From assembly GCA_002713215.1 (NCBI GenBank), contig PAVO01000019.1, positions 186,001-250,000 of the forward strand: a DNA stretch of 64,000 nt, read 5' to 3'. The position numbers were made by a program, and so were the translations under genes. The stretch is from Crocinitomicaceae bacterium. GTDB taxonomy: Bacteria; Bacteroidota; Bacteroidia; Flavobacteriales_G; Salibacteraceae. Of this stretch, positions 1 to 64,000 are shown in pieces. Within the stretch, counting starts at the first letter, position 1, and the number at the start of each line of letters is the position of its first letter. The notes under the pieces are model-generated. The model had not been told where the DNA came from, did not search any database, and saw nothing but the letters and a program-made list of their open reading frames with translations.

Positions 1-768
1 GCGATCTCCCTGAATTGAATCGGCGGTGAGTCCTCGTAGAAGTATAGTTGACGCTGGCAAATGAGATACTATGCCATACCAAAAGGCTGCGGCGCTCCAA
101 TCTGCTTCAACAATAAAATCCCCTTCTATTTCAGGATGTACTTCAATGGTGATTTCATTCCCTTCAAAGGTTAAAGGAACATTAGCAGCTTTTAATAAAC
201 TTAACGTCATTAGCAGGTAGGGCAGCGAAGTACATCTCCCTTCGATATGAATAGACAAACCATTGGGCAAAAAAGGAGCAATTAGGCACAAAGCTGAAAT
301 AAACTGGCTACTTACGGAACCGTCAATAGAAACCTCATTCCTGAGTTTTGACCAATCAGTCCTGGAGATCTCAACAGGCATAAACCCCTCCTGTTCCATG
401 CACCGAATCTGAAACCCAATGTTGCGAAGTGCATCAATAAGTTCCTTCATTGGCCTTTCGTGCATCCTTGATGTTCCTGATATAATTCTGGTCGTGTTTT
501 TTATGCAGGCCCAAGCCAGTGAAAACCGAGCAGCAGTACCAGCATCTTCAACATTTATTGGACTGGTATTTGAGCTTAGAATGTTTTTTAAAAGTTGCGT
601 GTCATTGGCTTTGCTGAGATTATTAATTTCAATTGTTTTTTTGGAGAGGTTTTGTAATATCAGCAAGCGATTGGAAATGCTTTTGCTCGATGGTAGATCA
701 ATCTCGACGTACGAAGGGATATTTCCTTTCGTAAGACGAATCGTTGAACTTATGATGGGCTCTTGCAC
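1..768 (-). CDS. aroA: 3-phosphoshikimate 1-carboxyvinyltransferase (EPSP synthase), 3' end outside window
   Basis: The gene runs off the left edge, leaving 256 N-terminal residues. The enzyme condenses phosphoenolpyruvate with shikimate-3-phosphate in cytosolic chorismate synthesis. Visible family motifs are SSKSISNRLL near residues 27-36, the DAGTAARF glycine motif near residue 70, and SRMHERPMKELIDAL about 25 residues later. The PEP-binding C-terminal half is missing because of the window edge. The start is placed at a GTG (766-768) because an in-frame TGA lies two codons upstream and no ATG fits. It is transcribed divergently from the AsmA-like gene. The divergence from proteobacterial AroA is typical of Bacteroidota. 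Confidence 0.92.
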   Translation of the reverse strand, partial: MQEPIISSTIRLTKGNIPSYVEIDLPSSKSISNRLLILQNLSKKTIEINNLSKANDTQLLKNILSSNTSPINVEDAGTAARFSLAWACIKNTTRIISGTSRMHERPMKELIDALRNIGFQIRCMEQEGFMPVEISRTDWSKLRNEVSIDGSVSSQFISALCLIAPFLPNGLSIHIEGRCTSLPYLLMTLSLLKAANVPLTFEGNEITIEVHPEIEGDFIVEADWSAAAFWYGIVSHLPASTILLRGLTADSIQGDR

Positions 769-870
769 GATTCAATATTATTAAGAAAAAGGTTGTGGTA
801 ATTCATAGAGACGTATTAAAGTTGACCAGTTACTAGAATTATATTCGTATAACGCCTGACTCTTGGTCAA

Positions 871-3800
871 TTGAAACAGCAATTGAAGAAATATTGGAAA
901 ATCATCGTAGGAATACTTATAATTTCTACAGTGCTGTTATACCTTCCAATCCAGCGAACCTTTAATAGCTATACCAGTTCATTATTGCAAGAGACATTGA
1001 TCAAAATGGTTGATGAACAGAGCAAGGGTGAGTATTCGTTCAGGTTTGAGAAACTGCGTTATAACGTATTTACGCAAAAAATCACGCTTGAAAATTTTGA
1101 CTTTTTTCCAACCGATAGCACCAGGTTAAGGTTTGACTCGACGGCAAGCAAAAACAGGTTGTTTTGCGAGCTGGTAATCAGTCGATTAGAGATACAGTTG
1201 GAGGATCAATTTGATTTCTTCTTTTACGAAAAACTGGAAATTGCCGATATTGTAATTGACTCCCCTTTTGCGAGAATCATCAACAATAAAACAGTTGAAA
1301 AGGATATATCCATTAGCAAGATGACGGGTGAATTATACAAGGCATTAACCAAATACTTCCAGGTATTTGAGTTGAAAAATGTTCGTGTAAATGATGCCAA
1401 AGTAGATTACACGCTAAATACTAAAACCAGTAGTCAGAGCTTTTTCTTTAACCCATTTTCATTCAAAGTGGTAGATTTTAAAATGGATCGCGAAGAGGAT
1501 ACCCGTTCAACAAATAGGTTATTATTCACAGAAGATTTTGAGTTGAACTCCGGTTATCAGGAATTTATGCTGGCCGATAGTCTGCATAAAATATCATACG
1601 ATCGGTTTTCAATTTCTATGAAGAAGGAGTTCGTAGAGATTCATAACCTTCGAATTGTTCCAGCAGACAATAACATTGACTCGGATACCAACCTGATTGA
1701 TTTGTTCATTCCGACCGTAAAAATTATTGACATTGATTTTGCTAAAGCGTACGAAGAGGATCAAATATCAATTCGTAAGTTGCTTATTGAACGGCCAGCA
1801 GTTAACCTTCAATTAGTAGGTGCGCGTTCTAAAAAAGACACGGTTACAATATCCGAAAAACTGGCAAAATCGAAATTATTTGAAGCCCTGGCAAGCATCG
1901 ACGTTGAGAGGCTTATGTTAACACATTCATCTGCATCCATTGCTTTGCTTCAAAAAGGAAGAAAGCTAGATTTTATGATTAAAGGGCTAAACTATAAAGG
2001 GAGCAAACTAAGGGTAGATAATACATCATTCGACAATTTTGTGTTTGCGGATCTTCACAACAATTACAAATTTTCAGTTTCCGAAATAAAGCATGAAGTT
2101 GTTGAAGAAGGGCTTATGGCTAGAGTTAACAATGTAAGTTACTCAAGTCTTACAAGGGTGTTGGACGTTGAGGAATTAGTGGTTCAGCCGAACTCCAAGG
2201 ATATTCAGCGAAACATTCGAACGCACAGGAAGAAATTGCAGTTGGAAAAACTGGAATCTAAAGGAATTCATTTATCTAATTTTAATATGGACCAGGTGGT
2301 AGATGATAAGTCATTGCTATTGGCTTCCAGCAGAATAAAGCAGCCTAAAATTACATTGCTGTATGACACGGCCTATGTAAAAGACACATCAAAACTTCCT
2401 ACGCCCCAATCCAATTTCTTAAGTACTTTTTTGGATACCCTGATTGCACAAAACTTTAGTATAGATAATGCACTGATTTCAGTGAATGATGCTCATCACC
2501 CAAGTGTACAATTTGCAAAATTTGAGCAAGTTGATATTTACTCAAAGCAGTTTGACTTAAACTCAATGGTCAATAAGGGTTACGACTTATACGATTTGTT
2601 GGAATCAAGTGGTATAAGCACATCCTCTTCTTATGTTGATGTGCCTGGGCAATCAAACAAAATTTCGTGGAGATCGATGAACTACAGTGCCAATAAAAAG
2701 AGTTTAAAATTTAATCAGTTAAGCTATGCGGGAACCTATAAGAAAACTGATATTAAGTCCTTTTTTAAATACTTATCTATTGGAGGTCTTTCGCCAAAGT
2801 CTGTGTTAAAAGATAAAGACAGGCATGTTGGGCTGGTAGAACTTTCGAGTGGAAAAATTGAAATTGGTGAAAAGGAGCTTACAACAACCAAACTAAAATC
2901 TGCTCTTAACCTTTCAATAGATAGCTTGTCTATGGATGAGGTCGACTTCGTGCATTCGATGAAAGACACCTTGATTCAACGAATTGAAAATATGTCAGTT
3001 CATGCAGCGGACGTAGATTATAATCAAGACTCCCTGGGAAAACTGGTTATTGGATTGAGGAATTGCAGGTTTAGTGGAAAAAAGGGACTATTTGCAGTTG
3101 ATAATCATAAGCATACCCTGGAGTTTGGGCAGATGTCATTTTCCACGGCGGACTCAACGCTGCATGCTAAATCCATTGATATTAAACCAATAATTGACCA
3201 ACGCAACAGAGCATCGAGAACCTTGATACGATCCAGTATTGATTACATCGATATTAATGGAGCCTATTTGAACCCAAAAAATGTTTTGAGCGAGATAAGA
3301 GGTCAACAGTTAAACATTTGTTCTCCTGCGTTTAGAATGCATACGGTTTCAACTAAAAACGCACCAAGGCCAACTGCCAGACGCTCCTTTTTGGAAATAC
3401 ATAAATGGTTAGCAGAGGTTACCGGGGTTAAAGTAATCGAATACAAAGAGCTCAACATTGAAAATGGATTAGCTGACTTGATCGTTCAGAACTCTGATAA
3501 AAAGTCCAAGACTTGGCATTTGTCGATACCACAATACAGCATTTCAGGAAGAAATTTTAAAATTGATAGTGCCCAGAAAAACCACGACGATCATTTGCTG
3601 TACGCCAACGCATATTATGTAAATGCATACCAAATTAAACAGCTATTCCCGGATAGTTTACGCGATTACAGCATAAATCACCTCACATACAGCTCCGATA
3701 AGAAGTACTTAAAAATGGAGAACCTGGACCTGAGGTATATGATTTACCGAAAGAAAGACACCTCAAAAAACATATTCATTGAAGGAGCAATTCCGGTAAT

Positions 3801-5268
3801 GGAATTAGAAGGCATTAAGCCAATTGAATTAACCGAAGACCGGATTTTGAACCTGAGTAGAGTCCATCTGAAAAACCCGCAAATTCAAATTACGCAGTTT
3901 CATAAAAACACAGATTTTGTAAGCCGTGAAATGGAACTAGAAAAACAGGGATTAGACAAAAAGGCCGTAAAAGATTTAGTACTCAAGGAATTGAAGCTGG
4001 TAGACGGAAATATCTCCTGGAACTTCGAGGATTCCACTATGGAAGGGTTTAAATTTAATCATGTATCACTTAATGGTACCGACATTCAAATCTCACCAAA
4101 CAGCGAATCCAAGGTTCCCAAATTTGGAGAGGTCGAATTGAGTTTTGGCAATTTCAAGCATGAAGTAATGAAGAAGTTTTACGATGTTCAATTGGATAGC
4201 TTCTACTTAAATTCCTGGTCGCAACAATTAATAATGGAAGGCGCGCAGCTTATTCCTCGATACGGAATATTCGAATTTGGACAAGTTGCAGGATGGGAAA
4301 AAAGTCGCCTGGAACTTTACATGTCAAAGGTGAGTTTCGAACAGTTTAAGGTTAAGGAACTATTGTACAATAATAATTTTCAAGCCTCTTTGATTTATAC
4401 CGATAGCCTTTGGGTAAGAAACTTTAAAAACAAAAATTATCCAATGATTTCCAGGTATATGGGAATTCCCACTTACGATTTAAGGAAATCTCCATTGAAT
4501 ATTAAGATCGATTCCGTTCGATTAAATAAGGGATATATTGAACATCGTCAACTAGCTAAAAACGGAGTTAAAAGTGGAAAACTATTATTGACTGAGTTGG
4601 AGGCATCGGCCAGCAACATTACCAATGATTCAGCCAGTATGGAAGAGAACCGTTTTACTAAGCTAACAGCTTCCACTAAATTGATGGACGAGGGGCTAAT
4701 ATCGGCCCAGTTTAGTTTCGATCTGAAGGATACATTGGACGCTTTCACCGGTGAAGCCGATATTTCACCCTTTGATGCCACATTGCTTAATGACTATATT
4801 GAACCAACTGCATTTGTGAGGATCAGGAAGGGAACGGTAAAAGGAGGAGAGGTGCGTTTTTACGCAAATGATGAACTTGGTTCAGGAGAAATGCGCCTGC
4901 TTTACAAAAACCTGCATGTCGACTTCCTCAATCCGAAAGATCCTTTGAATGAAAAAAACAGAGGCTTGCTTATGAAAACATTTTTGGCCAACCGTATTGT
5001 AAACACTCAAAACCCGCACTTTTTTATCACTAAAAAAGGAGATGTTTTTTATCGGCGCGATACCAGCCGTTCCGTATTTCATTATTGGGGGAATTTGGCA
5101 ATGAGTGGAGTGGCAAGCAGTACTGGTGTAGCAAGCAATAAGAAAGAAATAAAACAGCTTAAAAAGGAGATAAAGAGGTTGAACAAAGAGGCCTTACGAA
5201 AAGAAAAAGCCATTCGCCGACGAGAAGAAGAAGAAGCTGAGGAAGAAGCTAGGAATGAAGACCGCTAA
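871..5268 (+). CDS. Giant AsmA-like, membrane-anchored envelope protein
   Basis: 1465 residues. One hydrophobic segment (about residues 9-26) follows a short basic N-terminus and anchors the protein in the inner membrane. The rest is long, low-complexity, beta-rich sequence with the recurring 'KLRYNVFTQKITLENFDFF' type of pattern seen at the start of AsmA/DUF748-like proteins. That superfamily is implicated in lipid transport between membranes; the specific role here is inference. The last 55 residues form a highly charged Lys/Glu/Arg coiled coil. The start is a TTG (an in-frame TAA lies at 850-852), and CTG 856 is the only other nearby option. Its stop overlaps the stop of the convergent DOMON gene by 4 bp. 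Confidence 0.6.
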   Translation: MKQQLKKYWKIIVGILIISTVLLYLPIQRTFNSYTSSLLQETLIKMVDEQSKGEYSFRFEKLRYNVFTQKITLENFDFFPTDSTRLRFDSTASKNRLFCELVISRLEIQLEDQFDFFFYEKLEIADIVIDSPFARIINNKTVEKDISISKMTGELYKALTKYFQVFELKNVRVNDAKVDYTLNTKTSSQSFFFNPFSFKVVDFKMDREEDTRSTNRLLFTEDFELNSGYQEFMLADSLHKISYDRFSISMKKEFVEIHNLRIVPADNNIDSDTNLIDLFIPTVKIIDIDFAKAYEEDQISIRKLLIERPAVNLQLVGARSKKDTVTISEKLAKSKLFEALASIDVERLMLTHSSASIALLQKGRKLDFMIKGLNYKGSKLRVDNTSFDNFVFADLHNNYKFSVSEIKHEVVEEGLMARVNNVSYSSLTRVLDVEELVVQPNSKDIQRNIRTHRKKLQLEKLESKGIHLSNFNMDQVVDDKSLLLASSRIKQPKITLLYDTAYVKDTSKLPTPQSNFLSTFLDTLIAQNFSIDNALISVNDAHHPSVQFAKFEQVDIYSKQFDLNSMVNKGYDLYDLLESSGISTSSSYVDVPGQSNKISWRSMNYSANKKSLKFNQLSYAGTYKKTDIKSFFKYLSIGGLSPKSVLKDKDRHVGLVELSSGKIEIGEKELTTTKLKSALNLSIDSLSMDEVDFVHSMKDTLIQRIENMSVHAADVDYNQDSLGKLVIGLRNCRFSGKKGLFAVDNHKHTLEFGQMSFSTADSTLHAKSIDIKPIIDQRNRASRTLIRSSIDYIDINGAYLNPKNVLSEIRGQQLNICSPAFRMHTVSTKNAPRPTARRSFLEIHKWLAEVTGVKVIEYKELNIENGLADLIVQNSDKKSKTWHLSIPQYSISGRNFKIDSAQKNHDDHLLYANAYYVNAYQIKQLFPDSLRDYSINHLTYSSDKKYLKMENLDLRYMIYRKKDTSKNIFIEGAIPVMELEGIKPIELTEDRILNLSRVHLKNPQIQITQFHKNTDFVSREMELEKQGLDKKAVKDLVLKELKLVDGNISWNFEDSTMEGFKFNHVSLNGTDIQISPNSESKVPKFGEVELSFGNFKHEVMKKFYDVQLDSFYLNSWSQQLIMEGAQLIPRYGIFEFGQVAGWEKSRLELYMSKVSFEQFKVKELLYNNNFQASLIYTDSLWVRNFKNKNYPMISRYMGIPTYDLRKSPLNIKIDSVRLNKGYIEHRQLAKNGVKSGKLLLTELEASASNITNDSASMEENRFTKLTASTKLMDEGLISAQFSFDLKDTLDAFTGEADISPFDATLLNDYIEPTAFVRIRKGTVKGGEVRFYANDELGSGEMRLLYKNLHVDFLNPKDPLNEKNRGLLMKTFLANRIVNTQNPHFFITKKGDVFYRRDTSRSVFHYWGNLAMSGVASSTGVASNKKEIKQLKKEIKRLNKEALRKEKAIRRREEEEAEEEARNEDR

Positions 5269-5780
5269 AGAATTATTCTTATTTGAACCTGTTTTACCGG
5301 ATGGCTGATAAAATCATCGTTTCGGCTATAGGATATGGTAACAAACATTTCTTCCCCCTCTTCAAAATTGTAATGGTATCCATCGTAGGCTGTTGCTGGA
5401 AGGCTAAAGAACAATTCGGTATATCCGTTCGATTCAATTACATCGCAAGAAATTAATGCATTTGAACCACCTACGTCTTCCACGGGAACATGATTGCGGA
5501 GATCTATTACTGTATGGTCTTCACAGGTAGCAATTCCGCCCGAGAATGAACCCATGATTTGATTGGACTGAACAATTCCGCTGGTCGATTTAAAACCCAC
5601 TGCAACCCAGCCAGGTGTTGGTGCTTTTAGCTCACATTCCAGGTTACCGCTATTTATTCTCCAGCGAAAAACGGCCCCGTTAACTAGGGCTTCTTTATAC
5701 CCTTCATCGTCTTGACCGAATACGGGATTAAAACTCAATGAGAATAGGCTAAGAAAAAGTATAGGTAGAGTAGCTTTCAA
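5265..5780 (-). CDS. Secreted DOMON-domain protein
   Basis: 171 residues. The N-terminal hydrophobic signal peptide ends ...SFNPVFG before Gln-Asp-Asp, so signal peptidase I cleavage would leave an N-terminal glutamine. The mature part reads as a DOMON domain: FRWRINSGNLECELKAPTPGWVAVGF is the characteristic opening (long stretch split here: FRWRI, ELKAP, GWVAVGF), and a C-terminal strand with SHPVKQVQI closes it. DOMON domains in other proteins bind heme or sugars; no ligand can be assigned here. It lies directly downstream of marR (18 bp gap), so they may be cotranscribed. It converges with the AsmA-like gene with a 4-bp overlap. Confidence 0.72.
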   Translation of the reverse strand: MKATLPILFLSLFSLSFNPVFGQDDEGYKEALVNGAVFRWRINSGNLECELKAPTPGWVAVGFKSTSGIVQSNQIMGSFSGGIATCEDHTVIDLRNHVPVEDVGGSNALISCDVIESNGYTELFFSLPATAYDGYHYNFEEGEEMFVTISYSRNDDFISHPVKQVQIRIIL

Positions 5781-5798
5781 TGTATTTATAAGTAAATG

Positions 5799-6245
5799 TC
5801 AATCTGATTTCATGTTTTGAGCAATTTTATTCATCACCCTTTTTGCAATTTGTAATTCCTCTGAGGTAATTCCCTCAACTCCTTTGGCGCGAAGTTCCGC
5901 AACTACTGCGTATGCCTGGTTAATGGTTTCTATTCCTCTATTGGTAAGAATCAAGCTGCTTTTTCTTTTATCCGTTTCATGAGGAACTCTTCTTACCAGG
6001 TTTTTTGAGTGAAGCAGGTCCAGAATTCTGGTTATTGAGGCAGCATCTTTGAGTGTTGCACGCGCCAATTCAATTTGCGTCTGGCTTTTTTCTTCATAAA
6101 TTCTTCTAAGTACAACCCATTGGTCAAGTGTGATTTCCAAGCCTGCGTCTTTAAATGTTTTAATGGACAATTTCTTTGATGCCTTCTGGGCTTTGTCCAT
6201 CAAAAAGTAAATTACTTCATCCAACTTCGGGCCTTCTGTTGACAT
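5799..6245 (-). CDS. MarR-family transcriptional regulator
   Basis: 148 residues, the usual MarR length. A winged helix-turn-helix occupies about residues 40-110: LTLDQWVVLRRIYEE, then QTQIELARATLKDAASITRILDLLHSKNLVRR (shown in pieces), then the wing ETDKRKSSLILTNRG with the conserved D-x-R. Flanking helices supply the dimer interface. MarR proteins usually repress their own gene and neighbours and respond to small phenolic or oxidative ligands; the ligand here is unknown. It is divergent from PBP1A, and the 251-bp spacer holds a strong inverted repeat (6401-6425) that is a candidate operator. Confidence 0.9.
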   Translation of the reverse strand: MSTEGPKLDEVIYFLMDKAQKASKKLSIKTFKDAGLEITLDQWVVLRRIYEEKSQTQIELARATLKDAASITRILDLLHSKNLVRRVPHETDKRKSSLILTNRGIETINQAYAVVAELRAKGVEGITSEELQIAKRVMNKIAQNMKSD

Positions 6246-6400
6246 ATCAATTAATTGGTGTAATTTGATGTAAAATTCAACTTATTGTTATTGTAATTAG
6301 GAGAAATAAAAGTAGCGGATAATTTATAACCAACAAGAACTGAGTGCCTGAAGTTGCCACAATTTGTAATTCCATAATTATTCATATGGATTAAGAAAAA

Positions 6401-6425
6401 TTAAATATTGACATGTAATATTTAA
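6401..6425. promoter_or_regulatory. Inverted repeat, candidate operator between marR and PBP1A
   Basis: Perfect 9-bp arms TTAAATATT (6401-6409) and AATATTTAA (6417-6425) flank a 7-bp core containing the palindrome ACATGT. It lies 72 bp before the PBP1A start and 156 bp before marR. A weaker neighbour, TCCATA (6371-6376) and TATGGA (6385-6390), sits just to the left. Binding by the adjacent MarR protein is inference from position and symmetry. Confidence 0.45.
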
Positions 6426-6496
6426 AAACCTACATGGTTCATAGTTCTGTTGCAAAATCATATCTATACTTTTACTTTTCAAAGTCCCGTTAATTA

Positions 6497-8842
6497 ATGA
6501 GCGAAAAAAAACAAGTTAAGAAGAAGAAATATAGAAAGCAGGTTCTGATACTATGGCTGCTTCTTCTGGTGCCAATTGGTTTGTTTTGGTTACTTATGGT
6601 GGGCATTTCAAATGATTTACTTGGAGAACTACCTACCTTCGAAGACCTGGAAAATCCCAAAAGTAACCTGGCAACCGAAGTTTATACAGCGGATGGCAGA
6701 TTACTTGGAAAATATTTCAAGGAAAACAGAAGTAACGCCGAATTCAACAATATTTCTCCGCATGTGATCAATGCCCTGGTGGCAACGGAGGATGAGCGTT
6801 ATAATGAGCATTCAGGGATTGATCTCAGAGGATTAATTCGAGCAATTGCTTATGGTGGTACGAATGGAGGTGCCAGTACTATAACGCAACAATTAGCCAA
6901 AATGCTGTTTACCGAGGTCAGGTCAAAGAATATTGTTGAAGCAATTATCCAAAAGCTTAAAGAGTGGGTTATAGCAGTTCGTTTGGAAAGACAATACACC
7001 AAAAGTGAGATTCTAACCATGTACCTAAACAAATTCGACTTCATTAATAATGCCGTTGGAATTAAATCAGCTTCTCAGGTGTATTTTAATAAGCTACCCG
7101 ACTCACTTAATTTGCTTGAAAGTGCGGTTTTGGTAGGAATGGCTAAAAACCCTTCCCGATACAACCCGCGTCGTTTTCCAGAACGTTCATTGAACAGAAG
7201 AAACACCGTTCTCATGCAGTTGGTAAGAAATGAGTATTTAACTCAGGCTGAATATGACTCGCTGAAAGAAATTCCAATTGTTCTGGATTACCAAAAAGTA
7301 GATCATACTCTGGGTAGAGCAGCATACTTTAGAGAGGTGCTAAGGGCATACTTGCATAAGATAACCAAAGAAAAAGATGAAGATGGCAACTACATTTTAG
7401 CAAAACCCGATGGAAAGAAATACGACATCTACAGGGATGGACTAAAAATCTTTACCACCATCGACTCAAGAATGCAGGAATATGCAGAATATGGAGTTTC
7501 TCAGCATTTGGGTACGGAATTGCAAGCCGATTTTTGGAGGCATATCAAAAGAAAAAAGAACACACCATTTGCTAATGATATTTCTAAGGCCCGTGTTGAT
7601 CGGATTCTAAACGCTGCTATGAAACGAAGTGCTTTGTATTACGAATTAAAACAAAGTGGAATGAGCCAGGATTCGATAAAGTTGGTTTTTAATACTCCAG
7701 TGGCTACCAAAGTATTTACCTGGAAAGGTGAAAAGGATACCGTTCTTAGTCCCTATGAAAAATTGAGATATAACAAATGCTTTCTTCAGACAGGTATGAT
7801 GTCAATAAATCCGCACAATGGATACATAAAAGCCTGGGTAGGAGGTATAAATCACAAGCATTTTTCTTACGATCATGTCAAGCAGGCAAAACGTCAAATT
7901 GGATCAACCATAAAACCATTTGTTTATGCCATGGCAGTGACGGATAAAGGAATTTCCCCTTGCTATAAAGTACCGAATCATCCCTACACTTTTGAAAAAG
8001 GTCAGTATGGGCTTTTAAAAGACTGGACCCCTCACAATCCGGGTAGAGAATATGGTGGCGAAGTAAGCCTTGCTTATGGTTTGGCCAACTCGTTAAATAC
8101 TATCACAGCATGGGTAATGAAGCAGGTTACACCTCAAGCGGTGGTGAGTTTCATTAGAAAGGCTGGAATAAACAGTGAAATGGACCCGGTACCTTCACTC
8201 TGTCTTGGGGTACCCGATGTTAGTCTGTTTGAAATGGTGGGTGCCTACGCTTCTTTTGCAAACAAAGGTCAGTGGCTTGAGCCTATATTTGTTACCCGAA
8301 TATTGGACAAAGAAGGCAACGAGATTTTTAATAACCTAACCAATAGAAAATCAAATACTGTATTGAGCGAAGAAGACGCATACGTAATGCTTCAGCTTCT
8401 TAAAGGTACGGTTAATGGAGTTAGAGGAGGCTTGGAAGGCAAGCGTACCGGTACTGCCATGAGGTTGCGATTTAGTAAAGATATTCGTCCCTATGGAGGA
8501 ATTCCCAGAAACATTGAAATAGCAGCCAAAACCGGGACAACGCAGGACCAGGCAGATGGCTGGTTTATAGGAATTACACCGGATTTAGTTTCAGGTGTCT
8601 GGGTAGGAGGAGAAGATCGTGATATTCGATTTAGTAATCTTTCAAAAGGGTCGGGTACTAACATGGCATTACCCGTTTGGGGGTATTACATGAATAAGGT
8701 ATATGCCGATTCCAGTTTGGCCATATCCAAAGGGAAATTTGAAAAACCTCCAGGCCCGTTACCAGTAGAGACCAATTGTGAAAAGGCCGCTCAAAGAAAA
8801 AACCCGTGGGGAGAAGGAAGCGAAAATGACTTCGGCTTGTAA
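6497..8842 (+). CDS. Penicillin-binding protein 1A, bifunctional transglycosylase/transpeptidase
   Basis: 781 residues. It polymerises and cross-links peptidoglycan on the periplasmic face. A basic cytosolic tail precedes one membrane segment (about 15-37). The GT51 domain has the catalytic Glu98 in ATEDERYNEHSGID and the GGASTITQQLAKMLF motif. The transpeptidase domain has all three penicillin-binding motifs: S470-T-I-K473, S532-L-N534 and K678-T-G-T. The ATG start follows TTAATTA with no clear Shine-Dalgarno, as usual in this phylum. A MarR regulator is divergent from it and a large inverted repeat lies in its upstream region, which is unusual for a class A PBP. Confidence 0.95.
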   Translation: MSEKKQVKKKKYRKQVLILWLLLLVPIGLFWLLMVGISNDLLGELPTFEDLENPKSNLATEVYTADGRLLGKYFKENRSNAEFNNISPHVINALVATEDERYNEHSGIDLRGLIRAIAYGGTNGGASTITQQLAKMLFTEVRSKNIVEAIIQKLKEWVIAVRLERQYTKSEILTMYLNKFDFINNAVGIKSASQVYFNKLPDSLNLLESAVLVGMAKNPSRYNPRRFPERSLNRRNTVLMQLVRNEYLTQAEYDSLKEIPIVLDYQKVDHTLGRAAYFREVLRAYLHKITKEKDEDGNYILAKPDGKKYDIYRDGLKIFTTIDSRMQEYAEYGVSQHLGTELQADFWRHIKRKKNTPFANDISKARVDRILNAAMKRSALYYELKQSGMSQDSIKLVFNTPVATKVFTWKGEKDTVLSPYEKLRYNKCFLQTGMMSINPHNGYIKAWVGGINHKHFSYDHVKQAKRQIGSTIKPFVYAMAVTDKGISPCYKVPNHPYTFEKGQYGLLKDWTPHNPGREYGGEVSLAYGLANSLNTITAWVMKQVTPQAVVSFIRKAGINSEMDPVPSLCLGVPDVSLFEMVGAYASFANKGQWLEPIFVTRILDKEGNEIFNNLTNRKSNTVLSEEDAYVMLQLLKGTVNGVRGGLEGKRTGTAMRLRFSKDIRPYGGIPRNIEIAAKTGTTQDQADGWFIGITPDLVSGVWVGGEDRDIRFSNLSKGSGTNMALPVWGYYMNKVYADSSLAISKGKFEKPPGPLPVETNCEKAAQRKNPWGEGSENDFGL

Positions 8843-8886
8843 ATTCGATTGAACGCCAGCTCTCAATTAAGAAACACCAATTTCCC

Positions 8887-8917
8887 TTTGCATTTACTTT
8901 TTGCTGAATTACATTTG
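8887..8917 (+). promoter_or_regulatory. Bacteroidota-type promoter of scoA
   Basis: TTTG (8887-8890), a 19-bp spacer and TACATTTG (8910-8917) match the TTTG / TAnnTTTG consensus. This is the best complete match in the window, and the predicted start of transcription lies about 15 nt before the scoA ATG. Confidence 0.7.
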
Positions 8918-8937
8918 ATTTCCTAAAATCCTTTGGT

Positions 8938-9642
8938 ATGGCAATGAATAAAAAAGTAGCAGATGCGGTAGAAGCGCTAAGTGGCGTTCATGATGGAATG
9001 ACTTTTATGCTGGGGGGATTTGGATTGTGTGGTATTCCTGAGAATTCGATTGCCGAGTTAGTCAGATTGGGCATTAAAGACGTTACTTGTATTTCAAACA
9101 ATGCCGGTGTCGATGACTTCGGTTTGGGTTTATTGCTTCAAAACCGGCAAATAAAAAAAATGATATCCAGCTACGTAGGTGAAAATGATGAGTTTGAACG
9201 TCAAATGCTTTCAGGTGAATTGGAGGTGGACTTGATACCACAGGGATCTTTAGCAGAACGATGCAGGGCTGGTGGCGCTGGAATTCCAGCGTTTTTTACA
9301 CCTGCCGGATATGGGACAGAAATTGCCGAAGGAAAAGAAACACGGGTATTTAATGGTAAACCGCATATTTTAGAATCGGCACTTACCGCTGAATTTGCCT
9401 TTGTAAAAGCCTGGAAAGGTGATACCGCAGGAAACCTCATATACAAGCATACCGCCCGTAACTTTAATCCTATGATGGCTATGGCCGGAAAGATTACAGT
9501 TGCTGAAGTTGAGGAATTGGTTCCACTTGGAGAACTTGACCCAAACATGATTCATACTCCGGGAATTTTTGTGCAACGAATTTTTCAAGGGGTTAATTAC
9601 GAAAAACGCATTGAGCAGAGAACAGTAAAAGCTCGTGCTTAG
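8938..9642 (+). CDS. scoA: 3-oxoacid CoA-transferase subunit A
   Basis: 234 residues, the normal length of the alpha subunit. The enzyme moves CoA between succinyl-CoA and acetoacetate or a related 3-oxoacid. The N-terminal half shows the family motif [13 protein letters not shown] (about residues 22-34) and the central [15 protein letters not shown]. The C-terminal half contains [18 protein letters not shown] and [10 protein letters not shown]. The beta subunit gene is not next in line: a glycosyltransferase gene that overlaps the scoA 3' end by 8 bp intervenes. Two starts (8938 and 8944) are possible; the first is used. Confidence 0.92.
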
Positions 9643-11236
9643 TTTTCCAAGTTCGAATCAATTAAACCAATATTTACCATGGCTAATAGCGCTTTTGGCG
9701 TTTGTTTTCCGATTAGTCTTATTTCCCTATAGCCAGGTCACTGATTCTGATGCAGTTTCAAGGGTAATTATCGCCGAGGTTTGGTTAATTCATCCCAATT
9801 GGATTCTGAGTGGTGTTTGGGGACCATTTCACACCTACCTAAATGCGTTGGCGTTATTTCTATATAACGATAGAGTTATAGCTCCAATTGCGCTTCACAT
9901 GCTTTTTGGGGGATTAATAGCCGTACCAGTATATCGTTTCACAGCGCGCCTTTTTAACACGAACTCAGCGCTGGTGGCAGCCATCATTGTTGCATTTAGT
10001 CCCTTGGTTGTCAGAAATAGTTTGCAGCCCATGGCTGAAGTCCCTTACGTATTTTTTGTGGCTACCTGTATGTGGTTTTTAATAAGGGGGATGCAGGAAA
10101 AACCTGCAACTGTTAAATGGTTCATTTGGGCAGGAATATTCTTAACCGTTGCCGCTGGAATGCGATACGAGGCGTGGGTCCTAATTGCGTTGTTCACCCT
10201 GGTTGTCCTATTGAATAAAAAGTGGAAGGGCCTTGTTGCGTTTTGGTCAGCTGCAATGATTTTTCCAGTCTCATGGATGGTTGGGAACTACCTGGAATAT
10301 GGTAACTTCTTATATAGCGTTGATTATGCCTCTTATTACAATACGGTTGTTCATGGGGTGAATGATAATGAGACAATCCTTCTTAAAATACAACGACTGG
10401 TTTTCTTTCCCCTTTCAATATTTCATATCTACCCGTTGGGTTTATTGGCTGTTTTGTTCCCGGTTGTGCTTCTTAAAATTTCGAAGAAGCAATTTTCAAA
10501 AATGCAAATGACCTGGTTAATCCCTTTCTGTGTAATGATTGTGGTGTTTATATACAAGGCCATGGAAGGAACTTTACTTATGCAGCACAGATTTAGTATT
10601 ACCTTATTCTTGCTGATTCTACCCTTTACTGCTGTAATTATTCCCAGGGGATTCAATCGAAGAACATTGGGGATCGTACTATTCATAGTGGGCCTACACA
10701 TTGGCCTGACCGAAATTTTTCAAAAATTCCCTATCTATGAGCGAATAATCCCCGAGTCTACCTTGAAGGAAGCGTTTCGAAAAACCAGGTGGTTGACCTT
10801 CGATCAACTTCAATCTGTTCCAAAGCTTGAAGACGATACCGTTCAACAACTTTTGGAAAAGACAAAAGGAGACCGATCTTCCGAATCTCCATTATTATTG
10901 GATTATTTCGGCTGGGAAAACACCTATAACTATGCATTTAATTCGAGAGTTGATGCCGAAAAAATAGTATTCCTAACCCCTGATATGCTTCGCGTTGAAC
11001 AAAGCTTCAAAGAGTTAAAAAGGTATTTCCAATATCCTACTAGCTCCGAACAAGGCCTTATTATACTAAGGCAAGGATCAGGAAATATGAAAAACGTAAT
11101 TACCCGGAATGGACAAAGAAACCTGATCTTTGAAAATGATTTTGTTCCAATACACCAAATGGATAGTGTTGGATCTATTTACATATTTAAATTTGACACA
11201 CAGTTTTTAAAAAGGAAAAATAATGAGCCTCAATAA
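9635..11236 (+). CDS. Polytopic membrane glycosyltransferase, GT39/GT-C type
   Basis: 533 residues. About ten hydrophobic segments fill the first 360 residues and a soluble domain follows. The first extracytoplasmic loop carries an acidic motif (VTDSDAVSR, about residues 31-39), followed by a loop with a [10 protein letters not shown] stretch, the pattern of lipid-phosphate-sugar-dependent GT-C mannosyltransferases (PMT_2 type). Donor and acceptor are unknown. Start is GTG 9635, 8 bp inside scoA, and the 3' end overlaps scoB by 14 bp, so translation of the three genes is probably coupled. Placement inside a CoA-transferase operon is odd. Confidence 0.7.
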
Positions 11237-11882
11237 AGATCAAATAGCGCAACGTATTGCACGGGAAGTTCAGGATGGACAGTATGTAAACTTAGGAATT
11301 GGAATTCCTACACTGGTGGCAAATTATATTCCAGAAGGAATTGATGTTGAATTTCAATCCGAGAATGGAATACTGGGAATGGGCCCGTTTCCATTCGAAG
11401 GTGAAGAGGATGCAGATTTAATTAATGCGGGGAAACAAACGGTAACCTTAGAAAAGGGTGCAGTGATATTTGATTCGGCGACCTCCTTCGCAATGATAAG
11501 AGGACAACACGTACAACTCACTATTCTGGGCGCCATGGAGGTCTCTGAAAATGGAGACATTGCCAACTGGAAAATTCCTGGAAAAATGGTAAAAGGAATG
11601 GGTGGAGCGATGGATTTGGTTGCTTCTGCCGATAATATTATTGTAGCCATGATGCATGCCAACAAAAGAGGTGAATCCAAGCTTTTGAAGGAGTGTTCAC
11701 TCCCTCTTACTGGAGTGGCTTGCGTAAAAAAAGTAGTTTCAAATTTGGCTGTATTGGAAATTGCTGAAGGTGGTGGATTTAGATTATTGGAACGAGCCCC
11801 AGGAGTTTCGGTTGAAGAAATTAGAAATGCTACCGAAGGTAAATTGATCGTTGAGGGAGAAATTCCAGAAATGCAATTCTAG
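11223..11882 (+). CDS. scoB: 3-oxoacid CoA-transferase subunit B
   Basis: 219 residues, full length. The active-site glutamate that forms the CoA thioester is Glu47 in the SENGILGMGP motif. GIGIPTLVANYIP (about residues 25-37) and the GGAMDLVASADNIIVAMMH stretch (about 130-148) are also typical. It pairs with scoA to form the heterotetrameric enzyme. Its ATG lies 14 bp inside the glycosyltransferase gene. It converges with the membrane protein at 11893 with a 10-bp gap and no obvious terminator. Confidence 0.93.
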   Translation: MSLNKDQIAQRIAREVQDGQYVNLGIGIPTLVANYIPEGIDVEFQSENGILGMGPFPFEGEEDADLINAGKQTVTLEKGAVIFDSATSFAMIRGQHVQLTILGAMEVSENGDIANWKIPGKMVKGMGGAMDLVASADNIIVAMMHANKRGESKLLKECSLPLTGVACVKKVVSNLAVLEIAEGGGFRLLERAPGVSVEEIRNATEGKLIVEGEIPEMQF

Positions 11883-11892
11883 CTTTTGATCG

Positions 11893-13770
11893 TTAGGAAT
11901 CTGAATGGATTCCAACTTTTACATCATTGATCCATACTGGCTTTTCTGAGGTATTGTAAGTATATACCACAACCGTATCACCCACAGATATTTGAGGGGT
12001 TTTAAATTCGAAATGTACCGAATACCAGGTTAGGGTTTTACGAACTTGTTTAATTATTTTCTTTCCTTGCCAGGCATCCTTATTGTTATGGATGGTACAA
12101 ACTACCAATGCTCGGGACCCCAATTCAGCAATTTTCATTTGACAATCATAACTTACGATCAACTCACCTGTGCCTATGAGCGATGAGTCTACAGGTATGC
12201 GCAAAGGAGCACCAAAGGATTCGTCTCGGCTCACTTCCCGTATAATTCCATTGTCCGAGGCAATGTTGAGATGTTCGATGTTTTTTTGCCGATCAAACCC
12301 CTCTCTACATTTTTTTTCAAAATCGCAGAAGTAATAGTTTGATGTTTTATCACTTAAATCGTAAGCATAGATTACTTCATCGCTGGTACTCCATCTGAAA
12401 ACGGAGTCTGTTCTTAAAAATACCTGCCAAAATTTAGCGGCATCCATGTCACCCCAGGCTATTATATTGTATCGATACTGGTAATGAAAAATTAAGCTTA
12501 ATAATACCAGTGCACTTGCAATAGGCACTATGAGCCACCTACCAGTGAATGGCTTAAGCTCATTGAAAAAGATGGCCATTGGAATGGCTAGAATGGAATA
12601 ATAATCTACGAATGATCGACTACCAAAACCAGCTCCATACCACCAACACCACCAACTTGATAATACATAACTAACTAAAAGAAACAGGAAAAGAAATACC
12701 AGCGGCTCCCTTTTATTCTTTTTCCACCAGGTAATCCCACCGAATAAACTAAAGATTAATATAGGCGAATACACAAAAAGCCCCTTTTCATAGCCAAAGA
12801 GGAATTTAAAAAACTGGGGATCTAAAAAATTGAACCCTTCTTCCTTGTAGGTCCAAATTTGCCAGGTATCTACCTGTAAAAACGTTGTAAAAAGTTGAAA
12901 GCATATAATGGTGATCGGTATGAGTAGAAGTGCTACAGTTGATCTCAATTGTTTAATAGGAAAGGCTAAACCTGCGATAAGTTTCTCCCTGGTACCTGCA
13001 ACCATTCCAATTCCAATGACAGCCAATACTGTGGTTGGTCGGGTAATAATTATAAACCCTACAATTGCAAACAACCCTGCAAGTAACTTTCTACTTGGCA
13101 ACTCAAAATATTGTTGAGCAACCAACAGCAATACACTTACTAAAAAGAAGGAATAAACGTGACTGAAGGAGGCTTCAAACCAGGTGTAATTGAATAAGTT
13201 GGTTCCAAGGGAGATACAAACCAATGTTAGAACGATAGAAAACTCTGATAGCCGGAATTTTTTTAGAATTTTTGAAATTAGAAGAAGCCCGGCAAGCATA
13301 TAGCTAAGGGCCGCAAGAAAAACCATCAATTGAAACGGCAGGCTATATCCATCCACCGGATATCCTGTAATAAAAGCAAAAAGCAATCCCAATAGAAAAA
13401 ACGGAAGCAAAAGAATGGAAGTACCTATATAATATTTGGAGTACTTTTTTCCGTTGTCATGTGTATCAATACTTACGGAAAGGCTTTTTTCATACCGCTG
13501 TAACATGGTGTCACTATAGAGATATGAATGGTTAGCATCTTGATATATAAATAAGGAGGGGAGGTAAACGTAATATCCTAACCCGTCACTTTCTATTGTA
13601 GAAATCCAATTGTCGTGTAACCGATCTGTCCAGCGAAATAGTATAAAGTAGAGGATATAAAAAAGCCCAATTACCGCTAGACAAAGCTTGATACTAGATT
13701 TTGGTGCACGAACTTGTAACATCATATTGAACAAACAATAATAGGGACATCCTGAACCAAAATAATCCAA
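11893..13770 (-). CDS. Polytopic membrane protein of unknown function, possible GT-C glycosyltransferase
   Basis: Up to 625 residues. About eleven transmembrane segments cover roughly residues 27-440, followed by a soluble beta-rich C-terminal domain of about 170 residues. The first extracytoplasmic loop holds STIESDGLGYYVYLPSLF, reminiscent of the acidic loop of GT-C enzymes, but no family motif is strong enough to name it. The ATG at 13770 gives an N-terminus rich in Cys and Tyr; the paired ATGs at 13725 and 13722, just before LQVRAPKSS, are more natural starts. It is divergent from polA and convergent with scoB. Confidence 0.55.
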   Translation of the reverse strand: MDYFGSGCPYYCLFNMMLQVRAPKSSIKLCLAVIGLFYILYFILFRWTDRLHDNWISTIESDGLGYYVYLPSLFIYQDANHSYLYSDTMLQRYEKSLSVSIDTHDNGKKYSKYYIGTSILLLPFFLLGLLFAFITGYPVDGYSLPFQLMVFLAALSYMLAGLLLISKILKKFRLSEFSIVLTLVCISLGTNLFNYTWFEASFSHVYSFFLVSVLLLVAQQYFELPSRKLLAGLFAIVGFIIITRPTTVLAVIGIGMVAGTREKLIAGLAFPIKQLRSTVALLLIPITIICFQLFTTFLQVDTWQIWTYKEEGFNFLDPQFFKFLFGYEKGLFVYSPILIFSLFGGITWWKKNKREPLVFLFLFLLVSYVLSSWWCWWYGAGFGSRSFVDYYSILAIPMAIFFNELKPFTGRWLIVPIASALVLLSLIFHYQYRYNIIAWGDMDAAKFWQVFLRTDSVFRWSTSDEVIYAYDLSDKTSNYYFCDFEKKCREGFDRQKNIEHLNIASDNGIIREVSRDESFGAPLRIPVDSSLIGTGELIVSYDCQMKIAELGSRALVVCTIHNNKDAWQGKKIIKQVRKTLTWYSVHFEFKTPQISVGDTVVVYTYNTSEKPVWINDVKVGIHSDS

Positions 13771-13832
13771 TTGATTCTTTTAATAGTTTGAGAACGAAAT
13801 AGTATTTTCGGTGACTTCGTAAAAGTATTGTT

Positions 13833-16664
13833 ATGGCTGAAGAGAAATCCGAAAAGAAACTTTTTTTACTAGATGCTTATGCCCTCATCTTCAGAGCCTA
13901 CTACGCTTTTATAAAAAATCCCAGAATTAACTCAAAAGGCTTGAATACTTCGGCAATTTTTGGTTTCACCAATACGCTTATTGAGGTACTCGAAAAGCAA
14001 TCTCCAAGTCACATTGCTGTTGTTTTTGACCACAAATCGGAAAACGTTCGAAAACAAGAGTACAAGGAGTACAAGGCCAATCGTGATGCAACGCCCGAAG
14101 ACATTAAACTATCAGAACCATACATTAGAAAGGTCATTGAAGGATTTAATATACCGATTCTTGAAGCAGCCGGGTATGAGGCGGATGATGTAATAGGAAC
14201 CCTGGCTAAAAAAGCAGAAAAAGAAGGGTTCATTACATATATGATGACACCCGATAAGGATTTTGGGCAACTAGTTACCGAAAACATTTTGATGTTTAAG
14301 CCGGCAAGAGGTGGCGGTGGACCAGAAATACTAGGACCTAAAGAAGTATGCGAGAAGTTTGGTGTTGATGACCCCTTGCAAGTAATTGACATATTAGGAA
14401 TGTGGGGAGATGCAGTAGACAATATTCCCGGAATTCCAGGGGTTGGGGAAAAGACAGCTTCCAAGTTGGTGAAGCAATACGGGTCTATGGAGGGACTGTA
14501 CGAAAACACCAATGAATTGAAGGGTAAAATGAAGGAGAAGGTAGAAGCCAATAAAGACCTGGCCTTTTTGTCCAAGAAATTAGCAACTATTTTGCTGGAT
14601 GCACCCGTTGCCTTTGAGCCCGATAAATTAATTATTGAAAAACCTAATTCGGAACAACTTAAAGAGCTTTTTTCTGAGCTGGAATTTCGAAAAATGGCCG
14701 AACGGGTTTTAGGAGAAACGATTTCGTTTGCTCAGCCAAAGACATCAGCACCTGCAGCTGGTGGACAAATGGACTTATTTGGTTCACCCACCACGGAAAG
14801 TGTGCAGGGCAGTGAATTAATTGAAGAACCGAAAGAGGATGATAACGGGCCTAAGACCATAGAGAATTCATACCATGAATACCATTTCACCGATACACCT
14901 GAAAAAAGGAAATCATTGATAAGTATTTTAAAATATCAGCCGTCGTTTTGCTTCGATACGGAAACAACCGGTTTGGACCCTTTACTTGCTGAACTGGTTG
15001 GGATGTCTTTTGCGGTAAGTGCATTCGAAGCATTTTATGTGCCTGTTCCATCAGATAGGGAAGAGGCTACCGCAATTGTTGAAGAGTTTAAGTTCCTTTT
15101 TGAAGATAATAAAACAGAAAAGGTTGGCCAGAATCTGAAGTACGATATCCTGGTATTGCATAAATATGGCGTTAATGTAAGGGGAACATTTTTCGATACC
15201 ATGCTGGCCCATTACCTGCTGGAACCAGATGTAAGAAGACATGGAATGGATTACTTGTCGGAGGTGTTTTTGAATTATACACCGGTTTCTATTACTACCA
15301 TTATAGGCCCAAAGGGAAAGAAGCAAAAGAGTATGCGTGATGTCCCCCAAGAAGAAATTTCTGATTATGCCTGTGAGGATGCTGATATTACCCTGAGACT
15401 AAAACGTCTTTTTGAGCCCATGCTGAAGGAGAATAATCTTATGGATTTATTCAGGAATGTCGAGGCTCCACTTCTTGGTGTATTGGCTCAAATGGAAAAA
15501 GAGGGGATTAGGCTGGATGCAGAAAGCCTAAAAACACTGTCTGATGAGCTATTGGCCGACGTTCTGCAAATAGAAGAAGAAATCTATAAGCTAGCCGGAA
15601 TGCAGTTTAATATTGCTTCGCCACGACAGGTTGGAGAGGTGCTTTTCGATCATCTAAAAATTGATGACAAACCAAAGAAGACAAAAACCGGTCAATACCA
15701 AACCAATGAGGATACCCTTAAAAAGCTGGAGAGCAAGCACGAAATAGTAGGGAAGATTTTTGATTTTAGGGAGCTGGTTAAACTTAGGAATACTTACGTT
15801 GATCCCCTTCCACAGCTCGTTCATGAAGATGGAAGAATTCATACCACCTATAACCAGGTAATTGCTGCAACCGGAAGGTTAAGCTCAGAATCGCCGAACC
15901 TTCAAAATATTCCAGTGCGGACAGAACGTGGCCGGGAAATCCGGAAATCTTTCATTGCAAGGGATACAAATCATTTGCTATTAGCGGCGGATTATAGCCA
16001 GGTAGAGTTGCGCATTTTGGCTTCTCTTAGCAAGGATGCGGGAATGATTGAAGCATTTAAGAACAACGAGGACATTCATGCTTCTACGGCTGCTAAGGTA
16101 TTTGGAGTGTCTCCGGAAGATGTTGATCGTGAGATGCGATCGAAGGCCAAGGCAGTAAATTTTGGAATTGCCTATGGACAGGGTGCCTTTGGCCTGGCGC
16201 AAAACCTTAATATCAGCAGGGGCGAAGCCAAGGAAATAATTGATTCCTACTTTACCAAATTTGCTAATGTTAAAAACTACATGGATGAGTCAATTGAGCT
16301 TGCCCGGGAAAATGGATACTGTAAAACGGTGATGGGCAGGGTACTTCGATTGAGAGATATTAATTCAGCCAATCACATGGTTCGTTCTCAAGCCGAACGA
16401 ATTGCAATTAATGCACCTATTCAGGGTTCAGCGGCCGATGTGATTAAGGTTGCAATGATCAATATCCATAAATGGTTGAGTAACTCTGACTATAAAACCA
16501 AAATGTTACTTCAGGTGCACGATGAACTCATCTTTGATGTTCCAAAAGAAGAGATGGAAGAAATTCGCCCTATTGTAGAAAGGGAGATGACTAATGCCTA
16601 TACATTGGAAGTTCCACTGGTAGTTGATAGTGGAATAGGTGAAAACTGGTTAGAAGCTCATTAA
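13833..16664 (+). CDS. polA: DNA polymerase I with intact proofreading domain
   Basis: 943 residues, cytosolic. It fills gaps and removes primers. The 5'-3' exonuclease/flap domain spans about residues 8-295 (LLDAYALIFRAYYAF, YEADDVIGTLA, DNIPGIPGVGEKTA). The 3'-5' exonuclease domain is catalytically intact: DTETTGL, NLKYD and the YACEDAD motif. The polymerase domain has motif A DYSQVELRILASLS, the O-helix KAVNFGIAYG, and motif C QVHDELIFDVP. Many bacterial Pol I proteins have lost proofreading residues; this one has not. The last codons overlap the stop of the convergent dinB-like gene by 4 bp. Confidence 0.97.
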   Translation: MAEEKSEKKLFLLDAYALIFRAYYAFIKNPRINSKGLNTSAIFGFTNTLIEVLEKQSPSHIAVVFDHKSENVRKQEYKEYKANRDATPEDIKLSEPYIRKVIEGFNIPILEAAGYEADDVIGTLAKKAEKEGFITYMMTPDKDFGQLVTENILMFKPARGGGGPEILGPKEVCEKFGVDDPLQVIDILGMWGDAVDNIPGIPGVGEKTASKLVKQYGSMEGLYENTNELKGKMKEKVEANKDLAFLSKKLATILLDAPVAFEPDKLIIEKPNSEQLKELFSELEFRKMAERVLGETISFAQPKTSAPAAGGQMDLFGSPTTESVQGSELIEEPKEDDNGPKTIENSYHEYHFTDTPEKRKSLISILKYQPSFCFDTETTGLDPLLAELVGMSFAVSAFEAFYVPVPSDREEATAIVEEFKFLFEDNKTEKVGQNLKYDILVLHKYGVNVRGTFFDTMLAHYLLEPDVRRHGMDYLSEVFLNYTPVSITTIIGPKGKKQKSMRDVPQEEISDYACEDADITLRLKRLFEPMLKENNLMDLFRNVEAPLLGVLAQMEKEGIRLDAESLKTLSDELLADVLQIEEEIYKLAGMQFNIASPRQVGEVLFDHLKIDDKPKKTKTGQYQTNEDTLKKLESKHEIVGKIFDFRELVKLRNTYVDPLPQLVHEDGRIHTTYNQVIAATGRLSSESPNLQNIPVRTERGREIRKSFIARDTNHLLLAADYSQVELRILASLSKDAGMIEAFKNNEDIHASTAAKVFGVSPEDVDREMRSKAKAVNFGIAYGQGAFGLAQNLNISRGEAKEIIDSYFTKFANVKNYMDESIELARENGYCKTVMGRVLRLRDINSANHMVRSQAERIAINAPIQGSAADVIKVAMINIHKWLSNSDYKTKMLLQVHDELIFDVPKEEMEEIRPIVEREMTNAYTLEVPLVVDSGIGENWLEAH

Positions 16665-17170
16665 TACCTTTCTCTTAATACATTGAAGTGGTGAATCTCA
16701 TGTCCCACATTGATATATAATATGGCACGGGGACTGAATGGGGCGCTGTCCGTTTTTCCAATTGTCGTTAATTCTTTCGGGGTAAATGTTTTGAATAAAG
16801 CCAGGGTGCTTTCTCTTTGAGTTTGATATTCAAGCATAATGCTGTGTAGCGATTTAATGGAAGTATCAACAACTTTTGCATATTCGTTTTCGTCGTAAGA
16901 CGGTAAAAGTTGACTTTCTCCTCTTGCGATACACAGCGCACGGTACGACATAATTCTTTCTGTATCTATTATGTGCTGCAAAACATCCTTTACCGTCCAT
17001 TTACCGGGAGCATAGGCGGAATCGAGTTTATCCTGAGGATATTGACGAACCCAGTCTATATGATGTTTCAAATTGTTGGCTAAGCATTCCATTGGATCTC
17101 CGTTTACCAATGAAATATAATGCTGGAAGTATTGGAGATACTCATTTTCTTTTGGAAATTCTACGCTCAT
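16661..17170 (-). CDS. DinB/YfiT-family metal-binding four-helix protein
   Basis: 169 residues. Family signatures are APGKWTVKDVLQHIIDTER (about residues 52-70), the following YRALCIARGE, and the C-terminal GHEIHHFNVLRERY. The His of 'LQHI' and the two in 'GHEIHH' form the expected metal triad. Members act as thiol-dependent S-transferases or damage-inducible hydrolases; the substrate is unknown. The ATG at 17170 is well placed. It overlaps the polA stop codon by 4 bp tail to tail, so neither gene has room for its own terminator. Confidence 0.85.
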   Translation of the reverse strand: MSVEFPKENEYLQYFQHYISLVNGDPMECLANNLKHHIDWVRQYPQDKLDSAYAPGKWTVKDVLQHIIDTERIMSYRALCIARGESQLLPSYDENEYAKVVDTSIKSLHSIMLEYQTQRESTLALFKTFTPKELTTIGKTDSAPFSPRAILYINVGHEIHHFNVLRERY

Positions 17171-17233
17171 AGTCTAGGGTTAATTTCTTTGTGAATTCTT
17201 ATACTTATCAAAAACTGAATTCCTTTCCCGGTG

Positions 17234-17255
17234 ATTATTTGGAAAACCAAATAAT
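17234..17255. repeat. Perfect 9-bp inverted repeat (hairpin) in the dinB-trpS spacer
   Basis: ATTATTTGG (17234-17242) and CCAAATAAT (17247-17255) are separated by AAAA. There is no U-run after it on either strand, so it does not look like a simple terminator. It may be an operator or an RNA hairpin in the trpS or dinB leader region. Confidence 0.4.
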
Positions 17256-17335
17256 AAAGGCATATACAGTTGGAGCAGGGTAAACAAGCTGTGTAAGAAG
17301 TGAAAAATGAAGTTTTTCTTTTTCGCTTTTTTCAT

Positions 17336-17369
17336 CGTCAACAAGATAATCTTTTTAACCGTCAACAAG
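17336..17369. repeat. 24-bp-spaced direct repeat upstream of trpS
   Basis: CGTCAACAAG occurs at 17336-17345 and again at 17360-17369. Each copy is preceded by a CTTTTT run, so an imperfect 24-25-nt unit is duplicated in tandem. It ends about 25 bp before the trpS -7 box, the position expected for a regulatory site. Confidence 0.45.
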
Positions 17370-17393
17370 TATAACTTGAAATGATTGGAATGC

Positions 17394-17401
17394 TATTTTT
17401 G
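17394..17401 (+). promoter_or_regulatory. -7 box of trpS
   Basis: TATTTTTG matches TAnnTTTG. The box ends only 8 nt before the ATG at 17410, so the 5' leader would be only a few nucleotides. No good TTTG lies at the consensus -33 distance. Confidence 0.5.
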
Positions 17402-17409
17402 CTTCAATT

Positions 17410-18387
17410 ATGTCGCGAATATTAACTGGAATACAAAGTACAGGAACACCGCATCTTGGAAACATACTGGGGGCAATTCGGCCAGCCATTGAAATGGCTC
17501 ATAAAGAAGGTAACGACTCTTATTTATTTATTGCTGATATGCATTCCTTAACGCAGATCAAAGATGCCGATATGATCAGAGAAAGTACCTATAGTGTGGC
17601 TGCTACCTGGTTATCCTTCGGGTTGAATCCGGAAAAAACGGTGTTTTACAGGCAAAGTGACATTCCTGAAACAGCGGAGCTTAGCTGGTATTTGAGTTGT
17701 TTCTTTCCCTTCCAGCGGTTGCAATTAGCCCATTCTTTTAAAGATAAATCGGACCGGCTTCAGGATGTTAATGCAGGTTTGTTTGGTTACCCGATGTTGA
17801 TGGCGGCAGACATTTTATTGTATGATGCAGAATACGTACCTGTAGGTAAGGATCAATTGCAACATTTAGAGATGACCAGAAAGGTTGCCGGAGCCTTTAA
17901 TCATCAAATGGGAGAAACCTTTGTGATGCCTCAGGACAAGGTGCAAAAAGATACCATGTTGGTTCCGGGAACTGATGGCAATAAAATGAGTAAATCCAGG
18001 GGGAACATTATTAATATTCTTCTTCCGGAAAAACAGTTAAAGAAACAAGTTGGTTCAATAATAACAGATAGCACACCATTAGAAGAACCCAAAAACCCTG
18101 ACACTTGTAATGCCTTTGCACTATACGAGCTTATTGCAACCAAAGAACAGGTGGATGTAATGCGTCAAAACTATTTGGCCGGTGGCTATGGATATGGTCA
18201 TGCCAAGAAGGATTTGTTTGAAACCATTCTTGACAATTTTAAAAATGAAAGGGCTAAGTATAATGAGCTTATGGCCGACAAAGGACAATTGGACAAAGTA
18301 CTTGAAATTGGAGCCGAAAAAGCCAGAAAAACAGCACGAAGTGTTCTAAATAGGGTTCGCCCTAAGTTGGGTTACTCTTCTTTATAA
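17410..18387 (+). CDS. trpS: Tryptophanyl-tRNA synthetase
   Basis: 325 residues, the normal bacterial length. A class I synthetase charging tRNA-Trp in the cytosol. The HIGH-equivalent is TPHLGNILGA (about residues 13-22) and the KMSKS loop is NKMSKSRGN (about 193-201). The DMHSLT and GYPMLMAADILLYDA stretches are typical of the tryptophan pocket. Upstream are a -7 box, a duplicated 24-bp element and a hairpin, which may serve regulation. The 3' end overlaps the convergent PKD lipoprotein gene by 16 bp. Confidence 0.97.
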   Translation: MSRILTGIQSTGTPHLGNILGAIRPAIEMAHKEGNDSYLFIADMHSLTQIKDADMIRESTYSVAATWLSFGLNPEKTVFYRQSDIPETAELSWYLSCFFPFQRLQLAHSFKDKSDRLQDVNAGLFGYPMLMAADILLYDAEYVPVGKDQLQHLEMTRKVAGAFNHQMGETFVMPQDKVQKDTMLVPGTDGNKMSKSRGNIINILLPEKQLKKQVGSIITDSTPLEEPKNPDTCNAFALYELIATKEQVDVMRQNYLAGGYGYGHAKKDLFETILDNFKNERAKYNELMADKGQLDKVLEIGAEKARKTARSVLNRVRPKLGYSSL

Positions 18388-19484
18388 GCAACACCAATAT
18401 AACCTTCCATTTCGGTGAGCTCAATTTTGTTTCCCTGGGCAGAGACTAGTGTTCCGTTTAATATAAAATGAACGCGTTTAACCGGTAACCCATGTTCATT
18501 GCGTGTAGGATAATCCTCTACCGAAACAATTTTTACAGTTTGACTATTGTTAGCATCAGATGAAAAGAAGACTTCTCCTTTTTCGTCAATATACTCTACG
18601 CTAACGGTGTTAAGCTGATCAAATCCATTTTTTGGAAGCACCTCTTCAATCTCGTAATCAAAATTAGCAGCAACAAATGCAAAGGCCTCGTTGACAATTA
18701 CATTTTGACAACTTTGCGAAACACAACCGTTCTCATCAGTAATGGTTAAACAAACGCGTTCCGAACCATTGATGGATCGATAGTCATAATCCAGTTCGGC
18801 AACGGATGCGGTGTTGCCATCCTCAAATTCCCAATAATACTGTGCAACCCTTCCACCTTCATGTTTTGCTACCAGGCGACTTGATTGACCATTTTTTACG
18901 AGGTCAAAAGAAGTTTTACATCCCGAAGAGGTATAGATTCGATTGACTAAATTGCTTTCGACTTTTTTAGAGGTTTTTACCTGGATAGACACATCGTAGT
19001 ATTCCTTGTCCGCTTCGAAAAGGTGATAAGGGTTCTGATCGTTGGAAACATTACCATCTCCAAAGTTCCAAGTGTAATCAACTTCAACCGCTCTGCTGGT
19101 ATAGGTTTTATTAGAATTGAATGTAACCCCATATAATAATCGAGGCTCACTCATGGTAAAGTCTTTTTCTCCGGCAACTAAAACATCGTTTCCGGCAGGG
19201 GAGACTTTATTTCCCTTAAAATGAAAAATAAATTCTTCGCCACACACGCCTGTACAATTGGCGTCCGCCAATCGTCCGGAATGATAATACACGTCTTCAT
19301 TATTCTGATCGGATGAAGTAAACATGTAATAATTATTGTCTCCTGCAGACAGCTGAAATTGTGCCCCATTTTTCAAGCCTTTAACGTAAAAGTCGGCAGT
19401 ATCCGAATTTACATTAGGCTCTTCTACCTTTTTACAGGAATAAAGAACAACAAGAGACAATATGACGTAAAATACTCCTCGCAT
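18372..19484 (-). CDS. PKD-domain lipoprotein, third gene of the sigma-factor unit
   Basis: 370 residues. A short signal peptide with the lipobox VLYSC (Cys at about residue 16) predicts a lipoprotein, and the following Lys-Lys-Val-Glu-Glu could fit surface export in Bacteroidota. A PKD/Ig-like domain is clear: YTWNFGDGNVSNDQNPYHLF at about residues 133-152 (the WNFGDG core). A second weaker one, YYWEFEDGNTASV, follows at about 218-230, and a CVSQSCQN cysteine pair comes after it. Its ATG shares one base with the stop of the barrel gene (TAATG), implying translational coupling. Function is unknown; a sensor or ligand partner of the sigma unit is inference. Confidence 0.72.
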   Translation of the reverse strand: MRGVFYVILSLVVLYSCKKVEEPNVNSDTADFYVKGLKNGAQFQLSAGDNNYYMFTSSDQNNEDVYYHSGRLADANCTGVCGEEFIFHFKGNKVSPAGNDVLVAGEKDFTMSEPRLLYGVTFNSNKTYTSRAVEVDYTWNFGDGNVSNDQNPYHLFEADKEYYDVSIQVKTSKKVESNLVNRIYTSSGCKTSFDLVKNGQSSRLVAKHEGGRVAQYYWEFEDGNTASVAELDYDYRSINGSERVCLTITDENGCVSQSCQNVIVNEAFAFVAANFDYEIEEVLPKNGFDQLNTVSVEYIDEKGEVFFSSDANNSQTVKIVSVEDYPTRNEHGLPVKRVHFILNGTLVSAQGNKIELTEMEGYIGVAYKEE

Positions 19485-20767
19485 TAAAATCGTAAGAATT
19501 TATATTTAAGGGAAATCTGAAGTTCTTGATGCCTGTTTTTATCCGTGCTTGCCCATTGAGCATCATTGGTAAAGTCTAGCAAGCCAAATTGTGCACTAGC
19601 TCCAACTTTAAAGTTCTTGGTAAGTTCATACTCATAACCCAATCTGATGCCAAGGTCCATTGAGTTAAAATGATCTTTAAGCCCCCATTGAGTTTCAAAA
19701 TTGGTTTGTGTGCCCTGTAAAGTTTCGGTTTTTGTTTCCATAACCCGGTTACGAACACCCGTTAGGTAAGAGAATGTCGCTCCTCCAATAAAATGATGCT
19801 TTTGAAATACTTGATAATCTATAAACAATGGAATTTCTGCATAATGCAACGAGTTGACCTGAATGGTTGTATTGGTAGTTGTTCTGCCAAATCCATATTG
19901 TTCTTGACTGTAACCAATATTTAGCCCATTGCCTGTTTTACTTTTATAAAACACCCCGGAGCCAATTATGAATTTGTCATTCAGTTGATAGGCATATTCA
20001 ATACCAATGCTGTTTATGAAATTATTACCAAAAATTCCAGAATTATTGGAAAACCCATGATTAAAGGTATTGGCCAGTGACACGTCTAAACTATGTCTTT
20101 TATTGACGATTAGGCTTTTATCTACCGGGTCCGTACTAGGAGCATTAGGAAACTCTAGGTACTCTTCGCCGGAATCGTAATTGTCATATTCGTTAGTCTC
20201 AGTTTTGGACGACTTTGTTTCAGCAATTAGCTCACGCTCTTCTACCTGATAAACAATTTCTTCAGCAGGTTCCTTAACAATAAAATTGACTGGAGTTGAT
20301 ATGGTGATATCACGTAGATTAGATACAATTGCCATTCGGTTAAACACAATTCTGTTTTTAACTATGGGCTCTTCCTTGGAGCCATTATCTACTGCTTTTT
20401 TACTCGATGTCGATGTCAATTTAGGAAGAAGACCAGCTTCAGCTACGACTGTTTTGTCAGCTTTAGTCTCCAGGTTATTGGCTTCATTTTGCTCCAATGG
20501 AACATTTATATCATCGTCAACGGAAGCAACTTGCTTTTCTTCAATGTTGTTAGGAATATTATTAGGGGATTGAATATACCAGTAGCTTCCAATTGAAATC
20601 AGAAGCAACAGGGAAGCGGCAATTCCACTTCTACGATACCAGGAAGTTTTACTTGACCTTGCATCGAGCATAGATTCCATTTCACCCCATGCGTCCTCGT
20701 TAAAAGAGTACTCTTGATCCTGAAGTGAATTTCGAAATAATTTATCTATGTTATTTTCCTTGCTCAT
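19484..20767 (-). CDS. Anti-sigma-like single-pass protein fused to an outer-membrane beta-barrel
   Basis: 427 residues from the ATG at 20767; the frame stays open to 20803, but the extra residues look non-coding and MSKENNIDKLFRN is the natural start. Order: cytosolic acidic helix with NEDAWGEMESML (about 22-33), one membrane segment (IAASLLLLISIGSYWYI), a Pro/Asn/Glu-rich linker of about 160 residues, then about 200 residues of alternating beta-strands (LNDKFIIGSGVFY, NFKVGASAQFGLLDF) ending in KYKFLRF with a terminal Phe, the BAM-type signal. The gene overlaps the sigma factor by 17 bp. Anti-sigma activity is inferred from the gene order and N-terminal pattern. Confidence 0.7.
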   Translation of the reverse strand: MSKENNIDKLFRNSLQDQEYSFNEDAWGEMESMLDARSSKTSWYRRSGIAASLLLLISIGSYWYIQSPNNIPNNIEEKQVASVDDDINVPLEQNEANNLETKADKTVVAEAGLLPKLTSTSSKKAVDNGSKEEPIVKNRIVFNRMAIVSNLRDITISTPVNFIVKEPAEEIVYQVEERELIAETKSSKTETNEYDNYDSGEEYLEFPNAPSTDPVDKSLIVNKRHSLDVSLANTFNHGFSNNSGIFGNNFINSIGIEYAYQLNDKFIIGSGVFYKSKTGNGLNIGYSQEQYGFGRTTTNTTIQVNSLHYAEIPLFIDYQVFQKHHFIGGATFSYLTGVRNRVMETKTETLQGTQTNFETQWGLKDHFNSMDLGIRLGYEYELTKNFKVGASAQFGLLDFTNDAQWASTDKNRHQELQISLKYKFLRF

Positions 20768-21335
20768 AGTACGAATTGCCAGCGCGGTCAACCGCAAGGG
20801 CAATCATTTCTCTTAATTTTTTTCTTGCAAACGATAAATGCCACTTGGACGTCCCATCGGAGATACCAAGCATATTGGCAATTTCTTTATGTGCATAACC
20901 CTCAATTGTATACAGGTTAAACACTTTTCTGCTCTCTGGTGGAAGCTGTTGAACCATTCCTAGAAGCTCTTCAGCTTCAAAGTTCAAGTCGGCAGCGTTG
21001 TACTCAACCCATCTGCTGTCATTTGATCCAACAGACTGGATATCGCTAAACTGAATAATGTTTTTTTGTTTGCTATACTTTCGATGCTCATCGATAATTG
21101 CATTGATCATGATTCTTCTGATCCATGCTTCGAATGGGCGATCATCTTTAAACAAGTGAAGTTTTGTCAGAATCTTCATGAATCCTTTATTCAACAAGAA
21201 TTCTGCATCCTCTTTGTTTTTTTCGTACCGCAAACAAACTGACAGTAAAATGCTGTAACAAGATCTATACAAAGCAAATTGAGCCTTGCGATTATCTTTC
21301 ATGCATAGTTTCAGTATGTCCTTTTCTACTTTCAC
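20751..21335 (-). CDS. ECF-type RNA polymerase sigma factor
   Basis: 194 residues. Sigma-70 region 2 lies at about residues 25-95 (EDAEFLLNKGFMKILTKL, FEAWIRRIMINAIIDEHRK). Region 4 lies at about 125-185, with helix-turn-helix EGYAHKEIANMLGISDGTSKWHLSFARKKLRE (given in pieces: HKEIANMLGISDGTSKWH). Such factors redirect RNA polymerase when released from an anti-sigma factor. The next gene overlaps by 17 bp and encodes the presumed anti-sigma/barrel protein. Its own upstream region carries a housekeeping-type promoter. Confidence 0.93.
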   Translation of the reverse strand: MKVEKDILKLCMKDNRKAQFALYRSCYSILLSVCLRYEKNKEDAEFLLNKGFMKILTKLHLFKDDRPFEAWIRRIMINAIIDEHRKYSKQKNIIQFSDIQSVGSNDSRWVEYNAADLNFEAEELLGMVQQLPPESRKVFNLYTIEGYAHKEIANMLGISDGTSKWHLSFARKKLREMIALAVDRAGNSYYEQGK

Positions 21336-21353
21336 CTAAAATTAAAAGTTGCC

Positions 21354-21384
21354 CAAATATAGTTATTAAACTATTGTTAGCCAA
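21354..21384 (-). promoter_or_regulatory. Promoter of the ECF sigma operon
   Basis: Read on the minus strand, TTG (21382-21384) is followed by a 20-bp spacer and TATATTTG (21354-21361), close to the primary-sigma consensus. The unit therefore appears to have basal transcription independent of its own sigma factor. Confidence 0.55.
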
Positions 21385-21399
21385 CTCTTTAAATTATTG

Positions 21400-22392
21400 C
21401 TATTCTTTAGTAATTCTTACCACCTCCTTGGCATTACTGCCTTCAAGAATTAAAAAATATATTCCACTTTCCATTAAGCTTATATCAATAGCCTCATTTT
21501 CAATCGTTGCACCAGTAATTCTCTCTTTTCCTGTATAGTCCAACAGCTTATATCCGGTAAACCGATCTGCATTTTTAAGGTTTAATTTAGATCGGCACGG
21601 ATTGGGGAAGACTTTTAGTAGTTTGTCTTGAGTAGCCACTAGTCCGGTCGCACCACCTTTAAACCTTACCGTAGATTTCTCAAGTACAAAGTCCTGATTT
21701 TCAACTTTATTTTTACTTGAGTTTAAACTTATTAGATGTTCAACCATGGATTTTCCCGGATAGTCAACTACAAGGCTATAGTTCATGATTGGTACATTAG
21801 AAAATCGATACTTTCCATTTTCGTCAGTAACCGTTCTTCGAATTACCGAACCGTTGTGAAGAATCAATACCGGAATATTTTTAGCTTCCTCTCCAATAGG
21901 AAAATTAATATCTCCTGATCCATATTCTACCTTTCCCGAAATCTCTGCGCTTCCAAGAAAAACATTCATTTTCTCCAAATCGATGGTTCTGTTAATCATA
22001 TCCCGGCGCAGCACTATGGCCTTTGAATTAATCCAAACCGCACTTCCACCGTAGTAGGTATCAATAAAATTGTTGTTAGTGTTTAGTGATTTGGCCCGGA
22101 TGTAATAAGTTCCGGAGACCATTTTTCTGAAGCTGAAGCGGCCTTGATTGTTATAAGAGTGAATTGAATCTACCAATTCTACTGTTCCCTGAATTTGCTC
22201 CCGATAAAGATAAATTACTGCTGAGTCCGATTGGAAATTACTCTGAGTTACCTGACCAGCCAACTCAAATAGATTTTGTGAAGAAAGAAAAATGATTTGT
22301 CTTTCGGTTCTGGATATTTGCGCATTTATTGTTCCTAAAGCCAATAAAATGACCATCAAAATACCAGTTATTCTGAAGATTAGTGCGCGCAC
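21400..22392 (-). CDS. Secreted protein with carboxypeptidase-regulatory-like domain and type A T9SS sorting domain
   Basis: 330 residues. The signal peptide ends at LGTINA before Gln-Ile-Ser. The middle has a CarboxypepD_reg-like beta-sandwich (GKYRFSNVPIMNYSLVVDYPG, about residues 192-212, given as GKYRFSNVPI and YSLVVDYPG). The last 70 residues are a type A sorting domain: LKVFPNPCRSKLNL, followed by YKLLDYTGKE and SGIYFLIL. It is therefore exported by Sec and then by the type IX system. No catalytic motif is visible. It lies between hemJ and the sigma unit, same strand, without evident coupling. Confidence 0.82.
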   Translation of the reverse strand: MRALIFRITGILMVILLALGTINAQISRTERQIIFLSSQNLFELAGQVTQSNFQSDSAVIYLYREQIQGTVELVDSIHSYNNQGRFSFRKMVSGTYYIRAKSLNTNNNFIDTYYGGSAVWINSKAIVLRRDMINRTIDLEKMNVFLGSAEISGKVEYGSGDINFPIGEEAKNIPVLILHNGSVIRRTVTDENGKYRFSNVPIMNYSLVVDYPGKSMVEHLISLNSSKNKVENQDFVLEKSTVRFKGGATGLVATQDKLLKVFPNPCRSKLNLKNADRFTGYKLLDYTGKERITGATIENEAIDISLMESGIYFLILEGSNAKEVVRITKE

Positions 22393-22427
22393 GTAGAACT
22401 ATACGAAGAAAATGGCCAAAAAGTTGG

Positions 22428-22964
22428 CTACTGATTGCTTCTTTTTGACTTATACATTCGAATAGCTGCCCAGAGTGCTAGTCCAAGGCCAAAGATTCCG
22501 GCAAGGCCCCATACAAAACTTATGGTGTCACGGAGTACAATAATGAAGATTATTGAGACCAGAAATAAGGTTGCCAGTTCATTCCAGAGCCTAAGTTTTA
22601 AGGAAGAATATTTATAAATATTGTTTTGCAATTGGCTATAAATACGTTGGCAAGACATGTGATAAAGGTAGAGACCTGCTATAAAAGCAAGTTTAAGTTG
22701 CATAAACGGTTCGGTAAGGTAGGCGGGCCTTTCATACAACATCCAAAATGCGAAAATGGAAATTAGAATGGCCGATGGCCAGGTTATTCCATACCACAAC
22801 CGTTTTTCCATAATCTTGAATTGGTCGATCAATATTTGCTTTTCGGATTCTGGTTTTAGGTTAGCTTCTGTGTGGTAGATAAAAAGACGCACTATGTAAA
22901 ACAGCCCTGCAAACCAGGTGACCATAAAAACAAGATGGAGTGCTTTTAAATATTCAAATGTCAT
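22428..22964 (-). CDS. hemJ: HemJ-type protoporphyrinogen IX oxidase
   Basis: 178 residues with four membrane segments. The family oxidises protoporphyrinogen IX to protoporphyrin IX in heme synthesis. The signature KALHLVFMVTWFAGLFYIVRL (about residues 7-27; core ALHLVFMVTWFAGLF) and the following YHTEA are diagnostic, and include the conserved His. MEKRLWYGITWPS and a C-terminal Arg-containing segment also match. Older annotations call this CopD-like. It is divergent from the thioesterase gene with paired TAnnTTTG boxes between them. Heme made here would supply ctaA, also in this window. Confidence 0.88.
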   Translation of the reverse strand: MTFEYLKALHLVFMVTWFAGLFYIVRLFIYHTEANLKPESEKQILIDQFKIMEKRLWYGITWPSAILISIFAFWMLYERPAYLTEPFMQLKLAFIAGLYLYHMSCQRIYSQLQNNIYKYSSLKLRLWNELATLFLVSIIFIIVLRDTISFVWGLAGIFGLGLALWAAIRMYKSKRSNQ

Positions 22965-22979
22965 AATCTGGACTTAGCG

Positions 22980-22987
22980 CAAAGGTA
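22980..22987 (-). promoter_or_regulatory. -7 box of hemJ
   Basis: On the minus strand it reads TACCTTTG, 15 nt before the hemJ ATG. It faces the thioesterase promoter 40 bp away. Confidence 0.5.
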
Positions 22988-23025
22988 GTGCAAGGCTAAT
23001 TGTTATGGTAAGAATATTCAAACCT

Positions 23026-23033
23026 TACCTTTG
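23026..23033 (+). promoter_or_regulatory. -7 box of the acyl-CoA thioesterase gene
   Basis: TACCTTTG lies 13 nt before the ATG at 23047. A possible -33 element is ATTG (22999-23002) with a 23-bp spacer. Confidence 0.5.
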
Positions 23034-23046
23034 AAAAAAAGAATTG

Positions 23047-23556
23047 ATGAAGGGAAAAAAAGCGTCAGAATCAAAAGCTACTACTACTCACCTTATTTTA
23101 CCCAATGATACCAATGTATTGGGGAATTTAATGGGTGGCCAGCTATTAAGCTGGATGGACCTTACTTCCGCAATTGCAGCTCACCGGCACTGCGGACGAG
23201 TTGTGGTTACAGCCAGTGTCAATAATGTTTCATTCAACAGGGCGATTGGCTTGGGCGATATTGTAACCATTGAAGCCAAAGTTTCCAGGGCATTTACATC
23301 GTCCATGGAGGTTTATTTGGATGTTAGCATTGAGAATAGAACCACGGGAACAAAAACAAAAAGCAATGAGGCCATCTACACTTTTGTGGCAGTGGACCAA
23401 AACGGCAAAGCCATTGAAGTTCCGGAATTAATTCCGGAAAGTAAAGAAGAGCAAATAAGATTTGACGGTGCTTTGCGCAGAAAGCAGCTAAGCCTTATCC
23501 TGGCCGGGAAAATGAAACCCGATGATGCTTCTGAGCTAAAAGCTCTATTTACATAA
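23047..23556 (+). CDS. Hotdog-fold acyl-CoA thioesterase
   Basis: 169 residues from the ATG at 23047; a TTG one codon earlier is the alternative. It hydrolyses acyl-CoA to free acid and CoA in the cytosol. The YciA/ACOT-type signature is present: NVLGNLMGGQLLSWMD (about residues 19-34) with the catalytic-loop Asp, followed by VTASVNNVSFNRAIGLGDIV (in pieces: VNNVSFNRA, GDIV). Length matches a single-hotdog hexameric enzyme. Chain-length preference cannot be told. The gene stands alone between divergent hemJ and a convergent membrane protein. Confidence 0.9.
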   Translation: MKGKKASESKATTTHLILPNDTNVLGNLMGGQLLSWMDLTSAIAAHRHCGRVVVTASVNNVSFNRAIGLGDIVTIEAKVSRAFTSSMEVYLDVSIENRTTGTKTKSNEAIYTFVAVDQNGKAIEVPELIPESKEEQIRFDGALRRKQLSLILAGKMKPDDASELKALFT

Positions 23557-23561
23557 ATTTA

Positions 23562-24068
23562 CTATGCTACTTTGGCTTGCGCCTTAGGACCGTATAATGG
23601 GCCCTGGTATTCGGTTTCGCCGGACATACCCAGATACATGACGTAAAATCCATTAAATAATAGAACCAAAAGGTAACTGACGATAGATCTTTTACCGAAA
23701 CATTTACAAAGTTCTATATAGACAATAACCGCAAATACGAAGAATATCACTGCGGATAAGATAAAAGTAATATTTGCTGCCATGGACACATCGCCCGTCC
23801 AAATAATGTAGGCCATAATAGGAGGGGGGAAAATAACAAAGATGGATTGCCATGCAGGTCTACCCATTATTTTCAGGAATACAATAACATTCCAGATTGG
23901 AACAATGCTAGCCACACCAGGTAAATTACACTTGTAATACAGTACAAATTGTCCTAGAATTCCAAACGCGGCTAAGAGTGAAAGTATGATAAGCGCGAAT
24001 TCGTGGTGTGAAGCATGTTCAATAAGTTCGAAGATCGAACTCTTAATTAGCTCGTGAAGTTTCTCCAT
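23562..24068 (-). CDS. DUF5684-like membrane protein
   Basis: 168 residues with about four hydrophobic segments. The order CNLPGVASIVPIWNVIVFLKIMGRPAWQ (pieces: SIVPIWNVIVFLKI, GRPAWQ), then YIELCKCFGKRSIVSYLLVL and a terminal YQGPLYG, matches the small DUF5684 family, in which Trp, Gly-Arg/Lys-Pro and FGK are conserved. Function is unknown. It lies 98 bp downstream of bactofilin on the same strand and converges with the thioesterase, leaving a 5-bp gap. Confidence 0.6.
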   Translation of the reverse strand: MEKLHELIKSSIFELIEHASHHEFALIILSLLAAFGILGQFVLYYKCNLPGVASIVPIWNVIVFLKIMGRPAWQSIFVIFPPPIMAYIIWTGDVSMAANITFILSAVIFFVFAVIVYIELCKCFGKRSIVSYLLVLLFNGFYVMYLGMSGETEYQGPLYGPKAQAKVA

Positions 24069-24166
24069 AAGAATCTATTTTGGGATTATGCCCTATAAAA
24101 TTATGGAAATCGTTCACATACCCAACAAGATGTTAAAATATGTTTATAACAGGTATTTAACTGGTC

Positions 24167-24580
24167 TTAAGCAGTCTTTTCTCGCAGGTCGTCTTGCGAT
24201 TCGGAGATGTCTTTAATTACCGCGCCCATGTTGCAATTGCCGGTAAAATTGGCTCCAGGTTCAATGGATAATTTGCCAGTTTCAATATCGCCATTAATTC
24301 TGGCTGTTGCTTGCAAGGATAGCAACTCCTTAACCTGAATTTTTCCTTTCAATGAACCAGAAACATTTGAATTCTGACATAAAATTTCTCCCTCAACTTT
24401 TCCTGTCTCGCCAATTACAACTTTGCCGGCTGAAGTAATTGTTCCTATAAGTTCCCCGTCTATTCTTATATCACCGTTTGTATCGATGTCACCAGAAATT
24501 TTTGTTCCACCTGCAATATGATTTCTTGCAGAAGCATCTAACTCTCCGTTCTTCGCCATATTTTTTCTTGACATTAGCAT
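24167..24580 (-). CDS. Bactofilin
   Basis: 137 residues. The DUF583 beta-helix core is evident as repeats of about 17 residues with G-x-I/V spacing: NHIAGGTKISGDIDTNGDIRIDG (in pieces: GTKISGDID, GDIRIDGEL), VVIGETGKVEGEI, and ARINGDIETGKLSIEPGA. It polymerises without nucleotide and scaffolds envelope enzymes such as M23 peptidases, one of which is encoded 2.8 kb away. The ATG at 24580 or one at 24574/24559 may be used. A TACTTTTG box lies 17 nt upstream. Confidence 0.92.
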   Translation of the reverse strand: MLMSRKNMAKNGELDASARNHIAGGTKISGDIDTNGDIRIDGELIGTITSAGKVVIGETGKVEGEILCQNSNVSGSLKGKIQVKELLSLQATARINGDIETGKLSIEPGANFTGNCNMGAVIKDISESQDDLREKTA

Positions 24581-24596
24581 AGCTTACTATAAAACG

Positions 24597-24604
24597 CAAA
24601 AGTA
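24597..24604 (-). promoter_or_regulatory. -7 box of bactofilin
   Basis: Minus-strand TACTTTTG in the 40-bp gap between sprE and the bactofilin gene, so bactofilin probably has its own promoter. Confidence 0.45.
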
Positions 24605-24620
24605 ATTTATTATTAACAAC

Positions 24621-27185
24621 CTAAAGTTGATAATTGGTTTTCATGAATTCCTGATACACATCTATTCTCTTGTCTTGAAAGAATAGCGCGTAATTGGTAT
24701 AGGATATAATGAGCAAATCGAAATTCGAGGCGTTTATTTTCTTAAGACTGGTCTGGTTGCCTGAAAATGCACTGAAATAGTCCTTTGCCTTGCTCTCCGA
24801 GCCAAATTGTTTAATGGAAACCATGTGCATTTTTTTGTTCAATAGCACCGATGAAATATTAATGCCTTTGCCGACATGGTAGGCCTTGTTATAATTATCC
24901 ATGGATTTTTTTATTTCTTCAATATTGTTTCCATCAACCGGAACCATTAAAAGAACTAAGTGCCTGGCATTTCGCTCATAAACGTATTTAGGGGCTTCTT
25001 TTTTCTCAATGATTGCTTTTTTGGTTGTTAAAATTTTAACTCTGTTTTGAGCATCTTTTGCTTCAGGGGTGCCACCATATTCACCGGAAAACTTTTTTAA
25101 AGAAGCAACGAGCTGTTCCTTATCTCCCTGTGATCCCACACTTAATGCTTTCAGGTATTGAAATTTGTTTGACAAATAATTTTTGGGATACTTTTTTTCC
25201 GATTCATCTACGTAATCGATACATGCTTTGTAAAAGCCCCTATCATAATAGTAATACGCTTTTTTATACCGCCTTTCAATTGCCTTTTTTTCGTTGGACA
25301 TCTCCAACGCATAATTAGGATCCCGGATTATTTTGGCGTAATCACTATTGGGATACTTATACAAGACGTAGTTCTTGAAGTAATTGGAGGAATCAATTCG
25401 GTTCTCAGAATAATACAATCGATAGAGCAGGTAGTAACTTGAAAGATGGTGCTGTGAGGAGTCGAAACGCGAAACCAACATTCGGAAGGACCCAATTGCC
25501 CGGGCATCGTCGTTCATGTTCTCCTTGTATATGTTCCCGAGTTTATAATAAGCGTTTATAATCTTCTGATCTGATTCGGACCTTGCCTCCTTTGTTCTTG
25601 GGATGTCTTTAAGGTAGCTATCTACATCTTTAATTCCACTAATTGTTGAATCGGTTGCATCGGTATTAAATGAAGCCAGGTCATCTTCAGAATCGGTGGA
25701 TCGGTCACTTCTTCTCCAATTATCTTCGTTGGCTCGCGAACCCCAAATTTGCTTAAACTCTTGCTGCCCGATCTTTATGTTCCTTTCGTTATAGAAATAC
25801 CATTTTCCTTTTTCTGATCCATCATCAAAACCACGATCCGTGGTTTGGGAAAGGTTTCCTCCACCTTCTAGCGCTTCCCTTTTACGTTCTTCTTCTGCCA
25901 GCCTTTCATCAATTACCTCTTCAACCAGGGCCATTAATTCTTCTTCTGATAAGTCTGCAAGACCCTGGAGACTGTCCTGCGTTTCAATAATTACAATTTG
26001 ATCCACCAGGTCCTTGAGGCTGGTTTGAATATTAATAATGTGTTTGCGGTTAGGAAAATCGTCAGGCAGATAAACTACTGCACTGTCATAATAAGCCTGA
26101 GCTGGTTTATACTCGGGCTTGCTGAAATAGATTTGTCCAAGGGTTAAAAATGATAGCCCTTTTTGATAGTCATCTTCAACACTGACTTTCGCAGAGAGCT
26201 TTAACGCCTTAATCTGTTTATCCTCGCGGTCTTCCTGCCTATAGATCTTTGAGAGTGCATAATAAAGCTTATCCCTGTACTCTTTGTTTTTGTCATCCCT
26301 GAGCATTTTTAACAGGGTCTTTTTAATGTCGTAGCTACTTCCATCAGCATTGGTATAAGACAAGGCTCGATGAATTTGTGCCCAAAATTCCATTTCGTAA
26401 TCAGGGTGTTTTTTTACAACTATTTGGTAGGTTCGATTGGCCCGAATCGTTTCGCCTTGCATTGCATAAAGCTGAGCGAGAACAAATAGCCAACGTGTAA
26501 GGCGTTCTTTGTCCTTTTCAAATCGGGTTGCATCCTCTAAGTCAATAATGGCTTTTGGATAATCTTCTAGTGCAATGTGATACTGGGCCGAAACAGCTTT
26601 ATAAAATGGCAAATATTCATCTGGAATTTTGCTGTTATTTTCCAAAGATTTGAGAACCACTTCGGCCCGGTCGTAGTTTTCTTGTTCAAGCAATGTTCTT
26701 ACCAACCAAATTCTCGCTTCAATTTTTAGCTCACTTTTTTTGTACTTCTTAGCCACGTATTCGAAAATGGGCCTGCATTCTCCCCAGTTTTTTTCATAGA
26801 AATAGGCCTTCCCAATTAATATCCAGGTATCGTCGATCCATTTGCAATATTCCTTTCCCTTAATATTCATGGAGTGGAATTGGATTACGCGACTGCTTTT
26901 TTTGATGACCACATCCATTTCGGTTTGTACGGACTTAGCCATTTCCTTGTCACCGATTACAAACAATGGAAGGAGCTCTCTGTAGTTTTCTTTGTGACCG
27001 TTTTCAACTTTTAAAACACCTTTTTTGTATTCCTCTTTGGCGTTGAAGTACCCATTATACTTGGCATTAATGTTATGGTAGCTTCGGGTCATAAAGTTGT
27101 TTTTCTTTTGGGAACAACTCACCATAACCAATGCAATAAGTGCAAAAGCCGGAAGCAAAACAGTATATCTAGAAGAATTGACCAA
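24621..27185 (-). CDS. sprE: Type IX secretion TPR lipoprotein SprE/PorW
   Basis: 854 residues. The signal peptide ends in the lipobox VMVSC (Cys24). The N-terminus CSQKKNNFMTRSYHNINAKYN (pieces: KKNNFMTRSYHN, INAKYNGYFN) is the characteristic opening of this family. TPR-like helical repeats run from about residue 90 to 410, with an acidic/charged middle and another helical block at about 530-680. A conserved C-terminal domain at about 740-854 ends YQEFMKTNYQL. The protein is a periplasmic component needed for type IX secretion and gliding. It is divergent from the M23 peptidase gene, a common neighbour. Confidence 0.88.
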   Translation of the reverse strand: MVNSSRYTVLLPAFALIALVMVSCSQKKNNFMTRSYHNINAKYNGYFNAKEEYKKGVLKVENGHKENYRELLPLFVIGDKEMAKSVQTEMDVVIKKSSRVIQFHSMNIKGKEYCKWIDDTWILIGKAYFYEKNWGECRPIFEYVAKKYKKSELKIEARIWLVRTLLEQENYDRAEVVLKSLENNSKIPDEYLPFYKAVSAQYHIALEDYPKAIIDLEDATRFEKDKERLTRWLFVLAQLYAMQGETIRANRTYQIVVKKHPDYEMEFWAQIHRALSYTNADGSSYDIKKTLLKMLRDDKNKEYRDKLYYALSKIYRQEDREDKQIKALKLSAKVSVEDDYQKGLSFLTLGQIYFSKPEYKPAQAYYDSAVVYLPDDFPNRKHIINIQTSLKDLVDQIVIIETQDSLQGLADLSEEELMALVEEVIDERLAEEERKREALEGGGNLSQTTDRGFDDGSEKGKWYFYNERNIKIGQQEFKQIWGSRANEDNWRRSDRSTDSEDDLASFNTDATDSTISGIKDVDSYLKDIPRTKEARSESDQKIINAYYKLGNIYKENMNDDARAIGSFRMLVSRFDSSQHHLSSYYLLYRLYYSENRIDSSNYFKNYVLYKYPNSDYAKIIRDPNYALEMSNEKKAIERRYKKAYYYYDRGFYKACIDYVDESEKKYPKNYLSNKFQYLKALSVGSQGDKEQLVASLKKFSGEYGGTPEAKDAQNRVKILTTKKAIIEKKEAPKYVYERNARHLVLLMVPVDGNNIEEIKKSMDNYNKAYHVGKGINISSVLLNKKMHMVSIKQFGSESKAKDYFSAFSGNQTSLKKINASNFDLLIISYTNYALFFQDKRIDVYQEFMKTNYQL

Positions 27186-27222
27186 AAAGGGATTTCTTTA
27201 ACTTGCCCAAACGGCGAAAATG

Positions 27223-27230
27223 CAAAAATA
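27223..27230 (-). promoter_or_regulatory. -7 box of sprE
   Basis: Minus-strand TATTTTTG about 38 nt upstream of the sprE ATG. The 207-bp sprE-M23 spacer holds no convincing gene. Confidence 0.4.
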
Positions 27231-27392
27231 TTTCATTTTATTACGGAGGGTACAAAACATTCTCTAGCTCAGGCAAAAATTGGCGAAAGTGAAGAACAAA
27301 CTAACTGGATTATTGGGTTTGTTTTGCTTTTAGAATATTTTATAGGATGCCAGCCATTCTATTTGAGCTTATTCATGATATTTGTTTCCTGA

Positions 27393-28283
27393 ATGGAGAA
27401 GAAAAGGGATAAGGACAAGAAAGCCAAAAAGATAATTCAGAAAATACGTCACAAGTATCGACTTGTCGTAATGAATGATGACACTTTTGAGGAACGATTT
27501 TCATTCGTTTTGTCTCCGTTAAACGTGTTTACCTGGGGTGGAATGTCTCTTCTGTTATTTGCGGTGTTACTTACCATTCTTATTGCCTTTACACCTCTTC
27601 GGGAATTTATTCCCGGCTATGCCGATATAAACACAAGGAACTTGGCTACAATCGCTGCTATACGTACCGATTCCATGCAGTTGGCGCTAGAGAAAAACGA
27701 GAGGTATATAGCCAATATTAAGATGATTCTGGAGGGAAAAGAAGCACAAAGTGCAGATACAAATGTGAAACATAAGTCTGTAAAGCCGGATATGGACAAG
27801 ATAAATTTTGCGCGTTCCAGGGAAGATTCTTTAATGCGCGAAAGGGTAGAGGAGGAAGAAAGGTTTAACGTAAACCTAAAAGACACCAAAGGCCGGGATG
27901 ATAGAATGATGAAGATTCTGTTATTTCCTCCGTTAAAAGGAGTCGTTACCTCTCATTTTAATCCTTCAGTTAAACATTATGGTGTCGATGTTGTACCAAC
28001 TACTTCCAATGCTTCGGTTAGTGCGACTTACGATGGTGTTATAATCCATTCTGCCTGGACCACCGGCGAAGGACATGTACTCTACATTCAACATGCAGGA
28101 GACCTGGTATCGGTATACAAGCATAACTCGGCCTTACTTAAGAAAATAGGAGACAATGTTAAAGCCGGCGAGGTTGTCGCTATTGTAGGAAATTCCGGAG
28201 AACTTTCTTCGGGACCTCACCTTCACTTTGAGCTTTGGTACAAGGGAACACCAATGAATCCAGAAGAATACCTGGTGTTTTAA
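27393..28283 (+). CDS. M23-family (LytM) murein endopeptidase, membrane-anchored
   Basis: 296 residues. A basic cytosolic N-terminus is followed by one membrane segment (about residues 47-71), a coiled-coil region (about 90-175) and a C-terminal LytM domain. Zinc ligands are present: H-Y-G-V-D (about 199-203) and H-L-H-F-E (about 276-280), plus the intermediate YKHNS histidine. It is therefore predicted active, cutting peptide cross-links in the periplasm. Coiled-coil LytM proteins often work with bactofilin or division machinery, and a bactofilin gene lies just beyond sprE. Confidence 0.9.
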   Translation: MEKKRDKDKKAKKIIQKIRHKYRLVVMNDDTFEERFSFVLSPLNVFTWGGMSLLLFAVLLTILIAFTPLREFIPGYADINTRNLATIAAIRTDSMQLALEKNERYIANIKMILEGKEAQSADTNVKHKSVKPDMDKINFARSREDSLMRERVEEEERFNVNLKDTKGRDDRMMKILLFPPLKGVVTSHFNPSVKHYGVDVVPTTSNASVSATYDGVIIHSAWTTGEGHVLYIQHAGDLVSVYKHNSALLKKIGDNVKAGEVVAIVGNSGELSSGPHLHFELWYKGTPMNPEEYLVF

Positions 28284-28305
28284 GAAAAGAAGTTAGAATA
28301 ACTGC

Positions 28306-29679
28306 CTAATTCGACTCACCAACGTAATCCCATTCTTCCAGGAACTTGGTAGTGAAATTACCCTCAACGAACTGCTCGTTTTCCATTAGCTTTTGGTGAA
28401 ACGGAATGGTGGTTTTTACACCCTCAACAATGTATTCACCTAAGGCACGCTTCATTTTCTGAACTGCCTCTTCACGAGATTGAGCTACAGTAATCAACTT
28501 GGCTACCATACTATCGTAATTTGGTGGGATGGTATAACCAGCGTATACATGCGTATCAATTCTAATTCCAATACCTCCCGGCTCGTGATACTCCGTTATT
28601 TGCCCAGGACTTGGAATCCAGTTTTTAAAAGGGTTTTCAGCATTTATTCTACATTGCAACGCATGCATTTTTGGCGTGTAGTTTTTACCCGTAATCGGCT
28701 CACCTGCTGCAATAAGAATTTGTTCCTTAATCAGATCCCAACCAATTACTTCTTCGGTAATGGTGTGTTCAACCTGAATTCGGGTATTCATTTCCATGAA
28801 GTAGAAATTCTTGTGTTTATCAACCAAAAATTCCACAGTGCCAACGCCTTCGTAATTAACTGCTTTAGCTGCTTTTATTGCAGCTTCACCCATTGCCTTT
28901 CTCAGTGACGGAGTCATAAAAGGAGAAGGGGTTTCTTCAACTAGTTTTTGATGCCTTCTCTGAATAGAGCAATCGCGTTCACTCATATGACAAGCTTTGC
29001 CATATTGGTCTCCCGCAATTTGAATTTCAATGTGCCTGGGCTCTTCTATGAATTTTTCCATGTAGATGCCATCATTTCCAAAAGCAGCACCTGCTTCTCG
29101 TTGTACCGCTGCGTATGCATCTTCAATTTCATCTTCGCGCCATACCAAACGCATACCTTTACCACCACCACCGGCAGTAGCTTTTAGCATCACCGGATAG
29201 GTAACTTCTTTTGCAGTCTTTATTGCATCTTTTGCGTCTTTCAGAATTCCTTTAGACCCTGGAACACATGGTACACCTGCAGCTTCCATGGTAGCCTTGG
29301 CAGTCGCCTTGTCTCCCATGTTTTCAATCATTTCAGCACCAGCGCCAATAAACTTAATGCCATGCTCGCCACAAATCCTTGAGAACTTGGCATTTTCAGA
29401 TAAAAAACCATAGCCTGGATGAATAGCGTCTGCGTTAGTAATTTCAGCCGCAGCGATAATATTTGGAATCTTCAGGTAGGACTCTGAACTTGGTGCAGGT
29501 CCAATGCATACTGCCTCATCTGCAAATCTAACGGGCAAACTATCCTTATCAGCCTGTGAGTATACAGCAACAGTTTTTATTCCCATTTCGCGACATGTTC
29601 TAATTACCCTCAGAGCAATTTCTCCACGGTTAGCAATTAGAATCTTTTTGAATAGGGTTGCTTTAATTTTTCTTGCCAT
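28306..29679 (-). CDS. accC: Biotin carboxylase subunit of acetyl-CoA carboxylase
   Basis: 457 residues. It carboxylates the biotin of AccB using ATP and bicarbonate, the first step of fatty-acid synthesis. Seen: [19 protein letters not shown] (about residues 10-28), the ATP-grasp glycine loop [14 protein letters not shown], the [19 protein letters not shown] stretch, and the catalytic [15 protein letters not shown]. The N-terminal MARKIKATL extension is a few residues longer than usual. It is the last gene of the fabH-accB-accC unit, 12 bp after accB. Confidence 0.97.
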
Positions 29680-29691
29680 AAATAAAGCGAT

Positions 29692-30219
29692 TTAGCTAGG
29701 ATCCACTAAAAACAGAGGTTGATCGTATTCGACAGGTGAAGTGTCATCAACTAAAATTTTCACCACTTTTCCGCTTACCTCTGATTCAATTTCATTAAAC
29801 AGTTTCATTGCCTCAATAATGCAAACAACATCACCCGCTTTAATGTCATCACCAACACTCACAAAATGAGGTTTGTCAGGTGAAGGAGAACGATAGAATG
29901 TTCCAATCATTGGGCTTTTTACCTCAATGTAATTACTATTTTCTTCTGCTGCTGGTTCAGGTTTTTTAGCAGCTGGCGTAGCAGCAGCTGGTGCAGGAGC
30001 AGCGGCAGGTGCTGGTTGAGCAGGCATAGCCTGAAGTTGTTGCACGTTCGGCAATGCACCAACCATAGGAGTTTGTACAACGGTTGTTGCCTCTTGTCCT
30101 TTAACTCCTTTAGGAGGAGTTTTTATTAAAATTTTTACGTCATTCATTTCAAGCTCAACTTCGCTTGCGCCAGATTTAGCAACGAATTTGATCAATGATT
30201 GTATCTCTTCTAACTTCAT
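29692..30219 (-). CDS. accB: Biotin carboxyl carrier protein of acetyl-CoA carboxylase
   Basis: 175 residues. An N-terminal helical domain (1-45) is joined by a flexible Ala/Pro-rich linker (about 66-92) to a biotinyl domain. The biotinylated lysine is Lys139 in EAMKL, with the usual Met-Lys and a Leu in the last position as common in this phylum. It shuttles carboxybiotin from AccC to the carboxyltransferase, whose subunits are not in this window. It lies 29 bp after fabH and 12 bp before accC, consistent with one operon. Confidence 0.97.
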
Positions 30220-30248
30220 AATTTAATTTTCTGAATTTTAAAGATCTA

Positions 30249-31250
30249 TTATTTTTTGCTATCGTAAGCCCATTTAAGATAAACGGCTCCCCATGTAAAT
30301 CCTCCACCAAATGCTGAGAGAATTAAATTGTCACCTTTATTTAATTGCTTTTCCCATTCCCATAAACAAAGTGGAATGGTTCCAGATGTTGTATTTCCAA
30401 ATTTTTCAATATTAATCATGACCTTTTTAGGGTCAAGTTCCATTCTATTGGCCGTTGCATCAATTATTCTAAGGTTAGCCTGATGAGGAACTAGCCAATC
30501 AACAGTATCTCCGGTTAGGCCGTTACGTTCCATTACATCTACTGAAACGTCCGCCATATTGGTAACGGCAAATTTAAATACCTGTTTACCAACCTGATGA
30601 ACAAAATGCCCCTGACTATCTACCGACTCGTGGCTTGCGGGTTGAACCGATCCACCGGCAGGTTGATATAAAAACTCCCTTCCAGAACCATCCGAATGAA
30701 GAGCAAAATCAATGATACCTAAGCCTTCTTCATTGGGTTCCAGGAGTACTGCTCCTCCGCCATCTCCAAAAATGACACATGTTGTTCTATCGTTATAATT
30801 CAGAATGGAAGACATTTTGTCGACTCCCACAATTACAACTTTTTTATAACGTCCCGTTTCAATAAACTGAGCACCGGTAGATAATGCATAAATGAATCCG
30901 GAACAAGCGGCATTTACATCATAACTCCAGGCATTTTTAGCGCCAACTTTATCGGCAATAATGTTTGCCGCACTTGGAAAATTATAATCTGCTGTTACAG
31001 TAGCACAAATTAGTAGTTCGATTTCCTCAGGAGAAATGCCACGTTTTTCGCAGAGCTCTAATACTGCCGGAACCGCTATATCAGATGCACCTGCACCCTC
31101 ACGCTTTTCAATTCTTCTCTCCTTAATACCTGTTCGGGTGGTAATCCATTCATCGGAGGTGTCGACTAACTTTTCAAGGTCTTTGTTGGTGACTTTTGTT
31201 TCGGGAACATACCCTCCTATTGCAGTAATTGCAGCCGTTACTTTAGCCAT
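30249..31250 (-). CDS. fabH: 3-oxoacyl-ACP synthase III
   Basis: 333 residues. It condenses acetyl-CoA with malonyl-ACP to start fatty-acid synthesis. The triad is visible: Cys116 in NAACSGFIYAL, His in VPHQANLRIIDA (about residue 257) and Asn in KFGNTTSGTIPL (about 287). DTSDEWITTRTGI near residue 30 is also typical. It begins the fabH-accB-accC unit. rpmF and DUF177 lie upstream but are separated by a minus-strand terminator (31431-31466), and the leader contains an 11-bp-stem hairpin (31280-31306). Confidence 0.97.
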   Translation of the reverse strand: MAKVTAAITAIGGYVPETKVTNKDLEKLVDTSDEWITTRTGIKERRIEKREGAGASDIAVPAVLELCEKRGISPEEIELLICATVTADYNFPSAANIIADKVGAKNAWSYDVNAACSGFIYALSTGAQFIETGRYKKVVIVGVDKMSSILNYNDRTTCVIFGDGGGAVLLEPNEEGLGIIDFALHSDGSGREFLYQPAGGSVQPASHESVDSQGHFVHQVGKQVFKFAVTNMADVSVDVMERNGLTGDTVDWLVPHQANLRIIDATANRMELDPKKVMINIEKFGNTTSGTIPLCLWEWEKQLNKGDNLILSAFGGGFTWGAVYLKWAYDSKK

Positions 31251-31279
31251 TTATAAAGCTATTAATTCTAAATAATACC

Positions 31280-31306
31280 TTTTTTAATTGTTCTTCAATT
31301 AAAAAA
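31280..31306. promoter_or_regulatory. 11-bp-stem hairpin in the fabH leader
   Basis: Perfect arms TTTTTTAATTG (31280-31290) and CAATTAAAAAA (31296-31306) surround a 5-nt loop. It begins 30 bp upstream of the fabH start. It may be a second terminator for read-through from rpmF (A/T arms on both sides), an operator, or a leader structure. Confidence 0.5.
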
Positions 31307-31430
31307 GAAGGGATTACAATTTTACCGGCCAATATTACGATTTCATTTTGTACCACACCTATAAAAAAGAAGCTGTTTTTAACCAATAAGTTATGAATAC
31401 TTCTCATTCTTGCGAGAATTGGGGGCTAAA

Positions 31431-31466
31431 ATAAAAAAATCGAACCCTAAGAATAGAATTCGATTT
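31431..31466 (-). terminator. Intrinsic terminator downstream of rpmF
   Basis: On the minus strand, AAATCGAA (31459-31466) and TTCGATTT (31437-31444) form an 8-bp stem followed directly by a T run (31433-31439). It separates the DUF177-rpmF transcript from fabH-accB-accC, at least partly. Confidence 0.6.
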
Positions 31467-31521
31467 CAAATAATATTATTTCATAAATAGATTCTTTGAA
31501 AAAGAAACTATTTGAAAGCTA

Positions 31522-31716
31522 TTATGCTTCCACAGTATCCTTTTCCATTACAACTTTACCCTTATAGTAAAGTTTACCTTCGAACCAATGAGCCCTATGG
31601 TACAGATGAGGTTGTCCGGTAGAAGGACATGTAGCGATAGTAGGAGCAGAAGTTTTGTAGTGAGTTCTTCTCTTATCTCTTCTCGTCTTACTTTGTTTTC
31701 TCTTTGGATGTGCCAT
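31522..31716 (-). CDS. rpmF: Large ribosomal subunit protein bL32
   Basis: 64 residues. The N-terminus [19 protein letters not shown] is the typical bL32 opening and the rest ([20 protein letters not shown]; core [10 protein letters not shown]) is the Bacteroidota form. It has a single Cys, so it is the zinc-free (C-minus) version. It follows DUF177 by 15 bp, the near-universal bacterial pairing, and is followed by a terminator. Confidence 0.97.
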
Positions 31717-31731
31717 TTTACAGCGTTTTTA

Positions 31732-32244
31732 TTATAAATTTTTCAACTTGTCCCAACGTGGGTCAATCTTTTCTTCATCATCATTTGAGTAACGATACTC
31801 GTTAAGTTTTTTAATCATTTCGGGATTACATTCACCATCGGAATGAACATTTTTAGCCGGAATAGCAAGACAAATGAATTCATAAAGCAATTCCTTAATA
31901 TCTACTTTATAAGCACTTGAGGAGATGTGAATAATCTCATCTTCGTTCCATGTCTCTTCATCACTGAATTTTCCAATAATTCGGTTCGTCGAGGATATAG
32001 AAGTACTTAATCTTTCCATGCATCGATCACAAGCAACATCAACTTGTCCGTTAATACTAAAGTTTAGTACCAACATGGTTTCCTTTTTTTCCAGTTCCAA
32101 TTGAACCAGAATATTTCCACCATCCACAAGAGACAACTCCTGATCCTGATTTTTAAAAAACTCAAAGAACTTGTTACTCAATTCAAATTGGAAGCTATGT
32201 GTTCCAAGTTTTAATCCAGTGAACTGAATTTCATAATCATTCAT
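31732..32244 (-). CDS. DUF177/YceD family protein
   Basis: 170 residues, acidic. It has the two-cysteine C-D-R-C core typical of DUF177 (VACDRCMERL, about residues 66-75), a GKFSDEE segment, and an 'LYEFICLAIPAKNVH' segment. DUF177 proteins are linked to 23S rRNA accumulation and are always next to rpmF, as here. It heads the unit; the upstream region has a TACATTTG box and a 13-bp palindrome between box and start codon. Confidence 0.88.
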   Translation of the reverse strand: MNDYEIQFTGLKLGTHSFQFELSNKFFEFFKNQDQELSLVDGGNILVQLELEKKETMLVLNFSINGQVDVACDRCMERLSTSISSTNRIIGKFSDEETWNEDEIIHISSSAYKVDIKELLYEFICLAIPAKNVHSDGECNPEMIKKLNEYRYSNDDEEKIDPRWDKLKNL

Positions 32245-32247
32245 AGC

Positions 32248-32260
32248 CTCGAATTTCGAG
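32248..32260. promoter_or_regulatory. Palindrome at the DUF177 start, candidate operator
   Basis: CTCGAATTTCGAG has perfect 6-bp arms around a single T. It lies 4 bp upstream of the ATG and directly after the -7 box (32265-32272), where bound protein would block initiation. A second small repeat, CCGTT/AACGG, is at 32283-32295. Confidence 0.4.
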
Positions 32261-32264
32261 CCGG

Positions 32265-32272
32265 CAAATGTA
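32265..32272 (-). promoter_or_regulatory. -7 box of the DUF177-rpmF unit
   Basis: Minus-strand TACATTTG, 20 nt before the ATG at 32244. Confidence 0.5.
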
Positions 32273-32401
32273 ATAAAATTAGCCGTTAAAAACGGAAATT
32301 AGGTCAAGGTTTAAAATTCAGTGGTTTAGGTTGATTGAGTGAGTGTAATTACCTGACAAACAACAACTAATAATTTAGGATGATTAGGTTGTAAAACACG
32401 A

Positions 32402-33481
32402 TTAATCGTTTTTTGAAGTCCGGGCTTTTTTGGTTACTAGAGGTGACTCACTCAGTTTTTTGAAATCCTTCCTGTTATTGTAAATATCTATGGCCAAATA
32501 GACCGCATTTCTGAAAGATGTTTCAGAGGCAATTCCTTTACCAGCAATGTCATATCCCGTTCCATGATCGGGAGAGGTTCTTACAATAGGTAATCCGGCC
32601 GTGAAATTCACGCCTTCGTCAAAACTCAACGCTTTAAATGGCGTTAGGCCCTGGTCGTGATACATACTTAAAATACCATCGAATTTTTTATAGGCGGGGG
32701 ATCCAAAAAAACCGTCAGCCGGAAAAGGACCAAAGGCAAGAATTCCTTTTGACATAGCCTCCTCAACGGCAGGTATGATAACTTCAGATTCTTCACTTCC
32801 TATGGTACCATTATCACCATTATGTGGATTTAGTCCAAGAATTGCAATTCTAGGTTTTGTTATTCTAAAATCTTGCTTCAACGATTTTTCGAAGATTTCA
32901 ATTTTGGTAACAATTTCATCGTGGTACAGGTTTTCGGATACTTCTTTCAAAGGAATATGTCCTGTAATGGTTCCAACTCTTAAATCACCGGCAGACAAAA
33001 TCATAAGCGGTGTTTCTACATTGGCATAGTCAGCCAAATATTCAGTATGACCTGGAAAATCAAACTCGTCACTCTGTATGTTGTTTTTATTGATTGGAGC
33101 TGTAACCAGTACGTCAATTTTGTTTGATGCTAGATCATTTGTTGCCGCTTCCAGAGACAAAAAAGCACACCTTCCGGCATCTCCGGTTGATTCACCAAGC
33201 GTTAATTCATTTTTTTCTTCCCAAACAGTCACCAGGTTTACCTTTTTTGAATTGGCCTTGGCGGCGTCTGAGATAAAATTGAAGCTAAAATCCTGAATGT
33301 TTAATGCCTTCCGGTAGTCTTTGGCGAGGGAAGTTGAACCGTAAACAATAGGAGTACAACCTTCCATCATTCGGGAGTCCAGAAATGATTTGATAATCAC
33401 TTCAAGTCCAACTCCATTATAATCTCCAATGGAAACCCCGACCTTAATTTTTTTCTTTCCGGAATGCCTTTTTTGTACCAT
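32402..33481 (-). CDS. pdxA: 4-hydroxythreonine-4-phosphate dehydrogenase
   Basis: 359 residues. It oxidises 4-phosphohydroxy-L-threonine in pyridoxal phosphate synthesis. The family start VGVSIGDYNGVGLEVIIK (about residues 14-31) is present; the metal ligands are seen in PGHTEYLA (about 151-158) and MYHDQGLTPFKAL (about 274-286), and NPHNGDNGTIG supplies another. TSPDHGTGYDIAGKG closes the active site. It follows the aminopeptidase gene by 8 bp and is probably cotranscribed with it. Confidence 0.96.
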   Translation of the reverse strand: MVQKRHSGKKKIKVGVSIGDYNGVGLEVIIKSFLDSRMMEGCTPIVYGSTSLAKDYRKALNIQDFSFNFISDAAKANSKKVNLVTVWEEKNELTLGESTGDAGRCAFLSLEAATNDLASNKIDVLVTAPINKNNIQSDEFDFPGHTEYLADYANVETPLMILSAGDLRVGTITGHIPLKEVSENLYHDEIVTKIEIFEKSLKQDFRITKPRIAILGLNPHNGDNGTIGSEESEVIIPAVEEAMSKGILAFGPFPADGFFGSPAYKKFDGILSMYHDQGLTPFKALSFDEGVNFTAGLPIVRTSPDHGTGYDIAGKGIASETSFRNAVYLAIDIYNNRKDFKKLSESPLVTKKARTSKND

Positions 33482-33489
33482 TTGCCCGA

Positions 33490-34929
33490 TTAAAGATTCT
33501 TAAAGAAGTCGAATAGTGTTCTAACTCCAACACCCGTTCCTTCAATTCCTCTATAGTTCTTTTCAGAATGGTTGAATGCAGGGCCAGCTATATCTAAATG
33601 GATATAGGGAAAACCGTTCTTTTTATCAGAATCAAGTGTAAAATATTCCAAAAACTTTCCAGCGGTAATCATGCCAGCTTCAGGGCCTCCCAGGTTTTTA
33701 ATATCTGCTACGTTCGATTTTAAATCGTCCTTATATTCATCCCAAAATGGAAATTGGGTTAACCTTTCGTAAGTTCTAAAACCGGATTCGATAAGTTTAT
33801 CGTGAACAGGTTGAGGTGCATTACCCATAGATATAATTGCCTTGTCGCCAATTGCACGTGCGGCAGCTCCCGTTAGGGTTGCCATATCAATTACTAATTC
33901 AGGATCGTAGTTTCTTGCATAGGCCAGAGCATCTGCCATTATCATTCTTCCTTCTGCATCCGTATTTAGTACTTCAACCGTCATTCCATTATGCATGTGA
34001 ATAACATCTCCCGGAACATACGCGTTTCCTCCCGGTCTGTTTTCAGTTGCAGGGATTAAGCCTATAATGTGTACTGGAAGTTTGGACTGAGCTACTGCCG
34101 CCATGGTGCCCACTACGGTTGCAGAACCACCCATGTCACATTTCATATAATCCATGGAGTTTGGAGTAGGTTTTAGACTCACCCCACCTGTATCGTATAC
34201 AACACCTTTACCTACTAAAACATAGGGTTTGCTATTTACAGCATTCTCAGGTTTCCATTCTAATATGGAAAACGTGGGTGGATTTGGTGATCCAAGATTT
34301 ACGGCAAGTAAACCTCCCATTTTTAAGGACTGAATTTTAGTTTTATTAAAAACTTCTACATCAAATCCAACGTCTTCTCCAATGTCTACAATGTCATGAG
34401 AATATTGTTCTGCCGTAAGGTAAGACAACGGCTCATTAACCAAATCCCGGGCAACTAATGTGGATGAAACCACGGCGTTGAGTTCGGTTATTTCATTAGA
34501 ATTCAATCCAATTACATGAATGCTCTCAAGTGAGTTTTTTCTCTTATCGGCATCTGTAAAATATTTTAGGAATTGGTAGTTGCTTAGCCCAAGTCCCTCA
34601 GAAAATGCAAACAACAGGTTACTAGAGACATTACCAGTTACTGTTATTTCAGTCAATTTAAGTTTGTTGACCTGCTTACAGACACCATGAGCAGCTAACC
34701 TTGCTTTTTCAAGCACCAGGTTGTCGTCATCTCCTTCTTCAATTTTGTAAACAAAAACCTGGTGAGACAACCTGTTTAGTTGAGCTGGATTGTTTTTAGC
34801 TTCCAGTTGCTTTTCGACAAAACTTAACTCTTCGTTTGTTAGGCCCGAAACATCGTCTAACGAATTACAAAGGACAACGAAGTTTGAGTTGCTTTCTAGA
34901 CTTGTGGAGGCAGTAAAAATTGTATTCAT
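33490..34929 (-). CDS. pepA: Leucyl aminopeptidase, M17 family
   Basis: 479 residues from the ATG at 34929. The frame is open to 34953, but that ATG lies inside the -7 box, so the downstream start is chosen. A cytosolic hexameric aminopeptidase. Metal and active-site motifs: GKGVVYDTGGVSLKP (Lys and Asp), MKCDMGGSATVVGTM, and the family signature NTDAEGRMIMADAL at about 330. The C-terminal part is full length. No signal peptide. Confidence 0.93.
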   Translation of the reverse strand: MNTIFTASTSLESNSNFVVLCNSLDDVSGLTNEELSFVEKQLEAKNNPAQLNRLSHQVFVYKIEEGDDDNLVLEKARLAAHGVCKQVNKLKLTEITVTGNVSSNLLFAFSEGLGLSNYQFLKYFTDADKRKNSLESIHVIGLNSNEITELNAVVSSTLVARDLVNEPLSYLTAEQYSHDIVDIGEDVGFDVEVFNKTKIQSLKMGGLLAVNLGSPNPPTFSILEWKPENAVNSKPYVLVGKGVVYDTGGVSLKPTPNSMDYMKCDMGGSATVVGTMAAVAQSKLPVHIIGLIPATENRPGGNAYVPGDVIHMHNGMTVEVLNTDAEGRMIMADALAYARNYDPELVIDMATLTGAAARAIGDKAIISMGNAPQPVHDKLIESGFRTYERLTQFPFWDEYKDDLKSNVADIKNLGGPEAGMITAGKFLEYFTLDSDKKNGFPYIHLDIAGPAFNHSEKNYRGIEGTGVGVRTLFDFFKNL

Positions 34930-34950
34930 AAATCCTGTTTTTAGGGTTGG

Positions 34951-34958
34951 CAAATGTA
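34951..34958 (-). promoter_or_regulatory. -7 box of pepA-pdxA
   Basis: Minus-strand TACATTTG, 21 nt before the ATG at 34929; it decides between the two possible pepA starts. Confidence 0.5.
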
Positions 34959-34985
34959 GTCAATGTTCTGCTCTGAGGCCCTTAA

Positions 34986-35092
34986 ATTCTAATCATCTAT
35001 GAACGATTACCAAATATTAAGATGAGTGAATGAGTATATTAATTCAACAATTAGTAATGCTGGAAGCAAATTGATAAAATATTGATTAGAAT
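34986..35092. repeat. Long-range inverted and direct repeats between pepA and the PNGase F-like gene
   Basis: ATTCTAATCA (34986-34995) is the exact inverse of TGATTAGAAT (35083-35092). Just inside or outside these lies ACGATTAC at 35003-35010 and again at 35094-35101. The second copy overlaps the -7 box of the secreted-glycosidase gene. Confidence 0.35.
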
Positions 35093-35098
35093 CACGAT

Positions 35099-35106
35099 TA
35101 CATTTG
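35099..35106 (+). promoter_or_regulatory. -7 box of the PNGase F-like gene
   Basis: TACATTTG, 16 nt before the ATG. No good -33 element at consensus distance. Confidence 0.45.
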
Positions 35107-35122
35107 TAGCAAACTTAATTTC

Positions 35123-37399
35123 ATGAATAAAGCTTTATTAATATTTACAGGATTGTTGTTATCGGTTTTTGCTTCGGCTCAATGCGATACATTATTAATA
35201 CCCGATAGTGTTTATAAATTGGTTAAAACAAGCTCGAAGAATGGAGCTAATGGTGGTGAGTTGACTTTTGATAACGATAACAATACGCGATGGAGAACCA
35301 AAGGAAATGGCCCGCATGAAATTATAATAGACCTGGGTGCTTCTTATGATGTAAATGGTTTTAGTACAAGAACCCGATGGGAAGGATCCGGGCGACTTTC
35401 AGGCTATCAGATATTTGTAACCAACGACACCACAAAATGGGGCGATGGAGAGAAAAATGATGCAGCAAAATACGCTGTCAAGAAAAATGAAGACACAACT
35501 TATTTTGGGGCTGTTAACGGACGTTTTGTCAAATTAATTTGTGAGTCTTCCAAGGCGGATTTGCAAATTTCAGAATTTCGATTTTTCCGTGATAAGTGTC
35601 CGGCTTCCGGTAAAAAGAATCAGCCAATTGATTTTCCTGCCATTAGTAAGAAAACAACCGATGATGCTCCCTTTACCTTGAACGCAACAGCGTCGACAGG
35701 TGCAGCCATTAGCTACGCTATAGTTTCTGGCCCAGCCACTGTAAATGGGTCAACCTTAACTTTGACCAAAAGCGCAGGAACAGTCAAGGTTAAAGGGATA
35801 GTGGCGGGTTCAGCAACACACTATTCATCCGAACGGGTCATTCAGTTTACGGTTATTGATTTGGCTGATTATAATCCCATTGTAAGTACAAGACTGATTG
35901 ACGATGTTCCCCTGGAAATATTGGACACCAACGTTTGGTATCCAATATATATTAATGCTTCGATCGATGAGTCCAGCTTTTTAAGCATAGATCGGGTAAG
36001 GGTAGAAATTGATGGAAAGGAATTCGTGCCCATCAAGAAAGAAGGGTTTTACTACCTAGCCTGGAGACCTAAGCAATATAAAACCCATGATGTAAAAATA
36101 GTTGTAACGGGAAGTAACGGGAATGTTACAACCTTAGCCAGAAATATTGAAGTAAAACAAGGAGCATCGACGCAAACCGTTACGACCCTAGATTCAGTGG
36201 TAATTTGGTTTGGGCAACAGAACAGCAGGGATTATTACGGCAAACACAAAATGCCCCAGTTTACAGGTACGTATGACAAAATAGTTGCCAATTTAGATGT
36301 AGCCTGTCCGAATAATAACTGTGATGATTGGGATCGTTGGGCATATATTGAAATAACTGCACCCGACGGAAACAGGATTCAAATTATCCGGTACATTACA
36401 CCATATGCTGTTGCTTGCAATCACAGCATAGATTTAACCGAATATGCTTCGTTACTCCAAGGTGAGGTAGAATTTCATGTGTTTATTGATACCTGGGGAA
36501 CTGGTGGCTGGGGCCTAACACTTGATCTGGAATACACATCGGGTAAACCCAATTATATCTATTCTGCTGTTAATGAAATATGGGATGGAACGTATGATTT
36601 TGGAAATCCCACAAAACTCCAACCTGTTCCTCAGGTTAAGCACCATACCGTTCAAAAAACCGAAAGTTCTAAGTTGATTCTTTCGACTACGGGCCATGGT
36701 TGGGGACAGGATAATACTGGGAATGCCGCAGAGTTTTATCATGCCAAGCACGATATTTTGGTTAACGGATCCAAAATTTATCTTCAGGATTTATGGAATA
36801 CCTGTAATCCTAACCCTGATAACTGCACAGGACAGAGAGGAACGTGGACCTACAACAGAGCAGGTTGGTGCCCCGGTGCTATTTCACCTCCGAATAAAAT
36901 TAATCTGGATGCGTATACCAGTCAGTCCTCAATTAATCTTGACTACAAATTCCAGGCGTCTTACCAGGATCAATGTCACCCCAATAACCCGAGCTGCGTA
37001 ACTGGGGTTACCTGTTCAAATTGTAATGCAGGGTATAATCCACATTATCAGGTTGATGCCCAGGTAATATCGTACAGCAATGAACCAATAATCTATGGAG
37101 AAACTGAAAAATTGGTTGGTGTACCGGATTATGTTAATCAGGACAAGAACTATCAGCTTCAACTTTATCCTAACCCAAGTTCGGGTCAGTTTTTAATTGG
37201 CACGCCAGGTATTGATGGTGAAGTTGGAGTGTCCATTTTTTCGGTGGATGGAGTGCAACATATGCGTTACTTCTTTAATTCCAGTTTAGAATTGGAATCA
37301 TACAATTTCGATATTAGCCACCTGGAAAATGGTGTCTATTTTGTTGAAGTATCTAATGCTTCAGGAAGTGGAGTAAGCAGGTTGGTATTGGAACGATAA
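35123..37399 (+). CDS. Secreted PNGase F-like protein with discoidin domain and T9SS sorting domain
   Basis: 758 residues. The signal peptide ends SVFASA before Gln-Cys. Order: F5/8 type C (discoidin) domain at about 25-155 (NDNNTRWRTKGNGPHEIIIDLG; core RWRTKGNG), an Ig-like stretch to about 345, then a peptide-N-glycosidase F-like two-part jelly roll at about 355-665 (CPNNNCDDWDRWAYIEI, IRYITPYAVAC, TGHGWGQDN, GTWTYNRAGWCPG). A type A sorting domain (LQLYPNPSSGQFLIG) ends it. It would remove N-glycans from, or bind, extracellular glycoproteins; catalytic competence of the Asp/Glu pair is likely (CDDWDRW) but not proven. It is followed by a strong terminator. Confidence 0.85.
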   Translation: MNKALLIFTGLLLSVFASAQCDTLLIPDSVYKLVKTSSKNGANGGELTFDNDNNTRWRTKGNGPHEIIIDLGASYDVNGFSTRTRWEGSGRLSGYQIFVTNDTTKWGDGEKNDAAKYAVKKNEDTTYFGAVNGRFVKLICESSKADLQISEFRFFRDKCPASGKKNQPIDFPAISKKTTDDAPFTLNATASTGAAISYAIVSGPATVNGSTLTLTKSAGTVKVKGIVAGSATHYSSERVIQFTVIDLADYNPIVSTRLIDDVPLEILDTNVWYPIYINASIDESSFLSIDRVRVEIDGKEFVPIKKEGFYYLAWRPKQYKTHDVKIVVTGSNGNVTTLARNIEVKQGASTQTVTTLDSVVIWFGQQNSRDYYGKHKMPQFTGTYDKIVANLDVACPNNNCDDWDRWAYIEITAPDGNRIQIIRYITPYAVACNHSIDLTEYASLLQGEVEFHVFIDTWGTGGWGLTLDLEYTSGKPNYIYSAVNEIWDGTYDFGNPTKLQPVPQVKHHTVQKTESSKLILSTTGHGWGQDNTGNAAEFYHAKHDILVNGSKIYLQDLWNTCNPNPDNCTGQRGTWTYNRAGWCPGAISPPNKINLDAYTSQSSINLDYKFQASYQDQCHPNNPSCVTGVTCSNCNAGYNPHYQVDAQVISYSNEPIIYGETEKLVGVPDYVNQDKNYQLQLYPNPSSGQFLIGTPGIDGEVGVSIFSVDGVQHMRYFFNSSLELESYNFDISHLENGVYFVEVSNASGSGVSRLVLER

Positions 37400-37406
37400 A
37401 AACAAA

Positions 37407-37435
37407 AAGGCCATCTCAACGAGACGGCCTTTTTT
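37407..37435 (+). terminator. Intrinsic terminator
   Basis: AAGGCCATCTC (37407-37417) pairs with GAGACGGCCTT (37421-37431) with one mismatch and is followed by a T run. It ends the PNGase F-like transcript and lies between convergent genes, though the other strand lacks an equally clear T run. Confidence 0.75.
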
Positions 37436-37457
37436 AAATCATTTTAATCCAGTTGAA

Positions 37458-38621
37458 CTATAAAGTTCCTCTGTTTTCTTGTTCTCGCTCAATGCTTTCG
37501 AACAAAGCTTTAAAGTTTCCAGCTCCAAACCCTCTTGCTCCCATTCTTTGAATGATTTCGAAGAATAGCGTTGGTCTGTCTTCTACAGGTTTAGTAAAGA
37601 TTTGCAACAAGTAACCTTCTTCATCTGCATCCACAAGAATTGACAGTTTTTGAAGTTCTTTAATGTCTTCCTTCATCATGTCCCTGTGCTCGCCAAGTCT
37701 TTCAGGAATTGCATCATAGTATTCTTGAGGTGGAGGGGGTAAAAATTCTACACCTCTTGCCCTAAGTCCGGCAACGGTAGTAATAATATCATCTGTCGCA
37801 ACTGCAATGTGCTGACAACCGGGTCCCTCATAAAAATCTAAATACTCTTCAATCTGAGACTTTTTAGCAGCTTTAGCAGGTTCGTTAATTGGAAATTTAA
37901 TTCTACCATTTCCATTGGACATTACCTTACTCATTAGCGCAGAATATTCGGTATGAATCTGCTTGTCGTCAAACGATAAAAAGTTTTCGAAGCCCATGAT
38001 ATCTTCATACCACTTTACCCAGGTATTCATTTCACCCCAGCCAACATTACCAACCATGTGGTCGATGTATTTCAATCCCAATGGTTCAGGGTTGTAATCA
38101 GACTCCCATTTGACGAACTGAGGTAAAAAAGTACCTCGATAGTTTTTACGTTCCACAAACATGTGAACGGTTTCGCCATAGGTGTAGATTCCTGCTCTAA
38201 CAATTTCTCCATGTTCATCGGATTCTACCGTAGGCTCCATGTATGATTTAGCACCTCGACTAGTCGTTTCTTCATACGCCTTTCTTGCATCGTCTACCCA
38301 TAGTGCAATTACTTTAACCCCATCACCATGTTTTACAATATGCTCATTTATTGGAGACTTACTATTTAAAGGAGTAGTTAGAACCAATCTTATTTTGTCT
38401 TGAACCAACACATAGCTCACAGAGTCAGTCGACCCAGTCTCTAGTCCCTTGTATGCTAGTGATTGAAACCCAAATGCAGTTTTATAATAGTGGGCTGCCT
38501 GTTTAGCATTACCAACATAAAACTCTACATAATCGGTGCCCAGAAGTGGAAGGAAATCTTGTGCTCCCTCAAAAATTTTCTCTAAACCGTAGTCTACTGA
38601 TTTAACTTCTTTCTTACTCAT
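37458..38621 (-). CDS. hppD: 4-hydroxyphenylpyruvate dioxygenase
   Basis: 387 residues. It converts 4-hydroxyphenylpyruvate to homogentisate in tyrosine catabolism. Two VOC-fold halves are visible. The Fe(II) ligands lie in the C-terminal half: His in YIDHMVGNV (about residue 188), His in CQHIAVATDDI (about 271), and Glu in LFFEIIQRMG (about 350). It lies 22 bp downstream of hmgA on the same strand, so the two consecutive enzymes form an operon. Fumarylacetoacetase, the next step, is not in this window. Confidence 0.96.
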   Translation of the reverse strand: MSKKEVKSVDYGLEKIFEGAQDFLPLLGTDYVEFYVGNAKQAAHYYKTAFGFQSLAYKGLETGSTDSVSYVLVQDKIRLVLTTPLNSKSPINEHIVKHGDGVKVIALWVDDARKAYEETTSRGAKSYMEPTVESDEHGEIVRAGIYTYGETVHMFVERKNYRGTFLPQFVKWESDYNPEPLGLKYIDHMVGNVGWGEMNTWVKWYEDIMGFENFLSFDDKQIHTEYSALMSKVMSNGNGRIKFPINEPAKAAKKSQIEEYLDFYEGPGCQHIAVATDDIITTVAGLRARGVEFLPPPPQEYYDAIPERLGEHRDMMKEDIKELQKLSILVDADEEGYLLQIFTKPVEDRPTLFFEIIQRMGARGFGAGNFKALFESIEREQENRGTL

Positions 38622-38643
38622 AATTAACTTCTTCTAAAATTAT

Positions 38644-39801
38644 TTATCCAATCCAAGATTTAAAATAGTCCTTATCTGATATAGCTATGGCTTGTTCAGT
38701 AATTTGTAAAGGTCTAAAAGTATCAACCATAACAGCCAATTCTTCAGTTTCTTTTTTACCAATACTCCTTTCAGCCGCACCCGGATGTGGTCCATGAGCT
38801 GTACCGGCTGGGTGAAGCGTAATGTGCCCGGGAGCTATATCGTTTCTGCTCATAAAGTCACCGTCTACATAGTACAAAACCTCGTCAGCATCTATGTTGC
38901 TGTGGTTGTAAGGGGCGGGTATTGCCTGTGGGTGATAATCATACAAACGAGGAACAAAGGAACAGATTACGAATGCGTCTGTTTCAAAAGTTTGATGAAT
39001 AGGTGGTGGTAAATGAACTCGTCCGGTGATGGGCTCAAATTCATGTATAGAAAACGCATACGGGAAATTGTATCCGTCCCATCCCACTACACCAAAAGGA
39101 TGTGCGCCATAAGTGAAATCATAAATAACACCTTCACGCTTAACTTTCACTAAGAAATCTCCTAACTCATCGTGTGTTTCCAATTCTGAGGGAGGCCTAA
39201 GGTCCCTTTCACAAAAAGGAGAATGCTCCAGGTGTTGACCAAACCAGTTTCTATATTTCTTAGGGGTATACACCGGTCGGTTAGACTCGGTAATGAATAA
39301 TCTATTCTCACTGGAATCGAAATCCATTTTATAAATCATTCCTCGTGGAACAACCAAATAGTCACCGTAGGCAAAATCGATATTACCCATTTGGGTTCTT
39401 AATTTACCAGATCCCTTATGAACGAAGATTACTTCATCTGCATCCCCATTTTTATAGAAATAGTCTTCCGATTTATTGGTTGGAGACGCCAATTGAATTG
39501 AAACATCTCCATTAAATAGAACAGGAATTCGCGCATCCAATTGATCGGCTACCGGATTGACTTCAAAACCTCTGAATCGTTGTGCGCGTATATTTTTAGC
39601 AACTGCTGCAACAGGATTAACATCTTTTTCTGCCCCGATATTTTTAACGATGGTTGGGCGGTGACAATGGTACATTATCGATGACATCCCATCGAAACCT
39701 ATAGTTCCAAACAGTTCTTCCGAATACAATTCACCGTTGTCCTTTCTATAAGTTATATGTCTCTTATTAGGGAATTTACCGAGTTTATGATAAAAGGGCA
39801 T
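38644..39801 (-). CDS. hmgA: Homogentisate 1,2-dioxygenase
   Basis: 385 residues, the shorter bacterial form. It opens the homogentisate ring to maleylacetoacetate. The cupin-type iron site is visible: LPPPIHQTFETDAFVICSF (core HQTFET), the DADEVLYYVDGDF glutamate region and the HPAGTAHGPHPG stretch near residue 335. The first gene of the hmgA-hppD unit. A TATTTTTG box lies 25 nt upstream and a short palindrome sits near its -33 position. Confidence 0.95.
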   Translation of the reverse strand: MPFYHKLGKFPNKRHITYRKDNGELYSEELFGTIGFDGMSSIMYHCHRPTIVKNIGAEKDVNPVAAVAKNIRAQRFRGFEVNPVADQLDARIPVLFNGDVSIQLASPTNKSEDYFYKNGDADEVIFVHKGSGKLRTQMGNIDFAYGDYLVVPRGMIYKMDFDSSENRLFITESNRPVYTPKKYRNWFGQHLEHSPFCERDLRPPSELETHDELGDFLVKVKREGVIYDFTYGAHPFGVVGWDGYNFPYAFSIHEFEPITGRVHLPPPIHQTFETDAFVICSFVPRLYDYHPQAIPAPYNHSNIDADEVLYYVDGDFMSRNDIAPGHITLHPAGTAHGPHPGAAERSIGKKETEELAVMVDTFRPLQITEQAIAISDKDYFKSWIG

Positions 39802-39825
39802 CTCTATTCAATTTTAAATGGACGC

Positions 39826-39833
39826 CAAAAATA
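39826..39833 (-). promoter_or_regulatory. -7 box of hmgA-hppD
   Basis: Minus-strand TATTTTTG, 24 nt before the hmgA ATG. Confidence 0.45.
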
Positions 39834-39854
39834 TCGGGAGGCATTTCTTAAACC

Positions 39855-39889
39855 AATGACATATATCATTTCAGTTTGTTAGGTAACAA
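39855..39889. promoter_or_regulatory. Two palindromes in the hmgA / peroxidase spacer
   Basis: AATGA (39855-39859) and TCATT (39866-39870) flank CATATA. TTGTTA (39876-39881) and TAACAA (39884-39889) flank GG. The first covers the expected -33 region of hmgA, the second lies 43 bp or more before the peroxidase start. Candidate operators. Confidence 0.35.
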
Positions 39890-39931
39890 CTATTACTTTC
39901 ATTTTGCGAAACAGTGCATATTTTTGGAAAA

Positions 39932-40990
39932 ATGAAAGATATTATGAAGAATATTGCCGCGCTGGTTATTTTATGGATGGTGCTGTTGTCTTGTGGAAGT
40001 GAGCAACCAAAAGAAACAAAGCCGAAAACAGTATTAAAGGATTATAAAAAAACAGCGGAGGTTGATTTATTGACGGAGGCCAAACGATACTTTTTACCAT
40101 TGCCCGAAGAGGCTGTTTCTGAAAACAATCCATTGACTAAGGAGAAGGTAGATTTGGGTAAAAAGTTGTTTTTTGACAAACGTCTTTCCAAAGACCAAAA
40201 CATATCTTGTAACTCCTGCCATAATTTGGAAACCTACGGAGTAGATAATCTACCCACTTCTCCCGGTGATGAAGGTAAAAATGGTGATCGGAATTCGCCT
40301 ACAGTACTAAATGCAGCACTTCATTTTAGCCAGTTTTGGGATGGCAGGGCTGCCGATGTTGAAGAGCAAGCCGGAGGGCCAATCCTGAACCCCGTTGAAA
40401 TGAACATACCTTCCAAAGAATTTATGGTAAAACGATTGGAAGGAGTAAAGGAATACGTTTCAATGTTTAATGCAGCATTTCCAAATGAAAAAATCAGCTA
40501 CGAAAACTTGCAGTTGGCAATTGGCGCATTTGAACGAAAACTGCTCACCCCATCGAAGTTTGATCAGTATCTAAAGGGAAATGAAAACGCATTAAATAAA
40601 AAGGAAAAGGAAGGCCTGAAATTGTTCATTAATACAGGTTGTATCACCTGTCATTCGGGTGAAGCCGTCGGAGGAAATATGTTTCAAAAATTTGGACTAC
40701 ATGGGGATTATTGGGAGAAGACAAAAAGTGATCCAGTTGATGATGGGCGATTTAAGGAAACCCAAAATGAAGCTGACCGGTACGTGTTTAAAGTTCCAAG
40801 TCTTAGAAACATTGAAAAAACGTATCCCTATTTTCACGACGGAAGTATTTCTGATTTGAAAGAAGCAGTGATAATTATGGCTCAATTGCAAAACAACAAG
40901 ACAATTACCAGTGAAGAGGCGGAATCGATTGTTACATTTTTGAAGACTCTTACGGGCGAAGTGCCTATTGTAGGAAAGACTCCGGCTTGA
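39932..40990 (+). CDS. Di-heme cytochrome c peroxidase, lipoprotein
   Basis: 352 residues from the ATG at 39932. The frame is open to a GTG at 39914, and an ATG at 39944 is also possible. The signal peptide ends in the lipobox VLLSC. Two c-type heme sites are seen: CNSCH (about residue 95) and CITCH (about 238). The family NSPTVLNAALHFSQFWDGRA stretch (core SPTVLNAAL, FWDGRA) follows the first. It reduces hydrogen peroxide in the periplasm with electrons from small cytochromes (MauG/CcpA family). It is divergent from the tyrosine operon. Confidence 0.92.
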   Translation: MKDIMKNIAALVILWMVLLSCGSEQPKETKPKTVLKDYKKTAEVDLLTEAKRYFLPLPEEAVSENNPLTKEKVDLGKKLFFDKRLSKDQNISCNSCHNLETYGVDNLPTSPGDEGKNGDRNSPTVLNAALHFSQFWDGRAADVEEQAGGPILNPVEMNIPSKEFMVKRLEGVKEYVSMFNAAFPNEKISYENLQLAIGAFERKLLTPSKFDQYLKGNENALNKKEKEGLKLFINTGCITCHSGEAVGGNMFQKFGLHGDYWEKTKSDPVDDGRFKETQNEADRYVFKVPSLRNIEKTYPYFHDGSISDLKEAVIIMAQLQNNKTITSEEAESIVTFLKTLTGEVPIVGKTPA

Positions 40991-41047
40991 TTTTTAAGAT
41001 TCGGATTACCATCTTCAAAACTCGCTAGGGGAATGCCATCACTTTGA

Positions 41048-41055
41048 TACATTTG
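41048..41055 (+). promoter_or_regulatory. -7 box of the threonine dehydrogenase gene
   Basis: TACATTTG, 25 nt before the ATG at 41081. Confidence 0.45.
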
Positions 41056-41080
41056 CTGTCTTCCAATTCAGGTATAAAAT

Positions 41081-42019
41081 ATGGCAGAAAAAGTATTAAT
41101 CATTGGTTCACTGGGTCAAGTAGGTAGAGAATTGTTTGAGAGTCTTTGCGGAGATTATGGAGTTGAAAACGTAATTGCTTCTGATGTTAAAGAATCTGCA
41201 GACATAAAGGGTAGATACGAACAATTGGATGTGCTGGATAAGGACCGTCTTTATTCTTTAATAAAAAAGGAAGGTGTAACACAGGTTTATAATCTGGCGG
41301 CCCTACTTTCAGCAACTGCAGAGAAAAACCCTGCCTTTGGTTGGAAGCTTACAATTGATGGACAATTTAATGTCCTTGAATTGGCCAAGGAAGGGCACAT
41401 TAAAAAAATCTTTTGGCCAAGCTCAATTGCTGTTTTTGGCCCAACAACCCCCAAACAACAAACACCACAAAAAACAGTTATAGAACCGAATACAGTTTAT
41501 GGAATTGGTAAGCTTGCAGGCGAAATGTGGAATCAGTATTACCATGAGAAATTTAATGTTGACGTAAGAGGCGTTAGGTATCCAGGTCTGATTGGTTGGA
41601 AGAGCCTACCCGGAGGTGGTACAACGGATTACGCGGTTGATATTTTTTATTCTGCCCTTCGTGGAGAAAGTTTCGATTGCTTTTTGAGCCATGATACTTC
41701 ATTGCCCATGATGCACATGGAAGATGCTATAAGAGCAACCAGGGAAATTATGGAGGCTCCGGCTGAAAACATAAAACTGAGAACGTGTTATAATATTTCT
41801 GCCATGAACTTTAACCCACAGCAACTGGCCAAAGAAATTAAGAATCATATTCCAAATTTTGAGATTACCTATCACCCGGATTACAGGCAGGAAATAGCCA
41901 GTACCTGGCCGGCTAGTATTAATGATACCGAAGCGAGAGTGCATTGGGGTTGGAAGGAGAAATATGATATGCCAGGCTTGGTAAGAAATATGATTAAAAA
42001 CCTTAAGGACAAAGTTTAA
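41081..42019 (+). CDS. SDR-type L-threonine 3-dehydrogenase (NAD-dependent epimerase/dehydratase family)
   Basis: 312 residues. Extended SDR fold: the NAD-binding loop is IGSLGQVGRELFESL (about residues 8-22), the catalytic Tyr-x3-Lys is YGIGKLAGE (about 144-152), and the Ser is in WPSSIAVFGP. The VRYPGLIGWKSLPGGGTTDYAV stretch (core YPGLIGWKSLPGGGTTDYAV, about 170-189) is characteristic of the short-chain threonine dehydrogenase that makes 2-amino-3-oxobutyrate. The glycine C-acetyltransferase partner is not nearby. Its stop overlaps the next start (TAATG). Confidence 0.86.
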   Translation: MAEKVLIIGSLGQVGRELFESLCGDYGVENVIASDVKESADIKGRYEQLDVLDKDRLYSLIKKEGVTQVYNLAALLSATAEKNPAFGWKLTIDGQFNVLELAKEGHIKKIFWPSSIAVFGPTTPKQQTPQKTVIEPNTVYGIGKLAGEMWNQYYHEKFNVDVRGVRYPGLIGWKSLPGGGTTDYAVDIFYSALRGESFDCFLSHDTSLPMMHMEDAIRATREIMEAPAENIKLRTCYNISAMNFNPQQLAKEIKNHIPNFEITYHPDYRQEIASTWPASINDTEARVHWGWKEKYDMPGLVRNMIKNLKDKV

Positions 42020-43029
42020 TGTTTCACAGATTCCTGTTGTTAATTGTCATTCCTGCACTCGTATTCGTTTCTTGTGAAGAAGAGCCAAAGCGGTCATTAA
42101 AAAAGGGAAAACCAACTAATAAGGTTCGGTTTGTTCCCATAGAAAGGCCTGAATTTAATGCTGATAATGCCTATCAATATATTAAAACCCAGGTAGATTT
42201 TGGTCCAAGAGTACCTGGAACACCATCGCACAAACGATGCGCTGAATACCTCGAAAAAGAACTGTCTCAATTGGGAATGGAGACCCAGGTACAGGAAGCG
42301 AAGGTTACAAGTTTTGATGGTGTTGAGTTACCTATATATAACATTACGGGTAGGTTCAATTCCGAAAACCCCAATCGGATAATGTTATTCGCCCATTGGG
42401 ATACCAGGCCTTTTGCTGATAGAGATACCAAAGACAAAAAGAAGCCAATCTTAGGAGCTAATGATGGGGCGAGTGGAGTAGGTGTTTTACTGGAGATTGC
42501 CAGAATTATTGCTCAGGATTCATTAAAACCGTCTGTCGGAATTGATATTGTGTTTTTTGATGCGGAGGATTATGGACAGCCATCCGGAACCATGCAAGGA
42601 GCGGAGTCATCGAATACCTGGTGTTTAGGTTCGCAGTATTGGGCAAACAACCTACCTGAGGATTTTGTGAGGCCGAAATATGGTATACTCCTTGACATGG
42701 TAGGTAGTGCAAATGCAACATTTCCGAAAGAAGCAGGGTCCATAAAATACAATTCGTCCCTGGTTTCCAATGTGTGGTTTATAGCTAATAAACTTGGTTA
42801 TGGGAAGTACTTTATTCAGGATGTTGCAGGTGGTGGAATCACCGATGACCATGTTCCGGTAAGTGTTTTAGCCAATATTCCTTCTATCGATATTATCCAT
42901 TACGACCCAAGAAAGCGCGACTTCGGGCATTTCCATCACAGACATAGCGACAATATGGACGTGATTGATAAAAATACGTTGCACGCTGTAGGGGAGACTG
43001 TGTTGGAGGTAATTTACAGGGAAAAATAA
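42019..43029 (+). CDS. M28-fold lipoprotein, probable glutaminyl-peptide cyclotransferase
   Basis: 336 residues. Signal peptide with lipobox VFVSC. The M28 zinc fold is visible: FAHWDTRPFADRD (about residues 123-135), GANDGASGVGVLLEIARI with the bridging-type Asp, and VFFDAEDYGQPSG with the catalytic acidic pair. HFHHRHSDNMD lies near the C-terminus. The HWDTRP / FDAEDYG pattern is that of animal-like glutaminyl cyclases in Bacteroidota rather than of classical di-zinc aminopeptidases. It would convert N-terminal Gln of exported proteins to pyroglutamate. Cotranslated with the threonine dehydrogenase gene (1-base overlap). Confidence 0.7.
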   Translation: MFHRFLLLIVIPALVFVSCEEEPKRSLKKGKPTNKVRFVPIERPEFNADNAYQYIKTQVDFGPRVPGTPSHKRCAEYLEKELSQLGMETQVQEAKVTSFDGVELPIYNITGRFNSENPNRIMLFAHWDTRPFADRDTKDKKKPILGANDGASGVGVLLEIARIIAQDSLKPSVGIDIVFFDAEDYGQPSGTMQGAESSNTWCLGSQYWANNLPEDFVRPKYGILLDMVGSANATFPKEAGSIKYNSSLVSNVWFIANKLGYGKYFIQDVAGGGITDDHVPVSVLANIPSIDIIHYDPRKRDFGHFHHRHSDNMDVIDKNTLHAVGETVLEVIYREK

Positions 43030-43040
43030 TTTTAGTGATT

Positions 43041-43059
43041 TCCTTTAAAGGACAATTGT
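43041..43059. repeat. Two abutting palindromes upstream of the choice-anchor protein
   Basis: TCCTTTAAAGGA (43041-43052) is a perfect 12-bp palindrome and shares its last base with the 8-bp palindrome ACAATTGT (43052-43059). Position 12 bp after the QC-like gene stop, 94 bp before the next start. Confidence 0.3.
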
Positions 43060-43123
43060 ACAGTTTACTACATTTATCCAACCATTGACAGGAAAAGTAC
43101 AATTAAGACATACATAATTAAGA

Positions 43124-43131
43124 TAAATTTG
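43124..43131 (+). promoter_or_regulatory. -7 box of the choice-of-anchor gene
   Basis: TAAATTTG, 21 nt before the ATG at 43153. No TTTG at consensus distance. Confidence 0.4.
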
Positions 43132-43152
43132 GCTTAGAAAAGATTTAATACT

Positions 43153-43941
43153 ATGAAAAAGCAAATTACAATTCTCTCGTTGGCAGCAGTAAGCTGGATT
43201 CTGTTTAACGCTTACACAAATGGCGCACCATCTAGTGGAGCAACAGGATCAAATGGTGATAACAATAAAACTTGCGCTCAGTCTGGTTGTCATTCAGGAA
43301 CAGCTACAACGGTTAATAACATGATTTCGAGCGATGTTCCAGCTACTGGTTGGGAAGCCGGTAAAACTTACAATGTTTCATTTTCAATTTCAGAAGCAGC
43401 GGTTAGCAAATTTGGTTTTCAGGTTACATCAGAGGACGGAAGTGGTAATAAAAAAGGAACTTTTGTAAAAACTGCAGCAACTCAAATACTAAATGGGGGA
43501 TCTCACATTACCCACCTCCACACAAGTACCAGTGGAACGGGAACAAAAACATGGGCTTTTACCTGGACTGCACCAAGTGCCGGAAGTGGGGATATTACCT
43601 TTTATGGAGCAGGTAATGCTTCGGATAACCGTGGAACTACTACGGGGGATGTAATAAAAAAGAGTTCTCTCACGGTAAAGGAAAATACCAGTACAACAGG
43701 AATTGCATTGCACAAAGAAGGCCCAAATGTTCTGATTTATCCGAATCCGGTAGAAAGTCAGTTGTCAATTAATGGCAGGGTTTCGGGTGAGTTCAAAATA
43801 TTTGACTTAAGTGGATTAACCAGGATTTCGGGTACGCTTGAAAATGGAACTAATCGGGTGGATGTATCAGAACTCGATGAAGGAATTTATTTTCTGTATA
43901 GTGAGCAGTCCGGACTTTTGACTCGCATTGTGAAGCAATAA
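43153..43941 (+). CDS. Secreted choice-of-anchor V-type protein with T9SS sorting domain
   Basis: 262 residues. The signal peptide ends at about residue 24 (NAYTNG). The next segment, GAPSSGATGSNGDNNKTCAQSGCHSG (core TCAQSGCHSG), is the hallmark of choice-of-anchor V/Reeler-like proteins and includes a C-x4-C-H motif that could bind heme c. A beta-sandwich rich in Ser/Thr/Gly follows (about 55-175). A type A sorting domain (VLIYPNPVESQLSING) ends the protein. Function unknown; likely cell-surface or secreted. A strong terminator follows. Confidence 0.78.
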   Translation: MKKQITILSLAAVSWILFNAYTNGAPSSGATGSNGDNNKTCAQSGCHSGTATTVNNMISSDVPATGWEAGKTYNVSFSISEAAVSKFGFQVTSEDGSGNKKGTFVKTAATQILNGGSHITHLHTSTSGTGTKTWAFTWTAPSAGSGDITFYGAGNASDNRGTTTGDVIKKSSLTVKENTSTTGIALHKEGPNVLIYPNPVESQLSINGRVSGEFKIFDLSGLTRISGTLENGTNRVDVSELDEGIYFLYSEQSGLLTRIVKQ

Positions 43942-43962
43942 ACAAACGATTTTTTGATAGAT

Positions 43963-44000
43963 AAGGGAGCTATTTCACAAGTGAGGTAGCTCCCTTTTTT
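43963..44000 (+). terminator. Intrinsic terminator
   Basis: AAGGGAGCTA (43963-43972) pairs perfectly with TAGCTCCCTT (43987-43996); inner bases TCAC/GTGA extend the stem, and a T run follows. It ends the choice-of-anchor transcript. Confidence 0.85.
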
Positions 44001-44016
44001 GTATTAATGGGTAGGT

Positions 44017-44024
44017 TAACTTTG
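44017..44024 (+). promoter_or_regulatory. -7 box of the DUF2071 gene
   Basis: TAACTTTG, 18 nt before the ATG at 44043 and just after the preceding terminator. Confidence 0.5.
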
Positions 44025-44042
44025 CCTAAATAAAATTCGATA

Positions 44043-44759
44043 ATGAGTTTTTTACGAGCAGAGTGGCGAAAGCTTGCACTAGCAAACTACGTAGTTGATA
44101 AAAACCAACTAACCCGGTATTTACCGGTAGGGACGGAATTTGATATATGGGATAATAAGTGCTACATAAGCCTGGTGGGGTTCATGTTCGTTAACACCCG
44201 GATTATGGGAATGAAAGTTCCTTTTCATGTGAATTTTGAGGAAGTTAATTTGCGTTTTTATGTAAAGCGCGTTGTAGATGGTAAGTTAAAAAGAGGGGTG
44301 GTATTTATAAAAGAGATTGTACCTAAATCTGCAATTACGATTGTGGCTAATTCATTGTATAACGAACATTATCAAACGCTACCCATGAGCCATAATTGGG
44401 ACACGAATGAAGAATATAGAAGTGTTGAATATAGCTGGAGGACTTCACAGAAAGAAAATAGTTTTAAAGTTCATGCAAGCTTAGATGCTGAAAAAATTGA
44501 ACCAGAAAGTGAGGTCGAGTTTATTACAGAACACTATTGGGGATATACTCGGGTAAAAGACACTAAAACGTTCGAATATGAGGTTACTCATCCAAGGTGG
44601 CTTCATTATCCAGTACGCCAATACAAAATTTCTGCAGACTTTGGTAAAACTTACGGACCTGAATTTTCCTGGTTGGATGCATTGCAGCCGGTATCAGTTT
44701 TTCTGGCCGAAGGGTCTGAAATTACCGTTGAAAACAAGAAAGAAATAAAGATGGGTTAG
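44043..44759 (+). CDS. YqjF-family DUF2071 protein
   Basis: 238 residues, cytosolic. The family start LRAEWRKLALANYVVDKNQL (core EWRKLALANYVV, about residues 4-20) and the DIWDNKCYISLVGFMF and VNLRFYVKR stretches are typical of DUF2071. The family is uncharacterised and structurally related to acetoacetate decarboxylase-like folds. A single-gene unit with its own promoter; it converges with the SulP gene 14 bp away, with no clear terminator between them. Confidence 0.85.
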   Translation: MSFLRAEWRKLALANYVVDKNQLTRYLPVGTEFDIWDNKCYISLVGFMFVNTRIMGMKVPFHVNFEEVNLRFYVKRVVDGKLKRGVVFIKEIVPKSAITIVANSLYNEHYQTLPMSHNWDTNEEYRSVEYSWRTSQKENSFKVHASLDAEKIEPESEVEFITEHYWGYTRVKDTKTFEYEVTHPRWLHYPVRQYKISADFGKTYGPEFSWLDALQPVSVFLAEGSEITVENKKEIKMG

Positions 44760-44773
44760 CCCCAAGAATGTAC

Positions 44774-46354
44774 TTAATAATCCACGGTTTCGGTTTCAAA
44801 CTCACCCCGTTTAATGAGCCTCATTTTTATTTCCCTTTCGTCTGAATGATCCTTGAAGTTGTCGATAATTTCCAGCACGTCGTAATCAATGCTCCATGAC
44901 TTACTCATGTCAATAGTAAGATGGGTTCCTTTTGGAAGTCCATCCAAAGCCTTAAGGATAGCTCCTTTATTAAGGAAGGATACCTCTTCGGCCAAAGTCA
45001 TTCGCACTTTATGATGACCATTGTCTACCACCTTGGTATGCAGGAAGTGAGAGTTTTTAAAGCTGTTTCTAAGAAATATAATAATAGCCACGGCCACGCC
45101 CATGGATATACCAACCAATAAGTTGGTAAAGACAATACCTAGAATAGTAACAAGAAATGGAATAAACTGTTCCCAACCCAGCTTATACATTTGCATGAAC
45201 AAACTGGGTTTCGCCAACTTGTAACCAACAAAGAAAAGTATACATGCAAGTACCGCAAGCGGAATCATGTTGAGAACAAAAGGTACCAGAGCCACACTGG
45301 TAAGCAGTAAAAAGCCATGGACTATGGTCGACAATTTGGTTTGTCCGTTGGATTGAATGTTTGCAGAACTTCGAACAATTACCTGGGTAACCGGCAACCC
45401 ACCAATTAATCCCGAAACTGCATTTCCTACACCTTGCGCTAAAAGTTCGCGGTCCGTATTGGTAATACGTTTTTTGGGGTCCAGTTTGTCAGTTGCTTCA
45501 ACACTTAATAGTGTTTCAAGGCTTGCTACCACAGCAATAGTAATAGCGATAAGCCAAACCTGTTCATTCATAATAGCACTGAAATCAGGTATTGTGAATT
45601 GGCCTAAAAATTCAGAAAAATTACCTGCAACGGGAACACTAACCAGGTGTTGTTTGTCCAAGGCAAGGTCTGGCGCATAATTTAACGTGAGCATTTGATA
45701 GAATATTCCTGCGGCAACCGCTACCAAAGGACCTTGAATTAATTTAAACACTTTGTAATTACGGGTAAGGTAAAGCTCCCAAAGCAATAGAATGGAAATT
45801 GAAATAACACTAACAATTACAGCCCCTGTACTAATGTGTTCAAGCATGTTAATGAGTTCCGTAAAGGTGTTCTCCCCATCGGGCTGGTTAAATGAGAGGT
45901 CACCTTCGTAGTCTTTATCGTAACCAAATGCATGTGGTATTTGCTTAAGAATAATAATGATTCCAATACCGGTTAGCATACCTTTAATCACCGAAGAAGG
46001 GAAATAATAACCAATGATTCCACCTTTTAAGAGGCCCATGATAATCTGAAACAACCCGGCCAGAACAACAGCTACCAGGAATATTTCATAACTACCTAAG
46101 GTTTGAATTGAGGTTAAAACAATTACTGCCAAGCCTGCAGCCGGGCCACTTACACCAAGGGCAGAGTTACTTAATGAACCCACAACAATACCCCCAACAA
46201 TGCCAGCGATTAGCCCTGAAAACAGTGGTGCGCCACTCGCAAGAGCAATCCCCAAACACAAGGGAACAGCAACGAAGAAAACAACGATACTGGCAGGAAC
46301 ATCCTGCTTAATTTTAGAAAACATTTTGGGATAATTTTCTTCTGTACTGCTCAT
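44774..46354 (-). CDS. SulP-family anion transporter with STAS domain
   Basis: 526 residues, inner membrane. About ten to twelve hydrophobic segments, with the family signature GVSGPAAGLAVIVLTSIQ (about residues 67-84) and VASLETLLSVEATDKLDP (about 275-292), then a C-terminal STAS domain (about 440-520, LTIDMSKSWSIDYDVLEII core). Members carry sulfate, bicarbonate or dicarboxylates; the substrate cannot be told. Its upstream region has five 7-bp direct repeats at exact 11-bp intervals and it follows a two-component system on the same strand, so it is probably its target. Confidence 0.92.
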   Translation of the reverse strand: MSSTEENYPKMFSKIKQDVPASIVVFFVAVPLCLGIALASGAPLFSGLIAGIVGGIVVGSLSNSALGVSGPAAGLAVIVLTSIQTLGSYEIFLVAVVLAGLFQIIMGLLKGGIIGYYFPSSVIKGMLTGIGIIIILKQIPHAFGYDKDYEGDLSFNQPDGENTFTELINMLEHISTGAVIVSVISISILLLWELYLTRNYKVFKLIQGPLVAVAAGIFYQMLTLNYAPDLALDKQHLVSVPVAGNFSEFLGQFTIPDFSAIMNEQVWLIAITIAVVASLETLLSVEATDKLDPKKRITNTDRELLAQGVGNAVSGLIGGLPVTQVIVRSSANIQSNGQTKLSTIVHGFLLLTSVALVPFVLNMIPLAVLACILFFVGYKLAKPSLFMQMYKLGWEQFIPFLVTILGIVFTNLLVGISMGVAVAIIIFLRNSFKNSHFLHTKVVDNGHHKVRMTLAEEVSFLNKGAILKALDGLPKGTHLTIDMSKSWSIDYDVLEIIDNFKDHSDEREIKMRLIKRGEFETETVDY

Positions 46355-46399
46355 TGAAATCCGCTGTTAAAAAATGGAGCACAATAATGCATGAGCACT

Positions 46400-46450
46400 A
46401 TTAGAATCGAATTAGAACAACATTAAAATGGGATTAGAATAGTTATAAAA
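46400..46450 (-). promoter_or_regulatory. Array of 11-bp-period direct repeats, candidate response-regulator binding sites
   Basis: On the minus strand the 7-mer TTCTAAT occurs at 46400-46406, 46411-46417 and 46433-46439, with TTTTAAT at 46422-46428 and a weaker TTTTATA at 46444-46450. The spacing is exactly 11 bp throughout. It covers about -46 to -96 relative to the SulP ATG. Tandem sites one helical turn apart are the binding mode of OmpR/PhoB-type regulators, and one is encoded 1.4 kb away. Confidence 0.6.
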
Positions 46451-46451
46451 T

Positions 46452-47804
46452 CTAAATTAAAGGCAGCTTCACGACTATTTCTGTTCCTGAGCTTAGTTCC
46501 GATTTTATTTCAAGGGTACCCTTATGTAATTCAATGATTTTAGAACTAAGTGATAGACCAATACCAGACCCTTTAATTTTTATGGCATTATTCCCTCTGT
46601 AAAAAGGGGTGATTATCTTCTCCAGGTCCTTTTCGGGAATACCAATGCCCTTATCCGTTATTTTCAACTCGATATGGTCTTCCGAACTAGTCAATTCTAT
46701 TTCAACAGGTTGGTTTGATGAGAATTTAGAGGCATTATCAATTAGGTTAATAATAGCTGTGTTTAGCAAGTTGGTATTGGCCAATACATTAAAATTACTC
46801 GTTTCATCTCCTTCCAAAATTGTAAGTGTTACAAGATTGTCTGGGTTTTGAAAATCGTAATTTTCCTTGGTATGGATCAAAAAATGGTTGAATGAAATTA
46901 CTTCGTAAAGGATATTTTCTTCATTGGCATTGACTTTAGAAAGTTGCAGCAAGTTGTTGACCGTAGAGTTTAATGTTTCTGCCTCTGATAACACCACCGA
47001 GAGTGACTCTTTATAATCTTCCCGCGATCGGGATTTACTGATTGCAATTTCAGCTTCTCCTAAAATGGCGGTTAACGGATTTCTAATTTCATGTGAAGCA
47101 TTTCTTATAAAGGCTTTTTGTGCTTCAAAAGAGGCTTCAAGACGGTCCAGTACTTTGTTGAAAGCAATCGCCATTTTACCCAATTCATCGTTTTCGTTGT
47201 AAATGGTTAATCGTTGGTGGAGGTTGGACGCACTAATAGAGTTAGCCAGATCAATTTTATTAGAAATGGGCAGCAGCGCTCTTTTGGCAATTATAATGCT
47301 GGTTATAAATATAAGAGGAACCCCGCCCAGGAAAATAAAGGTTAGCAGGCTCTTCAAAAAGGTCAGGTTTTGCAGTCCCACCTTATCAATGGCTGTTACA
47401 ATGATGAGGTAATCCTTGCCATTTACGTGAAATATTTTGGACATGCCCTGCATCTTTCCACTTTCAAATTCCAGCGTTTCCGTACTCTCAAGTTTTTCCC
47501 TTATTTCTTCGGGATAGTCATGCTCTAACTTCAGTGGCTTGTTTGGCTGTATTTCTACCACTTCTTCCGTCTCCTCTGGAAGGGTATGAAGAAACTGGTC
47601 ATTAATTTTCTCAAATTCACTCGGACTGAAAGAGTCTTTTTCTAAAAATATTTTCTCGGTTATTTCTACTCGCTCTTTCAACCGATCCTGAAAGTCTTCT
47701 TTTCGATAATTTGCTGAGAAAAAATAGACAGTTAAGCTAAAAGCAATAAAAAGCGTACTTGCGATTACGGAAAATGTAAGGGAAAGGCGAGAACTAATTT
47801 TCAT
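46452..47804 (-). CDS. Sensor histidine kinase
   Basis: 450 residues. TM1 at about 8-29, a periplasmic acidic domain to about 145, TM2 at about 150-172, HAMP, then HisKA with SHEIRNPLTAILGEAEIA (phospho-His; Asn replaces the usual Thr in the 'RTPL' box). HATPase: N-box NLIDNASKFS, G1 DKGIGIPEKDL, G2 GSGIGLSL. It starts 3 bp after the response regulator gene, so the pair is an operon. The periplasmic domain is rich in Glu and Asp, which could suit cation sensing; this is inference. The signal is unknown. Confidence 0.93.
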   Translation of the reverse strand: MKISSRLSLTFSVIASTLFIAFSLTVYFFSANYRKEDFQDRLKERVEITEKIFLEKDSFSPSEFEKINDQFLHTLPEETEEVVEIQPNKPLKLEHDYPEEIREKLESTETLEFESGKMQGMSKIFHVNGKDYLIIVTAIDKVGLQNLTFLKSLLTFIFLGGVPLIFITSIIIAKRALLPISNKIDLANSISASNLHQRLTIYNENDELGKMAIAFNKVLDRLEASFEAQKAFIRNASHEIRNPLTAILGEAEIAISKSRSREDYKESLSVVLSEAETLNSTVNNLLQLSKVNANEENILYEVISFNHFLIHTKENYDFQNPDNLVTLTILEGDETSNFNVLANTNLLNTAIINLIDNASKFSSNQPVEIELTSSEDHIELKITDKGIGIPEKDLEKIITPFYRGNNAIKIKGSGIGLSLSSKIIELHKGTLEIKSELSSGTEIVVKLPLI

Positions 47805-47807
47805 GAT

Positions 47808-48488
47808 CTAATCCTTAATGATGTACCCCATGCCGATTACCGTCTTGATTATTTTGCCTGGAAATCCAGCCTCAACTTTCTTCCTTAAGTAATTAATATA
47901 GACATCAACTACGTTGGTGCCCAGGTCGTAATCAACTCCCCATACATTTTCTAAAATGCGCGTTCTGGACACAACCCGATTTTTGTTTTTAAGCAAATAT
48001 TCAAGCAGTTCAAACTCTCTGGCGGTAAGTACGATCTCTCTCCCATCCCTGAAAACTTCTTTTGACGTAACGTTCATCTTCAGGTCCTGAACCTTGAGCA
48101 ATTCGCTCTTGTTGTTTTGAGATCTCGCTCCCCGTCGAGATAAAGCCCCAATTCTGGCGAGCAATTCTTTAAACTTAAAAGGTTTAGTGAGGTAATCATC
48201 AGCGCCGGTCTCCAGGCCTGTTACCACATCATCCGTTGAACCCAAGGCGGTTAGCATAAGAATTGGCGTGGTAATATTATGTTTATCCCTTAATTGTTGG
48301 CACAATTCTATTCCATTGAGCCCAGGCATAACGATGTCAAGGATAATTACGTCAAACGTGTCCGAGGTAGCTAGCTTTAGGCCCATTACCCCATCATACG
48401 CAGGTGTAACGTTGTGTCCCTGCTCATCAAGCCCTTTTTTTATAAAGGAAGATACGCGGGGTTCATCTTCTACCAACAGGATTTTCAT
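47808..48488 (-). CDS. OmpR/PhoB-family response regulator
   Basis: 226 residues. The receiver domain (1-120) has the acidic pocket EDE (residues 7-9), the phosphoryl Asp in ILDIVMPGLNG (about 51), Thr in MLTALG and Lys in YLTKPF. The C-terminal winged helix (about 128-225; LTAREFELLEYLL, NVVDVYINYLRKKVE) is of the OmpR type that binds tandem repeats. Cotranscribed with the kinase gene. The repeat array before the SulP gene is the obvious candidate target. Confidence 0.95.
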   Translation of the reverse strand: MKILLVEDEPRVSSFIKKGLDEQGHNVTPAYDGVMGLKLATSDTFDVIILDIVMPGLNGIELCQQLRDKHNITTPILMLTALGSTDDVVTGLETGADDYLTKPFKFKELLARIGALSRRGARSQNNKSELLKVQDLKMNVTSKEVFRDGREIVLTAREFELLEYLLKNKNRVVSRTRILENVWGVDYDLGTNVVDVYINYLRKKVEAGFPGKIIKTVIGMGYIIKD

Positions 48489-48593
48489 AGTTCTACCAAC
48501 TTGCTATAGCGCATAAACCAATGCGAAGGTTTACCCGATTCAATATTACAATTTTGTGGAGTAAAATTCCTCAGGATTTGGCCTCATGAATGG

Positions 48594-49325
48594 CTAGGCC
48601 TTTCTTTTTAGCTCAAAGTTTTTACCTAAGTAAACTCTTTTTACCTGTTCATCATTAGCCAGTTCTTCCGCCGTTCCGGCTTTCAGGATACTGCCTTCAA
48701 AAAGGAGGTAGGCACGGTCTGTAATCGAAAGGGTTTCCTGTACGTTGTGATCGGTAATCAGAATACCAATATTCTTTTTTTTGAGTGTAGAAACAATTCC
48801 CTGAATATCTTCAACCGCAATTGGGTCTACACCGGCAAAAGGTTCATCCAGCAATATAAACTTAGGGTCAACCGCCAATGAACGGGCAATTTCAGTTCTT
48901 CGTCGTTCACCACCTGAGAGCAAATCTCCCCGGTTGGTTCTAACATGGCCCAATGAAAATTCATCGATTAAGGATTCCAGTTTATCGCTTTGCTCTTTCT
49001 TAGACAATTTCGTCATTTCAAGCACCGCCTTAATGTTGTCTTCTACAGTTAGCTTCCTAAATACACTTGCTTCCTGGGGTAGATAGCCAATTCCCAACTG
49101 CGCACGTTTATACATTGGGAGGCCAGTAATTCGCTGATCTTCTAAAAAGATTTCTCCGGCATTTGGTTTTATTAACCCCACAATCATATAAAAAGATGTG
49201 GTTTTCCCTGCGCCGTTAGGACCTAACAAGCCTACAATCTCACCTTGATTCACTTCAACAGAAACACCATTAACAACAGTGCGACTGCGGTATTTTTTAA
49301 CAAGACTCTCGGCGTGTAGCTTCAT
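48594..49325 (-). CDS. lptB: LPS export ABC transporter ATPase
   Basis: 243 residues. It powers lipopolysaccharide extraction from the inner membrane with LptFG/C. Walker A is [11 protein letters not shown] (about residues 34-44), the signature motif is [16 protein letters not shown] and Walker B is [13 protein letters not shown]. The Q-loop [17 protein letters not shown] is characteristic of LptB. It follows the DUF5686 gene by 9 bp, but a TAAATTTG box overlaps that gap, giving an almost leaderless transcript. tatC lies upstream on the same strand. Confidence 0.95.
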
Positions 49326-49329
49326 GGTG

Positions 49330-49337
49330 CAAATTTA
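49330..49337 (-). promoter_or_regulatory. -7 box of lptB
   Basis: Minus-strand TAAATTTG. Its end is only 4 nt from the lptB ATG (49325), predicting a leaderless or near-leaderless mRNA. Confidence 0.45.
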
Positions 49338-51839
49338 GAATGTGAAGTTTAATGAGACCGCTATTCCAAAGTTTCGAACCGGACTTTTATTGTTTTTTGA
49401 CAAATTGGTTAACCTCCACATGCCGTCAACCCGAATAAGTTTAAAAATATTTTCGATTCCAACACTCATTTCTACATAAGGTTTTGGTAACTCTGAGAGT
49501 GTAGTAGGAAAGAGAATTTGTTGTTTGTTAATTGGTGAGAGTTTACCGGCGACTCCCCTTACTGAAACAACCTCCCTCCATTGGAGTTTTCTGAGCAGTG
49601 GAATTCGATTTAGAAATATTCCATTGAAATGGTGAGTTAAAGCTACCTCAACCCATTCGTCACTGGCGTATTCCAGAAAATTCATTAGGTTAAATGCAAG
49701 GTTGTCATAAAAGAAGGTTTCATTACCGTTGTGCAATTCCAGTACCGGGAATGGGACTGCCCCCCAGATTTTTCCCATTCCAACGATAAGGTCGGTATGA
49801 CCAAAGGGGTTCAAAAAAATTCGGTCACTCATAAATACAAATACCTTCTGGTATTCATAGTCACTTTCAAAAATCCCTTTTAGCCCAAAGGTGCCTGTAA
49901 CGCCCATAATAGGGTATTTTGTACCCAGGCTATAGCGGTCAAATGCACCTAGGATAAACTTTTCCCGAATTCCAAATCTTGCCGCTACCTCAATTTCCGA
50001 GAACTTTAGAAATTGGTGATCTACAACTTGATTCTGATTATTTACCTCTTGAAATTTTAGCCCGTCACTCACCGAGCTTAATTGCCTATGCCTCAGGGTA
50101 ATTTCATTTGAAAATCCATCACGCCACCAATGTTCCCAACCTATATCGTATTCTTCAACCGCGTTTAACTGATTAGCTGGTCTCGAACGAAAAACCGATG
50201 ACAATATGTTCTGCTCACTCATTGAGCTTTTGCTGGTTCCTAGTTGCTCAATATCATATTTATAATCGAGATGAATTTGACTCCATGGCTTTCTACTTAC
50301 AAACAAATCCATCCCGGCACCATATTTAAGCCTGGTATCTCGTGTTCCATACGCTAAGAACCCTCGTAGCCTCATTTTTTCGCTAAAGCTTTTCATGGTT
50401 CTTGCCCCTAACCTGAATCGATGTCCTTCAACCGGGTTAAAACTGTACAAATTGAAGTAAGGGCCAATTTCGAACTTGTCAAACTCTTTATAACCAGTGG
50501 TAATAATTTTAATAACGTCCAGATAGGTTCGAAAGGCTGGAATTGTATTCAGCGTGTCTACCATATGGTAAACCTGCGTTTCCGTTTTTCCCAATTCAAT
50601 GTGGCGATTTTCTTTCCAGTAGTCATCCGAATGATCTCCAGCGCTATCTTTAACAACCACATTGGTTCCTTCAGCAAAAAAGGAGGCATCTTTTGGTTGG
50701 TTAATTTTAAAATCACGATAGGTGGCGGTCTTTTTCCCATAGATTCCCATGGTAGTTTCTGCCAGATTAAAGTCAACTAATAAATAATCATGAGTCAACA
50801 TCCAGACCTCGTTTTCTACTTCACTGTATTCCTGTTTAATGGCCAATTCACGAACAAAGTTTATGTTGGCATTTTTCGATGCTTTCGCTTCAACTCTTTT
50901 AACCGCATACGAAGTATCTGCAATCCACATTATTCCTGCAAAATTCAATTCATGGTCTCTGCGTGGAATAAACTTGATTTTATAACACTTATGATCGTCA
51001 ATGTCAGCACTGTCTAGCAGATAATATCGATAACTGGCCTTACCCAAATTAGCTACCGGACTTATAAAGCTTTTGTTAAACAGTTTAACGTAATTATCAT
51101 AGATGTTTACGTTTTGGTACATATCTCCCAGAAACTGCTGAATACTTTCATTTTCAATCCCTGAAATTTTAACTGCTTTAATAATTTCCTTGTTTCGTTT
51201 TGGCAGCCTGGTATAATAATAATCAGACATGGATTCAGTCATAAAAACAGGAAGGAAAGGCTTTTCTCCTGTGCTATCTACATTATCGAAAATAAATTTG
51301 AAGGGCTTCCATACCTTTCGTTCCATAAATTTTTTGTCGATATTATTCAGGTCAAACTCTACCTTATTATACGCCTCGTATTGATAGGCATCCAACTTGG
51401 TTTTGTTATTGATTTTTTTGTTTTTGAGCACCTGATCCAAAATAACAAGGGCAGGATTTACAGCCTTTTTGTCGGGTCTGATTTCTACTGCTTCCAATGT
51501 AATATGTCCGGCTTCTAGGTTGAAATTTATGGTTTGGGAAATGTCCTTTTTAACTCTATAGACCTTTGGCTTATATCCTACAAAAGATGCTACAAGTGAG
51601 TCTGTAGGATAGTAGGTCTCAATTTTATAATAGCCGTCCATGTTTGTTGAAGCCCCAATTTTGGAACCTTTAAATGCAACATTTACAAAGGGTAGAGGTT
51701 CCTTGGTTTCGGAATCCATTACTCGGCCTTGAACAATAGTTTTTTGTGAACTTCCTGCTAATGTAAGAAAAACAAACAGAAGCAGAGAAGCACCAGACTT
51801 TAAAAATGAATGATAAAAAAACGTCTTCAATGGTTTCAA
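49335..51839 (-). CDS. Outer-membrane protein: carboxypeptidase-regulatory-like domain plus DUF5686
   Basis: 834 residues. The signal peptide ends AGSS before Gln-Lys. The N-terminal CarboxypepD_reg-like domain (GRVMDSETKEPLPFVNVAFKG, core about residues 37-58; YYKIETYYPTDSLVASFVGY) is followed by the long DUF5686 region with many beta-strands (about 140-834), ending ...NFGIAVSLNFTF with a terminal Phe as for BAM substrates. The family is common in this phylum and its function is unknown. Its start overlaps the tatC stop by 4 bp. Confidence 0.85.
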   Translation of the reverse strand: MKPLKTFFYHSFLKSGASLLLFVFLTLAGSSQKTIVQGRVMDSETKEPLPFVNVAFKGSKIGASTNMDGYYKIETYYPTDSLVASFVGYKPKVYRVKKDISQTINFNLEAGHITLEAVEIRPDKKAVNPALVILDQVLKNKKINNKTKLDAYQYEAYNKVEFDLNNIDKKFMERKVWKPFKFIFDNVDSTGEKPFLPVFMTESMSDYYYTRLPKRNKEIIKAVKISGIENESIQQFLGDMYQNVNIYDNYVKLFNKSFISPVANLGKASYRYYLLDSADIDDHKCYKIKFIPRRDHELNFAGIMWIADTSYAVKRVEAKASKNANINFVRELAIKQEYSEVENEVWMLTHDYLLVDFNLAETTMGIYGKKTATYRDFKINQPKDASFFAEGTNVVVKDSAGDHSDDYWKENRHIELGKTETQVYHMVDTLNTIPAFRTYLDVIKIITTGYKEFDKFEIGPYFNLYSFNPVEGHRFRLGARTMKSFSEKMRLRGFLAYGTRDTRLKYGAGMDLFVSRKPWSQIHLDYKYDIEQLGTSKSSMSEQNILSSVFRSRPANQLNAVEEYDIGWEHWWRDGFSNEITLRHRQLSSVSDGLKFQEVNNQNQVVDHQFLKFSEIEVAARFGIREKFILGAFDRYSLGTKYPIMGVTGTFGLKGIFESDYEYQKVFVFMSDRIFLNPFGHTDLIVGMGKIWGAVPFPVLELHNGNETFFYDNLAFNLMNFLEYASDEWVEVALTHHFNGIFLNRIPLLRKLQWREVVSVRGVAGKLSPINKQQILFPTTLSELPKPYVEMSVGIENIFKLIRVDGMWRLTNLSKNNKSPVRNFGIAVSLNFTF

Positions 51840-52684
51840 CTTTGTTGTTCCTTTTCCACCCTGGCAGAGATGTATATGCTTATTTCATAAAGAATAATAA
51901 GCGGCAAGGTAACCAAGAACTGGCTAAATACATCGGGTGGTGTAATAACCGCGGATAAAATTAAACATCCAACAAATGCATGTCTTCTAAACTTCTTTAA
52001 AGACAAAGGACCCACCAAACCTACTTTGGTCAAAAAGTAGATGACAATTGGGAGCTGGAATACAAAACCACAGGCTAAGACCACTGTAGTTACTGTAGAT
52101 ATATAGGTTGAAAGAGTAGGAATTGTATGTACTTGCTCACTTACAGAATAGTTCAAAAAGAAATTTACGGAAAGTGGACTAATAATGAAGTATCCAAAAC
52201 ATACGCCAGAAAGAAATAAGGTTGATGTAAAAAACACCGAACCTCGTGCAATTTTACTTTCTGTGTCTTTAAGCCCGGGCTTAATGAATCGCCAAATTTC
52301 CCAGAATACATACGGGAAAGCAACTATAAGTCCGGTGAAGAGAGAAATCATAATGTGCGTGGTAAACTGCCCCGCCATATGAATATTCTGTAGGTCGGGC
52401 ATATTTTGCCCAATGCATAAGGTGTCCTTACCTACCATTGATGGAACCATTCCATTGAGCCATTCGCTAAACTCACACAAGAATCTAAAGGTTGGGAAAT
52501 CAGGTTTTTTTGGCCCCAATAAAAAGGTATCGAAAACGAAGGACTTGTTGAGAAAGGCAATAATGGAAAGAGAGAGTATGGCAATCGCACTTCTTACTAT
52601 GTGCCAACGCAATACTTCCAGATGTTCCAGAAAGGACATTTCCTCTTGAGAAGAGGCGTTTTCAGATTGATTTTCCGTGCTCAT
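51836..52684 (-). CDS. tatC: Sec-independent protein translocase TatC
   Basis: 282 residues, six membrane segments. It is the twin-arginine signal receptor in the inner membrane. Seen: MSFLEHLEVLRWHIVRSAIA (about residues 16-35, with the conserved Glu-x2-Leu-Arg), FPYVFWEIWRFIKPGL, and the TM5-6 region LSAVITPPDVFSQ. A longer loop (about 60-105) is common in Bacteroidota. tatA/tatB are not in this window. The start overlaps none upstream, and a TATATTTG box lies 10 nt before it. Confidence 0.95.
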   Translation of the reverse strand: MSTENQSENASSQEEMSFLEHLEVLRWHIVRSAIAILSLSIIAFLNKSFVFDTFLLGPKKPDFPTFRFLCEFSEWLNGMVPSMVGKDTLCIGQNMPDLQNIHMAGQFTTHIMISLFTGLIVAFPYVFWEIWRFIKPGLKDTESKIARGSVFFTSTLFLSGVCFGYFIISPLSVNFFLNYSVSEQVHTIPTLSTYISTVTTVVLACGFVFQLPIVIYFLTKVGLVGPLSLKKFRRHAFVGCLILSAVITPPDVFSQFLVTLPLIILYEISIYISARVEKEQQS

Positions 52685-52694
52685 TTCTAAGCCG

Positions 52695-52728
52695 CAAATA
52701 TAAATTATTGACTAGTCTATTATTCAAG
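52695..52728 (-). promoter_or_regulatory. Promoter of tatC
   Basis: Minus-strand CTTG (52725-52728), a 22-bp spacer and TATATTTG (52695-52702). The box ends 10 nt from the tatC ATG, so the leader is very short. Confidence 0.5.
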
Positions 52729-52804
52729 AGTATTGTCAGGTTAAACGACTGAAATAAAATAAGTTAAACTTTTGTTAATTAGATCGGGCGCATTTATTAT
52801 GTGT

Positions 52805-52812
52805 TACTTTTG
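52805..52812 (+). promoter_or_regulatory. -7 box of the small lipoprotein gene
   Basis: TACTTTTG, 27 nt before the ATG at 52840. Confidence 0.4.
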
Positions 52813-52839
52813 GCTTGTATAATTTTCAGAGATTAATTA

Positions 52840-53082
52840 ATGCGCCCTTTGTATTTGATCATATTGAGCTTTTTTCTGGCCTGTTCCTGTTCTCAATTAC
52901 CCGATAGAGACTTCCAGAATTCCAAGCAAGACGTTCAGGTTGATAATACCAAAAATGATGTTCGGGTGAATCAGAATAAAGAAGATCAAACTGACGAAAA
53001 AGAACAAACTGACGCTGAGACTTATATTTCAACACCCAAAATTTCCTTTCCCAATATTTTTAAGCTAATTCCCACCCGATAG
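52840..53082 (+). CDS. Small lipoprotein of unknown function
   Basis: 80 residues. The signal peptide ends in a lipobox at FLACSC (two candidate cysteines, about residues 15 and 17). The mature part is short and hydrophilic, rich in Asp, Asn, Lys and Gln, with no recognised domain and probably no fixed fold. It is oriented with ctaA (39-bp gap) and divergent from tatC. Coding status rests on the lipobox and an upstream -7 box, so confidence is moderate. Confidence 0.55.
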   Translation: MRPLYLIILSFFLACSCSQLPDRDFQNSKQDVQVDNTKNDVRVNQNKEDQTDEKEQTDAETYISTPKISFPNIFKLIPTR

Positions 53083-53130
53083 GTAGGTATTATTTTTTGA
53101 TTTAATTGTTCGCCCAAAATTTTGGCTGAA

Positions 53131-53138
53131 TACTTTTG
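53131..53138 (+). promoter_or_regulatory. -7 box of ctaA
   Basis: TACTTTTG. It ends 4 nt before the GTG at 53143 and 10 nt before the TTG at 53149, so a near-leaderless mRNA is predicted. The longer frame start at TTG 53122 lies upstream of the box and is disfavoured. Confidence 0.45.
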
Positions 53139-53142
53139 CGCG

Positions 53143-54192
53143 GTGGAATTGTCTAAGTTTCAAAAAAAGGTTTTAACCATTTGGCTGGCAACCGGTGCGG
53201 TAATGGTTTTTCTAATGGTTGCTATTGGGGGCATAACCCGACTAACCCACTCGGGGCTTAGCATGACCGATTGGAACTTAATAGTGGGAAGTATTCCTCC
53301 TGTGAGCGATCAGGAGTGGAACGAATCCTTTAAGGCCTATCAAAATTTTCCAGAGTTCAAAGAGTTGAATTATAACTTTTCACTCGAAGATTATAAATCA
53401 ATTTTCTGGTGGGAGTATCTGCACCGATTGTTGGGGAGAGTCCTTGGAATTGTTTTTCTAATTCCGTTTCTGGCCTTTATGGCTAAGAGATGGTTTTTGG
53501 GAAATAAAAAACTTCGCAATCAACTATTGGTGGTATTTGCCTTAGGAGCGTTTCAGGCTTTTTTGGGATGGTTTATGGTAAAAAGTGGTTTAGTTGATGT
53601 GCCCAGGGTGAGTCATTACCGGCTTTCTGCCCATTTGTTAACCGCATTTATTACCTGTCTGTACATTTTATGGATCATTTTCGAAATTAATGTGCCAAGG
53701 ACAAAAAATATGGGACAGTTATTTTCCTTTGGCAAGCAGATACGGTTATTGCTATTACTCACTTTGATTCAAGCGGTATATGGAGCATTTGTTGCCGGGC
53801 TTCAGGCAGGGTTGGTGCACAATACCTGGCCATTAATGGATGGGGAAATAGTTTCCAGTGCCGTGTTTGCCATGGACCCGGTATATTTAAACTTCGTTAT
53901 GGGCAAATCTGGAGTTCAGTTTGTTCATCGCATGTTGGCGATAATAATTTTTGTTTGGGTTGCTGTTATTTATGTTAAAGGAGTTCGGCGATTAACCGAC
54001 CCGCTTCAGTTGCAAGCACTTCGTCTCATGTTAATATTTGTCCTTGTCCAGTTTGGACTTGGAATAATTACCTTGCTACTGAGAGTGCCAATTGAGTTAG
54101 GGGTTCTCCACCAAATGGGGGCACTTTTGTTACTATCAAGTTTGGTATTTGCCTACCACCGATTTACTCCTCCTTCCATTGAAAAGAAGTAA
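53143..54192 (+). CDS. ctaA: Heme A synthase, COX15/CtaA family
   Basis: 349 residues from the GTG at 53143 (TTG 53122 and TTG 53149 are alternatives). It oxidises heme O to heme A for cytochrome oxidase. Eight membrane segments. Heme-ligand histidines are seen in GGITRLTHSGLSMTDW, YLHRLLGRVLG, HNTWPLMDGEIV and VQFVHRMLA. The order matches the mitochondrial-type family. Its 3' end overlaps gldD by 29 bp tail to tail, the largest such overlap in the window. Confidence 0.92.
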   Translation: MELSKFQKKVLTIWLATGAVMVFLMVAIGGITRLTHSGLSMTDWNLIVGSIPPVSDQEWNESFKAYQNFPEFKELNYNFSLEDYKSIFWWEYLHRLLGRVLGIVFLIPFLAFMAKRWFLGNKKLRNQLLVVFALGAFQAFLGWFMVKSGLVDVPRVSHYRLSAHLLTAFITCLYILWIIFEINVPRTKNMGQLFSFGKQIRLLLLLTLIQAVYGAFVAGLQAGLVHNTWPLMDGEIVSSAVFAMDPVYLNFVMGKSGVQFVHRMLAIIIFVWVAVIYVKGVRRLTDPLQLQALRLMLIFVLVQFGLGIITLLLRVPIELGVLHQMGALLLLSSLVFAYHRFTPPSIEKK

Positions 54193-54742
54193 TCATTTTT
54201 TTGAGATCGGCTTTAATATAATCATTAACCGGAGCCAGTGAATCAGGGTTTGGAGGCAGGTTGAAATACATGGAACCGCGAACAAAATGCTTCGAACTAT
54301 CCGTGATGAAAAACTGATAATTGGTGGCTGTGTTGCCCTCAAAATCATATGTTAATCCATATACGTTGTGTTCATCCCGAATAATCACTTCCTCAACAAT
54401 GTCATTGGCCTTTACAATGTGTTTCATGACCAACTTACGGGAATCTTCAATAAATTTATTCAAATTACCATCTACTACTGAATAAGTGAAATGCACGGTT
54501 GCACCATACTGGGGATAATGTAAGTTCATCCAGCAATCAGGTTTGCCGTTTATGGCGGTATCCAATAACGAACGCAAGGGGTATTTAAATGTAAACGGAC
54601 AGCTCCCTTCGTAGTTTATATACTGCTTTTCCGGAAAGTCAATTCTATAATAACCCAGTGGTTTTGGAATGGGAACCTCTTCACAAGCCACAAAAAAACA
54701 GGTAATTAGAATAAATGAAATAAGCTTAGTTGTCGTCTTCAT
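54164..54742 (-). CDS. gldD: Gliding motility lipoprotein GldD
   Basis: 192 residues from the ATG at 54742 (an ATG at 54757 is possible). Lipobox FFVAC. The mature sequence matches GldD closely: PKPLGYYRIDFPEKQY, SCPFTFKYP, CWMNLHYPQYGATVHF, KHIVKANDI, and the ending GSMYFNLPPNPDSLAPVNDY. GldD is needed for gliding and type IX function in flavobacteria. Its start lies inside gldE (17-bp overlap), giving the conserved gldE-gldD pair. Confidence 0.92.
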   Translation of the reverse strand: MKTTTKLISFILITCFFVACEEVPIPKPLGYYRIDFPEKQYINYEGSCPFTFKYPLRSLLDTAINGKPDCWMNLHYPQYGATVHFTYSVVDGNLNKFIEDSRKLVMKHIVKANDIVEEVIIRDEHNVYGLTYDFEGNTATNYQFFITDSSKHFVRGSMYFNLPPNPDSLAPVNDYIKADLKKMITSFQWKEE

Positions 54743-56072
54743 CTGCTGAGTCCTCACCGGGCAATATAGATACTTTTATGGTGTTTATTTTCCGTTGATC
54801 TGCTGATTCTATCTTAAACTGATAGTTTTCAAAGAGTACTTTCTCTCCTTTTAAAGGGATTCGCCCTGCGATTTCAATTACAATTCCACCAATACTGTCA
54901 GAATCACCTTTAGCATTTTCAAAGAGTTCTTCATTGGCATCGGTAATTCGGTAAAAGTCTTTTAGCAATGTTTTTCCTTCAAAAATGAAATTGTTGTCAT
55001 CAAGTTTTGAATAGGTAATGTCATCATCGTCGAATTCATCAGAGATATCACCAACTATTTCTTCTATTACATCTTCCAGGGTTGCGATTCCAGATGTACC
55101 ACCATACTCATCCACTACAATGGCGATATGCGTTTTTTTCTCTTTGATTTCATTTAAGAGGTCATCAATCTTTTTGTTCTCAGGCACAAAGAATGGAGGC
55201 CTTACAAGTTTTTGCCATTCAAAATCATCGCCTTTATCAATGTGAGGAAGAAGGTCTTTGACGTAAAGAACCCCTTCAATTTTATCAAAATTCTCGTTAA
55301 AGACGGGAATTCTTGAAAACCCGGCTTCGATAATCTGACTTTTAACCGAGCTGAATTTTTCCTTCATTTCTAAGGCAAAAACATCAACTCTGGAAATCAT
55401 TATTTGTTTTACATCGGTATTACCAAAGTTTACAATGCCCTCCAATATTCTTTTTTCCTCTTCTCCAGTTGATTCATCGGTTGTTAACTCAAGCGCATGC
55501 GATAAGTTATCTACAGATATATTGTCGACACGTTTTTTGAATTTCGTATCGATAAGTGATGTAGTTCTAACCAACATTAAACTTATCGGATAAGTGATTT
55601 TTCTTAGACCTAGAATTGGCAAAGACATAATTGAGGAAAGTTGCTTTCGGTTATTTACCGCATAAACCTTGGGCAATACTTCTCCAAACAGCAAAATAAT
55701 AAAGGTGACCAGGATTACTTGAAACAAGAAGCCCAAGAGAACCTGAGATCCAAAATTGAATATGGCTGTCGTAAGGGCACTTGATAAGATGATTATGGCA
55801 ATATTTATGAAATTATTGGCTATTAGAATAGTTGCAAGTAGTAGTTTGGGCTTTTCCAATAACAGTGCTGCAGTATGTTCTCCCTTGTTGGGACTGTTTT
55901 TTAGTTGGTCAATTTCCTGAGGCACCAGGGAAAAAAAAGCTACTTCAGAGCCAGAGACCAATCCGGAACATGCTAATAGAATTATTAACCCTATAAACTC
56001 CAATACCATGTTAAATGTTATGGGGTTGAGAAACGAAAGAATTAATAACAGACTATTCGACGGAGGTTCCAT
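54726..56072 (-). CDS. gldE: Gliding-associated CorC/HlyC-type membrane protein GldE
   Basis: 448 residues. An N-terminal DUF21/CNNM-type domain with about four hydrophobic segments (VSGSEVAFFSL at about 40-50) is followed by paired CBS domains (about 220-350; IMISRVDVFAL, VVDEYGGTSGIATLEDVIEEIVGDI core) and a C-terminal CorC_HlyC domain. The position between gldD and ssb identifies it as GldE. The fold is that of magnesium/cobalt-efflux proteins; the gliding role is known only genetically. Confidence 0.9.
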   Translation of the reverse strand: MEPPSNSLLLILSFLNPITFNMVLEFIGLIILLACSGLVSGSEVAFFSLVPQEIDQLKNSPNKGEHTAALLLEKPKLLLATILIANNFINIAIIILSSALTTAIFNFGSQVLLGFLFQVILVTFIILLFGEVLPKVYAVNNRKQLSSIMSLPILGLRKITYPISLMLVRTTSLIDTKFKKRVDNISVDNLSHALELTTDESTGEEEKRILEGIVNFGNTDVKQIMISRVDVFALEMKEKFSSVKSQIIEAGFSRIPVFNENFDKIEGVLYVKDLLPHIDKGDDFEWQKLVRPPFFVPENKKIDDLLNEIKEKKTHIAIVVDEYGGTSGIATLEDVIEEIVGDISDEFDDDDITYSKLDDNNFIFEGKTLLKDFYRITDANEELFENAKGDSDSIGGIVIEIAGRIPLKGEKVLFENYQFKIESADQRKINTIKVSILPGEDSADEDDN

Positions 56073-56100
56073 TAAATTTTAGAATCAGTGAATAGAAAGA

Positions 56101-56538
56101 CTAAAATGGTAAATCATCATCTTTTTCATCCGTATTACTTTCAGTAGTGCTGGTCGCCTTGGCTTCTCCAAGAGGTGGTGAGTTTTCTTGTTTAACGGTG
56201 TTCGGACTTCCCAAAAATTGAAGGTTATCAACTAAAACTTCAGTAGTGTATCTTGTGTTCTTATCCTGGTCTTCCCAACTTCTTGTTCGCAATTGTCCTT
56301 CAATATAAACCTTGTTTCCCTTCTTAAGGTATTGTTCGGCAAGTTTTACTAACCCTGGTCTCCATATAGTAATGTTGTGCCACTCCGTTCGCTCTTGCCG
56401 TTCACCATTTTTTGCCGTGAAGGTTTCCGATGTAGCAATGGAAAAACTTGCTACAGCTCGTCCTTCTTCAAAATGCCTCACTTCAGGATCTCTTCCTAAG
56501 TTTCCAATGAGAATTACTTTGTTAACACTTCCAGCCAT
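56101..56538 (-). CDS. ssb: Single-stranded DNA-binding protein
   Basis: 145 residues. OB fold in about residues 4-108 (VNKVILIGNLGRDPEVR; EWHNITIWRPGLVKLAEQYLKKG, core TEWHNITIW), a short Gly-poor linker, and the acidic tip DDDLPF at the C-terminus that recruits repair proteins. It follows mutY by 29 bp, and a TAGATTTG box in that gap gives it its own promoter. gldE follows 28 bp downstream. Confidence 0.96.
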   Translation of the reverse strand: MAGSVNKVILIGNLGRDPEVRHFEEGRAVASFSIATSETFTAKNGERQERTEWHNITIWRPGLVKLAEQYLKKGNKVYIEGQLRTRSWEDQDKNTRYTTEVLVDNLQFLGSPNTVKQENSPPLGEAKATSTTESNTDEKDDDLPF

Positions 56539-56554
56539 TCGATTCGATTTTACA

Positions 56555-56562
56555 CAAATCTA
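56555..56562 (-). promoter_or_regulatory. -7 box of ssb-gldE-gldD
   Basis: Minus-strand TAGATTTG in the 29-bp mutY-ssb gap, 16 nt before the ssb ATG. Confidence 0.45.
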
Positions 56563-56567
56563 AAGAT

Positions 56568-57617
56568 TTATATATTGGAAATATACTTTTCCATAAGCCT
56601 GGATACTGGATAATTGTGAAGTTGGTTCAGTGGAATAACTATCCAATTGTGACCATTCTTGTAATTAAATTGCGTTAGTTCCAGTTCGATAAATGAACAG
56701 TATATTATCCGATGGCTAAGAATGTGTTTCATTGGTTCTTGTACCAAAACTACCTTAAAATCATCTTCACTTATTTCTAATTCGCTTTTAATATGTGCGA
56801 TAGCTTTATCTATCGGTATTTCGTGGTTGACTTCCAGGGCTGGAAATTCAAACAGTCCTCCCCAAACCCCTTTTGCAGGCCTTTTTTTAATAATGGTTTG
56901 TTCGTTGAACCTCGTGAAGTAATAATAGATGTGACGAACTTGTTGTTTGGTTTTTCCCTTTTTATAAGGTAGTGCGTCAATTCGATCGTTATTGAAAGCA
57001 AAACATTCCGTGTGAATCGGACAGGTTGAACAATTTGGAGATTTGGGTATGCACTGGAGTGCACCAAATTCCATAATTGCCTGATTCCAGGTTGAGGGGT
57101 CCTGTTTATTTAAAATAGAGTTAGCAATTTCTAAAAACTCCTTTTTTCCTGTTGAACTATCAATGGCCGTACTTATTCCAAAAATTCTCGCAAGCACTCG
57201 ATAAACGTTCCCATCAACAACAGCAACTGGTTCTTCGTATGCAAAGGAGGCAATCGCAGCGGCTGTGTACTCACCAACCCCTTTAAGTTTTAATAACTCC
57301 TTGTAAGAAGCAGGAAACTCTTTTTGTTTAACTATTTGATTGGCTGCCGCAAGCAGGTTTCGTGCTCTTGAATAGTATCCTAGTCCTTGCCAAAGTTTTA
57401 ATATGTCATCCTCTTTGGCAGAGGCCAATGAATCAACATTTGGATAAACCGCCACAAATTTCAAGTAATAACTGAGCCCTTGATTTACCCTTGTTTGTTG
57501 AAGTATTATCTCCGATAGCCAAATTTTATAAGGATCGGAGATGCCACGCCAGGGGAGGTCTCGTTTATTAATTTGATACCAATCTGAAATGGCTTGTTGA
57601 ACATTATATCGATCCAT
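56568..57617 (-). CDS. mutY: A/G-specific adenine glycosylase
   Basis: 349 residues from the ATG at 57617; the frame is open to 57644 but MDRYNVQQAI is the expected start. It removes adenine opposite 8-oxoguanine. Catalytic Glu in SEIILQQTRV (about 38), helix-hairpin-helix KLKGVGEYTAAAIA, Asp in AVVDGNVYRV, and the [4Fe-4S] cluster as C-x6-C-x2-C-x5-C (CIPKSPNCSTCPIHTEC) are all present. The C-terminal NUDIX-like domain recognising 8-oxoG follows (about 230-345). Confidence 0.96.
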   Translation of the reverse strand: MDRYNVQQAISDWYQINKRDLPWRGISDPYKIWLSEIILQQTRVNQGLSYYLKFVAVYPNVDSLASAKEDDILKLWQGLGYYSRARNLLAAANQIVKQKEFPASYKELLKLKGVGEYTAAAIASFAYEEPVAVVDGNVYRVLARIFGISTAIDSSTGKKEFLEIANSILNKQDPSTWNQAIMEFGALQCIPKSPNCSTCPIHTECFAFNNDRIDALPYKKGKTKQQVRHIYYYFTRFNEQTIIKKRPAKGVWGGLFEFPALEVNHEIPIDKAIAHIKSELEISEDDFKVVLVQEPMKHILSHRIIYCSFIELELTQFNYKNGHNWIVIPLNQLHNYPVSRLMEKYISNI

Positions 57618-57647
57618 AATTTGACGTAACGAATTTAGACACAACTA

Positions 57648-57681
57648 TTTGTTTTTTGTATTGTTGATTGTTATATATTTG
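57648..57681 (+). promoter_or_regulatory. Promoter of the HU gene
   Basis: TTTG (57648-57651), a 22-bp spacer and TATATTTG (57674-57681). The 5' leader would be about 68 nt, the longest predicted here, and may carry regulation. Confidence 0.5.
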
Positions 57682-57752
57682 CGCCCCTGTAAAAAATGGG
57701 TAATAATTAAGGATAACAATCTATATATTAATAACATAGAAAAGTAACAAGA

Positions 57753-58040
57753 ATGACTAAAGCGGACATTGTTAACGAAATTGCGGAAGAGACTGGGGTT
57801 GAAAAACACATTGTTCAAAACACAGTAGAGGCCTTCATGGGTGTGATCAAAAATTCCATGACTAATGGTGATAATGTTTATTTACGTGGTTTTGGAAGTT
57901 TCATTATTAAAAGAAGAGCTGAAAAAACAGGTAGAAACATTTCAAAAAACAAGAGTATTATTATTCCAGCTCATAATATTCCAGCATTTAAGCCGTCTAA
58001 AACTTTTGCCAACGAGGTAAAGGATAAAGTAAAGGCTTAA
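57753..58040 (+). CDS. hup: HU-family DNA-binding protein
   Basis: 95 residues, the usual HU length. Seen: MTKADIVNEIAEETGVEK at the start, then GDNVYLRGFGSFIIKRRAEKTGRNI (core LRGFGSF, the arm entry) and the intercalating-type loop HNIPAFKPSK with Pro. It bends and compacts DNA as a dimer. It heads a run of six same-strand genes, with the TPR gene only 2 bp downstream. Confidence 0.95.
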   Translation: MTKADIVNEIAEETGVEKHIVQNTVEAFMGVIKNSMTNGDNVYLRGFGSFIIKRRAEKTGRNISKNKSIIIPAHNIPAFKPSKTFANEVKDKVKA

Positions 58041-58042
58041 GA

Positions 58043-58522
58043 ATGAAATTTACCCAGGGTAAAATAATTGCGATTACTCTGGTTGTCGGTTTGGGCGTAT
58101 TAATTGCGTTCCTTCCTCATAAACCTGGCAAAGAGCAGCCTGGTAAGGAGGTTTTAACACTGGACTCAAAAGTTGATAAGGCGGTTGAAATCATTACTCA
58201 GGGCAAAGGTTCGCCCATGCAGGGGATTAAGTTGCTAAAGGAGGTCATAGAGGAAGATCCAAACAACGAAAAAGCATTGTATTATCTCGGTAATTTTTCT
58301 ATTCAATCGGGGCAGTATAAAAAAGCAATTAATCGGTTTGAGTCACTTACAAAGGTGAACCCAAGCCACATTGAAGGGTGGTACTTGTTAGGGTACTCTT
58401 TCGAAATGGAAAGAGATACTAATAACGCCATTAAAAATTATGAATTTGTTGTTCAATCGGCAAGCAACAAAGAGATATCGAAACTTGCCGAAGAAGGAAT
58501 AAATAAATTATTAAAACATTGA
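58043..58522 (+). CDS. Membrane-anchored TPR protein
   Basis: 159 residues. One N-terminal hydrophobic segment (about residues 7-22) is followed by two to three TPR motifs: EDPNNEKALYYLGNFSIQSGQYKKAINRFE (core EKALYYLGNFSIQSGQYKKA) and NPSHIEGWYLLGYSFEMERDTNNAIKNYE. Likely periplasmic, acting in protein-protein contacts. It is packed between HU (2-bp gap) and the 30-residue ribosomal-type gene (3-bp gap). The partner is unknown. Confidence 0.8.
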   Translation: MKFTQGKIIAITLVVGLGVLIAFLPHKPGKEQPGKEVLTLDSKVDKAVEIITQGKGSPMQGIKLLKEVIEEDPNNEKALYYLGNFSIQSGQYKKAINRFESLTKVNPSHIEGWYLLGYSFEMERDTNNAIKNYEFVVQSASNKEISKLAEEGINKLLKH

Positions 58523-58525
58523 AAT

Positions 58526-58618
58526 ATGCCAAGCGGTAAAAAAAGAAAAAGACACAAGATCTCTACCCACAAGAGAAAAAAGCGTCTTAGAAAGAACAGA
58601 CACAAGCATAAGAAGTAA
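58526..58618 (+). CDS. 30-residue basic AURKAIP1/COX24-type (bS22/mS38-like) ribosomal protein
   Basis: A complete 30-codon gene, far shorter than usual annotation limits. The peptide begins MPSGKKRKRHKISTHKRKKR and is almost entirely Lys, Arg and His with no acidic residue. The GKKRKRHK-x3-HKRKKR-x-RK pattern is that of the AURKAIP1/COX24 family, whose mitochondrial member is mS38 and whose actinobacterial counterpart is bS22, small-subunit proteins near the decoding-side helices. Its position directly before rng and 2 kb before prfB supports a translation role. Homology is recognised by eye. Confidence 0.8.
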   Translation: MPSGKKRKRHKISTHKRKKRLRKNRHKHKK

Positions 58619-58670
58619 TTTGATTGGGGGCCCGGCTCCCTTTCAATCATCTTCTTATACCATGTGGTTT

Positions 58671-58684
58671 ACAATTTAAATTGT
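58671..58684. promoter_or_regulatory. Perfect palindrome spanning the rng start codon
   Basis: ACAATTTAAATTGT is a perfect 14-bp palindrome; its last two bases are the first two of the GTG start (58683-58685). The 64-bp space before it also holds a short GC-rich hairpin. Candidate operator or cleavage/autoregulatory element. Confidence 0.4.
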
Positions 58685-60221
58685 GAACAAGGAGCTCATT
58701 ATTGATGCTTCTTCTGAAGAGGTTAGAATAGCTCTACTTGAGGATAAAAGACTCGTTGAATTACACAACGAAAAGTCTGATAATCAGTATAGTGTTGGTG
58801 ACCTCTATTTAGGAAGAATCAAGAAAATTGTTCCAGGCTTAAACGCGGCCTTCGTAGACGTGGGATACGAAAAGGACGCTTTTTTGCACTACCTCGATTT
58901 GGGGCCTCAACTGAAGTCCCTTAAAAAATATCTTACGGGAATTAGAAAGAAAAAGAGTAAGGAAAAGCTGCTCAACTCTTTCACCTTTGAAAAAGATATT
59001 GAAAAAGACGGAAAGATAAATGACGTCTTAAAACAGGGCCAGGAAATTGTAGTTCAAATTGCCAAAGAACCAATTTCTACAAAAGGCCCTCGAATTACCT
59101 GTGAGTTATCGCTTGCAGGCCGATTCCTGGTTTTGGTTCCATTCTCGGATCGAATTTCAATTTCGAGTAGAATTAGAAATAAAGCTGAAAAGGTTAGGCT
59201 TAAAAGCTTAATTGAGAGCATTAAACCAAAGAATTTTGGCGTTATCATTCGAACTGTTGCAGAGAGCAAAAAGGTTGCAGAATTGGACCAGGATTTAAAA
59301 GACCTGGTAAGCCGATGGGAAGGATTGCATGACAGTATTCAAGAAGCTAAACCACCCCAAAAGATATTGGGTGAGTTAAGTAAGTCAGCCGCATTTCTTC
59401 GCGATATGCTGAACCCAAGCTACAATGGAATAGCCATTAACGAAAAGGTTCTCCATGAAGAAATTAAAGCATACTTAAATACCATTGCACCTGAAAAAGT
59501 CAATATTCTTAAGTATGTTAATAAGCCAAGAATATTTGATCACTTTGGAATTGAAAAGCAGATAAAAAGCCTTTTCGGACGAAATGTAACCATGAAGTCC
59601 GGAGCATATTTGGTTATTGAACATACTGAAGCATTGCATGTTATTGATGTTAATAGTGGAAATACGGCTAAAAAGGACAAAGACCAGGAATCGAATGCCC
59701 TAAGGGTGAACATTGAATCGGCCCAGGAGATCGCAAGGCAACTTAAGCTTCGTGATATGGGAGGTATAATCGTAGTAGATTTTATTGATCAACGTAAGGC
59801 TGAAAACAGAAAGGCGTTACTGAACAAAATGATCGAATTTATGAAGGACGATAAGGCCAAACATCATGTTTTACCTCCGTCTAAATTTGGTTTGGTTCAA
59901 ATTACACGTCAACGTGTTCGGCCTGAAATGGAAATAAAGACATCCGAGACAATTCCAACGGCCGATGGTTCCAAGGAGGTTAGGGCTACTATTTTGCTTA
60001 TCGATGATATTGAGAATAAACTGAAGCAGATATTAGCTTCCGGTCACAAGAAAGTTAGTATTCATTGCCATCCTTTCATTAGGGCATATTTTCAGCAACA
60101 CAAGTATCAGTGGAAGTGGTTGAGGCAAAATATGAAGTGGATTAAAATCACCTCGTCTAACTCTTTGCCTCTGGTAGAATATCATTTTATTGACGAAAAA
60201 GGAGAGAATATTAAAGCCTGA
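58683..60221 (+). CDS. rng: Ribonuclease E/G family endoribonuclease
   Basis: 512 residues. The S1 RNA-binding domain (about 40-125) has DLYLGRIKKIVPGLNAAFVDVG (core LGRIKKIVPGLNAAFVD), interrupted by a lysine-rich insertion (about 85-110). The catalytic Mg2+ aspartates are in LHVIDVNSG and GGIIVVDFIDQ. The CPxC zinc-link that joins E. coli RNase E/G subunits is missing: the corresponding region reads TRQRVRPEMEIKTSET. GTG start. Cotranscribed with the upstream 30-residue protein and the downstream recX. Confidence 0.92.
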   Translation: MNKELIIDASSEEVRIALLEDKRLVELHNEKSDNQYSVGDLYLGRIKKIVPGLNAAFVDVGYEKDAFLHYLDLGPQLKSLKKYLTGIRKKKSKEKLLNSFTFEKDIEKDGKINDVLKQGQEIVVQIAKEPISTKGPRITCELSLAGRFLVLVPFSDRISISSRIRNKAEKVRLKSLIESIKPKNFGVIIRTVAESKKVAELDQDLKDLVSRWEGLHDSIQEAKPPQKILGELSKSAAFLRDMLNPSYNGIAINEKVLHEEIKAYLNTIAPEKVNILKYVNKPRIFDHFGIEKQIKSLFGRNVTMKSGAYLVIEHTEALHVIDVNSGNTAKKDKDQESNALRVNIESAQEIARQLKLRDMGGIIVVDFIDQRKAENRKALLNKMIEFMKDDKAKHHVLPPSKFGLVQITRQRVRPEMEIKTSETIPTADGSKEVRATILLIDDIENKLKQILASGHKKVSIHCHPFIRAYFQQHKYQWKWLRQNMKWIKITSSNSLPLVEYHFIDEKGENIKA

Positions 60222-60242
60222 AAACTATTTTAGCCACGGCTA

Positions 60243-60713
60243 ATGGTTAGAGGTAAAAAATATTCAATCCAAGAGGCTAGGGCTAGGATTTTAGCCTATT
60301 GCGCAAAAAAAGAGTGCTGTCATCAGGATGTTCGTAAGAAATTGAACGAATGGCAGGTGAACCCTGAGCATGTTGAGGAGTTAATAGCTTTTTTAATTGA
60401 GCATAATTTTGTCAATGAAAGTCGGTTTGCCGGATTATATGCAAGAAGTAAATTCAATCAGAAAAGTTGGGGCTGGAACAAGATCAAAAAGGAATTAAAA
60501 TCAAAAAATATTTCTGATTATTGCATTCAGGAAGCTTATTTGGAAATAGATAGAAAAGATTATTTGTTGCGCCTTGGATCGCTCTTACAAAAAAAGAAGG
60601 AAGCTTATTCCGGCAATCAACTTGAAATTAAGTCTAAGGTGTTTCGATACCTTACAAATAAAGGATACGAATACGATTTTATAACTAAGAAATACAACGA
60701 ATTATATGATTAG
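60243..60713 (+). CDS. recX: Regulatory protein RecX
   Basis: 156 residues. RecX caps and inhibits RecA filaments. Three tandem three-helix units: EARARILAYCAKKECCHQDVRKKL (core ARILAYCAKKECCHQDV), EELIAFLIEHNFVNESRFAGLYARSK and WGWNKIKKELKSKNISDYCIQEA. The Asn-Glu-Ser-Arg-Phe-Ala motif is the diagnostic core. It starts 21 bp after rng, and its 3' end overlaps the prfB start by 8 bp, suggesting translational coupling. recA is not in this window. Confidence 0.88.
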   Translation: MVRGKKYSIQEARARILAYCAKKECCHQDVRKKLNEWQVNPEHVEELIAFLIEHNFVNESRFAGLYARSKFNQKSWGWNKIKKELKSKNISDYCIQEAYLEIDRKDYLLRLGSLLQKKKEAYSGNQLEIKSKVFRYLTNKGYEYDFITKKYNELYD

Positions 60714-61810
60714 TGCTGATCAAATAAATGATGTAGCTGGACGCTTGTTAGCGTTAAGGGGGCATCTTTGACTACGATAAATTAAAGGAACAAGTAGAAG
60801 ACGAAGAACAGCAGACTTTAGCACCAAACTTTTGGGACGATCCCAAACAAGCCGAACTGGTGCTAAAGAAAATCAATCAAAAGAAATATTGGGTTACCAG
60901 TTACAACAAGCTCCAGGACTTATTGGATGAGGTTCAAATTCTTAAAGAATACCTTGACGAAGGCGAAGGTTCTGAAGAGGAATTAGAAAAAACGTTTGGA
61001 GATTTAGTCAAACTCCTGGAGGAGATCGAATTTAAAAACATGCTCTCCGAAGAAGAAGATGCACTGTCTGCGATTATAGAAATTAATTCCGGCGCCGGGG
61101 GAACAGAGAGCCAGGATTGGGCAGAAATGCTTTTGCGCATGTACGTTATGTATGGCGAAAAAAAGGGTTTTAAAGTAAGTATTTCCGAAAAGCTGGATGG
61201 CGATGGAGCAGGTATAAAGTCTGCTCGATTGGAGGTGGATGGAGATTTTGCCTATGGGTATTTAAAAGGAGAGAACGGCGTGCATCGCCTGGTTCGGATT
61301 TCACCTTTTGATAGTCAAAACCGAAGACATACTTCATTTGCCTCTGTGTTTGTATTCCCTGTAGTTGATGACAGCATTGAAATAGAAGTACATCCAAGTG
61401 AAATTGTGTGGGAAACGTTTAGATCGGGTGGTGCTGGTGGACAAAATGTAAATAAGGTAGAAACCGGGGTTCGACTTGAACATAAATCGACGGGCATTAT
61501 TATTAGGAATACCGAATCTCGTTCACAGCTGCAGAATAAGGAAAATGCTATGACCTTGTTAAAATCCAAGTTGTATGAGCTGGAAATCCGCAAGCGAGAA
61601 GAAGAGAAGGCTGCAATTGAAGGATCAAAAATGAAGGTAGAATGGGGGAGTCAGATTCGAAACTATGTAATGCACCCTTATAAACTGGTTAAGGACCTTA
61701 GGACCAATTTCGAAACCACGGATGTACAATCAATTATGGATGGAAACCTGGATGAGTTTATTAGTGCCTACCTCATGGAATTTGGGAGTTCGAAAAAAAC
61801 TTCAGAATAG
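60706..61810 (+). CDS. prfB: Peptide chain release factor 2, made by programmed +1 frameshift
   Basis: The first 21 codons from ATG 60706 end at CTT (60766-60768) followed by TGA (60769-60771); shifting +1 to GAC 60770 continues the same protein to 61810. The junction reads LRGHL-DYDKL, matching LRGYLDYD in other RF2 proteins. The continuous frame from 60860 alone would lack the N-terminal domain. Downstream, the GGQ peptidyl-hydrolysis loop (SGGAGGQNVNKVETG) and the SPF stop-codon recognition motif (VRISPFDSQ) are intact. The stop at the shift site is UGA, the codon RF2 itself reads, so the level of RF2 is autoregulated. Confidence 0.95.
60757..60772 (+). promoter_or_regulatory. prfB programmed frameshift site
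   Basis: AGGGGG (60757-60762), a 3-nt spacer, then CTTTGAC (60766-60772). The internal Shine-Dalgarno-like run, slippery CTT and UGA-C context are those of the E. coli site with one base change in the spacer. Confidence 0.92.
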
Positions 61811-61860
61811 TTTTTATACGGACATTGTTTCGGAAAAGTAGGTGATCTAATTACACTTAA

Positions 61861-64000
61861 CTATCGGATGAGATGAAGCTGTCCTCTCTCTTCTTTGGTC
61901 GGCGCTGAACTAACGCCTTCTATGAGCTCATAATATGAACGGTACGATAGACGGTAGATATAAAGCCCAACTGGTAAGGGTTCTCCTGTTCTCATGTGCG
62001 TTCCATCCCAGGATACACCGGCATCATTTGTCTCCCATATTACTGTACCAGTACGATCATATACCTCAAGCTTAAATTCAAGAAACCGTTCCAGCGTTGA
62101 AACGCCCCAAAGTTCATTATCACCGTCGCCGTTGGGCGTAAACGAATTAGGTACCCATACTTGGCTACAATCATCAAAACGTACGTATACCTCATCAATA
62201 TCGGCGCCGCAATCATTAGTGAGTACCAGAGAATACAAGCCTGTAGTTCGAGCCGGATAAATGGTGTCTTCAGATCCATCTTGCCACAAGTATTTTACTT
62301 CCAAAGAAGATGATCCGTTAAAATTAGGGTCTAGGAGAAGTGTTTCTCCTACACATAATGTGGTATCTGGAGTTTGAATTCCAAAATCGATAACGGGGAA
62401 TAAATCTTCTCGAATTATGGTCTCTGAGGAGTCATAGCAGAAAGGCGATTCAAAATACCGAGTAAGAACTTTATACTTTCCGGGTTGTGTAATTAATTGG
62501 GATGTAACCGTTGTATCGGCAATTGTATCACCAGGTTGAATCATTGGGTTCATTAAAGAATCGTCCTTGCCTGCAATATCAAATACTTTATACCACCAAT
62601 AGTGTACATAGCCTGGTTTATTTGCATCCAACTTTACTGTGGTTCCTTTACAAAGGATGGTGTCTCCAGTCCAATCGATGTGTGGCTGTGAGATTTCAAT
62701 GACTTCCTTTTTACCCACATTAAAACACCCCTGGTTATTGGTAACGGTCACCAAATAATCGCCACCTTCTACAACAATAATTTGGCGGGTAGAATCTCCG
62801 GTAGACCAAGCATAACTGACATAATTCCCCAGAGGATCTGCGTCGAGTGTATCACGGAAGAAACGTCTGTTGGCTTCACAATATTTAGTTTGTGCAAACA
62901 CAACAATAGGTAGTGGAATTTCTTTCACTTCTACGTCATCTGTATTTGTACAGCCGTTAATATCAGTAATTCTTACCCTAATTTTAGCAGAAGTATCCTT
63001 TACGAGAATTATTTGGCCCGTTGTAGGTAAAACCACAGGTACCCCACTCTTCATGTCAAACCATTCGTATTTGACAAACCCGGCACCAGCGTTAATTAAC
63101 AAATTGAATTTATCACCTGCGCAAAACGAAGTATCTGGCCCAAGGCTTACGGAAGGTAAGAAATTAGCATTGATAGAAATAGTATCATTCCCTTTACAGC
63201 CATTGCTATCAGTAACAATTACAGAGTACACTCCCTGTAGGGTAACATTAACTTTTCGTGCCAGTGTTGAGTCACCCTGCGGACCATGAGACCATTTATA
63301 ATAGTTATAACCAGGCCCTGCATCTAAGGTGTCGTTTACAGGTGTTCCCGCACAAAATTCTTTATCGGGTCCAAGGTTAGGAATTGGAAGTAAGAATTTA
63401 GCAATTACTTTGGTGTCAGCACCTTTACAGCCATTTTTGTCAACAACTCCAACACTGTATGAGCCAGGAGTAGATACCTTTAAGGTTTGGGTAGTGTCTG
63501 TCGTACTCCACAAATAGGTTTGGTAATTTGCACCCGCATCAAGTGTAATCGTGTCACCAGCACAAAAACCGGTATCCGGACCAAGGTTGATTACAGGTAA
63601 TGTATCGTGCATTATGGCTACACTATCGGTGTTCCTACACGTCGTGTTTTTGTCCACCAAGGTTACCCGGTAAGTAGTGTCATTCTTTACCCACATAGTA
63701 TCCTGAACTCCCAGATTCACACCATCCCAAATTTTGGTATAATTCGTATCAGAGTTTACCGAAATTAAGATACTATCGTTTAGACAAATGGTAGTGTCTA
63801 AGGTGATATTAACCGATGGAAGAGTATCTATTCCTACTTTCAACGAATCCTGATTTAGGCAAGTATTGGTATCTCTCAGAACCAGGGTATTGGTGCTGGC
63901 TGCCTTAACGATTAGAGTATCATACCCCTTCACAAATGGACCGCCATTCCAACTGTATTCCATGTTGGTATCAGTAACATAATTATGTAGAAAAACTGAG
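61861..64000 (-). CDS. Large secreted Ig-like repeat protein with type B T9SS domain, 5' end outside window
   Basis: 713 C-terminal residues are visible; the frame is open to the right edge, so an ATG at 63963 is not the true start. Repeats of about 75-85 residues share an 'LGPDTxFCAGD-x-LDAGxxYxxYxW' opening and 'GxYSVxVxDxNGCKGxD' closing, each with a Cys pair (for example residues matching PSVSLGPDTSFCAGD and GVYSVIVTDSNGCKG). The last 95 residues are the gliding-motility-associated type B sorting domain (VPNSFTPNGDGDNELWG; FKLEVYDRTGTVIWE; PVGLYIYRLSY). A cell-surface adhesin is likely. Converges with prfB 50 bp away. Confidence 0.9.
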   Translation of the reverse strand, partial: SVFLHNYVTDTNMEYSWNGGPFVKGYDTLIVKAASTNTLVLRDTNTCLNQDSLKVGIDTLPSVNITLDTTICLNDSILISVNSDTNYTKIWDGVNLGVQDTMWVKNDTTYRVTLVDKNTTCRNTDSVAIMHDTLPVINLGPDTGFCAGDTITLDAGANYQTYLWSTTDTTQTLKVSTPGSYSVGVVDKNGCKGADTKVIAKFLLPIPNLGPDKEFCAGTPVNDTLDAGPGYNYYKWSHGPQGDSTLARKVNVTLQGVYSVIVTDSNGCKGNDTISINANFLPSVSLGPDTSFCAGDKFNLLINAGAGFVKYEWFDMKSGVPVVLPTTGQIILVKDTSAKIRVRITDINGCTNTDDVEVKEIPLPIVVFAQTKYCEANRRFFRDTLDADPLGNYVSYAWSTGDSTRQIIVVEGGDYLVTVTNNQGCFNVGKKEVIEISQPHIDWTGDTILCKGTTVKLDANKPGYVHYWWYKVFDIAGKDDSLMNPMIQPGDTIADTTVTSQLITQPGKYKVLTRYFESPFCYDSSETIIREDLFPVIDFGIQTPDTTLCVGETLLLDPNFNGSSSLEVKYLWQDGSEDTIYPARTTGLYSLVLTNDCGADIDEVYVRFDDCSQVWVPNSFTPNGDGDNELWGVSTLERFLEFKLEVYDRTGTVIWETNDAGVSWDGTHMRTGEPLPVGLYIYRLSYRSYYELIEGVSSAPTKEERGQLHLIR

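Follow-up and report, generated by a model that had tools for sequence, protein, structure and literature searches.

A 30-codon bS22 gene between a TPR gene and rng in a Bacteroidota genome, and a boxA-like motif at the same junction in relatives

Identification of bS22

We identified positions 58526-58618 of the window (the whole 64,000-nucleotide stretch of Crocinitomicaceae DNA analyzed here) as the gene for Bacteroidota bS22, an RNA-binding protein of the small ribosomal subunit, on the basis of homology to chains modelled in solved ribosomes. The first-pass annotation had described a complete ORF of 30 codons, ATG to TAA, lying 3 nt after a TPR gene and 64 nt before rng, and had placed it in a bS22/mS38 family. 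The ORF was borne out and both distances are right, measured from the end of the TPR gene at 58522 and to the GTG start of rng at 58683; of the label, the bS22 part stands, whereas mS38/COX24 was not reached by sequence. The features of the locus are collected in Table 1.

Table 1. Coordinates of features at the bS22 locus of the window
Feature	Position	Strand	Basis or remark
Divergent upstream gene, presumably mutY	56568..57644	-	ORF; kept beside HU in many class loci
HU/IHF-type DNA-binding protein, 5' neighbour	57753..58040	+	PF00216 6.2e-28
TPR protein	58043..58522	+	TPR_19 9.3e-10; 3 nt before bS22
bS22	58526..58618	+	30 aa, ATG..TAA; chain homology, genome survey, pS/pN
Inverted repeat across bS22 stop codon and spacer	58608..58658	+	25-nt arms, 72% complementary, 1 nt between
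Second inverted repeat, covering rng GTG start	58667..58688	+	
rng, Rne/Rng-family ribonuclease, GTG start	58683..60221	+	TIGR00757 8.2e-126 (over cut-off); PF10150 2.9e-93

The peptide translated from this frame, MPSGKKRKRHKISTHKRKKRLRKNRHKHKK, matched only three PDB chains in a phmmer search, and every alignment begins at residue 1: 7jil_5 (E 2.9e-9) and 9i5v_10 (E 6.7e-9), both gapless over all 30 residues, and Borrelia bS22, 8fmw_V (E 3.6e-6, residues 1-27). The bS22 profile search that the first-pass annotation had proposed, carried out with a 14-row profile, returned the same three chains at E 9.9e-15, 2e-14 and 1.3e-9, and full-length homology to chains modelled as ribosomal bS22 is therefore found by both methods. 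The companion proposal, a search with the AURKAIP1/COX24 model, gave a negative result: PF08213 (COX24_C) gave no match at the bS22 locus even at E<=10, and its best score in the same genome, 12.6 bits against a Pfam gathering cut-off of 23 bits, fell at a different place. Because hmmscan also reported no family, we rejected membership in PF08213. Our profile reached bacterial chains only, and neither the mycobacterial and Cutibacterium bS22 nor mitochondrial mS38 was reached by sequence.

We also weighed whether the ORF might be no gene at all but a lysine-rich frame arising by chance. Its shortness and the empty family scans (no Pfam or NCBIfam family at E<=1) speak for that reading, and because 107 ORFs of 20 aa or longer touch positions 55500-62500, a length of 30 codons is by itself uninformative; in composition, 17 of the 30 residues are lysine or arginine, which makes the peptide both short and more than half basic. 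The ORF is taken beyond chance by its end-to-end match to ribosomal chains, by the profile, by its recurrence across the phylum (matches at E<=0.01 in 377 of the 392 genomes sampled) and among relatives (58 of 60), and by an excess of synonymous substitutions. The two relatives that gave no match are represented by genomes of 54% and 83% completeness, and the genome that contains the window carries a single copy. Over the first 27 codons, comparison with 36 relatives gave pS 0.73 and pN 0.064, so the frame is conserved and under strong purifying selection. Conservation already refutes the spurious-frame reading, to which we assign a negligible probability; the ORF is a real gene, and the original observation is confirmed.

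Although bS22 is nearly universal in the sample, 15 of the 392 genomes had no match, among them all seven sampled members of one family (f37) and five of nine members of a genus (g90) belonging to another family, f25. A profile search of these 15 genomes at E<=10 found nothing convincing, the best match (E 0.23) being of partial length and containing an internal stop. These absences suggest that bS22 is dispensable in some lineages. In f37 and part of g90 we observe either lineage-specific loss or strong divergence of an otherwise near-universal protein of the phylum.

The occurrence of bS22 in Bacteroidota ribosomes is already known, and the gene itself is ordinary. The first-pass annotation had proposed inspecting ribosome maps of this phylum; a bS22 chain is modelled in PDB entries 7jil, 9oz9, 9ozn, 9ozz and 9p0e, and excerpts of two reports describe the protein in the ribosome of Flavobacterium johnsoniae (PMC10618245, PMC10085706). 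The window ORF adds another orthologue to those of this known ribosomal protein, and scans with Pfam and NCBIfam overlook it.

Gene neighbourhood

To place the locus in context we surveyed gene order within 1.5 kb on each side of bS22 at 129 loci, 13 of which escaped our ORF regular expression and were placed from the position of the hit. In this non-random sample, which consists of best or chosen matches and often includes several per genus, rng lay downstream of bS22 at 104 of 105 loci of the window's class and HU lay upstream at 102 of 105; the sole class locus lacking rng (L047) sits on a contig that ends just past bS22. Among 24 loci from other classes, rng was downstream at none and HU upstream at 11. 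The linkage of HU and bS22 is therefore the wider one, and that of bS22 and rng is specific to the class. The first-pass annotation had proposed that the gene would link ribosome structure to the adjacent RNase; the link that we observe is one of gene order and is confined to the class. The TPR gene is less constant, with a match upstream of bS22 at 72 of 100 parsed class loci and at none of L067-L085, and a contig search with the TPR protein gave a single match, to a Vibrio TPR segment.

So tight an association with rng and HU within the class could mean that the peptide acts chiefly as an accessory to HU or to the adjacent RNase E/G, its resemblance to a ribosomal protein being incidental or secondary. 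We consider this very improbable, given that bS22 occurs without a downstream rng at 24 of 24 loci outside the class and that near-identical chains are modelled within ribosomes.

Further downstream in the window, a 21-codon ORF (60706-60780) ends in CTTTGAC shortly after AGGGGG, and a release-factor-like ORF (60860-61810) follows in another frame. The pair resembles prfB with its programmed +1 frameshift. Such an arrangement is notable because, to our knowledge, this phylum does not use Shine-Dalgarno pairing.

Hairpins between bS22 and rng

The 64-nt spacer between the bS22 stop codon and rng is strongly structured. Positions 58600-58720 fold at -43.9 kcal/mol (z -5.67), and the window's junction scored z -5.70 in a survey that folded 67 of the 99 linked loci, taking spacers between 20 and 160 nt long and comparing each with 50 shuffles. 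Across these 67 junctions, the window's among them, z was below -2 in 46 and below -3 in 33. In the eight folded loci of family f5 (L070, L072-L076, L080 and L085) the stem is formed between the bS22 lysine and stop codons and a run of pyrimidines further downstream; outside f5 the hairpins are unrelated in sequence by eye, though recurrent among relatives. Scanning the window junction for terminators gave none of consensus type on the + strand, which counts against simple termination there, and an Rfam-known leader was rejected as an explanation, since only sub-threshold matches were obtained.

We infer that the hairpins insulate an abundant ribosomal protein from a scarcer RNase. E. coli rne controls its own mRNA through a leader, and the structures here might instead form a leader of rng that lets RNase E/G regulate its own message. 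The position of the second hairpin over the start of rng and the recurrence of z below -2 across the class junctions would suit such a leader; the families share no spacer sequence, however, and no Rfam model matches, and we regard an autoregulatory leader as somewhat unlikely, while preferring insulation.

A boxA-like motif in related lineages

The rRNA leaders of the window's class carry a motif of the type GTTC[A/T]TTGA, which we take to resemble known boxA cores. It was first spotted in the spacers by eye. A longer version, of the type CGTTC[A/T]TTGACAT, lies in bS22-rng spacers of family f5 (L067-L070, L072-L076, L078-L081 and L083-L085), a large family that is probably Flavobacteriaceae, and of family f9 (L013, L017, L019 and L027). 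We built a matrix from 13 rRNA leaders and scored 98 of the 99 linked loci, excluding one spacer of 758 nt. At a threshold of 9, chosen after seeing that the rrn leaders score 10.7-19.5 against their own matrix, the motif was present in 16 of 16 f5 spacers, four of seven in f9, none of three in f4 and one of 72 in other families. For every f5 locus, no more than one in 40 shuffled sequences attained its score, the core being like that of the rrn leaders, and among the 12 of 16 f5 spacers that were aligned the core is kept in all 12.

The exact 12-mer GTTCATTGACAT occurs 16 times in six f5 genomes that were selected for having it in the spacer: nine sites are in rRNA operons (seven by Rfam; the remaining two are copies, at contig ends, of the same leader), six are in the bS22-rng spacer and one is inside another ORF. 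A reversed-pattern control found one site across the same six genomes.

The boxA-like junction is not general, being absent from f4, from nearly all other families and from three of seven f9 loci. The window spacer has no GTTC.TTGA core, and its best score is -2.4, against the 10.7-19.5 of the rrn leaders. A pattern search for the 16S start in the genome containing the window found none; among 13 genomes searched in its family, f1, 11 had a 16S-start match, and in those the rrn leader carries the GTTC[T/A]TTGA type. Because f1 leaders share this type and the window spacer lacks it, we rejected a boxA at the window's own junction.

A tentative and somewhat doubtful reading of these patterns is that in f5 and part of f9 a terminator-like stem at the bS22 lysine and stop codons, followed by an rRNA-type boxA, may allow Nus factors to tie RNase E/G to rRNA synthesis, and that lineages lacking boxA, like that of the window, may use strong hairpins instead. 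The RNase E/G family matures rRNA. If the boxA reading is true, Bacteroidota would have an instance in which Nus factors control something other than an rRNA operon, here an RNase, and ribosome synthesis would be tied to rRNA processing. It is this junction in the relatives, absent at the window locus, that we consider the part worth following. Literature searches, judged by the titles listed (10 of 122 papers in one case), which is weak evidence of absence, showed no paper on boxA or antitermination in Bacteroidetes or at RNase G in Flavobacteria, and the text of a boxA scan of 940 gamma-proteobacterial genomes (PMC5725501) mentions neither Bacteroid nor Flavobacteri.

Proposed role and comparison with known systems

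By homology to the modelled chains, the window protein would form a bent helix in the pocket of the 30S subunit that excerpts of PMC10618245 assign to 16S h2, h27, h44 and h45, would touch 23S H68 on subunit joining, and would stabilise rRNA close to the decoding side. Its mRNA is probably an HU-TPR-bS22 transcript, and two structures, the stem at the bS22 stop codon and the hairpin over the start of rng, probably keep high bS22 expression apart from low RNase E/G expression. We hold this joint reading, of a 30S protein in the 16S pocket made from that transcript and set apart from rng by hairpins, with high confidence. The connection with mS38 is drawn from structures in the literature and not from sequence: excerpts of PMC10618245, PMC10085706 and PMC6582356 place mycobacterial and Cutibacterium bS22 and mitochondrial mS38 (AURKAIP1/COX24) in a shared rRNA pocket.

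With respect to regulation, the f5 and f9 junctions resemble the boxA-controlled leader of E. coli suhB and further boxA sites away from rRNA (PMC5725501) in carrying the motif in the leader of an mRNA and not in an rRNA operon. The gene concerned is a different one, rng following bS22, and the motif is absent from the spacer of the window. With respect to the protein, the nearest counterparts are 7JIL chain 5, which carries two names, 30S ribosomal protein S22 and 50S ribosomal protein L38, and whose source organism we take, with the papers, to be F. johnsoniae, and 9I5V chain 10, which is named AURKAIP1/COX24 domain-containing protein. The window protein, predicted from its gene, differs by a few substitutions from both of these chains of solved ribosomes. 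Borrelia burgdorferi bS22 (PDB 8FMW chain V), from another phylum, is a chain of 28 residues of which 1-27 align, and excerpts of PMC10618245 describe it as having a GUG start and occupying the same type of pocket.
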